NCBI GenBank assembly: GCA_027307065.1
Contig: DAHUXT010000005.1
Location: 1 to 35,626, forward strand
Length of the DNA stretch: 35,626 nucleotides
Direction of reading: 5' to 3'
From: Ktedonobacteria bacterium
GTDB taxonomy: Bacteria > Chloroflexota > Ktedonobacteria > Ktedonobacterales > JADMIN01
Shown here: positions 1 to 35,626 of the stretch, in pieces
Numbering within the stretch: the stretch's first letter is position 1
Layout of the letters: every line of letters begins with the position of its first letter
Program-made: the position numbers and the translations under genes
Notes under the pieces: generated by a model
Told to the model about the DNA's origin: nothing
The model's database searches: none
What the model saw: only the letters and a program-made list of their open reading frames with translations

Positions 1-176
1 CGCCCGATGCCGAACGCGATCCACAGCGCCAGGGTGAAATCGAGCAGCGAATCGCCAATGAAGGAGATCGATTGGCCCGCCCAGAGCAGGGCAAAGTTGC
101 GATTGATGAGTGGCCCCGACTTGCGCGCGGGAGTGTTGGGCCTGGCGGCGGGCTTAGCGGTCTCAATGGTAGACAT
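1..176 (-). CDS. MFS transporter, N-terminal fragment (cut by window edge)
   Basis: Only the first 58 codons are in the window; the gene continues beyond base 1. After a polar, Pro/Ala-rich cytoplasmic start comes NRNFALLWAGQSISFIGDS and then a hydrophobic helix (LLDFTLALWIAFGI). This is the typical first transmembrane segment of major facilitator exporters of the MFS_3/EntS-like type. ATG at 174-176 is preceded by GGGAGG about 10 nt upstream. It lies 45 nt downstream of the sigma-factor gene on the same strand, so the two are probably co-transcribed. The family is clear, but the substrate cannot be inferred from this fragment. Confidence 0.75.
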   Translation of the reverse strand, partial: MSTIETAKPAARPNTPARKSGPLINRNFALLWAGQSISFIGDSLLDFTLALWIAFGIG

Positions 177-221
177 CGTTCGGTATCCTCCCGGTGCGTG
201 GATGCTTTCAGTGCTGAACGC

Positions 222-1427
222 CTATTCCTGGATGACCGCGAAGGGTAGCAGCGTCTTCGCATCGGCAATGACGGCGAGCCGCCGCCCGCTGGAAGGCCTG
301 AGCAGACCGAAGCGCAGCGCGTCGTTTCCAGTGTAGGTCATCTCGATCTCCGGTTCGATCAATATTGTCCCCGACCCCAGCAAAAACGCGCGCACCGCGG
401 CATGCGATCCGGCAAATGAGACGGCCGAGACGAAGATACGCAGGCAGCCGCACGCCGACTGCAGCCACGTTTGCGGAAATGGGTCGTGCTGCCGGGCCAC
501 CATCAGATGGGTCGTGCGTTGGCAGACCCAACAACGGCAGCTGCCGCCCGCCGCCAGCGCCGCCTCGATGTATCGCCCATATTCGCCGATGACCTTCTTG
601 GTGGCGGGGAGGAACGAACGCGCCTGCGAAAGATCGACCAGGCCTGCCGAGCTAATTTCGACACCGCAGCCGTGGCAGCGCAACCGCATGTTGATGCGCC
701 CGTCATACATCGGCTCGAACGCGCCCGACATCCGCTGCTGGCCGCAGAAGATGCAGGCCAACTGTGTCTCGCGCCAACCGGCGGCATCCTCCGGGAGTAT
801 CGCCAGCCCCATCGCCAGCGACTCGCCGCGCAGATCGTGGCTAAGGATATGCAGCAGTTGGCTGCGCGCCCGGTGCAGCCGTGCCTCCAGCGCGCTGAGC
901 GTCAGGCCCATGCGGGCGGCAAGCTCTCGCTGGGGAATCTCCGCGAGATAGTGCTGCTCTACGGCGACGCGACTCTCGCGGGGCAAATGGCCGAGCGCGC
1001 GATCCAACAGCACGAGCATATCGCGGCGCGTCAACTCCTCAGCGGGGTCGAAGGTATCGGGGTCGGCAAGTTGGGCCAGGAGATCGTTTTCGCAGCCCGG
1101 TTGATCGTCACCGCTGTGAATGTTCTGCTCGCGGGCGCGCAAGATGCCCTGTCGCCGATGGTAGAGCAGGCAGACATTGCGGCAGATGCCATCGAGCCAG
1201 GCGGCAAAACGGGATTCGTCGCGCAGGTGGTCCAGCGATTTCCAGGCTTCGATTAGCGTCTCCTGGACGATGTCGTCTACGGCGTCGGGAGCGATTTGCT
1301 GCGATCGTGCCAGCCGCTGCAGCCGTGGCTCGGCGCGGCTGAAGAGATCCTGAATCTGGCCGGCAAGAGGCATTTTGACGCTATTTCCTGGCATCGCCGT
1401 CGTGTGGTGTGGCTGCTCGTCTGTCAC
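222..1427 (-). CDS. ECF-type RNA polymerase sigma factor with cysteine-rich C-terminal extension
   Basis: The protein has 401 residues from a GTG start at 1425-1427, chosen because GGAGG sits 10 nt upstream; ATGs at 1394 and 1373 are alternatives. Sigma-70 region 2 spans about residues 28-95 (DIVQETLIEAW, RFAAWLDGICRNV). Region 4 spans about 140-195 (ALGHLPRESRVAV, then a helix-turn-helix with QRELAARMGLTLSALEARLHRAR). Ordinary ECF factors end near residue 200, but here about 200 more residues follow. They contain CIFCG (Cys225/228) and CHGCG (Cys251/254), a likely zinc-binding pair of knuckles, then CRCWVC near 297-302 and CGC near 326. No anti-sigma gene is adjacent, so the extension may be the regulatory part (inference). 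The downstream partner is an MFS gene. Confidence 0.85.
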   Translation of the reverse strand: MTDEQPHHTTAMPGNSVKMPLAGQIQDLFSRAEPRLQRLARSQQIAPDAVDDIVQETLIEAWKSLDHLRDESRFAAWLDGICRNVCLLYHRRQGILRAREQNIHSGDDQPGCENDLLAQLADPDTFDPAEELTRRDMLVLLDRALGHLPRESRVAVEQHYLAEIPQRELAARMGLTLSALEARLHRARSQLLHILSHDLRGESLAMGLAILPEDAAGWRETQLACIFCGQQRMSGAFEPMYDGRINMRLRCHGCGVEISSAGLVDLSQARSFLPATKKVIGEYGRYIEAALAAGGSCRCWVCQRTTHLMVARQHDPFPQTWLQSACGCLRIFVSAVSFAGSHAAVRAFLLGSGTILIEPEIEMTYTGNDALRFGLLRPSSGRRLAVIADAKTLLPFAVIQE

Positions 1428-1511
1428 GGTATTGTATCCTCCACAGATGCAGTCGCGTGAGCGGGGCATCACCTTGCGCAAAAAATGGAGATGCTTCCGG
1501 ACGGCGGCATC

Positions 1512-1537
1512 AACGATCCGCCCAGGTTTGACGTTCC
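1512..1537 (-). promoter_or_regulatory. Possible ECF-type promoter of the sigma-factor gene
   Basis: On the minus strand GGAAC (1537-1533) is followed after 17 nt by CGTT (1515-1512). This is the classic -35/-10 arrangement recognised by many ECF sigma factors. It would start transcription near 1505, about 78 nt before the GTG, suggesting autoregulation. The motif is short and could be chance. It overlaps the opposite-facing TTGACG promoter. Confidence 0.4.
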
Positions 1538-1557
1538 CGTAGCGAGGCGGCTATACT
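1528..1557 (+). promoter_or_regulatory. Sigma-A-like promoter for the DUF512 operon
   Basis: TTGACG (1528-1533), an 18-nt spacer and TATACT (1552-1557) match the housekeeping consensus. The same spacing and -10 are seen upstream of trpS. Predicted transcript start is near 1564, leaving about 155 nt of leader before the DUF512 ATG. Confidence 0.55.
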
Positions 1558-1718
1558 TCAGGGTTGAGCGCGCTTTTCGGAAGACTGTACCGGCGCGCGT
1601 GGCGAGCGACGACGACGCGATGGCGGCATGCCTGAATCTGCCTGAATTTCTGCGCATGACACGCATGTAACGCTTGAACCAGATAGCATATACAACACAC
1701 ATGGGATAATGAGTCACA

Positions 1719-3140
1719 ATGCCAAAACTCTATGGATGGGTGCGTGAGGTCGTGCCGGAAAGCTCTGCTGATCTCGCGGGCATTCAGCCGGGTGATCTGC
1801 TCAAGACTATCAATGAGAATCCAGTGCGCGACCTGGTGGACTATCAGTTCTATGCCGCCGACGAAGAGTTGCTGCTCGGCATCGAGCGCAATGGGCGCGC
1901 CCGCAGTGTGCTGGTTGCCAAAGCGCCCGACGACGAGATGGGCATCCGCTTCGGCGAGGAGCCAGCGCCGTTCATTCGCATCTGCGCCAACAAATGCGTC
2001 TTCTGCTTCGTCAAGGGATTGCCAGAGCGCCATCAGCCGCAGCGCGGTTTGCCGCTTGGCATGCGCGAGACACTCTACATCAAGGACGACGACTACCGAT
2101 ACAGTTTTCTCTTCGGCAACTTCATCACGCTGACCAATCTGAAAGAGGCTGACTGGCGGCGGCTGGAAGAGCAGCGGCTTAGCCCGCTCTACGTCTCGGT
2201 GCATACCACCAACCCGGAGCTGCGCCGCAAGATGGTCGATGGCCCGCGTTCCGGCGAGATTCTGGAGCAGATTCGGCGGCTAGGCGATCTGGGCATCGGC
2301 TGCCATACGCAATTGGTGCTCTGCCCCGGAATCAACGATGGCGACGAACTGGAGCGCAGCATCGCGGAGCTGGCGGCGTTACGTCCGACCGTCGAGTCGA
2401 TCTCCGCCGTTCCCGTTGGCCTGACCAAATACAACAACATGCTCAAGGTCGAGGGCCTGCCGCCGATGCGCCCCTATCGTGTGGACGAGGCGAACGATGT
2501 GATGGAGCGGGTCGAACGCTGGCAGCGCCAATTCGCCGCCGAACCGGGCGCGCGCGGACTGCCATTCGTGTACCTCTCCGACGAGTGGTACTACGTGACA
2601 AAGCGCCCGTTCCCCCCGGCGCGCCACTATGGCAACTACGCCCAGATCGAGAACGGCGTCGGCATGACCCGCAAGCTGCTGGACGACTGGCGCGCTGCCC
2701 GCAAGACGTTGCCAGCCGCCCTGCCCAAGCCGCGCCGTGTAGGTATCGTCACCAGCATGATGGCGCGGCCAGTGATCGAGCGGATGGCGCGTGACCTGCG
2801 CCGCACCAGCGATATCGAGGTGCGGGTCGTGCCGGTCGAGAATCGTTTCTTCGGACCGGTGGTCACCGTCGCGGGACTGCTCTGCGGTCAGGATGTGGTC
2901 GAGCAGGTGCGCGAGCAATGCTCCGACTTCACCGACAGCGACTTGCTGCTCGTGCCGCGCGTGATGCTCGATAACGCGGGCAAGCGCTTTCTCGACGATA
3001 TGACGGTGGAAGATTTCCGCGCCCAACTGCCCGCGCCCGTCACCTTTGCCCGCGCCGCCGATGAGATCGCCATGGCGATGCGCGTGTTGGCAGGGGAATC
3101 TGCCCCAGCGGCCGCTGTGGTTCCGGCGGGCGTCGAATGA
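1719..3140 (+). CDS. DUF512 family protein (PDZ domain + Fe-S, radical-SAM-like)
   Basis: The protein has 473 residues. The N-terminal ~70 residues form a PDZ-like domain (VVPESSADLAGIQPGDLL). Next comes ICANKCVFCF with Cys89, Cys93 and Cys96 in a CxxxCxxC arrangement, then GMRETLYIKDDDYRYSFLFG and GNFITLTN. These are hallmarks of the DUF512 family, which resembles radical-SAM enzymes and likely binds a 4Fe-4S cluster. Later motifs such as VYLSDEWYYV and HYGNYAQIENGVGM also fit. Compared with Firmicutes members (recalled) there is a small insert between FCF and GMR (residues ~98-113). The biochemical role of the family is not established. The Shine-Dalgarno is weak. The stop overlaps the next gene in ATGATG, so translation is probably coupled. 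Confidence 0.88.
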   Translation: MPKLYGWVREVVPESSADLAGIQPGDLLKTINENPVRDLVDYQFYAADEELLLGIERNGRARSVLVAKAPDDEMGIRFGEEPAPFIRICANKCVFCFVKGLPERHQPQRGLPLGMRETLYIKDDDYRYSFLFGNFITLTNLKEADWRRLEEQRLSPLYVSVHTTNPELRRKMVDGPRSGEILEQIRRLGDLGIGCHTQLVLCPGINDGDELERSIAELAALRPTVESISAVPVGLTKYNNMLKVEGLPPMRPYRVDEANDVMERVERWQRQFAAEPGARGLPFVYLSDEWYYVTKRPFPPARHYGNYAQIENGVGMTRKLLDDWRAARKTLPAALPKPRRVGIVTSMMARPVIERMARDLRRTSDIEVRVVPVENRFFGPVVTVAGLLCGQDVVEQVREQCSDFTDSDLLLVPRVMLDNAGKRFLDDMTVEDFRAQLPAPVTFARAADEIAMAMRVLAGESAPAAAVVPAGVE

Positions 3141-3904
3141 TGTTTCCAAAACGCTTCGTGCCGCTCATGCTGATATTCCTGGTCGCGTTGGTCGCGATGA
3201 CTCTGGCGGGCTGTGGCACGCAAGGAAGGCCGCCCGCGCTGGGCAAGCCGGAGTTGGTCACTCTCCGGGCTGATAATGGTACGGCCTCGCTCGGCCAGGC
3301 GACGCTGACCCCGGCCTACGGTGCGCATGTGGTCGTCTACATGCATGGCAGCCTGCTTCCGTACGACAGCCCGCCGACGCCCGCGCAGATTCGGCAGGGA
3401 GGATGCTATGGCAAGGTCGTTGCGCTAGTGACTGCGAATGCGCCCTCGGGTGGCTCGTCGGCTCTGGTGCAGCCGGACGCCAAGCTTGGCGCTGACGTCG
3501 CGCAGCCAGTAGACGGCAACTGGTACGTCGTCGTGTTGCAATCGCCGGAGAAGATCGCGCCCGTCATCGCTTGTGGACATCCGCTCTCCGATCGGCGTCA
3601 ATACTTCGATCTGTATCCGCCGGATAAGGTGGATCAGAGTGTGGGCCTGGGTATCGCGCTCTTCGAGGGTATCGTTATCACGAAGGTGCATATTGAGCTG
3701 GCGGCACCGACGACGACTCAGGCGGCGCAGTGGAGCATCCACAGCGGCGGATGCCAGGGCAGCACGCTCGCCAGTGGCGCAATTGCGCCGGGCGCAGCGA
3801 CCGCTAGCGGCACGGCATTCGCTCCGGTTGATTTGCAGTCATGGTGGCTTTCGGTCACGCTCGATGGCACGGCTGGTCGGTCTACCTGTGTCAAGGCGGG
3901 ATGA
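3137..3904 (+). CDS. Predicted lipoprotein of unknown function
   Basis: The protein has 255 residues. The start is a basic n-region, a hydrophobic helix (LMLIFLVALVAMTLAGC) and a lipobox LAGC with Cys26, so it should be a membrane-anchored extracytoplasmic lipoprotein. The mature part is Ala/Gly/Thr-rich with four further cysteines (around GGCYGK, IACGHP, GGCQGS and STCVKAG) that could form disulfides. Two halves show vaguely similar beta-rich patterns, but I do not recognise the fold. ATG at 3137 overlaps the DUF512 stop; a second ATG follows immediately at 3140. It probably shares the operon with the DUF512 protein and the ATP-grasp ligase. Confidence 0.8.
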   Translation: MMFPKRFVPLMLIFLVALVAMTLAGCGTQGRPPALGKPELVTLRADNGTASLGQATLTPAYGAHVVVYMHGSLLPYDSPPTPAQIRQGGCYGKVVALVTANAPSGGSSALVQPDAKLGADVAQPVDGNWYVVVLQSPEKIAPVIACGHPLSDRRQYFDLYPPDKVDQSVGLGIALFEGIVITKVHIELAAPTTTQAAQWSIHSGGCQGSTLASGAIAPGAATASGTAFAPVDLQSWWLSVTLDGTAGRSTCVKAG

Positions 3905-3924
3905 ATAGCAATTCGCTCATGAAG

Positions 3925-3947
3925 CCCCTCTCCCTGTGGGGGAGGGG
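3925..3947. repeat. GC-rich palindrome, REP-like
   Basis: CCCCTCTCCC-TGT-GGGGGAGGGG forms a 10-bp stem (one mismatch) with a 3-nt loop. It sits between the lipoprotein and the ATP-grasp gene, and its purine-rich continuation (GGGGAGGGG at 3950-3958) doubles as the Shine-Dalgarno of the latter. A related palindrome occurs at 16728-16756. Such CCCTCTCC/GGGGAGGG palindromes are often dispersed in bacterial genomes. Confidence 0.55.
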
Positions 3948-3962
3948 TTGGGGAGGGGTCTG

Positions 3963-5249
3963 ATGGCAGACATCGTTGAGCCGGTGCGCGAAGAAAAACC
4001 GCCGACCCCACGCAAACGGCTGCTGCTGCTGATGACGCCAGCCACCTACCGGGCGGGCGCGTACCTCGACGCGGCCAAGCACCTCGACGTCGAGATGATC
4101 CGCGGGCTGGATCTGCCAAAGGCGATCGCCGACGAGTGGGGCGTGCAACTTGGGCTAGAATTCGCCGATGTCGAAACGTCCGTCGCGACAGTGAAAGAGG
4201 CGCACGCGCGCCAGCCGTTCGACGCCATCGTGCCGGTGGATGACAGCGCCACCATCCTTGCCGCCAGAGCCAACGCGGCGCTCGGCCTGCCATGGAATCC
4301 GCCTGAGGCGGCTGAGGCAGCGCGTGACAAAGGGGTCATGCGGCGGCTCATGGCCGAGGCTGGCGTCCCCTCGCCGGTGTTTCGCCGCTTTCCCTTGACC
4401 ACCGACCCGCGTGAGATCGCGAGGCAGGTGACGTATCCATGCGTCGTCAAGCCACTACGCCTCTCTGGGAGCCGTGGCGTCATGCGCGCCGATACCCCCG
4501 ACGAGTTGGTCGCCGCTGTCGCCCGGCTGGAGCGCATTTTGCTCGACGATGGCAATCTCCGCGAGACGACCGATATCCTGGTGGAAGACTTTATCCCCGG
4601 CGTCGAGGTCGCGCTGGATGGCCTGTTGCGCGAGGATGGCCTACATGTGCTGGCGCTCTTCGATAAGCCCGATCCGCTCGACGGCCCGTACTTTGAGGAG
4701 ACGATCTATACCACGCCGTCGCGACTTCCGACAGAGACACAGGCGGCCATCGCAGCGTGCGCCGGACAGGCAGCCGCGGCGATTGGTCTGCGCGACGGGC
4801 CAATCCACGCGGAACTGCGTGTCAACGAGCGTGGCCCATGGATGGTGGAGATAGCTGGACGCTCGATTGGCGGTCTCTGCTCGACTATTCTGGAGTTCGG
4901 CGCGGGCATGTGCCTGGAGGAATTGCTGCTCCGTCACGCGCTGCGCCTGGAATTGCCATCGCTGGACCTCACGGGCGGTGGCGCGGGCGCGATGATGATT
5001 CCCATCCCCAAGCGTGGCGTGCTGCGCTCGGTCCATGGCGTCGAGGAGGCCGAAGCGGTGCCTAACATTACTGGCGTGGAGATCACCACTCGCCCCCACA
5101 CGCTGGTCACACCATTGCCGGAGGGCAGCAGCTATCTCGGCTTCATCTTCGCGCGCGCCGAGACTCCCGCCGCCGCCGAAGAGGCGCTCCGGCTGGCGCA
5201 CAGCAAACTGCGCTTCGAGATCGCGCCGCTGCTCACGTTGACGCGCTGA
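3963..5249 (+). CDS. ATP-grasp domain carboxylate-amine ligase-like protein
   Basis: The protein has 428 residues. An N-terminal Rossmann-like preATP-grasp part (KRLLLLMTPATYRAGAYL; DAIVPVDDSATILAA) is followed by ATP-grasp motifs: YPCVVKPLRLSGSRGV for ATP binding, DILVEDFIPGVEVALDG, and HAELRVNERGPWMVEIAGR. The last contains the Glu and Asn ligands for metal-ATP. The C-terminal ~100 residues (GAMMIPIPKRGVL onward, ending in an alpha-beta segment) resemble the C-terminal domain of L-amino-acid ligases. It probably joins a carboxylate to an amine through an acyl-phosphate; the substrate is unknown. ATG 3963 is chosen because GGAGG lies 6 nt upstream; an in-frame ATG at 3936 lacks this. Confidence 0.82.
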   Translation: MADIVEPVREEKPPTPRKRLLLLMTPATYRAGAYLDAAKHLDVEMIRGLDLPKAIADEWGVQLGLEFADVETSVATVKEAHARQPFDAIVPVDDSATILAARANAALGLPWNPPEAAEAARDKGVMRRLMAEAGVPSPVFRRFPLTTDPREIARQVTYPCVVKPLRLSGSRGVMRADTPDELVAAVARLERILLDDGNLRETTDILVEDFIPGVEVALDGLLREDGLHVLALFDKPDPLDGPYFEETIYTTPSRLPTETQAAIAACAGQAAAAIGLRDGPIHAELRVNERGPWMVEIAGRSIGGLCSTILEFGAGMCLEELLLRHALRLELPSLDLTGGGAGAMMIPIPKRGVLRSVHGVEEAEAVPNITGVEITTRPHTLVTPLPEGSSYLGFIFARAETPAAAEEALRLAHSKLRFEIAPLLTLTR

Positions 5250-5299
5250 TATACCGATACGCTGATACACCGATGCCATGATCGCCTGTTGAGAGGACG

Positions 5300-5328
5300 T
5301 TGCGCGGGACCGCACCTGAAGCTATACA
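5300..5328 (+). promoter_or_regulatory. Promoter of the CoA-binding protein gene
   Basis: TTGCGC (5300-5305), a 17-nt spacer and TATACA (5323-5328) give a plausible housekeeping promoter. The start would be near 5335, about 40 nt before the ATG at 5376. Confidence 0.45.
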
Positions 5329-5375
5329 ATGTGAAGTGATGGTGTTGTCTGCCTACCCAGGAAGGAGCTTGCGCC

Positions 5376-5837
5376 ATGTCGATAGTGACCGATCGCGAGG
5401 GCATCCGCGACATCCTGACGCGCTACCGGCGTATCGCCGTCGTTGGCCTCTCAGATAATCCTGACCGTCCTAGCAATGATGTCTCGGCCTTTATGCAGGA
5501 GATGGGATACGAAATCTATCCGGTCAACCCGCTACTGGCTGGCAAGAAGGTGCTCGGGCGCACCGTCTACGCCTCGCTTGCCGACCTGCCTGTGCGCCCC
5601 GAAATCGTGAACGTCTTTCGCCGGCCGGTGTTCGTCTCCGCGATCGCGGATCAGGCGATAGCGGTGGGTGCCGATGTGCTGTGGACGCAGTTGTTCATCG
5701 TCGACAATGCGGCAGCCCAGCGGGCGAGCGACGCGGGTCTGGCGGTGGTGCAAAACCACTGCCTCAAGATCGAGTTTCACAAGCTGGGTCTGAGCCCGGT
5801 TCCGGCCCGTGCCGAAGGTGGCGCGGAAGAACAGTGA
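5376..5837 (+). CDS. CoA-binding domain protein (YccU-like)
   Basis: The protein has 153 residues and is a single Rossmann-type domain. RRIAVVGLSDNPDRPSND is the nucleotide-binding turn, MGYEIYPVNP is the conserved second strand, and NVFRRPVFV, DVLWTQLFIVDNAAAQRA and GLAVVQNHCLKIEF follow the family order to the end. It is the usual length for this small cytosolic family, whose members bind CoA but whose role is not defined. GGAAGGAG precedes the ATG at good distance, and the gene has its own likely promoter. It converges with the DUF4870 gene, with 41 nt between stops and no clear terminator. Confidence 0.88.
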   Translation: MSIVTDREGIRDILTRYRRIAVVGLSDNPDRPSNDVSAFMQEMGYEIYPVNPLLAGKKVLGRTVYASLADLPVRPEIVNVFRRPVFVSAIADQAIAVGADVLWTQLFIVDNAAAQRASDAGLAVVQNHCLKIEFHKLGLSPVPARAEGGAEEQ

Positions 5838-5878
5838 GTATCTCGTCAACGCGCGTCGTGCGGCGAGCGTGTCGTCGC

Positions 5879-6460
5879 TCAGTAGACGGGCAGCACGAAG
5901 CCATATGGTGGAACCACTGGCCCGCCAGCCCAGCGCTGGGCAATCGCACCGATCAATGGCAGCTTGGTCGCGCGCCCGCTAAATGCGGCTACCATCCCCC
6001 AAATCCAGAAACCGAGGTAGCCCAACACTGCGACACCAAAACAAAGCGACAGCAGCACCAGACCCAATCCAACCACCGTGCTCGCGGATGATGTGGCATT
6101 GCTTGAGGCGGTAGCCCCAGCCCCAAGCACGACGATAAAGAACGCTACGTACCACAGCACAAAGAAGACCAGATAGATCAGCGAAAGCAATATCGCCTGG
6201 GCGGCATGGAACTTCACGAAGCGGTTCTGCTTCTCGACGAAGAAGAAGATGAGCGCCAGCACACCAAAGATGTAGCCTAGCCCAGCGGTGACGTTCGGTT
6301 CCATGCCGATGCTCGATGGTCCCCATTGGCTGCGAGTGCCCGGCGGGGGCGGATACATTGGCTGTCCGTAGCCCGGCCCGGGTGGCGGAGGATACATCGG
6401 TTGCCCATACGGCGGCTGTTGTGGCGGCCCGTACGGTGGCTGCTGAGGTGGCATGTTCAT
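5879..6460 (-). CDS. DUF4870-like membrane protein with proline-rich N-terminus
   Basis: The protein has 193 residues. The first ~45 are a Pro/Gln/Tyr/Gly repeat (PPQQPPYG, then two copies of GQPMYPPPPG). From about residue 55 come NVTAGLGYIFGVLALIFFFVE and NRFVKFHAAQAILLSLIYLV, the signature of DUF4870/Tic20-like small membrane proteins. A further two hydrophobic helices follow (YVAFFIVVLG and LGLVLLSLCFGVAVLGYLGFWIWGM). The proline-rich tail should face the cytoplasm. GGAG lies 7 nt before ATG at 6458-6460. No function is known for the family. A module shared with the upstream hydrolase lies 50 nt before the start. Confidence 0.85.
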   Translation of the reverse strand: MNMPPQQPPYGPPQQPPYGQPMYPPPPGPGYGQPMYPPPPGTRSQWGPSSIGMEPNVTAGLGYIFGVLALIFFFVEKQNRFVKFHAAQAILLSLIYLVFFVLWYVAFFIVVLGAGATASSNATSSASTVVGLGLVLLSLCFGVAVLGYLGFWIWGMVAAFSGRATKLPLIGAIAQRWAGGPVVPPYGFVLPVY

Positions 6461-6510
6461 CGAACGGCTCCTTCAATACCGGCGTCCGTGCATCCGAACA
6501 TATCTCGTGT

Positions 6511-6570
6511 GCGCGGTCGCCGATGGCGCATATCACACTATACGCACAAGGGAAACGCCTCTAGCTGGCG
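6511..6570. repeat. Duplicated 60-bp module, copy A
   Basis: This stretch matches 7552-7608 in the same orientation with five substitutions and one 3-nt gap. It starts at GCGCGGTCGCCGATGGCGCA and ends at AAACGCCTCT-AGCTGGCG. It lies 50 nt upstream of the DUF4870 start. It contains two small inverted repeats, CGCC-GAT-GGCG and CGCC...GGCG. A promoter or operator role is suggested by position only. Confidence 0.7.
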
Positions 6571-6612
6571 ATGGGCGGCTGCGTGCTGGGATATCGGTGC
6601 GGTCAATGCTGC

Positions 6613-7500
6613 TCACGCGTCCGGGTTTGGTGGGCCTCCGGTGATCGCCACTTGCCCTGTCGTATCGCCGAGCGTCCTGCCCAGCCACTCGACCACCGTA
6701 CGCGCTACCGTTTCTTCGCATCCGTTGTAGAAGTGATCGCACTGATCAAGCATCACGATGTCGCACGGGCCAGCGGCGCGCCGAGCGAACTCCTCTGCAG
6801 GGTAGATGGTGGGATCCTCCTGGCGGCCACAAATATACAGTGCGGGGCAGGTAATCCGCGGCGCGGCGGCGAGCGTATCGGGCGTGTTGCGCAGTCGGTC
6901 GAGGAAACTCTCTGCGCTCAGCACATACCACCAGCCGGAAAACTGCAGCAGAGTCCTCCCATGGCCAGATGCCACCAACTTTTCCGCTTTGGCGACTATC
7001 TCGTCCAGTTGATTCTGCACAAGTAGTCCCCACAGTCCCAGCGGCAAGGAGTCGCGTCCACCACCATGCGCCGAGAGCAGGGCCAGCGCACGTGTCTCAG
7101 GATGGGTAGCGGCGAACTCGGCCGCCAGCGTGCCGCCGCCGCTGTGGCCAATGACAATTGGCTCTGCGAATCCACGCTCGGCGAGAAATTGAGCGGCATA
7201 GTCGTTGTCCGCCAGGCCCTCGGCTCCCGTCTGGAACGCGCCGCCCTCTGGTTCGCGGCTATTGCGGATGCTCAGGATATCATGTCCACGCCGGTTGTAG
7301 GCGAGACAAGAGTATCCCAGTGCAGTGAGATACGGCGGCAGGAAGCGCGGCGCTCCCGTGTAGAAATTCATCGTGTTGCCATGCATCAACAGTACGGCGC
7401 CCAATGGAGGCTGGTCCTTGGGTGTGTAGTAGGCGCCGTCGAGCGGCACTGTGTCGGTAGGTATCGCAACCAGCTCGGTAAGCATGAAACGTCTCTTCAT
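6613..7500 (-). CDS. Alpha/beta hydrolase (serine hydrolase)
   Basis: The protein has about 295 residues. LMHGNTMNFYTG forms the oxyanion-hole turn and NRRGHD follows. VIGHSGGGTLA is the nucleophile elbow with the catalytic Ser in GHSGG. ICGRQEDPTIYP supplies the likely Asp and DQCDHFYNG the catalytic His. The order and length fit cytosolic alpha/beta hydrolases of the serine aminopeptidase (S33) type; the substrate is unknown. ATG at 7498-7500 is chosen so that the upstream module lies 51 nt away, as in the DUF4870 gene; ATG at 7483-7485 is an alternative. Neither has a strong Shine-Dalgarno. The open frame extends to 7677 but runs through the repeat module, which argues against a longer protein. 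Confidence 0.82.
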   Translation of the reverse strand: MKRRFMLTELVAIPTDTVPLDGAYYTPKDQPPLGAVLLMHGNTMNFYTGAPRFLPPYLTALGYSCLAYNRRGHDILSIRNSREPEGGAFQTGAEGLADNDYAAQFLAERGFAEPIVIGHSGGGTLAAEFAATHPETRALALLSAHGGGRDSLPLGLWGLLVQNQLDEIVAKAEKLVASGHGRTLLQFSGWWYVLSAESFLDRLRNTPDTLAAAPRITCPALYICGRQEDPTIYPAEEFARRAAGPCDIVMLDQCDHFYNGCEETVARTVVEWLGRTLGDTTGQVAITGGPPNPDA

Positions 7501-7551
7501 GTTCCGCGGGTTGGATTGGACAGGAAGGACAATCGTGGCAGGGTAGGCGTC

Positions 7552-7608
7552 GCGCGGTCGCCGATGGCGCACACAGTGTACGCACATGGCAAACGCCTCT
7601 GGCTGGCG
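7552..7608. repeat. Duplicated 60-bp module, copy B
   Basis: This is the second copy of the module at 6511-6570, 3 nt shorter. It lies about 51 nt upstream of the hydrolase start, and both copies have the same orientation relative to the gene they precede. No further copy was noticed by eye in the window. Confidence 0.7.
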
Positions 7609-7665
7609 GCCCATAGGTACGTGACAGGACACCTGTCTCCCCATGTGCTCATACCAAGTGTACAG

Positions 7666-7696
7666 CAAGACTCCCAACGAATCGTTGAGAGTCTTG
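7666..7696 (-). terminator. Strong hairpin downstream of hslU
   Basis: CAAGACTCCCAACG (7666-7679) pairs with CGTTGAGAGTCTTG (7683-7696) over 14 positions with one mismatch and a 3-nt loop. It lies 27 nt past the hslU stop. There is no clear U-tract on either side, so it may act as a terminator, an mRNA 3' stabiliser or both. Confidence 0.5.
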
Positions 7697-7723
7697 TGTG
7701 AAGCGATTGGTTGGGAGCGATGC

Positions 7724-9187
7724 CTAGAGAATATAGCGGCTCAGGTCCTCGTCTTTGAGCAGTTCGCCCAGGCGCTCATCCACGAAGGCCGCATCCACGG
7801 TGATGGTCTGGCCAGAAAGTGACGGCGCATCGAACGAGACATCCTCCAGCACACGCTCGCTGATGGTATGCAGACGTCGCGCGCCAATATTTTCGATGCG
7901 CTCATTCATGGAATAGGCGCAGCGCGCGATCTCCTCCAGGCCGTCCGGCGTAAACTCCACGTTCACGCCCTCCACACCTAGCAGCGCCGTATACTGGCGC
8001 ACCAGCGAGTTTTCTGGCTGGGTGAGGATGCGCACATAGTCGTCCTGGGTGAGCGCGGCAAGCTCCACACGCAACGGCAGGCGCCCCTGCAGCTCAGGAA
8101 TCAGGTCAGATGGCTTCGAGTTGTGGAATGCGCCCGCTGTAATCCAAAGGACGTGATCCGTCTTGACGGGACCAAAGCGTGTCATGACCGTCGAGCCTTC
8201 GATGATAGGTAGCAAGTCGCGCTGTACGCCTTCGCCCGAGACGTCTGGCCCTGACTCTGACCGCCCTCCGGCGATCTTGTCGATCTCGTCGAGGAAGACC
8301 ACGCCCGATTGCTCGACGCGTTGCGTTCCCTGCTCGATCACCTCATCCAGGTCGATCAGCTTATTGGCTTCCTCCTGTGTCAACAGCCGTCGCGCATCTT
8401 TGACCGACACCTGGCGCGAGCGGCGGCGGCTGCTTGGCATCGCATTGAGCAGCTCCTGGAAGTCGCCGCCAACTTCATCGCCCGCGAACCCAGCCATGAA
8501 CTCGAACACCGACGGGATGGCTTCGTCCGGCTCCAACTCGATCTCGATCATTTGCTCGTCGAGCTCGTTGCGTGCCAGTCGCTCGGCAACGGATTTACGT
8601 GTCGGGCGGCGGCGGCGGGCGGGCGCGGCACTCGGCGATGCGCTGTTGCTGCTTCCGCTACCACTGCCGCTGCCGGAGGAAGCGGGCGCGGTGGTCATGG
8701 TGGCAGCGCCTTTTGCGGCCCCGCGTGAGGAGGCAGACGCTACCGCCACTTCGTCAGTCACGTCGTCCGCTGCCTTGGCCGTCAGAATATCGAGAATGCG
8801 TTTCTCGGCCACTTGGGCGGCACGCTCGCGCACCTGCGAGACCCGCTCCTCATGCACCATGCCGATGGCGGTTTCCATCAGGTCCCGGATAATCGACTCG
8901 ACATCGCGGCCGACGTATCCCACCTGGGTAAACTTCGTCGCCTCCACCTTGATGAAGGGCGCATCGGCCATTTTTGCCAACCGCCGCGCAATCTCCGTCT
9001 TGCCAACGCCAGTCGGCCCAATCATCAATATATTCTTAGGAGTGATTTCTGATTGCAGATCCGCAGGCAACGCGAGTCGGCGATAGCGATTGCGCAGCGC
9101 GATGGCTACCGAACGCTTCGCCGCATTTTGTCCCACTATGTAGCGGTCCAACTCCCGAACGATCTGCTGGGGAGTCAGGTCTTTCAT
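7724..9187 (-). CDS. hslU: ATP-dependent protease ATPase subunit HslU
   Basis: The protein has 487 residues. It is the AAA+ unfoldase that feeds proteins into HslV in the cytosol. Seen: VRELDRYIVGQNAAKRSVAIA at the start, Walker A GPTGVGKT (57-64), the GYVGR pore loop (90-94), Walker B VVFLDEID (296-303), and the C-terminal tail LSRYIL that in this family inserts into HslV. The intermediate (I) domain carries an unusual low-complexity linker at about 160-200 (Ser/Gly repeats, then Pro/Ala and RRRRPTRKS). This makes the protein about 40 residues longer than typical HslU. ATG at 9185-9187 is preceded by AGGAG 7 nt upstream. It follows hslV by 93 nt. Confidence 0.95.
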   Translation of the reverse strand: MKDLTPQQIVRELDRYIVGQNAAKRSVAIALRNRYRRLALPADLQSEITPKNILMIGPTGVGKTEIARRLAKMADAPFIKVEATKFTQVGYVGRDVESIIRDLMETAIGMVHEERVSQVRERAAQVAEKRILDILTAKAADDVTDEVAVASASSRGAAKGAATMTTAPASSGSGSGSGSSNSASPSAAPARRRRPTRKSVAERLARNELDEQMIEIELEPDEAIPSVFEFMAGFAGDEVGGDFQELLNAMPSSRRRSRQVSVKDARRLLTQEEANKLIDLDEVIEQGTQRVEQSGVVFLDEIDKIAGGRSESGPDVSGEGVQRDLLPIIEGSTVMTRFGPVKTDHVLWITAGAFHNSKPSDLIPELQGRLPLRVELAALTQDDYVRILTQPENSLVRQYTALLGVEGVNVEFTPDGLEEIARCAYSMNERIENIGARRLHTISERVLEDVSFDAPSLSGQTITVDAAFVDERLGELLKDEDLSRYIL

Positions 9188-9280
9188 GTCTACTCTCCTG
9201 CCTACGAGTGACCTCACGCGGGCGAGAACGGCGTCCTGTTTGCTGAAGGCACCACCGCCGCGCGAGCAAAATCCCGGTGT

Positions 9281-9910
9281 TTAGACTGCCGGGGCCATCG
9301 CACTCTTCTTTACTTTCTTCGCGCCATTCTCAGCTGTCGCCATTTCCTCCTCATCGAGGGTAAAGAAAAGAATGTGATCATTGGTATAAATACACATTGA
9401 GGCGGCAATCGCCATTGCCGAGCGGGCAATGTCTTCGGCGCTCATCTCGGTGTGCTGGAGCAATGCGCGCGCGGCCGCCTGCGCATAGACGCCGCCGGAA
9501 CCGATCGCCGCGACGCCCTCATCGGGTTCGATCACGTCGCCGTCACCCGTCAATACCAGCAGTTCGTCGCGGCTAGCCACCAGCAGCATTGCCTCCAGCC
9601 GCCGCAGAAACTTGTCTTTGCGCCACTCTTTGGTGAGCTCGACCGCTGCCCGGCGCAGGTTACCCTGATAGCGATCGAGCATCGCCTCGAACTTGTCGAA
9701 GAGGCTGAGCGCATCGGCGGTGGAACCCGCGAATCCCGCCAGCACATGGCCACTGGCCAGTTTGCGGATCTTGCGCGCGGTATGCTTCATCACGACATCG
9801 CCGACCGTGACCTGTCCGTCGCCAGCCATCGCGACATCTGTGCCGCGCCGCACCGCCAGAATAGTGGTGGCGTGCATCTCACCTGTTACGCGCTGTGTCA
9901 TCGTATTCAT
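9281..9910 (-). CDS. hslV: ATP-dependent protease peptidase subunit HslV
   Basis: The protein has 209 residues. It is the threonine peptidase of the HslVU complex. [11 protein letters not shown] places the mature N-terminal catalytic Thr at residue 15, so a 14-residue propeptide should be removed. [31 protein letters not shown] and [19 protein letters not shown] are family motifs. The last ~22 residues (Ala/Lys-rich) extend beyond the usual end. The Shine-Dalgarno is weak; ATG 9901 is an alternative start. The order topA-hslV-hslU resembles the Bacillus topA-(trmFO-xerC)-clpQ-clpY region with the middle genes missing (recalled comparison). Confidence 0.95.
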
Positions 9911-10114
9911 CGTTTCTTATGTGGCTCGCCTTGGTGTATTTTTCGTCCCGTACGCCTACGCAATACACTCTCTCATAATAGTACGTCGAAATCATCATTT
10001 TGTACGCACGACATCGCGGCGGCAATGTGTGCCGCGTGTCACATGTCGGTGCGCGCCGTGGAAAATCCAGGCCCTCTATCGTATGCCAATATCCGCGAGA
10101 ATGCAAATGCACCC

Positions 10115-12481
10115 TTATGAGGCGGCGGGCTGCCGGGTGGCACGACTGGCACGGCTGGTGGTTGCAGCTTTGCGCGTGATCGTCGTCTTTCTCGTCGTCT
10201 TGCTCGCAGTCGTAGACTTGCGGGCCGATGTCGATGTACGAGCGGTTGCCGTAGACTTGCGGCCTGTGGTTGTCGTAAGGGCCGCTCGTCGCGGACGCTC
10301 AGGTGCGGGCGCGCGATGGCCAACAACCTCCGGTGTGCCCTCCTGGGCGCCAGCGACCAGTGCGCCACATGTTCCGCAGTGCGCCTCGGTCTTGCCGTTG
10401 GCCAGCGTCAGCAGTCCGCCACATTCGGGACACGGCGTCGTCAGCGGGCGATCCCACACGACGAAATCGCATGCGGGGAAGTTGGCGCAGCCGTAAAACA
10501 CCTTGCCGGTGCGTTTGCCGCGCCGCTCGACGATTTCGCCGCCATCCTTCGGGCAGATCGCGCCTGTTTTCGCCACCAACGGCTTCTTGAAGTCGCACTC
10601 TGGATAGCCGGAGCACGAGATGAAGCGGCCAAATCGCCCGTTGCGAATGAGCAAGGGCTTGCCACACTGTGGGCACGCCTCGTTTGCCTCTTCGACAGGC
10701 TTCTGCACGCGATCCATTTCAGACTCCGCCCGTTCGAGCTGGCCACGCAGCGCGGCATAGAAGTCCTTGAGGAACTCTGTCCAGCCCTGTTTGCCCTCCT
10801 CGACGCCATCCAGGCGGCGCTCCATTTCGGCGGTGAAGTTAGTGTCTACGATCTCCGGGAAGTGCTTGAGTAGCAGCTCGTTCACCGTCTCGCCGAGCCA
10901 GGTTGGCACAAAGCGGCGCTCCTGCTGCTCCACGTATCCGCGATCTTGAATAGTGCTGACGATGCTGACGAACGTGCTCGGGCGGCCGATGCCGCGCTCT
11001 TCGAGGTCTTTGATCAGGCTGGCCTCGGTGAAACGAGCGGGCGGTTGCGTAAAATGTTGCTCTGGCGCAATCTTGTGCAGGTCAAGCGCGTCGCCCTCGC
11101 GCAGCGCGGGCAGCGTCGTGCCATCTTGCTCGCGTGGCCAGACGGCATAAAAGCCCGCGAACTTGAGCGTGGAGCCATTGGTGCGGAAGCGGAAGCTTGC
11201 CGCCGCGATATCCACTCGCAGCGTATCGAAGACCGCGGGCGCCATGAATGCCGCGACGAACCGCCGCCAGATCAGGTCGTAGAGCTTGAATTGCTCGGGT
11301 GTCAGAAATGGCTTGACGCGCTCCGGGGTGAGCGTGACGTCGGTTGGGCGAATCGCTTCGTGGGCGTCTTGGACGTTGGCGTTGGCTTTTGCCTTGCTCG
11401 TGCGCCCCGCGCCAATGAATGGCTGGCCAAACGTCCCACCGATGTACTGCCGAACCGCTGCCTGCGCCTCCTCTGAGATGCGCGTTGAGTCGGTACGCAT
11501 GTAGGTGATGAGACCCTGGTGTCCGGAGTCGCCAAGCTCGATGCCCTCGTAGAGACCCTGGGCGATGCTCATCGTCCTCTTCGGCTTGATCCGCAGCCGT
11601 ACCGAGGCATCCTGTTGGAGTGTGCTGGTGGTGTATGGCAGGAAAGGTTGGCGGCGCATGTCGCGTTGGCGAACGCCTACCACCGAGTACGACGCGCCCT
11701 CCAGTTCGCGCAGAATCGCCTCGGCTTGCTCGCCCGACTCGATGCGAATGCGGCCGGCTGGCCTACTTTGGCCGTTCTGGCCGTTCTGGTTGCCCTGTCC
11801 GTTCTCATCGGTCTCGGCGTCGCTCTCGGTCACCTCTTTGGACCCCTGGCGGCCGATCAGCATGGCGGTGAAGGTATCTGTTTCTTTGACCTTGCTGAGC
11901 GTCGCGGCAATCGTCCAGTATTCTTCGGGGACGAACGCGCGAATCTCCGCCTCGCGGTCGCAAATGATGCGCAGGGCCGCCGACTGCACGCGCCCAGCGC
12001 TGGTGCCCGATTGCACCCGCCGCCAGAGCAGCGGGCTGATCTTGTATCCCACCAGACGGTCGAGCACGCGGCGCGCCTGTTGGGCGTTGAATAGGTCGTC
12101 GTCGATCTCGCGGGTGTGCGCGATCGCATCCTGCACGGCGCGGCGCGTGATCTCATTGAAGACGGCGCGGCGCGGCTTGCGCAGACCGAGCATCTCTTTG
12201 AGCGACCACGCGATGAATTCGCCCTCGCGGTCGGGGTCGGGCGCGAGATAGACTGCGTCCGCCGAGCGGCTGGCGCGCTTGAGTTCCGCCAGGAGCTTTT
12301 CTTTCTTCTCGATGACGACGTAGTTCGGCTTGAAGTCGCGCCGGGTATCCACGCCCAGCCCCTTACGCGGCAGATCGATGATATGCCCCATCGAGGCGCG
12401 TACCTCGAAATCGTCGCCGAGGAATTTCTCTATCGTCTTTGCCTTGGCGGGTGACTCTACGATCACCAGATTCTTCGCCAT
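10115..12481 (-). CDS. topA: DNA topoisomerase I (type IA)
   Basis: The protein has 788 residues. It relaxes negatively supercoiled DNA. The N-terminal Toprim domain (KNLVIVESPAKAKTIEKFL; APDPDREGEFIAW with acidic metal ligands) is followed by the active-site segment GLITYMRTDSTR, with the nucleophilic Tyr near residue 327. Three C-terminal zinc-finger modules follow: CPQCGKPL...CSGYPECDF, CPKDGGEI...CANFPACDF and CPECGGLL...CGTCG. A ~50-residue Thr/Ser/Arg/Lys/Ala-rich tail follows, likely binding DNA or RNA nonspecifically. A hydrophilic Asn/Gly/Gln insert sits at about 220-245. ATG at 12479-12481 is chosen for GGTGGA about 7 nt upstream; an ATG at 12502 is in frame. Confidence 0.96.
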   Translation of the reverse strand: MAKNLVIVESPAKAKTIEKFLGDDFEVRASMGHIIDLPRKGLGVDTRRDFKPNYVVIEKKEKLLAELKRASRSADAVYLAPDPDREGEFIAWSLKEMLGLRKPRRAVFNEITRRAVQDAIAHTREIDDDLFNAQQARRVLDRLVGYKISPLLWRRVQSGTSAGRVQSAALRIICDREAEIRAFVPEEYWTIAATLSKVKETDTFTAMLIGRQGSKEVTESDAETDENGQGNQNGQNGQSRPAGRIRIESGEQAEAILRELEGASYSVVGVRQRDMRRQPFLPYTTSTLQQDASVRLRIKPKRTMSIAQGLYEGIELGDSGHQGLITYMRTDSTRISEEAQAAVRQYIGGTFGQPFIGAGRTSKAKANANVQDAHEAIRPTDVTLTPERVKPFLTPEQFKLYDLIWRRFVAAFMAPAVFDTLRVDIAAASFRFRTNGSTLKFAGFYAVWPREQDGTTLPALREGDALDLHKIAPEQHFTQPPARFTEASLIKDLEERGIGRPSTFVSIVSTIQDRGYVEQQERRFVPTWLGETVNELLLKHFPEIVDTNFTAEMERRLDGVEEGKQGWTEFLKDFYAALRGQLERAESEMDRVQKPVEEANEACPQCGKPLLIRNGRFGRFISCSGYPECDFKKPLVAKTGAICPKDGGEIVERRGKRTGKVFYGCANFPACDFVVWDRPLTTPCPECGGLLTLANGKTEAHCGTCGALVAGAQEGTPEVVGHRAPAPERPRRAALTTTTGRKSTATARTSTSARKSTTASKTTRKTTITRKAATTSRASRATRQPAAS

Positions 12482-12502
12482 GCTGAGTTCCACCTTTGCC
12501 AT

Positions 12503-13030
12503 GCTATCTCATCGTCGAAACGATGTGCCCTGACCCATCTATCGTTCTGTCTGTGCGTAAAACGATCAATATTCCAGCGTTACGAAATTCCTGCGTTACG
12601 AACGAAACCCATTCCGGAAGCAGCGCGCCCACCGGCGCGACACCCACTGCCGCATCATCCCGAATGTTCTCATCTGCCATTCTCTACGACGAGTGGCTAC
12701 ACGGAGAGGCAAGACGCTCGTATGGCATCCAATTGACGCACACGAACGCGACTATCCGCAAGACCCTGCACGCGAGACGGACCGAAGACCGTGGAATGTC
12801 GAAGAGACGTACAGATGTAGGGAATACGGGGTAGAAGGGTCAGAAGTCAAGAGTACCGTCACAATGTCTCGAAAACTGGAACACAGGATATCGCGGCATG
12901 GGCGCGCCATGCCAGGCGAAATGAAGAACACATGTACAACAAATCAGTATATCACAACGATAGCATCAGGCGCGAAGAATGACAGGTGAGGGCGATCAAT
13001 AGCGTGGAAATTAGAAAAAATTTAGTATGA
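12503..13030. other. Long intergenic region between topA and the MFS gene, no gene seen
   Basis: No frame here has recognisable protein motifs or a good ribosome-binding site. Base composition drifts towards AT near 12930-13030, consistent with divergent promoters. Apart from the -10-like element at 12946-12954 I see nothing specific. Confidence 0.5.
12946..12954 (-). promoter_or_regulatory. Extended -10 element, possible topA promoter
   Basis: The minus strand reads TGATATACT, an extended -10 (TGnTATACT). The same nonamer lies upstream of ffh. If used, it would give topA a leader of about 450 nt. No clear -35 is visible. Confidence 0.35.
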
Positions 13031-13032
13031 TA

Positions 13033-13061
13033 TTGATTTTATTGCGAGACCATGTTATAAG
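13033..13061 (+). promoter_or_regulatory. Promoter of the MFS transporter gene
   Basis: TTGATT (13033-13038), a 17-nt spacer and TATAAG (13056-13061) lie in an AT-rich island, with a predicted start near 13068, about 75 nt before the ATG. Confidence 0.5.
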
Positions 13062-13097
13062 ATTGCGGGAATAGTGTCCCCCAGGGAAGCCATTGAG

Positions 13098-13125
13098 TGC
13101 CACACGCACCAGAGAACGTGTGGCA
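13098..13125. promoter_or_regulatory. Perfect 9-bp inverted repeat in the MFS leader
   Basis: TGCCACACG (13098-13106) and CGTGTGGCA (13117-13125) are perfectly complementary with a 10-nt spacer. They lie between the promoter and the ribosome-binding site (AGAGAGGG). The site could be an operator for a repressor of the exporter or an RNA hairpin controlling its translation. Confidence 0.5.
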
Positions 13126-13141
13126 GAGAGGGTTGGTCATC

Positions 13142-14464
13142 ATGTCGCTTTCGACAGATACTCCAGATAGCCAATCGCTGACGGAGTCGCCGTCAGCCTC
13201 CAACCGGCCTCGTCGCGGCTTGCGCGCTGGTCCACTGCGCCTGCGCGATTTCCGGCTGCTGATCTTCGGGCAGATGGTCTCCACCGTCGGCGACATGTTC
13301 TATGCAGTGGCGCTCCCCTGGTTCGTCCTCGCGAACGGTGGCACTCCTCGCGATCTGGGCATTGTACTGGCCGCGTATGGCATCCCGCGTGCCGCATCGG
13401 TGCTGCTCGGCGGCTCGCTGAGCGACCGCGTGCAGCCGCGTCGCATGATGCTGCTGGCTGACATCGCTCGCGCGCTCCTGGTGGGTGGGCTGGCGGTCAT
13501 CACGCTCTTCGATATCCATACCCTGTGGGTACTTTGTGTGATCGCCGCGCCACTCGGCGCATTCGAGGGGATCTTTCTTCCCGCCTCCATGGCAATGCTT
13601 CCTAGCATCCTCTCAGATGATGACCTTCAGGCGGGCAATGCCATCAACATGGCGACCGCCCAGTTTTCCGTGCTAGTGGGGCCGGGTGTTGGCGGCGTCA
13701 TCGTTGCGTCGGTGCGGTCGGGTGTGGCGTTTATGGTGGACGCGATCACCTTCCTCGTGTCGGCAGCGTCATTGGCGGCGATGCGCGGCACGCGAGCGGC
13801 GCACCACGCCGTCGTGGAAAATCCAATGGTGGACTCGCTCGCGCCTGATGAACCGGGGATTGCCGCCGAAACAGCAGAGCCGAAGACATTCTGGGCGCTG
13901 CTGCGCCAGTCGCGCCTGCTCCAGACAGGGCTCGCCGTCTCCATTGTTGGGAACCTGGCGTTCGGTGCGTTGACTGAGGTGGCGCTGCCTGATCTCGCCC
14001 ATGGTCCGCTGCACGCTGGGGCAACGGGCTTTGGGATCATGGTCTCCGCCTTTGGCGCGGGATCGCTCGTCGGCAGTCTGCTCGGCGCGACGATGGGCAA
14101 ACTGCCGCGCCGCGGACTGATTGCGCTCCTCTTGGGTCTGGTACAGGCACTATTCCTGGCCGTAATACCGTTTACCGGCGGGCTGCCCGGCGCGGCCATT
14201 TCCATAGCAGCGTGGGGAGTCGCCAACGCCGTGAGCAACGTGTTGCTCATCACACTCATTCAACAGCGGTTGCCACGTGCGCTCCTTGGGCGCATCATGG
14301 GCGCGTTCATGTTCGCGAACTTCGGGCTGTATCCGATCTCGGTCGCGGTGGGTGGCGTGGTGGTCGATCGCCTGGGACCTGCGATCATCTTCCCTATTAC
14401 TGGGGGAATGCTCTTCCTGGCGATTCTCTATGGTCTCTTCCAGCCAGAGCTGCGCGACTTGTAG
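13142..14464 (+). CDS. MFS transporter (EntS/MFS_3-like exporter)
   Basis: The protein has 440 residues with roughly twelve hydrophobic helices. RLRDFRLLIFGQMVSTVGDM begins helix 1. GGSLSDRVQPRRMM is the cytoplasmic loop 2-3 motif (GxLxDRxxRR) diagnostic of the superfamily. A central hydrophilic loop (about residues 225-265, VENPMVDSLAPDEPGIAAE) separates the two six-helix halves. It is a proton-driven permease of the inner membrane, probably drug or siderophore export; the substrate is unknown. ATG 13142 is chosen for the purine-rich AGAGAGGG upstream. It has its own likely promoter and inverted-repeat site. It is a paralogue-type match to the truncated MFS gene at the left edge. Confidence 0.88.
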   Translation: MSLSTDTPDSQSLTESPSASNRPRRGLRAGPLRLRDFRLLIFGQMVSTVGDMFYAVALPWFVLANGGTPRDLGIVLAAYGIPRAASVLLGGSLSDRVQPRRMMLLADIARALLVGGLAVITLFDIHTLWVLCVIAAPLGAFEGIFLPASMAMLPSILSDDDLQAGNAINMATAQFSVLVGPGVGGVIVASVRSGVAFMVDAITFLVSAASLAAMRGTRAAHHAVVENPMVDSLAPDEPGIAAETAEPKTFWALLRQSRLLQTGLAVSIVGNLAFGALTEVALPDLAHGPLHAGATGFGIMVSAFGAGSLVGSLLGATMGKLPRRGLIALLLGLVQALFLAVIPFTGGLPGAAISIAAWGVANAVSNVLLITLIQQRLPRALLGRIMGAFMFANFGLYPISVAVGGVVVDRLGPAIIFPITGGMLFLAILYGLFQPELRDL

Positions 14465-14970
14465 GCGTCGGTAGGTCAGTTTTGCTCATCTCACGAGCGC
14501 ATCGAGTGCCCGTAGGCTCGACCTATCGAACTGTGAATCCGCTCACAGCCGTCTTTGCCTCCCGTAACAGCACTCGTAACGATCGCGTCACGCGATTGCC
14601 GTAGACTTGCCTCAGATGCCTCACCTGTTAACTCATTGGTGTCTCGCCGGTGTGGGCATCGATCAGGGGAAACACCGTTATGCGTGTGGCTTTTCGCTGA
14701 GAATCATTGTATGCAGGCGCTTGACGGAACCGGGCATTGCGCGACGTCGCGTGATAGCAGTGACTACACCGTGACTGGACAATGCCCAAAATACTCCCAG
14801 TGTGAACGTGGACAGAACGCGTCGTCGCGTTACGATTGGTCGGCAGGATTTGCCTGCCATCGCCATGCGTCACAACATCTGTCACCACGCGGGAGAAGGT
14901 ATGTCAATGCAGCCTCGGGGGCAAGCGGTGGTGCTTGCTCGCCCATTTCATGGTTAAGGAGCATTGAATC
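14465..14970. other. Intergenic region upstream of the protease gene
   Basis: No convincing gene. Two symmetric sites are visible: a perfect 12-bp palindrome CGCGACGTCGCG at 14740-14751, and GGCAGG-ATTTG-CCTGCC at 14842-14858. Either could bind a regulator. An open frame across this region (14555-15028) has no family features and overlaps the protease start, so it is not annotated. Confidence 0.4.
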
Positions 14971-16686
14971 ATGTTCACCAGGCGACGTGCGGTGCGAGGA
15001 GCCTCTGCCTCCTTGTTGGCCGCGTTGATGACAATGGCGCTTGTGCCATTCGTGGCGATTGCCCCCGTTGCTGGAGCCCATGCGGTCGTACAGAATGCGC
15101 CCACGGATAGCGCCAACAAGCATGGGGTGAATCTGGCAAGTCCTGCTGTGGTGCGAATCGTGTCTGAGGTTGATGGCCAGGTTGTCTGTAAAGGATGCAA
15201 CCAGGGCTCAGACATTACCTTCCCGCTGAACGGTGGCAACTACGCGCTTGCCTTCAGCGGTTCAGGCGCTTTCATCAGCAGTGACGGCTACGTGCTGACC
15301 GCGGACCACATGGTCGACTATGCCAACAACGACCAGATCATCCTCGACTTCTTCAATCAGGCGGTGAACGAGTTCGCGCAGGCCACCGGCACCAGCCAGA
15401 GCGATGCTCAGACGATCTTCTTGCAGCTCGTGAACCAAAACCTGATCAAGATTCCGACGCAGGTGATCTCGCAGAAGGTCTTCCTCTCTACCGCGTACAC
15501 CGGCGCGCTCAATAATCCCGCGCAGGTGACGAGCTACGACATTACGCGCATCGTCGCGAATTCTCCGGTAGACAAGCAGGATGTGGCCATCGTCAAGGTT
15601 GAGGCCCACGATATGCCGTACCTGCAAATGGCTCCGGCTAACAGCGTTCACGTGCAAGATACGATCACTGCCGTCGCCTATCCCGCCGATGCCGATACTG
15701 GCGACTTCACGGCGCTGCTCTCGCCCGCGAGTGGCGGCAATGTCAACACCGCCAATTCGCTCCTCACCGCTTCCGTCAACACGGCGCAGGTGACTGGCCA
15801 GAAGACGTTCTCCGATGGCACACCAGTCTATGAGACGAGCGGCCTCGCCAATCATGGTTCGAGCGGCGGACCAGTCATCGACACGCAGGGTCGGATCATC
15901 GGCGTGGTGGATGCCATCGCCGTATCGAACGGCCAGGAAGATACACGTGTCGTCTACCTCATCCCCAGTGATGTCGCCAGCCAATATGTGCGCCAGTCGG
16001 GCGCGACCTCAGGTGGCGCGTTCATGACCGCATGGACCAAGGCTATCACTGAATATGATGCGACCGGCCCGTGCCACTTTACCAACGCCAAGCGCGATCT
16101 GACCACCCTGAAGAATAGCTATCCCGCGTTTGGGGGCGTTACCACCTACCTTTCCGATGCGCAGACCAAGGCGACCGCCGCCGAATGTCCGGCTCCTGGC
16201 CCGAATGTCGGCCTGATCGCGGGTATCTGCGTTGGTGTGCTGATACTGATCGCGCTCGTCGCGGTGTTGATCTTCGCAGTCGTGCGGCGTGGCAGGAAGC
16301 CGCAGCCAGCGGTTGCCGGTGGTTATGCCGCCGCGCCGAACACGTACGGCCAGCAGCAGGTGCCTCAGATACCTCCGGGCATGTATACCCCGCCAATGTC
16401 TGCCCCAGGCGCGCAGCCATACACGCCGACACCACAGACAGGAACTCCGTATTCGCCGACGCTGCCCGGAGCCGCCGCTCCGTACGCCGCGCCACAACCG
16501 CCGACGCCACAGCCACAGGCATACACGCCACCGCAGCCACAGGCGTTCGGCACTCCCGCTCCGCAACAGCCCGCTTATCCGTCACAGCCAGGGGCGGCAC
16601 CCGCGTCCCGTGTCTGTGCCAACGGTCACCCAGTCAATGACCCGGCCGCGCAGTTCTGTCCGGTATGCGGCGCGCCGGTGCAGTAG
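14971..16686 (+). CDS. Membrane-anchored trypsin-like serine protease with C-terminal zinc ribbon
   Basis: The protein has 571 residues. RRRAVRGA is followed by a hydrophobic signal segment (SLLAALMTMALVPFVAIAPVAGAHA). The protease domain has the triad His113 (VLTADHMVD), Asp204 (DKQDVAIVKV) and Ser298 (GSSGGPVID), as in HtrA/trypsin-like peptidases. A large insert lies between His and Asp (about 130-190), and there is no PDZ domain. A transmembrane helix spans about 413-437, followed by RRGRK. The last ~130 residues are Pro/Gln/Ala/Tyr-rich and end in a zinc ribbon: CANGH (Cys549, His553) and CPVCG (Cys563, Cys566). Predicted topology is protease outside, tail and ribbon in the cytoplasm. 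AAGGAG lies 8 nt before the ATG. Substrate unknown. Confidence 0.87.
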   Translation: MFTRRRAVRGASASLLAALMTMALVPFVAIAPVAGAHAVVQNAPTDSANKHGVNLASPAVVRIVSEVDGQVVCKGCNQGSDITFPLNGGNYALAFSGSGAFISSDGYVLTADHMVDYANNDQIILDFFNQAVNEFAQATGTSQSDAQTIFLQLVNQNLIKIPTQVISQKVFLSTAYTGALNNPAQVTSYDITRIVANSPVDKQDVAIVKVEAHDMPYLQMAPANSVHVQDTITAVAYPADADTGDFTALLSPASGGNVNTANSLLTASVNTAQVTGQKTFSDGTPVYETSGLANHGSSGGPVIDTQGRIIGVVDAIAVSNGQEDTRVVYLIPSDVASQYVRQSGATSGGAFMTAWTKAITEYDATGPCHFTNAKRDLTTLKNSYPAFGGVTTYLSDAQTKATAAECPAPGPNVGLIAGICVGVLILIALVAVLIFAVVRRGRKPQPAVAGGYAAAPNTYGQQQVPQIPPGMYTPPMSAPGAQPYTPTPQTGTPYSPTLPGAAAPYAAPQPPTPQPQAYTPPQPQAFGTPAPQQPAYPSQPGAAPASRVCANGHPVNDPAAQFCPVCGAPVQ

Positions 16687-16727
16687 CTGACATCACCAGA
16701 CAGGCTATCAAGCTCGCCCATTTCACC

Positions 16728-16756
16728 CATCCCTCTCCAGATTCTGGGGAGGGATG
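16728..16756. repeat. GC-rich palindrome after the protease gene
   Basis: CATCCCTCTCCAGA pairs with TCTGGGGAGGGATG around a 1-2 nt loop, about 13 bp with one T-G mismatch. It is related to the palindrome at 3925-3947 (CCCTCTCC...GGGGAGGG core). It lies 42 nt beyond the stop and may serve as a terminator, though no U-tract follows. Confidence 0.5.
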
Positions 16757-16827
16757 ATGCGTTTGCAGACGGAGAATGTCTGGGCGCGGGACAGGCCAAA
16801 AAGCTGGCGGGCGTTGCTTGACGGGCG

Positions 16828-16836
16828 TGGTATACT
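16828..16836 (+). promoter_or_regulatory. Extended -10 promoter of the RSH genes
   Basis: TGGTATACT is an extended -10 (TGnTATACT). No good -35 is seen at 16-18 nt, which is tolerable for extended -10 promoters. Transcription would start near 16843, leaving about 170 nt of leader before the ATG at 17012. Confidence 0.45.
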
Positions 16837-16869
16837 ATGGTGAACACGCAACGTCAAAGGTGACGGAGG

Positions 16870-16899
16870 GCGCGCGGGCAGCGATGGCTGTCTGCGCGC
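16870..16899 (+). terminator. Terminator-like hairpin in the RSH1 leader (possible attenuator)
   Basis: GCGCGCGGGCAGC (16870-16882) pairs with GCTGTCTGCGCGC (16887-16899) over 13 positions (two G-U) around a GATG loop, followed by TTTGGTTTC. It lies downstream of the extended -10 promoter and 112 nt before the start codon. A small hairpin CGTC-AAAGGT-GACG precedes it. The position suggests attenuation of the RSH operon; an alternative is the end of an upstream transcript. Confidence 0.45.
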
Positions 16900-17011
16900 T
16901 TTGGTTTCAGGGTACTACCGGTCCATTCCAAATGCCCCAGTACTGGCCTCATGTATGAGGTTCGCGCCTCCATCAACAGGATACCAGGGTGGCAGCGGCG
17001 GAGGAATCTGG

Positions 17012-19186
17012 ATGCGCGCCGACGCACTGACCAATGCACAGGTCGAAAGCAGTCTGGGAATGAGTGATCTACAGACCCACGACCAGCCCGTAATGGGCGA
17101 ATCGTCGAGTCTGTCTGCTCTGCTTGCCCTCTGCGCACACTACATGAACGACGACGACCTCGCGCTCATTCGCGAGGCGTATGAGGTTGCGTCGGCGGCG
17201 CATGCCGGTGTCAAACGCCGGTCGGGCGAACCCTTCATTGAACATCCCATCGCGGTGGCGGCGATTCTCGCGGAATTGGCGCTCGACGCGCAGGGAATCG
17301 CCGCGGCGCTGCTGCATGACACGGTAGAAGATACCGCCGTCACGCTCGATACGCTACGCGCGCGGTTCGGCCCGACAATTGCCGCAATCGTGGATGGCGT
17401 CACCAAGTTCGACGCGGTTGAAGCGCCTAAGGGCGATGGTGAGATTGCCCCGGTTGAGCAGGCGCCAGACGGCACGATAGACGCTCAGGCGGTGCGCGCC
17501 CGCAAGCTGCGCGAACAGGCCGAGACCGTGCGCAAACTCTTTCTGGCGATGGTCGCCGATCCGCGCATCGTTCTGCTGAAGCTGGCCGATCGGCTGCACA
17601 ATATGCGCACGATGTCGGCGCAGACCCCGGCCAAGCGCGAGCAAAAATCGCGAGAGACGCTCGATTTGTATGCGCCACTGGCGGGGCGCATTGGTGTGCA
17701 TGTCTTTCAGTCTGAGTTGGAAGAGTTGGCGTTTTCGTTTCTGATGCCCGATGAGTATGAAAATACCGTCAAGCGGCTGGCTGCCGAGGCGGCGAAACGC
17801 GCCCGATGGGCCGAGCGTATGCGCGAGCGGATGGCGCATGAACTGCTGGCGAGCGGCATCGCGGCGGCGGTCAACTGGCGGATCAAGCGTCCGTATCGCG
17901 CCTATCTGGAGACCCAGGAAACCGGCATGGATGTGGCGCAGATTCACGATGTGATCGCGTTCCGCATCCTGGTCAGCTCTCAGGAGCAGTGTTACGCGGC
18001 GCTCGGCATTATTCATCGGCTCTGGCACCCCTATCTGGAACGCATTCGCGATTACATTGCTGGCCCCAAGATCAATGGATACCGCTCTCTCCACACTGCC
18101 GTCTTCGCCCTCGATGGCCGCCTCGCCCAGATGCACATCCGTACCCACGCGATGCACATTGCCACGCAGCATGGCATCGCCACCCGCTGGCTGGAGCGCG
18201 CCGAATCTGGCGAGCGCGGGCCGGTCACCTCGGCGCTATGGATGGCGCATCTGCCCGAATGGGTTGGCCAATTGGGACGCTGGCAGGATGAACTGCGGCT
18301 GAGCGCCTCGGAATTCGTGGATGCCCTGCGGGGCGAGGTGTTCGAGGACCAGATCTTCGTCTTTACGCCCAAAGGTGACGTGCGCGAGCTTCCGATGGGG
18401 GCAACCGTGCTCGATCTGGCCTACCAGATTCACAGCGACATCGGCGGCCACGCGACTGGAGCCGTCATCCAGCGCAATGGACCACAGGGCGTCTTGATCT
18501 CGCGTGAGGTCGGGCTTGACTACACCCTGAAGACCGGCGACATCGCCCGCGTGCTGACCAACCTGGATGCCACGCCGCAGCCTTCCTGGCTCACGATCGT
18601 GGGCACCCGTACTGCCCGCGAACGCATCAATCGCTCTCTGCGCAACCAACAGCGCGCCACTAGCGCGACACCACTCGGCGAGCCGACACGCCCATTGCCG
18701 CTCCGGCATCCATCTGGCCGGCTGGCGCAGGTGCAGCTTGCCCGCTGCTGCTTCCCGTGTCCAGGCGATGCGATTCTCGGGGTTGCCGACCGTGGCAGCG
18801 GCATCACCATCCACCGCACCTGCTGTCGCACGCTGCGCATGGCGCTCGATCGCCGGATCGCTCGCGGCGCAGCTCATGCGATCGGAGTGCAGGTGCGCTG
18901 GGAGCAAATCCCGGCGATGCCCTACCGCATGGCATTTGCCATCTACGGCCAGGATCACCAGGGACTGATGCACGAGGTCTCGGCCTGTGTGGCACAATTA
19001 GGGTTAAATGTCTATCGCAGCGTTGCCATTGCCCATCAAGATCGCTATAAGGCGGCAATTCTGCTAACCCTGGATATGCTGCCGATTACCCGTCGCGAGC
19101 AGGTGACACGCCGCCTGCGTTCGGTGCAGGGCGTCACCCAGGTAGAGCGCGACCAGCGTAACGGCTGCGAAAACACCCTGCGCTAG
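17012..19186 (+). CDS. RelA/SpoT homologue 1: intact (p)ppGpp hydrolase, degenerate synthetase
   Basis: The protein has 724 residues from ATG 17012 (GGAGGAA 5 nt upstream). The HD hydrolase domain is complete: His64 (AHAGVKRRSGEP), His102-Asp103 with Glu106-Asp107 (LLHDTVEDT), and LADRLHNMRT near 191-200. The synthetase domain keeps its fold (DVIAFRILV, GPKINGYRSLHT) but departs at key sites. In the segment WRIKRPYRAYLET the ATP-contacting Lys is Glu300; the EIQIRT motif reads QMHIRT, so the catalytic Glu is Gln373; and EYGxAAHW became QHGIATRW. TGS (QIFVFTPKGDVRELP), zinc-finger CCFPCPGD and ACT domains follow, but the helical region between TGS and zinc finger is short. Likely a hydrolase-type RSH regulating (p)ppGpp decay. 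RSH2 follows after 96 nt. Confidence 0.92.
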   Translation: MRADALTNAQVESSLGMSDLQTHDQPVMGESSSLSALLALCAHYMNDDDLALIREAYEVASAAHAGVKRRSGEPFIEHPIAVAAILAELALDAQGIAAALLHDTVEDTAVTLDTLRARFGPTIAAIVDGVTKFDAVEAPKGDGEIAPVEQAPDGTIDAQAVRARKLREQAETVRKLFLAMVADPRIVLLKLADRLHNMRTMSAQTPAKREQKSRETLDLYAPLAGRIGVHVFQSELEELAFSFLMPDEYENTVKRLAAEAAKRARWAERMRERMAHELLASGIAAAVNWRIKRPYRAYLETQETGMDVAQIHDVIAFRILVSSQEQCYAALGIIHRLWHPYLERIRDYIAGPKINGYRSLHTAVFALDGRLAQMHIRTHAMHIATQHGIATRWLERAESGERGPVTSALWMAHLPEWVGQLGRWQDELRLSASEFVDALRGEVFEDQIFVFTPKGDVRELPMGATVLDLAYQIHSDIGGHATGAVIQRNGPQGVLISREVGLDYTLKTGDIARVLTNLDATPQPSWLTIVGTRTARERINRSLRNQQRATSATPLGEPTRPLPLRHPSGRLAQVQLARCCFPCPGDAILGVADRGSGITIHRTCCRTLRMALDRRIARGAAHAIGVQVRWEQIPAMPYRMAFAIYGQDHQGLMHEVSACVAQLGLNVYRSVAIAHQDRYKAAILLTLDMLPITRREQVTRRLRSVQGVTQVERDQRNGCENTLR

Positions 19187-19282
19187 CCCCCGCCGCCGAA
19201 TATCACCGAATGTCAATGAAGTCATTCGAGTCGTCAACGTCCTTGAACTCACGGAAACCCTATACACGTCTGGTGGATGCTT

Positions 19283-21859
19283 ATGGATACCGATGCGCTG
19301 CAATCAGCACAACCCGAACCGCAGATGAACCCGCCGAGCCTCTCGCTCGCTGCCGGGGCGGTGCGTCTGCGTCAGGCGATCGTCGGCTACCTGCCGCCGG
19401 AAGATGTCGCGCACGTTGAGAAGGCCATCGAGTTGGCGCGGCAGGCGCGGGCGGCAGCGACGAGAGTGACCGACGAGCGGGCGACTGGCGTGCTGCGGAG
19501 CGACTTCGACTATGTGCTGGCTGTCGCCCAGACTCTGGCGGAGGCGCTCCATATCGACGCGATTACGCTAGCGGCGGTGCTGCTGGCACAGGTGGTCGAG
19601 GCGCGGCTGACCGATCTGGGCGAGGTGCGCGAGCAACTTTGGGGCGCGTTTGGCGAGCAGGTGACGCAGACCATCGCCAGTCTGGAGCGCTTCGATGCCC
19701 TGCAGCGGCCAGCGGTTGCGCTGCGCCGGAACGCCCAAAGCAATGCCGATCCGGATGACGCCGCTCGCGAACGGCGCCGGGGGCGCGAGCGGCAACGCGC
19801 CCAGGATGCCGACGCGCTGCGCAAGATGTTTGTAGCGATGGCGGAGGACCCGCGAGTCGTCGTCATCAAAATTGCCGACCGGCTGCGGTTGATGCGCGAG
19901 GTGCGAGGTGTCGCCGACGAGTGGCGCGCCCGCGCGGCGAAACAGGTCCACCTCGACAGCGAGGACGGCGAGCCAACAGCGCCTGAACAGGCTGAGACGC
20001 CATCTATGAGCCTGGCTGAGACGCCATCTATGAGCCTGGAGGAATGCCGCCTGATCGCGCAGGAAACGCGCGACATCTTCGCGCCACTCGCTGGCCGGCT
20101 TGGTATGGGGCGTGTCGAGAGCGAGTTAGAAGACCTGGCGTTCGCGGTTCTGGAGCCCGACGAGTACGCCTGGTTGCGCGATGCCGTGGCCGAAGAGGCG
20201 CAGGAACGCAGCAAGTATGTGCGACGTGTTACCCAGATGCTGCGTGAGGAGATGCAGAAAATTGGTATCCCCGCCGAAGTCTCGGGGCGGGTCAAGCAAC
20301 TCTACAGCATCTACAAAAAGGTCCAGCGCACCGGCAGTCATGACCTCTCGACACTCTATGACATTCTGGCATTTCGCATCATCGTTGGCAGCGTCGGCGA
20401 GTGTTACCTGGTGCTGGGCCACGTGCATGAATTGTGGCGGCCAAAAGACGGGCGCATCAAAGACTTCATTGCCAGCCCTAAGCCTAACGGCTATCAGTCG
20501 CTGCATACGACGGTCTTCTGCCTGGATGACCAGCTCGCCGAGATTCAGATTCGTACTCGCGAGATGCACGAGATGGCAGAATATGGCGTGGCGATGCATT
20601 GGTATTATAAGGACGCTGGCGACGATGCCAGGGCGTCGTCTCGTCCGCTGCAATCCTGGGTGCAACAGGTAAAAGACTGGCAGCAGGAGCTGCATTCGCC
20701 CGGCTCAACCGCGACCCAGCGCGCATTGGATGCCGTGAAGGGTGATGTCTTGCGCGAGCAGATCTATGTCTTCACGCCGGCTGGCGACGCGAAAGAGTTG
20801 CCCGCTGGCTCGACCCCGCTCGATTTCGCCTTCCGTGTGCATACCGATCTGGGACTGCATGTCTCCGGGGTGCGCATCACCTCGGATGACGGCAGCGGCC
20901 GGCTGAGCCGAAAGCTGGTGCCGCTGGACTACGTGTTGCGCAATGGCGATGTGATCGAAGTGCTCAAACGCAATGATGCGCACCCAACCCGCGACTGGCT
21001 CAAGATTGTGCGCACAAAGACCGCGCGCGACCGCATCATGCGCTATCTCAAAGACCACGAGCGCGACATCGATTTGCAGATGGGACGTGAGCGGCTGGAT
21101 CGCGAGCTACGGACGCTGGGCCTGCGCAAAGGCTACGACGACCTGACCGAGGATGATCTTGAGTGGTTGGCGGAAGGGTTATCGCTGCCGGATATCGAAT
21201 CCGTGCTGGTGGGGTTGGGCGCCGACAAGTTGCGCATGACGACGGTGTTGGGCAAGCTGCGCGAGCGGCTGAAGCCCCCTGAAGAGGCGAAACCAGACGC
21301 ATTGCCGCAGACGCCGCTGATCCGCGAGCCAGAGATTGGCGTGAGCGTACAGGGCATGAGCGGCATGCTGACACGGCTCGCCACCTGCTGCAGCCCGCTC
21401 CCTGGCGATGATCTCTATGGCTTCGTCACCCGCGGCAAGGGTGTGGTCATTCACCGCGCCGACTGTCCAAATCTGCGGGCGTTGCTGGCGCGCCAGCCCG
21501 AACGTGGCATCACGGTCAGCTGGCCGCGCCTGGATGGCAGCGAGACTTTCCGCGCGCCGATTATCGTGGAGGGCAGCGATCGCACCGGGCTGCTGCGCGA
21601 CGTGACCGGCGTGATCTCCGGTGCGAAGATCAATATGATTCGCGTGGAGGTCGCCACCCGCCACCGGCCTGAGCGCGCGGTCATCAATGCTGTGCTCGAA
21701 ATTCGCCATCCCGACGAACTGGAGTCCATCCTGCGGGAGGTACGCGGCGTGAACGGCGTGCTCTCGGCCGAACGCAAAGAACCATCCGGTGGCAACCAGT
21801 CGGCCGTTGCGGCGAAGGCAGCGAAACCGACAAAAGCTCCCCCCCGTGCTCGCAAGTGA
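19283..21859 (+). CDS. RelA/SpoT homologue 2: intact (p)ppGpp synthetase, dead HD domain
   Basis: The protein has 858 residues from ATG 19283 (GGTGG 6 nt upstream; ATG 19277 also possible). The pseudo-HD domain has lost its metal ligands: the HD pair is Ala102-Gln103 (LLAQVVEAR), the HxxxxRKSGEP segment is unrecognisable, and LADRLHNMRT became IADRLRLMRE. The synthetase site is canonical: GRVKQLYSIYKKV (Arg336, Lys338, Lys346), YDILAFRIIV, RIKD, SPKPNGYQSLHTTV and EIQIRT (Glu420). TGS (QIYVFTPAGDAKELP), a full helical domain, zinc finger (CCSPLPGDD...HRADCPN) and ACT domain complete a long RSH. It presumably makes (p)ppGpp from ATP and GTP/GDP on starved ribosomes. It keeps the RxKD motif of bifunctional Rel rather than the ExDD of proteobacterial RelA. 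Confidence 0.92.
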   Translation: MDTDALQSAQPEPQMNPPSLSLAAGAVRLRQAIVGYLPPEDVAHVEKAIELARQARAAATRVTDERATGVLRSDFDYVLAVAQTLAEALHIDAITLAAVLLAQVVEARLTDLGEVREQLWGAFGEQVTQTIASLERFDALQRPAVALRRNAQSNADPDDAARERRRGRERQRAQDADALRKMFVAMAEDPRVVVIKIADRLRLMREVRGVADEWRARAAKQVHLDSEDGEPTAPEQAETPSMSLAETPSMSLEECRLIAQETRDIFAPLAGRLGMGRVESELEDLAFAVLEPDEYAWLRDAVAEEAQERSKYVRRVTQMLREEMQKIGIPAEVSGRVKQLYSIYKKVQRTGSHDLSTLYDILAFRIIVGSVGECYLVLGHVHELWRPKDGRIKDFIASPKPNGYQSLHTTVFCLDDQLAEIQIRTREMHEMAEYGVAMHWYYKDAGDDARASSRPLQSWVQQVKDWQQELHSPGSTATQRALDAVKGDVLREQIYVFTPAGDAKELPAGSTPLDFAFRVHTDLGLHVSGVRITSDDGSGRLSRKLVPLDYVLRNGDVIEVLKRNDAHPTRDWLKIVRTKTARDRIMRYLKDHERDIDLQMGRERLDRELRTLGLRKGYDDLTEDDLEWLAEGLSLPDIESVLVGLGADKLRMTTVLGKLRERLKPPEEAKPDALPQTPLIREPEIGVSVQGMSGMLTRLATCCSPLPGDDLYGFVTRGKGVVIHRADCPNLRALLARQPERGITVSWPRLDGSETFRAPIIVEGSDRTGLLRDVTGVISGAKINMIRVEVATRHRPERAVINAVLEIRHPDELESILREVRGVNGVLSAERKEPSGGNQSAVAAKAAKPTKAPPRARK
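19991..20038 (+). repeat. Perfect 24-bp tandem duplication inside RSH2
   Basis: Two identical 24-bp units (19991-20014 and 20015-20038) encode AETPSMSL twice, in the linker between the pseudo-HD and the synthetase domain. Because the copies are identical at DNA level, the duplication must be recent or variable. Confidence 0.9.
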
Positions 21860-21997
21860 GCAATACGACATTCATGGAAAAGGGTGTCGCGCACGACGAT
21901 GGGGCATTCTTCAGCCGACGCGAGGCCAGATAGTCGCGACTCCAGCCGCCAGCGCGATGACAACCGCGCTACGTGGTCACTGTCGCTACTCTCGCTC

Positions 21998-23107
21998 TCA
22001 CCGTCCTTTATGCTCCCAGGCGGGGCCTTCGTCGTCGCGAGCCTCATCCAATAGCCGCTGAAAACTGGCATAGCGTTCCGGCGTGATACGTCCCTCGATC
22101 AGCACTGCCCGTAGCGCGCACCCGTCTTCGTCCAGCCCGTGCGTACAGTCTTCGTACTCACAGTTGCCAGCGGCGTCTCGCAGTTCGACGAAGCAGCGGG
22201 GGAGTTCCTCTGACGGAACTTTCCATAGCGACAACTCGCGAATCCCCGCGGAGTCCGCCAGCCAGCCGCCCTCTGGCAGTGGCAGCAGCCGCACGCCAGT
22301 CGTGGTATGGCGCCCTTTGCCTGTCGCGGTGCTAATCTCTCCGGTGCGTTGGCGCGCATCGGAGATGATCGTGTTCATGAGCGACGATTTGCCAACGCCC
22401 GATGGACCTGTCAGCAGCGAGATGCGCCCGGCGAGATGTTGGCGCAGCGCGTCCAGTCCATCGCCAGTGGTCGCGCTGGTCCGCAATACCTCATACCCAA
22501 GCGCGCAGTAGATGCGTTCTGCCGCGACAACCTCATCTGGCTCGCCGAGATCATCCTTGTTCAGGCAGATGATCGCTGGCACATGCGCATGTTCGCACAG
22601 AGCGAGATAGCGGTCGAGCAGACCGAAGTGCGGCGCTGGCTCTCGCATGGCAAACACGAGCACCGCTTGATCGGGATTCGCCAGCAATACCTGCTCAGTG
22701 CCCACTTCAGGGCGAGCGCGGGCCAGCACTCTGTGGCGCGGCACGAGGTCTTCGATCACGCCTTCACCGTTGCCGAGCGGCGTGAAATGGACCCGGTCGC
22801 CGGGAGCGACGCGCGTGGGCGCCTCGGCTGGCGCATCGGGCGCGTCATCCACTGGCTGCTGTCGGAGCACGGCTTGCTGGGGAGACGACGATGCCTGGCG
22901 GCGTGAGGACGGCACAGGTGGCCGCATGGGCCGTTGTTTTCGTAGTCGCCCCCGCAGTGTGCAGAGCCACGATGTGCCATCGGCAGCGACCACCTCGAAG
23001 AGTCCAGGCGCGAGCGCAACGACAAGCCCTTCCTGCTGAGATGACGATTGGCCGCTCTCCGGCTGTGGGGGGGTGGCGGCGTGCTCAGGAAGGGAATCGT
23101 TGACCAT
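21998..23107 (-). CDS. rsgA: Ribosome small-subunit-dependent GTPase A
   Basis: The protein has 369 residues. It is a circularly permuted GTPase that acts in late 30S maturation. The G motifs are in permuted order: G4 NKDD (183-186), then G1 GPSGVGKSS (234-242), a switch region with GKGRHTTT, and G3 DSAG (285-288; usually DTPG). The C-terminal zinc site is Cys316, Cys321, His323 and Cys330 (CEYEDCTHGLDEDGC). The N-terminal OB domain carries a Pro/Gln/Ala-rich insert at about 60-98. ATG at 23105-23107 has AGGAG 5 nt upstream. It converges with RSH2 and diverges from the Ppx/GppA gene. RsgA is a (p)ppGpp-binding GTPase in Firmicutes (established), which fits the neighbourhood. Confidence 0.95.
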   Translation of the reverse strand: MVNDSLPEHAATPPQPESGQSSSQQEGLVVALAPGLFEVVAADGTSWLCTLRGRLRKQRPMRPPVPSSRRQASSSPQQAVLRQQPVDDAPDAPAEAPTRVAPGDRVHFTPLGNGEGVIEDLVPRHRVLARARPEVGTEQVLLANPDQAVLVFAMREPAPHFGLLDRYLALCEHAHVPAIICLNKDDLGEPDEVVAAERIYCALGYEVLRTSATTGDGLDALRQHLAGRISLLTGPSGVGKSSLMNTIISDARQRTGEISTATGKGRHTTTGVRLLPLPEGGWLADSAGIRELSLWKVPSEELPRCFVELRDAAGNCEYEDCTHGLDEDGCALRAVLIEGRITPERYASFQRLLDEARDDEGPAWEHKGR

Positions 23108-23196
23108 GCATGCTCCTGTGTCGAATATCGGTCACTGCTGGGCAGCGTATCCCGCGTGGATGGGCCGCGTCAAGGCGAAACACGCAGCATTGCTCC

Positions 23197-23205
23197 TGTT
23201 ATAGT
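23197..23205 (+). promoter_or_regulatory. Extended -10 promoter of the Ppx/GppA gene
   Basis: TGTTATAGT is an extended -10 (TGnTATAGT) in the rsgA/ppx divergent region. No convincing -35 is present. The transcript would begin near 23212, about 75 nt before the GTG start. Confidence 0.4.
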
Positions 23206-23286
23206 ATCGAGCGGGAGATTGTTCGGTGGAACAAGTTGTGCGCCACATCTGTTTGGGGTCGTCCCGCTGATCGGAAGGAGATTAAG

Positions 23287-24306
23287 GTGGCTGAGAATAT
23301 TCCCTTTGCCGCGGTGGACGTCGGCAGCAATACCATTCACCTGGTGGTTGCGCGCCCGACTGATGATGGCCGCGATCTCGTCACCCTGGCCGACGAACTC
23401 GATATGACACGGCTCGGCGCGGACGTGAGCGCGACCGGCTCGATTAGCGCTGAACGCGCGGCGCGGGCAATCAGCGTCTTGCGGGCGCAAGCGGCGCGGG
23501 CGCGGGCGATTGGAGCACCGGACTTGCTGGCCGTCGCCACCGAGGGCGTGCGTGCAGCCGCCAATGCCGGCGAGTTTCTGGCGCGGGTGCGCGAAGAGAC
23601 GGGTATCAGCCTGCAGGTCGTCACCGGCGATCAGGAGGCCGCGCTGACCTATTGGGGCGCGACCAGTGGCCTGCCCGCAACCGGCGAACGTCGCGCGGTG
23701 CTCGATCTCGGCGGCGGCAGCATGGAGGTCGTCATCGGCGAGGGCTCGCGCATCCACTGGCGCGCATCGCTGCCACTTGGATCCGGCGCGATGCATGACC
23801 GCTACGCGCCATCCGACCCGCCCAAGAGCGCCGAACTGGACAGGGTGCGCGAGGAGACCTCGACACAGCTTGCGAAACTCGGCGTGCCGCTGCCCGTCAC
23901 CCAGGTGATCGCCTGCGGCGGAACAGCCACGACACTCGCTGCGCTGGCATCGCGGGCGCTAAATATCCCGGAGCCGGAGGATTTGGCTGCTGGCGAGGAG
24001 TCGCCACCACACGACGCCGATGGTATGCGCCTGGGGCTGCTCTCGCGCGATCATCTAGAGGCGCTTACTGCATTGTTGAGCGCAACATCTGCCGCCGAGT
24101 TGACCCAGCGGTTCGGCATTGCGGAGGCGCGTGCCCGGTTGCTCGGCGCGGGCGAGGCAGTGCTGCGCGCGGCGGTGGAGCACCTCGGCGCCGATGCCCT
24201 CGCGATCAGCAGGCGCGGCATCCGCGAGGGGGCGATTCTGGCGCGTCTGCACGCGGGCGACGGCTGGCTCGATGCCGCCACTCGTGGCGCCGGGTGGAAC
24301 CAATAA
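23287..24306 (+). CDS. Ppx/GppA family phosphatase
   Basis: The protein has 339 residues from a GTG at 23287-23289, chosen because AAGGAG lies 6 nt upstream. It belongs to the sugar-kinase/actin-like fold: phosphate-1 loop AAVDVGSNTIHLVV (8-21), ATEGVRAAAN, GDQEAALTYWG with the catalytic-type Glu, phosphate-2 loop LDLGGGSMEVVI (139-150), and CGGTATTLAAL followed by SRRGIREGAIL. Members hydrolyse inorganic polyphosphate or convert pppGpp to ppGpp; sequence alone does not decide which. It has only the two-lobed core and lacks the C-terminal HD-like domain of long GppA/Ppx proteins. The nearby RSH genes favour a role in alarmone balance (inference). Confidence 0.9.
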   Translation: MAENIPFAAVDVGSNTIHLVVARPTDDGRDLVTLADELDMTRLGADVSATGSISAERAARAISVLRAQAARARAIGAPDLLAVATEGVRAAANAGEFLARVREETGISLQVVTGDQEAALTYWGATSGLPATGERRAVLDLGGGSMEVVIGEGSRIHWRASLPLGSGAMHDRYAPSDPPKSAELDRVREETSTQLAKLGVPLPVTQVIACGGTATTLAALASRALNIPEPEDLAAGEESPPHDADGMRLGLLSRDHLEALTALLSATSAAELTQRFGIAEARARLLGAGEAVLRAAVEHLGADALAISRRGIREGAILARLHAGDGWLDAATRGAGWNQ

Positions 24307-24323
24307 TCACCGCGAATTGGTTG

Positions 24324-26048
24324 CTAGTAGACGACGATGGGCGTGCCGATTGGCGTCCAGTCGTAGAGCCAGGCCATGTTGTTTTCTGGCAGGTTGACGC
24401 AGCCGTGTGAGCCGCCGTCGAAGGCTGCCGGGTCCCAGTGATCCGAATTGGTGTCCGGGCCAAACTCCGACCGCCACCAGGCATCGTGGAGGAAGAATCC
24501 GTTGGGCGCGTAGGCGATGGCGAAGTTGATCGGCGTGGGCGCGTACCAGAACGGCGATCCCTTAGGCTCCGGCGAGGTGAACTCGGTGTGGTAGAGCTTG
24601 TACATTGCGTAGTGCAGGCCCGGCCACGAGGGCAGTTCCTGGCGTCCGGTGGTGACGTACGACCACCAGACCACGTTGCCGTTGTCATAGGCGCGTAGCA
24701 CCTGCTCGCGCAGCGACACCACAATCACCTTGCCCGTGAGATGGTACGCCGTATTGATCAACTCCAGGTCGGCGGGGTGCGGCTGGTCGGCATATTTATC
24801 GACCGTCTGGAAATCGACGGTATACGGCAGATTGTCTTTGAGTGCGCGCAGATTGTTGGTGAGATCGCGGATTTCCTGGTCGGCGCTCGTATACGTCGCG
24901 ATGTCATAGGCCGCGTCGAGATTCTGTTTCGCGTCGTTGATGCCGACAAACGGATCGGCATACTCGTAGGCCACAGACCACGTCCGCACGTACGGATCGC
25001 TCCACCGTGTCGTCGTATGCTGGATTGGTTCGACGGATGCAAGCAACTGCTGAAGCACCGCGTAATCGTGATAGCCTTGTGCGCGCAGCAATGGCAACGC
25101 CATCGCGTCGGTCTGCTGGTTGACGGTCTGGCCAAGCTTTACGTAGTCGGCGGTGCTCTTTGCCGCCTTGAGTGTCGTCACATCCTGATCGTGCTGCTTC
25201 TGGAAGGCGTGCGTATCCTGCCCGTAACTCTTGAGCAGGTCGATGCTTGCCTGGAAGTTATCCACGAGCGTCGCGCCAATGTAGGGTGTCGCCTCTGCCT
25301 GATCAGCCATCAACTGAACGATCTGGCCGTCAATGACCTCGACCAGCTTGGTATAGCGGTCGGCGGGCAGACCACCGCGAATCGCGTCGAGATTCTGCTG
25401 ATACTCGATCTGACCCAGCGCCGAGTTCGTGCCAGCGCTCTGCAGATCGCGCAGGATCGTCTTGAACTCCTGCAACTTCTGATATGCTGGCCAGAGGGCC
25501 TGGAGCGCCGCTGTTTGCTGGCGGGCCGTGATGTCTACTTTGGCGAAATCGCCCGCCTTCCTGGCGTTATTGTAATCGAGCAGCGCCTGATCGAGCCGTC
25601 CCTGATAATACTCAATCTCGCTGAAGCCCTGCGTGCGCAGTTGATTGACCGCCTTGGCGAACGCCTGAATGTCGTCGCTGGCCTGTTTTTGCAGCGTTTG
25701 CTGGGCGTTCTGCTCGATGCCGACCAGTTGGTTGTAGAGGAGGGTGTAGTTCGTGGCGGCATCCTGATAGTTGTAGTTGAAGCCGCCCTCGCCAGAAGAA
25801 ATCTGATTCTCCTGCGTTTCCACGGGCTGCAGCATCGAATCAGGAAGGCCGAGCGCCGTACGCGCGTGTTGTAGTTCGTTATCGAGCCGCGACTTGTTCT
25901 GCTGCGCCACCACCTGGTTGGGATCACTCCCACAGCCAGCCAGTACCATGCTCAACACCACAACCACCAGCAGCGCCATCACCCAGCGCGGTGTGCGGCG
26001 GGAAACGCCAGCGGCCAAACGCCGTGGCTGGCTTGCAAACATGCTCAC
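24324..26048 (-). CDS. L,D-transpeptidase (YkuD) lipoprotein
   Basis: The protein has 574 residues from GTG at 26046-26048 (GGAGGG 7 nt upstream; ATG at 26042 is just inside). A basic start and hydrophobic helix lead to the lipobox LAGC, with Cys39 for lipid attachment. A long, mostly helical Gln/Ala/Leu-rich region follows (about 50-430), probably an extended spacer in the cell wall. The C-terminal YkuD domain begins around KVIVVSLREQVLRAYDNG. It has NGFFLHDAWW and the catalytic segment DGGSHGCVNLPENNMAWLYDW with nucleophile Cys550. It should cross-link peptidoglycan or attach proteins to it outside the membrane. It converges with the Ppx/GppA gene, 17 nt apart. Confidence 0.92.
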   Translation of the reverse strand: MSMFASQPRRLAAGVSRRTPRWVMALLVVVVLSMVLAGCGSDPNQVVAQQNKSRLDNELQHARTALGLPDSMLQPVETQENQISSGEGGFNYNYQDAATNYTLLYNQLVGIEQNAQQTLQKQASDDIQAFAKAVNQLRTQGFSEIEYYQGRLDQALLDYNNARKAGDFAKVDITARQQTAALQALWPAYQKLQEFKTILRDLQSAGTNSALGQIEYQQNLDAIRGGLPADRYTKLVEVIDGQIVQLMADQAEATPYIGATLVDNFQASIDLLKSYGQDTHAFQKQHDQDVTTLKAAKSTADYVKLGQTVNQQTDAMALPLLRAQGYHDYAVLQQLLASVEPIQHTTTRWSDPYVRTWSVAYEYADPFVGINDAKQNLDAAYDIATYTSADQEIRDLTNNLRALKDNLPYTVDFQTVDKYADQPHPADLELINTAYHLTGKVIVVSLREQVLRAYDNGNVVWWSYVTTGRQELPSWPGLHYAMYKLYHTEFTSPEPKGSPFWYAPTPINFAIAYAPNGFFLHDAWWRSEFGPDTNSDHWDPAAFDGGSHGCVNLPENNMAWLYDWTPIGTPIVVY

Positions 26049-26140
26049 GAACCGGCCCTCCTCACACCACACAGCGGTTTCGCGAAGTGCGCGTATCTCG
26101 ATACGATGTTGCGTCCCATCGTCGAAGTGTAGAGTTTCTC

Positions 26141-26232
26141 TCTAAACCATTTAGACGCGCAAGAACGCCTGGAGGAACATCGGCCACGCGCTGGTACTCT
26201 CTCCGACCGCTTCTCTGTACGGTTGAGAGTAC
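26141..26232. repeat. Inverted repeats upstream of the L,D-transpeptidase
   Basis: Two symmetric sites are visible in the 273-nt gap: TCTAAA-CCA-TTTAGA at 26141-26155, and GTACTCTC (26194-26201) with GAGAGTAC (26225-26232), perfect over 8 bp with a 23-nt spacer. Either may be a regulator site for the transpeptidase gene. No clear promoter hexamers were found beside them. Confidence 0.45.
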
Positions 26233-26321
26233 GCGAGCACTGGCGTCTCTTTCCACAGGATGAGACGAAGTGGTTATCCGCTGCTGTGCTCTCGAAGGGC
26301 CAAACTGGGTACTGTTGGCAG

Positions 26322-27728
26322 TTACTGGCCGAACGGGCCGAGGCCACCCAGCCCGCCAAGGCCGCCCAATCCGCCTAAGCGTCCTCTGCGACCCTTGCCG
26401 CCCTGCTGCATGGCCATCACCTGCTTCATCATCTTCTGCGACTGCTTGAATGATGCCAGCAACTGGTTGATATCCTGCGGGGTTGTGCCACTGCCGCGCG
26501 CGATGCGGCGTTTGCGACTGCCGTTGATCATGTCGGGGTTGTGGCGCTCTTCAGGCGTCATCGAGAGGATGATCGCCTCGGCCATCTTCATCTGATCGCC
26601 TTCCAGTGCGGCCTTGACGTCGGGATCGCTGAGCGCCTTGCCCATGCCGGGGATCATCTCCAGCAACTGTGCCATCGGTCCCATCTTGCGCATCTGCGCG
26701 ATCTGTCCCTTGAAATCCTCGAGGTCGAAGCCCTTGCCGGTCTTGACCTTCCTGGCGAGCTTCTTCGCCTCCTCGATGTCGACCGAGCGGTGCGCGTCCT
26801 CGATCAGCGACAGCACGTCGCCCATGCCCAGGATGCGGGTGGCCAGCCGGTCGGGATAGAACTGTTCCAGCGCGTCGAGTTTCTCGCCCGTGCCCATGAA
26901 CTTGATCGGCACACCGGTGACCTCGCGCACCGAAAGCGCCGCGCCGCCACGCGCATCGCCATCCATCTTGGTGAGGATGAGCCCGGTCAGGCCAACGGTC
27001 TTGTTGAACTCGTCGGCCACGCGCACTGCATCCTGTCCCGTCATGGCGTCCACGACTAGCAGCACTTCCTGTGGCTGGGTGCGCTGGCGAATGGTCGCCA
27101 CCTCGCGCATCAGGTCTTCGTCGATATGCAGACGGCCCGCTGTGTCGAGAATGAGGATGGTCAGCGCCTGCTCGCGCGCCCATTTGAGGCTGCGCTGGGT
27201 GATGTCCACTGGCTTGTTGCCCGGCGGCTCAGCATAGACGGGGATATCGAGTTGCCGCCCGATCTGCTGCAGTTGCTGGACGGCGGCGGGTCGCTGCATA
27301 TCGGCGGCGACGATGCCCGGCTTCTGGCCGTTCTTGCGAAACCAGTTGGCCAGCTTGCCCGCGTGGGTTGTCTTGCCCGAACCCTGAAGACCGACGAGCA
27401 TGATGATGGTGGGCGGCGCGCCCGCGAACTGTATCTTGCCGCCAGTATCATCGGCCCCACCGAGCATGGCGACCAGTTCTTCGTGGACGATGCCGAAGAT
27501 CTGCTGCGCCGCCGTGACGCCGCTGAGCACCTCGGTGCCGATGGCGCTCATGGCGCGTTCTTGCACGCGCGCAACGAACTGCTTGACCAACTTGAAGTTG
27601 ACATCCGCCTCGAGCAGCGCCTGGCGCACTTCGCGCATCGCCTCGGTCACGTCCTGCTCGGTAATTCGTCCCTTGCCGCGGAGCCGCTCGAAGACACTGT
27701 CGAGCCGCTGAGAGAGACTTTCAAACAT
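26322..27728 (-). CDS. ffh: Signal recognition particle protein Ffh (SRP54)
   Basis: The protein has 468 residues. It is the GTPase that binds signal sequences and SRP RNA to deliver ribosomes to the membrane. The N domain (MFESLSQRLDSVFERLRG) leads to the G domain with GLQGSGKTTHAGKLA, ILDTAGRLHIDEDLM, VVDAMTGQDAV and LTKMDGDARGG. FMGTGEKLDALEQFYPDR precedes the methionine-rich M domain, whose RNA-binding helix reads INGSRKRRIARGSG. The C-terminus is an unusual Gly-Leu repeat (LGGLGGLGGLGGLG) after the Met-rich segment KMMKQVMAMQQGG. GGGAGG precedes the ATG by about 10 nt. Confidence 0.97.
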   Translation of the reverse strand: MFESLSQRLDSVFERLRGKGRITEQDVTEAMREVRQALLEADVNFKLVKQFVARVQERAMSAIGTEVLSGVTAAQQIFGIVHEELVAMLGGADDTGGKIQFAGAPPTIIMLVGLQGSGKTTHAGKLANWFRKNGQKPGIVAADMQRPAAVQQLQQIGRQLDIPVYAEPPGNKPVDITQRSLKWAREQALTILILDTAGRLHIDEDLMREVATIRQRTQPQEVLLVVDAMTGQDAVRVADEFNKTVGLTGLILTKMDGDARGGAALSVREVTGVPIKFMGTGEKLDALEQFYPDRLATRILGMGDVLSLIEDAHRSVDIEEAKKLARKVKTGKGFDLEDFKGQIAQMRKMGPMAQLLEMIPGMGKALSDPDVKAALEGDQMKMAEAIILSMTPEERHNPDMINGSRKRRIARGSGTTPQDINQLLASFKQSQKMMKQVMAMQQGGKGRRGRLGGLGGLGGLGGLGPFGQ

Positions 27729-27829
27729 GTAGCTGCAACCTCCCGCCCTGGAAGGGGTAAATATCAGTATTCAATGTATGTATCAGCCCAGAAGGTATCT
27801 ACGGACTGTCTCGCGAAAAGTACCAGGTG

Positions 27830-27838
27830 AGTATATCA
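27830..27838 (-). promoter_or_regulatory. Extended -10 promoter of ffh
   Basis: The minus strand reads TGATATACT (TGnTATACT), identical to the element upstream of topA. It would give a leader of about 95 nt before the ffh ATG. No -35 is evident. Confidence 0.45.
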
Positions 27839-27877
27839 TGCGCCGCTTCTCGTAACCGCATGCCCCGCTTCGGGGGC

Positions 27878-27913
27878 AACACAAAGCCGCCCCTCCCGCT
27901 GAGATGAGGCGGC
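27878..27913 (-). terminator. Terminator of the GerMN lipoprotein gene
   Basis: On the minus strand GCCGCC (27913-27908) pairs with GGCGGC (27891-27886), followed by TTTGTGTT. It lies 22 nt after the lipoprotein stop. A second hairpin, TGCCCC-N6-GGGGCA at 27861-27878, follows directly. Confidence 0.5.
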
Positions 27914-27935
27914 ACACTGTTCAGTCGCTGGCGGG

Positions 27936-29003
27936 CTAGTTGCAGCCAATCAAGTCGTCAAAGCATGAACCATCCTTGTAGACGATGACCACCTGCTTGA
28001 TAGTGGGGAACTGCATCAGCGTCGAGGCGATCTCGTTGCGCACGACGATAGCGCCCGTGTCACCAAAGCCGGGCACTGTACGGCAGAACTGGAGCGTGGC
28101 GGTGTCTGTCTCGCTGTGCGTGCGATTCCAGTTAAGCGTGATCTTGAAGTCGGCTCCGTTGCAGGTTGAGACGCCGCTGAGCGCTCCCACAAGCGGTGTG
28201 TAATAGCCCTGCGCCTTCTCATCGGACGTCGGGCCAGCGATCAACTGGCCGATGGCATAGGTCGCCACCCCCAGCGTTGGCGAGACACGGTTCACCGCGA
28301 ACACCATCCGGGGAAGGTTGTCCGAGTCAGGATGCTTCGAGAAATAGACTTTCACCGGATAGCCGTTCGTCTCGCCGGTCAGGCAGACGTTGGCACCGCG
28401 CAGATCGGCGAAGCAGTTGCCTTGATAGGTGAGGATGACCACCTTCTTGATCTCCGCGAACTGCGTCAGCGTCGACGTAATCATCGCCGCCATGCGGGGT
28501 CCCGTCAGGTCACCGGCAAGGTCTACGCGGCGGCAGAACTGCATGGTGGCCGTGCCATCTTCGAGCGTCTTGCCTCGGTGATTCAGGGTGAGGTCGAAGT
28601 CGCGGAACGGCCCTGAGCAGAACGACTGCAACGCCAGCGCGCCATCGAATGGCGAATAGTAGTTCTGGTTGCGCTCATCCAGTGTCGGACCTTTCAGCAT
28701 CTCCTGCAGCGCGAAGGTTGCTTTGTCGAATGAGTTGGTGGCTGTCGTCGTTCGCAGTACAGCGAAAACCGCCGTCGGAGTGTTATCGGTGTCGGGATGT
28801 CTGGCAAAGAACACCTTGACCGTGTTGGCGGGCGTCGCGGTTGGCGTTGCGTCCGCGCCAGGGCCTGGCGTTGTCACGCCACATGCGGTCATGAAAAGCG
28901 CCAGCAATGTCAGCATGAGTGGAACCGTCAGCAGCCATCCTGGCCATGCGGATGTCGCGCGATTCCTGCTGGGGAGAATCGTGGTCGTATGGGTTGTCGC
29001 CAT
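27936..29003 (-). CDS. Lipoprotein with two tandem GerMN domains
   Basis: The protein has 355 residues from ATG at 29001-29003 (AAAGGAG 9 nt upstream). A basic n-region and hydrophobic helix end in the lipobox MTAC with Cys41, so it is a membrane-anchored extracellular lipoprotein. After a Pro/Thr linker come two homologous ~140-residue repeats. They begin VKVFFARHPDTDNTPTAVF and VKVYFSKHPDSDNLPRMVF, each continuing with a GPTxDExxQxYY(S/T)P segment typical of the GerMN (sporulation and spore germination) domain. Each repeat also has matching cysteines (QFCRxV; FCSGPF/TCNGAD; NCF/SCF). GerMN domains usually mediate assembly on the cell surface; the role here is unknown. Confidence 0.88.
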   Translation of the reverse strand: MATTHTTTILPSRNRATSAWPGWLLTVPLMLTLLALFMTACGVTTPGPGADATPTATPANTVKVFFARHPDTDNTPTAVFAVLRTTTATNSFDKATFALQEMLKGPTLDERNQNYYSPFDGALALQSFCSGPFRDFDLTLNHRGKTLEDGTATMQFCRRVDLAGDLTGPRMAAMITSTLTQFAEIKKVVILTYQGNCFADLRGANVCLTGETNGYPVKVYFSKHPDSDNLPRMVFAVNRVSPTLGVATYAIGQLIAGPTSDEKAQGYYTPLVGALSGVSTCNGADFKITLNWNRTHSETDTATLQFCRTVPGFGDTGAIVVRNEIASTLMQFPTIKQVVIVYKDGSCFDDLIGCN

Positions 29004-29011
29004 AGCGATGC

Positions 29012-29025
29012 GCTCCTTTGGGAGC
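29012..29025 (-). promoter_or_regulatory. Hairpin covering the GerMN lipoprotein ribosome-binding site
   Basis: In the minus-strand mRNA GCTCC (29025-29021) pairs with GGAGC (29016-29012) across a CAAA loop. The Shine-Dalgarno AAAGGAG sits in the 3' arm, so the hairpin could limit ribosome access. Confidence 0.4.
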
Positions 29026-29085
29026 AAGACAATGGGTTCGGGGAATGAGCAACCTCGGCGGCGATCCCCTGATGTCAGGTTTGCT

Positions 29086-29114
29086 CCTATCCCAGCAATT
29101 CACATGTTTGTCAC
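29086..29114 (-). promoter_or_regulatory. Weak candidate promoter of the GerMN lipoprotein gene
   Basis: The minus strand reads GTGACA (29114-29109), a 17-nt spacer and GATAGG (29091-29086). The -35 is good and the -10 poor. It would start near 29079, about 76 nt before the ATG. Confidence 0.3.
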
Positions 29115-29196
29115 AGCGCCAGCACGTCCGCCCGTAGCCGTCTCACGAATGCGTAACGGGCTTCGTCCTCGCGGAGACACACGTGGCGGCCCGGCC

Positions 29197-29226
29197 TTGA
29201 CACAGGCTGCGCGGCACAGCTATACT
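29197..29226 (+). promoter_or_regulatory. Sigma-A-like promoter of the trpS/trp operon
   Basis: A perfect -35 TTGACA (29197-29202), an 18-nt spacer and TATACT (29221-29226) make this the best promoter in the window. Transcription should begin near 29233, just before the T-box leader. Confidence 0.75.
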
Positions 29227-29232
29227 GCCACT

Positions 29233-29570
29233 GTCTGACATGTAAGCAATAGCGAGAAGAGCAGCGATACAGAAAAAGTACGCGGGCGACGTGACAGCCT
29301 CAGCGAGCCGGGATGGTGAAATCCGGCGCTGGAACCCCCGCCGAATGGTTCTGTGAGCAGCGGCCCGAGCGGTACATCGCCGTAGGGTTCGCCGGGAGCC
29401 TCCCGTTAACGGGGCGGAGCATCGGTTGCGCGGTTCGCGTTGCCCGTGCTCGCAAAGGAGCCTGAGTCCGCCACACGATCGGTGTTGCGCGTCTGTCGGC
29501 TCGAATCCGGGTGGTACCACGAAGGCTTTTACAGCTTCTCGTCCCAGCAGTGGGATGGGAGGCTTTTTTG
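29233..29570 (+). promoter_or_regulatory. T-box leader sensing uncharged tRNA-Trp
   Basis: The leader carries the diagnostic T-box GGGTGGTACCACG at 29509-29521. The first GGG can pair with CCC (29543-29545) and CACGA with TCTCGT (29537-29542) to form the antiterminator with its UGGT bulge for the tRNA NCCA end. Stem I is closed by ACAGAA (29269-29274) with TTCTGT (29349-29354), and its 3' side contains the specifier context GAA-TGG-TTC, the Trp codon UGG at 29346-29348. The competing terminator is at 29534-29569. Uncharged tRNA-Trp should therefore allow read-through into trpS and probably the trp genes. The exact 5' end is inferred from the promoter. Confidence 0.92.
29534..29569 (+). terminator. 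Intrinsic terminator of the T-box leader
   Basis: GCTTCTCGTCCCA (29534-29546) pairs with TGGGATGGGAGGC (29551-29563) around a GCAG loop, followed by six T. It is mutually exclusive with the antiterminator formed by the T-box sequence. Confidence 0.9.
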
Positions 29571-29612
29571 TTGGGATTTTTTTGGGGCAATTGGCCCAGG
29601 GAGGGCGCGCTA

Positions 29613-30665
29613 ATGAGCGCATCAACATCGGCATCGGCAAGAATCGCTCCGGCGGGCAAACCGGCGGAGGTCGCCAGCGGCGCGAAACGCGAGCGCGTAT
29701 TTTCCGGCATCAAGCCGTCGGGCACACCAACACTTGGCAACTATATCGGCGCGATCCGGCACTGGGTCGCCGAGCAGGACATCTACGACAACATCTATTG
29801 TGTCGTAGACCTGCACGCCATCACTGTGCCGCAGGATCCCGAAGAGTTGCGGTTCAACACGCGCCAGTTGTACGCGCTGCTGGTGGCATCTGGCCTCGAC
29901 CCGGCTCGTAGCGCTATCTTCGTCCAGTCGCACATGCACGAGCACGCCGAGCTCGCATGGGTGTTGGACTGCGTCACGCCGATGGGTTGGCTGAACCGGA
30001 TGACGCAGTTCAAGTCGAAGGCGGGCAGCGATCGCGAGTTGGCGAGCGCGGGGCTCTACACCTATCCGGTGCTTATGGCAGCCGATATTCTGATCTACCA
30101 CGCGGATGCCGTGCCGGTGGGCGAAGACCAAAAACAGCATGTCGAGCTGGCGCGTGACGTCGCCAACACCTTCAACAATCGCTTCGGCGAGACGTTCGTG
30201 GAGCCGCGGCCGATCGTGCGCACAGTGGGTGCGCGCATCATGTCGCTGGATGACCCGAGCAAGAAGATGAGCAAGAGCGAAAGCGAGAATTCCTATATCT
30301 CGATGATCGACGAGCCGGCCGCGATTCGCAAGAAGATCGCCCGCGCCACCACGGATTCGGAGCGCACCATTGTCTTTGACGAGAAGCGTCCCGGCATCTT
30401 CAACCTGCTGGCGATCTATCAATCGCTGACGGGCCGCAGTCAGGATGCCATCGAGGCGGAGTTCGAAGGCAAAGGTTACAAGGAGTTCAAGGCAGCGCTG
30501 GCGGATGCGGTCGTCGAGACGCTGGAGCCGATCCAGCAGCGGTATAAGGCGCTGATGGCGGACCCGGACGGTCTCGAAAGGCTGATGGCCGAGGGCGCGG
30601 CGAAGGTGCAGCCAACAGCGCAAGCGACATTGCAAACCGTGCTGGAAAAGGTCGGGCTGCGGTAA
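29613..30665 (+). CDS. trpS: Tryptophanyl-tRNA synthetase
   Basis: The protein has 350 residues. It charges tRNA-Trp in the cytosol. The HIGH-type motif is PSGTPTLGNY (35-44) and the KMSKS loop (KKMSKSESEN) lies near 217-225. Class Ic features include GEDQKQHVELARDVANTFNNRF and the Rossmann core before it (NIYCVVDLHAITVP). The first ~28 residues (MSASTSASARIAPAGK...) are a nonconserved extension. ATG 29613 follows GGGAGG at 9 nt; longer frames run back through the T-box terminator and are excluded. The gap to trpE is 100 nt without a visible terminator or promoter, so trpS probably heads the trp operon. Confidence 0.97.
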   Translation: MSASTSASARIAPAGKPAEVASGAKRERVFSGIKPSGTPTLGNYIGAIRHWVAEQDIYDNIYCVVDLHAITVPQDPEELRFNTRQLYALLVASGLDPARSAIFVQSHMHEHAELAWVLDCVTPMGWLNRMTQFKSKAGSDRELASAGLYTYPVLMAADILIYHADAVPVGEDQKQHVELARDVANTFNNRFGETFVEPRPIVRTVGARIMSLDDPSKKMSKSESENSYISMIDEPAAIRKKIARATTDSERTIVFDEKRPGIFNLLAIYQSLTGRSQDAIEAEFEGKGYKEFKAALADAVVETLEPIQQRYKALMADPDGLERLMAEGAAKVQPTAQATLQTVLEKVGLR

Positions 30666-30765
30666 GCAAACCGCTCCCGGCCTGCGGAGATGTAGGGGTA
30701 GCGCGGCATTTAGGCCACGATGTAGCACCGAAGAACGCCGCCGATCTGAGAAAGAAGGCACGCCG

Positions 30766-32316
30766 ATGCACACGGCGCTAGTACAACAGCAGACGACCAC
30801 AGACGCTCCGGAAAACCGGGATGCGCGTCGTCCCGTGCTGTCGCCGGTGTGGCGCGAGGTAGCCGCCGATCTCGATACACCCGTCTCGGCGTATCTCAAG
30901 CTTGCCAGCGGTCGCTACGGCTATCTGCTAGAGTCTGTCGAGGGAGGCGAGCGGTTGGCCCGTTACTCGTTCGTCGGGGCCGATCCATATCTCGCGCTAC
31001 AGGTGCGCGATGGAATGGCGACGCACCAGTGGTTGAGCGGCCCACACGCCGGAACCGTCGAGCGCACGCCCTGTGCCGATCCGCTGGATGCTGTTCGCAC
31101 CGAGTTGGAGCGGCGTCCGGTTGCGCCGCCTTCGCCGGGATTGCCGCGCTTCCTCGGTGGGGCAGTGGGCTATCTGAGCTACGAGGTCGCCGCGAGCTAT
31201 GAGCCATCGGTTGGCATCCCAGAGGATGATCCGCTTGACCTGCCCGAAAGCGTCTTCCTGTTCAGCGATACACTGCTGATCTTCGACCACGCCCGCCATG
31301 CCGCGCGGCTGCTCACCTACGCCGACCGTGAGGCGACGGGTGGCGATGCCGAGCGCGCGCATGCGGAGGCCCAGGCTCGGCTGGATGCGATGGAGCAGCG
31401 GCTCCGACGGGCGACCCCACGGCAGCCACGCGGCCAGCGATTCGGCCGTTCCAGCGGCAGCGTTCCAGCGGATCGACTGGAGTCGCGACCGGCATACGAG
31501 GCGGCGGTATTGCGTGCGAAAGAGTACATTCGCGCGGGCGACTGCTTCCAGGTGGTGCCGTCGCGCCGTATCGCTCGGCCAACGAGCGCGCATCCCTTCG
31601 CGGTGTATCGTGCGCTGCGCTCGATCAATCCCTCGCCCTACATGTTCTATCTCGCGTTGGACGATCTGGCTGTGGCGGGCGCATCGCCGGAACTGCTGGT
31701 GCGTGTCGATGACGGCGAGGTGGCGATTCACCCGATCGCGGGCACGCGCCCGCGTCTGGCGGGCGACGACGACGCGGCGCGCGTGCGCGAGCTGATCGCG
31801 CATCCGAAGGAGCGCGCCGAGCACGTGATGCTGATCGACCTGGAGCGCAACGATGTCGGGCGGGTGAGCGAGCCTGGCAGTGTGCAGGTGACGCAATTTC
31901 TCGATGTCGAACGCTATTCGCATGTGATGCACCTCGTCTCGCACGTCACCGGGCGTCTGCGCGATGGGTTAACAGCCTATGACGCGCTGCGAGCCGGTTT
32001 CCCTGCGGGGACTGTCTCAGGCGCGCCCAAGGTGCGGGCAATGCAGATTCTGGCGGAGTTGGAGGGCCAGCGGCGCGGACTCTACGCGGGGGCGGTCGGC
32101 TATCTCGGCTTCGACGGCAACCTCGACACCTGCATCGCCATTCGCACGCTGGTTTTCAAGGGCGGCGTCGCCTACGCGCAGGCGGGTGGCGGCATCGTCG
32201 CGGATTCGGTCCCGGCGGCGGAGTTCGACGAGACAGAGAACAAGCTGGGCGCGGTGCTGCGGGCGCTCGACGAGGCGGAAAGGAGGCGGGGGCGCGATGC
32301 TGCTGCTCATCGATAA
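30766..32316 (+). CDS. trpE: Anthranilate synthase component I
   Basis: The protein has 516 residues. It makes anthranilate from chorismate with ammonia from TrpG, the first committed step of tryptophan synthesis. The N-terminal region has YGYLLESVEGGERLARYSF, which contains the LLES segment of the tryptophan feedback site. The chorismate-binding domain has PSPYMFYL, ELLVRVDDGEVAIHPIAGTR, ERAEHVMLIDLERNDVGRV, GFPAGTVSGAPKVRAM and YAQAGGGIVADS. A nonconserved Arg-rich stretch (about 215-235, QRLRRATPRQPRGQRFG) links the two parts. Feedback by Trp is expected in addition to T-box control. The end overlaps trpG by 20 nt. Confidence 0.97.
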   Translation: MHTALVQQQTTTDAPENRDARRPVLSPVWREVAADLDTPVSAYLKLASGRYGYLLESVEGGERLARYSFVGADPYLALQVRDGMATHQWLSGPHAGTVERTPCADPLDAVRTELERRPVAPPSPGLPRFLGGAVGYLSYEVAASYEPSVGIPEDDPLDLPESVFLFSDTLLIFDHARHAARLLTYADREATGGDAERAHAEAQARLDAMEQRLRRATPRQPRGQRFGRSSGSVPADRLESRPAYEAAVLRAKEYIRAGDCFQVVPSRRIARPTSAHPFAVYRALRSINPSPYMFYLALDDLAVAGASPELLVRVDDGEVAIHPIAGTRPRLAGDDDAARVRELIAHPKERAEHVMLIDLERNDVGRVSEPGSVQVTQFLDVERYSHVMHLVSHVTGRLRDGLTAYDALRAGFPAGTVSGAPKVRAMQILAELEGQRRGLYAGAVGYLGFDGNLDTCIAIRTLVFKGGVAYAQAGGGIVADSVPAAEFDETENKLGAVLRALDEAERRRGRDAAAHR

Positions 32317-32917
32317 CTACGATAGCTTCACCTATAACCTGGTCCAATATCTGGCGGCACTGGGCGCGGATGTGCTGGTGCGCCGCAACGACGCCGTCAC
32401 AGTGGCCGAGGCAGAGGCCCTTGCTCCGACGCATCTTGTCATCTCGCCAGGCCCCTGCACACCAGCCGAAGCGGGCATCTCGTGCGCACTGATCGAGCGG
32501 CTTGGGCCGCGCATACCCACCCTCGGAGTCTGCCTGGGACACCAGTGCATCGGCGCGGTCTTTGGCGGGCGGGTAATCCGCGCGTCAGAACCAGTGCACG
32601 GGAAGGTGGCGCAGATTCAGCATCGCGGCGAAGGGGTGCTGGCTGGCCTGCCGCAACCCTTTACGGCGACACGCTACCATAGCCTGATCGTCGATCGCGC
32701 CACGCTGCCGCCTGAACTGATCGTGACGGCGGAGACAGGTGATGGGCTGGTGATGGCGCTACGTCACCGTGACTATCCCATCGAGGGCGTTCAGTTTCAT
32801 CCAGAGTCTATCCTGACGACGTCCGGCAAAGATCTGCTGCGCAACTTCCTGCAGATGTTGCCGCGGGCTACCGACGCGCCACAGCACCCGCAGCTACAGG
32901 AAAGCGCACGCCGATGA
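32297..32917 (+). CDS. trpG: Anthranilate synthase component II (glutamine amidotransferase)
   Basis: The protein has 206 residues. The class I glutaminase supplies ammonia to TrpE. DNYDSFTYNLVQYL begins the fold, ISPGPCTPAEAG is the oxyanion region, GVCLGHQCIG holds nucleophile Cys79, RYHSLIV follows, and QFHPES gives His168 and Glu170 of the triad. ATG 32297 lies inside the trpE end and is preceded by AGGAGG about 10 nt upstream; a longer frame in trpE sequence is a shadow. The stop overlaps the next start in ATGA, indicating coupled translation. It could also serve folate synthesis (PabA role), as in other bacteria with a single copy. Confidence 0.96.
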   Translation: MLLLIDNYDSFTYNLVQYLAALGADVLVRRNDAVTVAEAEALAPTHLVISPGPCTPAEAGISCALIERLGPRIPTLGVCLGHQCIGAVFGGRVIRASEPVHGKVAQIQHRGEGVLAGLPQPFTATRYHSLIVDRATLPPELIVTAETGDGLVMALRHRDYPIEGVQFHPESILTTSGKDLLRNFLQMLPRATDAPQHPQLQESARR

Positions 32918-33627
32918 CGACCTTTCGCTACGATGCCGCGATTCTCGAACGCTTCCCCGCCGTGACAGGTGGCGTGGTCCTGGCGACGGGTGCGCGCAAC
33001 GGACCAACGCCTGAGCCGCTGCAGACGGCCTATCGCGACGAGCAGCGGGCGACGCTGGCGCGCATTGGCGAGGCGCCGCTGAGCCAACTTCCAACGCTCG
33101 CTGCGTGGCGGAGCGCATTTCGCCGCTTCGGCGTGGACCCGACGCAGTGCCGATCCGCCGCCGAGGCATTGCTTCGTCGCCTGACCAAGAAAGGCGACAT
33201 ACCGAGCATCAACACGCTGGTAGACCTGGGCAATCTGGTCAGCATCCGCTACGCGTTGCCGGTCGCCGTTTTCGATACTCGTTCACTGACCGGACCGCTG
33301 ACGGTGCGTTTTGCGACGGGCGCCGAGCGCTACACCCCGCTGGGCCAGCCCAATGTGACCGAACGCCCAACGGCGGGCGAGGTAGTCTTTGCCGACGACA
33401 CTGGGCTGGTCTTCGCCGAACGCTGGTGCTGGCGACAGAGCGATCAAAGCGCCGCGCGCATGGATACCAGCGCCGTAGTGATTGCTGTAGAGGCGCAGCA
33501 CGAACGGGCGCGCGACGATGTCGAGGCAGCCCTGACCGATCTGCTGGTGTTGCTGGAACGCTTCGCGGGTGGTCAAGTCACCTCGGCTATTCTCAACGCG
33601 CAACATCCGTCGCTCTCTGACGAGTGA
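32914..33627 (+). CDS. B3/B4 domain protein (PheRS-beta editing-domain-like)
   Basis: The protein has 237 residues. It resembles the free-standing B3/B4 family, the domain that in the PheRS beta subunit hydrolyses Tyr-tRNA(Phe). Seen: AWRSAFRRFGVDPTQCRSAAE, LTKKGDIPSINTLVDLGN, VSIRYALPVAVFD, and GEVVFADDTGLVFAERWCWRQ followed by SAVVIAVEAQ. No tRNA-binding or catalytic synthetase modules are present. It starts within the trpG stop (ATGA), so it belongs to the trp operon. Its true substrate is unknown; deacylation of a mischarged tRNA or a small-molecule role are both possible. Confidence 0.85.
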   Translation: MTTFRYDAAILERFPAVTGGVVLATGARNGPTPEPLQTAYRDEQRATLARIGEAPLSQLPTLAAWRSAFRRFGVDPTQCRSAAEALLRRLTKKGDIPSINTLVDLGNLVSIRYALPVAVFDTRSLTGPLTVRFATGAERYTPLGQPNVTERPTAGEVVFADDTGLVFAERWCWRQSDQSAARMDTSAVVIAVEAQHERARDDVEAALTDLLVLLERFAGGQVTSAILNAQHPSLSDE

Positions 33628-33689
33628 AGCGAGTATGAGCGGGTCCCAGGTGTTAACTGCGGAACTCGAGGCAAGGTGTTCTGAAGATT

Positions 33690-33751
33690 GTCCGCGCAGG
33701 CGGACTTTGTGGCGGAGCGCAGCGAGGCCATTCAGGCGCGGTTTCAACCGC
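33690..33751. repeat. Palindrome-rich spacer between the B3/B4 gene and trpD
   Basis: In the 171-nt gap GTCCGC-GCAG-GCGGAC (33690-33705) is followed by TTTGTGGCGGAGCGCAGCGAGG, and then GCGGT-TTCA-ACCGC (33738-33751). The composite of two hairpins and a purine-rich core looks like a dispersed REP-type element. It interrupts an otherwise tightly packed operon. Confidence 0.5.
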
Positions 33752-33798
33752 CAGCCACAAATGTGTTTGCGTCGCCAGCCGCATGGAGGGCAAGACGA

Positions 33799-34839
33799 AT
33801 GATTCGCGAGGCAATCACGCATCTGGTTGCGGGCCAGTCGCTTAGCGAGGCCGAGGCAGCAGAGGCGATGGAAGAGATCATGACCGGCATGGCGACGCCC
33901 TCGCAGTTGGGCGCGTTTCTGACGGCGCTGCGCCTGAAAGGCGAGACCGTCGAGGAGGTAACAGGACTGGCGCGGGTGATGCGCGAACAGGCATTGCATG
34001 TGCCGTTGGACGCGTCGGTGCGCGCGGTGGATACCTGCGGCACCGGTGGTGATGCCTCGGGCACGTTCAACGTCTCGACGGCGGCGGGCCTGCTGGTGGC
34101 GGCACTGGGTCTGCCGGTCGCCAAACATGGCAATCGCGCGGCTACCAGTCGCTGTGGCAGCGCCGATGTGCTGGAGGCGCTTGGCGTCAAGCTGGAACTT
34201 GAGCCGGAGCAGGTGGCCTACTGTGTCGAGCGAATCGGCTTCGGCTTTATGTTCGCGCCAACGTACCATCCCGCGATGCGCTATGTTGGCCCGACCCGCC
34301 GCGAAATTGGCATCCGCACCGTGTTCAACATCCTTGGCCCACTGACCAACCCGGCCCGTGTGCGCTATCAAGTGCTGGGCGTGCCCGATGCGAAGTTGCT
34401 GCGGTTGATCGGCGAGGCGCTACTGCGGCTCGGTGGCGCGCGCGCGCTGGTGGTGCATGGCGCGGACGGCGTGGATGAACTCTCGCTGTCTGGTCCGACG
34501 CTCATCTGCGAGGTGGACGGCGCCTCTGGTACGCTGCGCGAGTATACGGTGACGCCAGAGTCGGTGGGCTGCGCAACCGCGCCACGCGAGGCGGTGTTGG
34601 GTGGCGACGCGCAACAGAACGCGACGCTGCTGCGGGATCTGCTCGCGGGCAAGCTCGATGGTGCGCCAGCGGATATCGTGGCGCTCAACGCGGGCGCCGC
34701 GCTCTACGTCACAGAACGAGCGGACTCGCTGGCAGATGGCGTGCGCCAGGCGCGATCTGGTCTGCGCGATGGCCGTGGTGTCGCCACATTGGAGACTCTC
34801 GCCGCCACGACACAACGTCTCGGCGCAACCGTGGCGTAG
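33799..34839 (+). CDS. trpD: Anthranilate phosphoribosyltransferase
   Basis: The protein has 346 residues. It transfers phosphoribosyl from PRPP to anthranilate. The PRPP-binding motif is DTCGTGGDASGTFNVSTA (78-95). KHGNRAATSRCGSADVLEALG (109-129) and FAPTYHPAMRYVGPTRREIG bind anthranilate and PRPP, and VFNILGPLTNPA and VVHGADGVDELS follow as usual. ATG 33799 has GGAGGG 8 nt upstream; a longer frame from 33688 would translate the palindromic spacer and is excluded. It lies 171 nt after the B3/B4 gene and 16 nt before trpC. Confidence 0.97.
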   Translation: MIREAITHLVAGQSLSEAEAAEAMEEIMTGMATPSQLGAFLTALRLKGETVEEVTGLARVMREQALHVPLDASVRAVDTCGTGGDASGTFNVSTAAGLLVAALGLPVAKHGNRAATSRCGSADVLEALGVKLELEPEQVAYCVERIGFGFMFAPTYHPAMRYVGPTRREIGIRTVFNILGPLTNPARVRYQVLGVPDAKLLRLIGEALLRLGGARALVVHGADGVDELSLSGPTLICEVDGASGTLREYTVTPESVGCATAPREAVLGGDAQQNATLLRDLLAGKLDGAPADIVALNAGAALYVTERADSLADGVRQARSGLRDGRGVATLETLAATTQRLGATVA

Positions 34840-34855
34840 GGAACAGGACATTCCG

Positions 34856-35626
34856 ATGACCGAGACATCATCCGCGACATTTCTTGAACGCATCGTCGCG
34901 GCGACCCGCGCCCATCTGGACGAACGCCGCCAGCACATCCCGCTGGATGCGATGCGAGCGCTCGCGCTGGCCGCGCCACTGCCACGTCCGTTTGCGTCGG
35001 CACTGCGCCCGGTGACTGGTGGCTCCGCTCGCCTGATAGCCGAAGTGAAGCGCGCCTCGCCGTCGAAAGGGTTGCTGGCCGAGCAGTTCGATCCGGTAGA
35101 ACAGGCGCGGGCGTATGCGGCAGGTGGCGCGTCAGCCATCAGTGTGCTGACTGAGCCGGATTTCTTCCTTGGCTCGCTCGATCATCTGCGGGCGGTGCGG
35201 AACGCTGTGGATCTGCCGGTGCTGCGGAAAGACTTCCTGATCGATCCGTATCAGGTGTTCGAGGCGCGGGCAGCGGGAGCCGACGCTGTGCTGTTGATCT
35301 GCGCGCTGCTGGATGACGACAGTCTGCGAGAGATGCTGGCGCTCACGCGCACGCTGGGGATGGAGGCATTAGTAGAGGCGCACAATGCCGGCGAGGCGCT
35401 GCGGGCGGTGAGTTCGGGCGCGCGGGTCATCGGCGTCAACAGTCGTGATCTGCGCACCTTCGCGGTTGATGCCGATGTGGTGCGGCGGCTGCGGCCAATT
35501 GTCCCCTCGGATCATATCTTTGTCGCCGAGAGCGGCATCGGCAACGCGAGGGACGCGGCGCGGGCACGCGCGTTCGGCGCCGACGCGATCTTGGTAGGCG
35601 AGGCGTTGATGCGGGCCGAATCGCCC
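34856..35626 (+). CDS. trpC: Indole-3-glycerol phosphate synthase (cut at window edge)
   Basis: The frame is open for 257 codons to the end of the window, close to the full length of about 260. It is a TIM barrel closing the indole ring of CdRP. Motifs in order: ARLIAEVKRASPSKG (catalytic Lys), SVLTEPDFFLGS, PVLRKDFLIDPYQ (second catalytic Lys), ADAVLLICALL, ALVEAHNAGEA, VIGVNSRDLRTF, FVAESGI and GADAILVGEALMR (phosphate loop). The stop codon lies outside. AGGA lies about 8 nt before the ATG. trpF, trpB and trpA would be expected further downstream. Confidence 0.96.
   Translation, partial: MTETSSATFLERIVAATRAHLDERRQHIPLDAMRALALAAPLPRPFASALRPVTGGSARLIAEVKRASPSKGLLAEQFDPVEQARAYAAGGASAISVLTEPDFFLGSLDHLRAVRNAVDLPVLRKDFLIDPYQVFEARAAGADAVLLICALLDDDSLREMLALTRTLGMEALVEAHNAGEALRAVSSGARVIGVNSRDLRTFAVDADVVRRLRPIVPSDHIFVAESGIGNARDAARARAFGADAILVGEALMRAESP

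Follow-up and report, generated by a model that had tools for sequence, protein, structure and literature searches.

A tandem pair of long RSH genes in the Ktedonobacterales with reciprocal loss of hydrolase and synthetase residues

Introduction

Bifunctional Rel enzymes both make and degrade the starvation signal (p)ppGpp, and the Ktedonobacterales, whose RSH genes are considered here, are soil bacteria. A division of the two activities between long RSH paralogues has been described in the Moraxellaceae, in which the SpoT of A. baumannii is reported to be a hydrolase only, with a pseudo-SYNTH domain, and RelA a synthetase only, with a pseudo-HD domain (PMC9974481, PMC3153485). In the literature searched, we found no complete reciprocal RSH split besides this one. 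A partial separation is known from the Rel/RshB pair of P. gingivalis, one copy of which lacks key hydrolase residues while the other is bifunctional (PMC6994654).

The Ktedonobacterales locus described below resembles Moraxellaceae SpoT[Hs]/RelA[hS] in the reciprocal loss between two long RSH paralogues, but its duplication is independent according to AU tests and its genes are adjacent in one locus. Its downstream copy is like the RelA[hS] of beta- and gammaproteobacteria in having lost the hydrolase site while retaining the ribosome-binding domains; the pair is nonetheless unrelated by descent to RelA/SpoT, and its downstream protein carries RxKD where RelA carries ExDD. Bacteroidetes Rel/RshB likewise stem from an independent Rel duplication outside the proteobacteria and represent the first half of the process, but no loss of synthesis is reported for the bifunctional copy (PMC6994654), and the locus numbers of the P. 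gingivalis genes (PGN_0465, PGN_1757) lie far apart. The closest relatives, within the same family, are the Rel proteins of other Chloroflexota and the single Rel of a fourth Ktedonobacterales family (f4, genome G013), the latter encoded at the same locus; unlike the pair, these combine two intact active sites in a single polypeptide. No report of the Ktedonobacterales pair was found in titles and abstracts, where the matches to Ktedonobacter with ppGpp were soil-ecology studies.

Results

Two long RSH genes in one locus

The window, that is, the whole stretch of 35,626 nucleotides analyzed, encodes two long RSH proteins, P0001 and P0002:

17012..19186, + strand: upstream long RSH P0001, 724 aa (ORF, Pfam, residue table)
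19277..21859, + strand: downstream long RSH P0002, 860 aa (ORF, Pfam)

The genes are arranged head to tail with a gap of 90 bp, and because of this distance their co-transcription is only assumed. Both proteins match the Pfam profiles HD_4, RelA_SpoT, TGS and ACT_4, the long-RSH architecture, and both hold the CC...H...C residues of the zinc finger in the alignment. By Pfam and residues, P0001 consists of HD_4, a degenerate RelA_SpoT domain, TGS, a zinc finger (CC) and ACT, in that order, and P0002 of a degenerate HD domain, a canonical synthetase, TGS, AH/RIS, a zinc finger and ACT. An Rfam scan of the window gave no match, a promoter and terminator scan between the two genes found none, with regional counts near chance, and a search of a plasmid collection returned relatives below 60% identity and none at or above it. 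Elsewhere in the window (7724-9910, - strand), a proteasome-family subunit gene adjoins a ClpX/HslU-like AAA_2 gene; these genes are probably HslVU.

Active-site residues of the two proteins

Residues were compared in an alignment containing E. coli SpoT and RelA, a Listeria Rel, 26 Chloroflexota Rels and relatives. The regions concerned are:

17177..17698, + strand: intact HD_4 hydrolase domain of P0001 (PF13328 match, residue columns)
17879..18190, + strand: pseudo-synthetase region of P0001 (PF04607 match, residues, model, dN/dS)
19448..19945, + strand: pseudo-hydrolase domain of P0002 (PF13328 score, residues)
20285..20617, + strand: canonical synthetase domain of P0002 (PF04607 136.1 bits, residues)

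An earlier note, made from the DNA letters, had described these genes as tandem RSH paralogues with reciprocal site loss; the open reading frames lie where it placed them, and the pattern recurs in nine upstream and nine downstream sequences of family f1. Every catalytic hydrolase residue tested is present in P0001, namely R69, F75, H78, H102-D103, E106-D107, K190, D193-R194 and H196-N197. Retention of H102-D103 and E106-D107 had been recognized in the note; the metal histidine, which it had put at His64, is His78 of the FIEHP motif, His64 being invariant in alignment A1 and aligning elsewhere. The HD_4 profile (PF13328) matches P0001 with an E value of 2e-46 and 161 bits, compared with 66 bits for P0002.

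In the synthetase region of P0001, the usual Lys, Glu and Gln, found at these positions in all 26 other Chloroflexota Rels, are replaced by E300, Q373 and H375, and RxKD has become RIRD. Glu300 and Gln373 are thus as first reported, the exchange of the catalytic Gln for His375 is an addition, and Asp313, a Mg ligand, is kept, as are Arg290, Lys292, Arg318, Lys353 and Tyr357, the last at the stacking position. The RelA_SpoT profile (PF04607) scores about 85.6-89.8 bits, and in the structure model the predicted G-loop (343-356) has a pLDDT below 50 over a large part. P0001 is accordingly annotated as a predicted (p)ppGpp hydrolase with a pseudo-synthetase (‘Hs’). An intact hydrolase site joined to lost synthetase residues, as in the SpoT[Hs] type, occurs in 9/9 f1 upstream proteins.

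The downstream protein presents the converse picture. Tyr79, Ala104, Gln105, Ala109 and Leu205 of P0002 take the place of H48, H72, D73, D77 and N143 of E. coli SpoT; three of the four expected metal ligands are thereby gone (Y79, A104, Q105). The loss of ligands claimed earlier holds for these three, but Asp201 (E. coli SpoT D139) and Glu108 (E76) remain. Ala-Gln does replace His-Asp, as first noted, at residues 104-105 counted from the ATG at 19277 and at 102-103 only when counting starts at the third codon, 19283. Because the number varies with the start codon chosen, the ‘same residue numbers’ put forward as support for tandem duplication are void as evidence; that evidence consists of aligned columns, tree and synteny.

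The synthetase site of P0002 is canonical (R338, K348, D362, RxKD at 393-396, Y406, E422, Q424), with a RelA_SpoT E value of 2.5e-38 beside a degraded HD_4 match, and P0002 is a predicted (p)ppGpp synthetase (‘hS’). Its motif reads RIKD, and the ExDD of the RelA[hS] type is absent. The motif had been taken as a sign of an origin independent of RelA; it is present but not diagnostic, since 18 of the 26 Chloroflexota Rels in the sample (L006, L010 and L120 among them) have D at the K position, in the form ExDD, QxDD or AxDD, despite intact hydrolase and synthetase residues. RxKD versus ExDD therefore does not divide bifunctional from synthetase-only proteins in the Chloroflexota.

Loss of the helical domain from the upstream protein

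A further difference, overlooked in the earlier note, is the loss from P0001 of the AH/HEL domain between TGS and the zinc finger:

18587..18751, + strand: shortened TGS-to-zinc-finger stretch of P0001 (52 residues, no PF19296 match, model)
21002..21286, + strand: helical (AH/HEL) domain of P0002 (PF19296 match 576-670, model)

The stretch measures 52 residues in P0001 versus 129 in P0002, and the PF19296 (AH/RIS) profile matches P0002 alone of the pair. In the structure models, a single helix (533-551) and a linker occupy this place in P0001, and four helices (581-665) form the AH/HEL region of P0002. In a comparison of folds with the compact (SpoT) and the extended (RelA) state, the full-length models (pTM ~0.6 each) both matched 5iqr (RelA) best, with 7qpr (SpoT) second and third, at a global rmsd of at least 20 Å throughout.

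The usual AH/HEL domain is absent from the upstream proteins of families f1 and f3 and present in the downstream ones. The span is 52-91 residues in f1 upstream copies and 42-46 in those of f3. It reaches 146 in f4, and values of approximately 125-140 are found in other Chloroflexota, in downstream copies and in the upstream copies of f2. The helical domain thus disappeared in the f1/f3 line, as synthesis is predicted to have done. Some SpoT proteins lack the helical and CC domains, a rare loss (Atkinson et al., PMC3153485), so this absence is compatible with membership of the long RSHs. In A. baumannii SpoT, removal of HEL, zinc finger and RRM together impairs function in vivo (PMC9974481).

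A published model links hydrolase specialization to a reduced length of the alpha6-alpha7 loop and of the Core (PMC9974481). By alignment lengths, no such shortening is seen in the f1 upstream proteins: the loop and Core measure 36 and 57 residues in P0001 against 38 and 56 in P0002, and the f1 medians are 39 and 57 upstream against 38 and 56 downstream. A. baumannii SpoT, for which shorter linkers are reported, keeps HEL (PMC9974481), in contrast to the f1/f3 hydrolase copy, which lacks HEL and has unshortened linkers.

Distribution in the Ktedonobacterales and the Chloroflexota

Searches with PF04607 covered 47 members of the class and a selection of 151 genomes from across the phylum. The majority of Chloroflexota yielded a single match. 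A close RSH pair, 2-3 kb apart and in the same order, is found in Ktedonobacterales families f1, f2 and f3; the one genome of f4, G013, encodes a single Rel protein in which neither site is damaged.

All residues of the hydrolase set are present in 30/30 upstream copies. Their synthetase residues differ by family. All nine f1 copies have E or D, Q and H in place of K246, E319 and Q321, and in the four f3 copies K246 and E319 are both replaced. In f2 it is mainly R236 that is altered (W in 15, S in 2), together with nearby changes; K246 is kept in 16/17, and E319 and Q321 in all. By an offset taken from D272/D259, R236 would occupy the position of R249 in T. thermophilus Rel, named as nucleotide-coordinating (PMC9974481). 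As most synthetase residues are kept, the f2 upstream protein may still be bifunctional. The hydrolase/synthetase split proposed in the earlier note thus fits the residues of f1 and f3 but is not uniform across the families. In 31/31 downstream copies the HD metal ligands are lost, with family-specific replacements, and the synthetase set is kept, as in the RelA[hS] type. The f2 pair, [hS] with probably [HS], resembles the common beta- and gammaproteobacterial RelA/SpoT state.

Each f1 genome, including the single-contig G005, has only two PF04607 proteins, those of the pair. No clear additional HD_4 protein was found in f1 genomes, one weak fragment in G002 resembling the upstream copy. The assemblies from f1 and f3 are mostly in many pieces; it is chiefly G005 (estimated 91% complete) that supports the absence of further RSHs.

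In some large f2 genomes there is a third RSH at another locus, either of upstream type with altered synthetase residues or of a short downstream type without the C-terminal domains:

L081:3108-5255 (G042), - strand: third RSH
L083:3161-5098 (G045), - strand: third RSH
L078:3267-5000 (G036), - strand: third RSH

Ktedonobacteraceae-like f2 genomes also encode proteins of 1041-1165 aa that join an RSH-like part to a STAND-like ATPase_2/AAA domain:

L072:12176-15298, - strand: RSH-STAND fusion
L074:2823-6218, - strand: RSH-STAND fusion
L072:4206-7700, + strand: RSH-STAND fusion

They contain HD_4, RelA_SpoT and TGS, some with ACT, and one has only TGS, a weak RelA_SpoT match and ACT; hydrolase residues are partly kept and synthetase residues partly lost. 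The ATPase part weakly matches a PADLOC candidate defence family. Similarly weak PF04607 matches occur in long frames of G015, G022, G030, G035 and G037, and a literature search pairing RSH with STAND returned no paper combining both terms.

Phylogeny and synteny

In a tree of 57 RSH sequences, all Ktedonobacterales RSHs form a single clade (100/100), within which the downstream copies are monophyletic (100/99) and the f1 and f3 upstream copies form a clade (100/100). The Ktedonobacterales sequences group together also in HD-only and SYNTH+TGS trees (SH-aLRT 94 and 99). AU tests reject a grouping of downstream copies with RelA (p 3.7e-67) and of upstream copies with SpoT (p 5.1e-8). The data fit a single upstream clade, and an f4 Rel either inside or outside the duplication (AU p 0.34-0.47). 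The independence from proteobacterial RelA/SpoT that the earlier note had thought probable is supported; in the tree with Chloroflexota homologues that it set as a check, there is no grouping with proteobacterial RelA or SpoT.

The gene order in f4 is tgt, a treble-clef (zinc-finger) protein, rel and rsgA (reverse); tgt and the zinc-finger gene also flank f2 pairs, and rsgA also flanks f1 pairs. The single Rel of f4 occupies exactly the position of the pair between common flanking genes, which fits duplication in situ. The genes following the pair in the window are:

21998..23107, - strand: rsgA GTPase gene (Pfam RsgA_GTPase; synteny, adjoins the single Rel of f4)
23110..24306, + strand: Ppx/GppA-family phosphatase gene (Pfam Ppx-GppA E 2.3e-47; synteny)

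A Ppx/GppA gene and rsgA directly follow the RSH pair in G006 too. It is possible that the phosphatase converts pppGpp to ppGpp, and that the RSH pair, Ppx/GppA and rsgA form a cluster of alarmone-related genes.

Gene arrangement and selection

Gene order is conserved in nearly all sampled pairs. In 3/8 f1 pairs (G003, G005, G006) the two genes overlap by 4 bases, which suggests coupled translation; the remaining pairs have larger overlaps or gaps of tens to hundreds of bases. In the divergent f1 genome G002 (58% complete), the upstream-type gene seemingly runs divergently from the downstream-type gene:

L055 (G002:C270) 156-398, - strand: upstream-type gene, cut by the contig end
L055 (G002:C270) 638-3259, + strand: downstream-type gene

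By a simple counting method applied to one species pair of the window's genus, to which G001 also belongs, overall dN/dS is 0.13 and 0.15 for the two genes, indicating purifying selection. The dead domains differ, the pseudo-SYNTH being tightly constrained (0.08) and the pseudo-HD more loosely (0.23). Being under purifying selection, they probably serve as scaffolds or regulators. Between f1 and f2, dead domains diverge more than live ones: identity is 42% for SYNTH and 52% for HD in upstream copies, and 69% for SYNTH and 31% for HD in downstream copies.

Discussion

We consider it highly probable that a Rel gene was duplicated in place, after which the downstream copy specialized in synthesis and, in f1 and f3, the upstream copy in hydrolysis, the catalytic roles being predicted from residues. 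Tree and synteny indicate that an ancestral bifunctional Rel of the Ktedonobacterales gave rise to a tandem pair where it stood. The downstream copy would have lost its hydrolase site no later than about the time at which f1, f2 and f3 diverged; as it keeps the synthetase together with TGS, AH/RIS, zinc finger and ACT, it is expected to act as a ribosome-activated (p)ppGpp synthetase. On the way to f1 and f3, the upstream copy would later have lost both its synthetase site and its helical domain, and with its whole hydrolase site kept it is expected to be a (p)ppGpp hydrolase that probably does not depend on the ribosome. Since searches of the f1 genomes with these Pfam families found no RSH besides the pair, one protein probably carries out synthesis and the other breakdown. 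With the genes in one direction and close together or overlapping, the ratio of the two proteins would be fixed.

A different reading, which we regard as unlikely, is that the degenerate domains have taken on a new role, for example with another nucleotide substrate or ligand, or that the proteins form a hetero-complex in which the dead domain of one controls the live domain of its partner. The low dN/dS of the dead domains, the conserved gene order and the overlaps all fit this, but low dN/dS is predicted just as well by a scaffold role within the molecule, which has been put forward for RelA and for the SpoT of A. baumannii (PMC9974481), and the seemingly divergent genes of G002 speak against it. 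We give similarly little weight to the idea of a split alarmone enzyme, in which the two proteins would be expressed together at a constant ratio and bind each other, and the dead domains, acting across partners, would make synthesis and breakdown mutually exclusive; if true, this would amount to the cis switch of bifunctional Rel operating in trans.

It is quite improbable that the f1 upstream copy is still bifunctional in the manner of E. coli SpoT, a strong hydrolase and weak synthetase. The six synthetase residues that P0001 retains (Arg290, Lys292, Asp313, Arg318, Lys353 and Tyr357) favor such an activity, and for f2, with K246, E319 and Q321 kept, the bifunctional reading is quite possible. 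In f1, however, three positions invariant in other Chloroflexota Rels are replaced together, the predicted G-loop of P0001 is poorly ordered, and the equivalent Gln, named as catalytic in Rel, has been lost from the SpoT of A. baumannii, which has hydrolase activity only (PMC9974481).

That the pair came by transfer from proteobacteria, whose RelA and SpoT divide the labor in the same way (PMC3153485), is scarcely credible: both AU tests, the single Ktedonobacterales clade and the synteny with the single f4 Rel refute it under the sampling and model used. An artefact of low assembly quality, with frameshifts or decay in the genes, can be dismissed with similar assurance, for although the window comes from a fragmented assembly (558 contigs, 85% complete), the reciprocal pattern is replicated in open frames of nine f1 sequences per gene, including the single-contig chromosome of G005, with dN/dS well below 1, and is thus neither assembly error nor chance.

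Preferring in-place duplication followed by specialization, we find that the pair seems, on its residues, to be an independent repeat of the proteobacterial RelA/SpoT split, one copy seemingly only breaking the alarmone and the other only making it. It would work like Moraxellaceae SpoT/RelA without being orthologous to them. The adjacent or overlapping genes offer a way to balance synthesis against hydrolysis after the split, one that RelA/SpoT lack. The linker shortening of the published model (PMC9974481) is absent here, and the helical domain is lost instead. The living intermediates can be ordered, from f4 with both sites, through f2 with a hydrolase-defective downstream copy and a nearly intact upstream one, to the full reciprocal loss in f1 and f3, and thus make it possible to test which structural changes accompany specialization.
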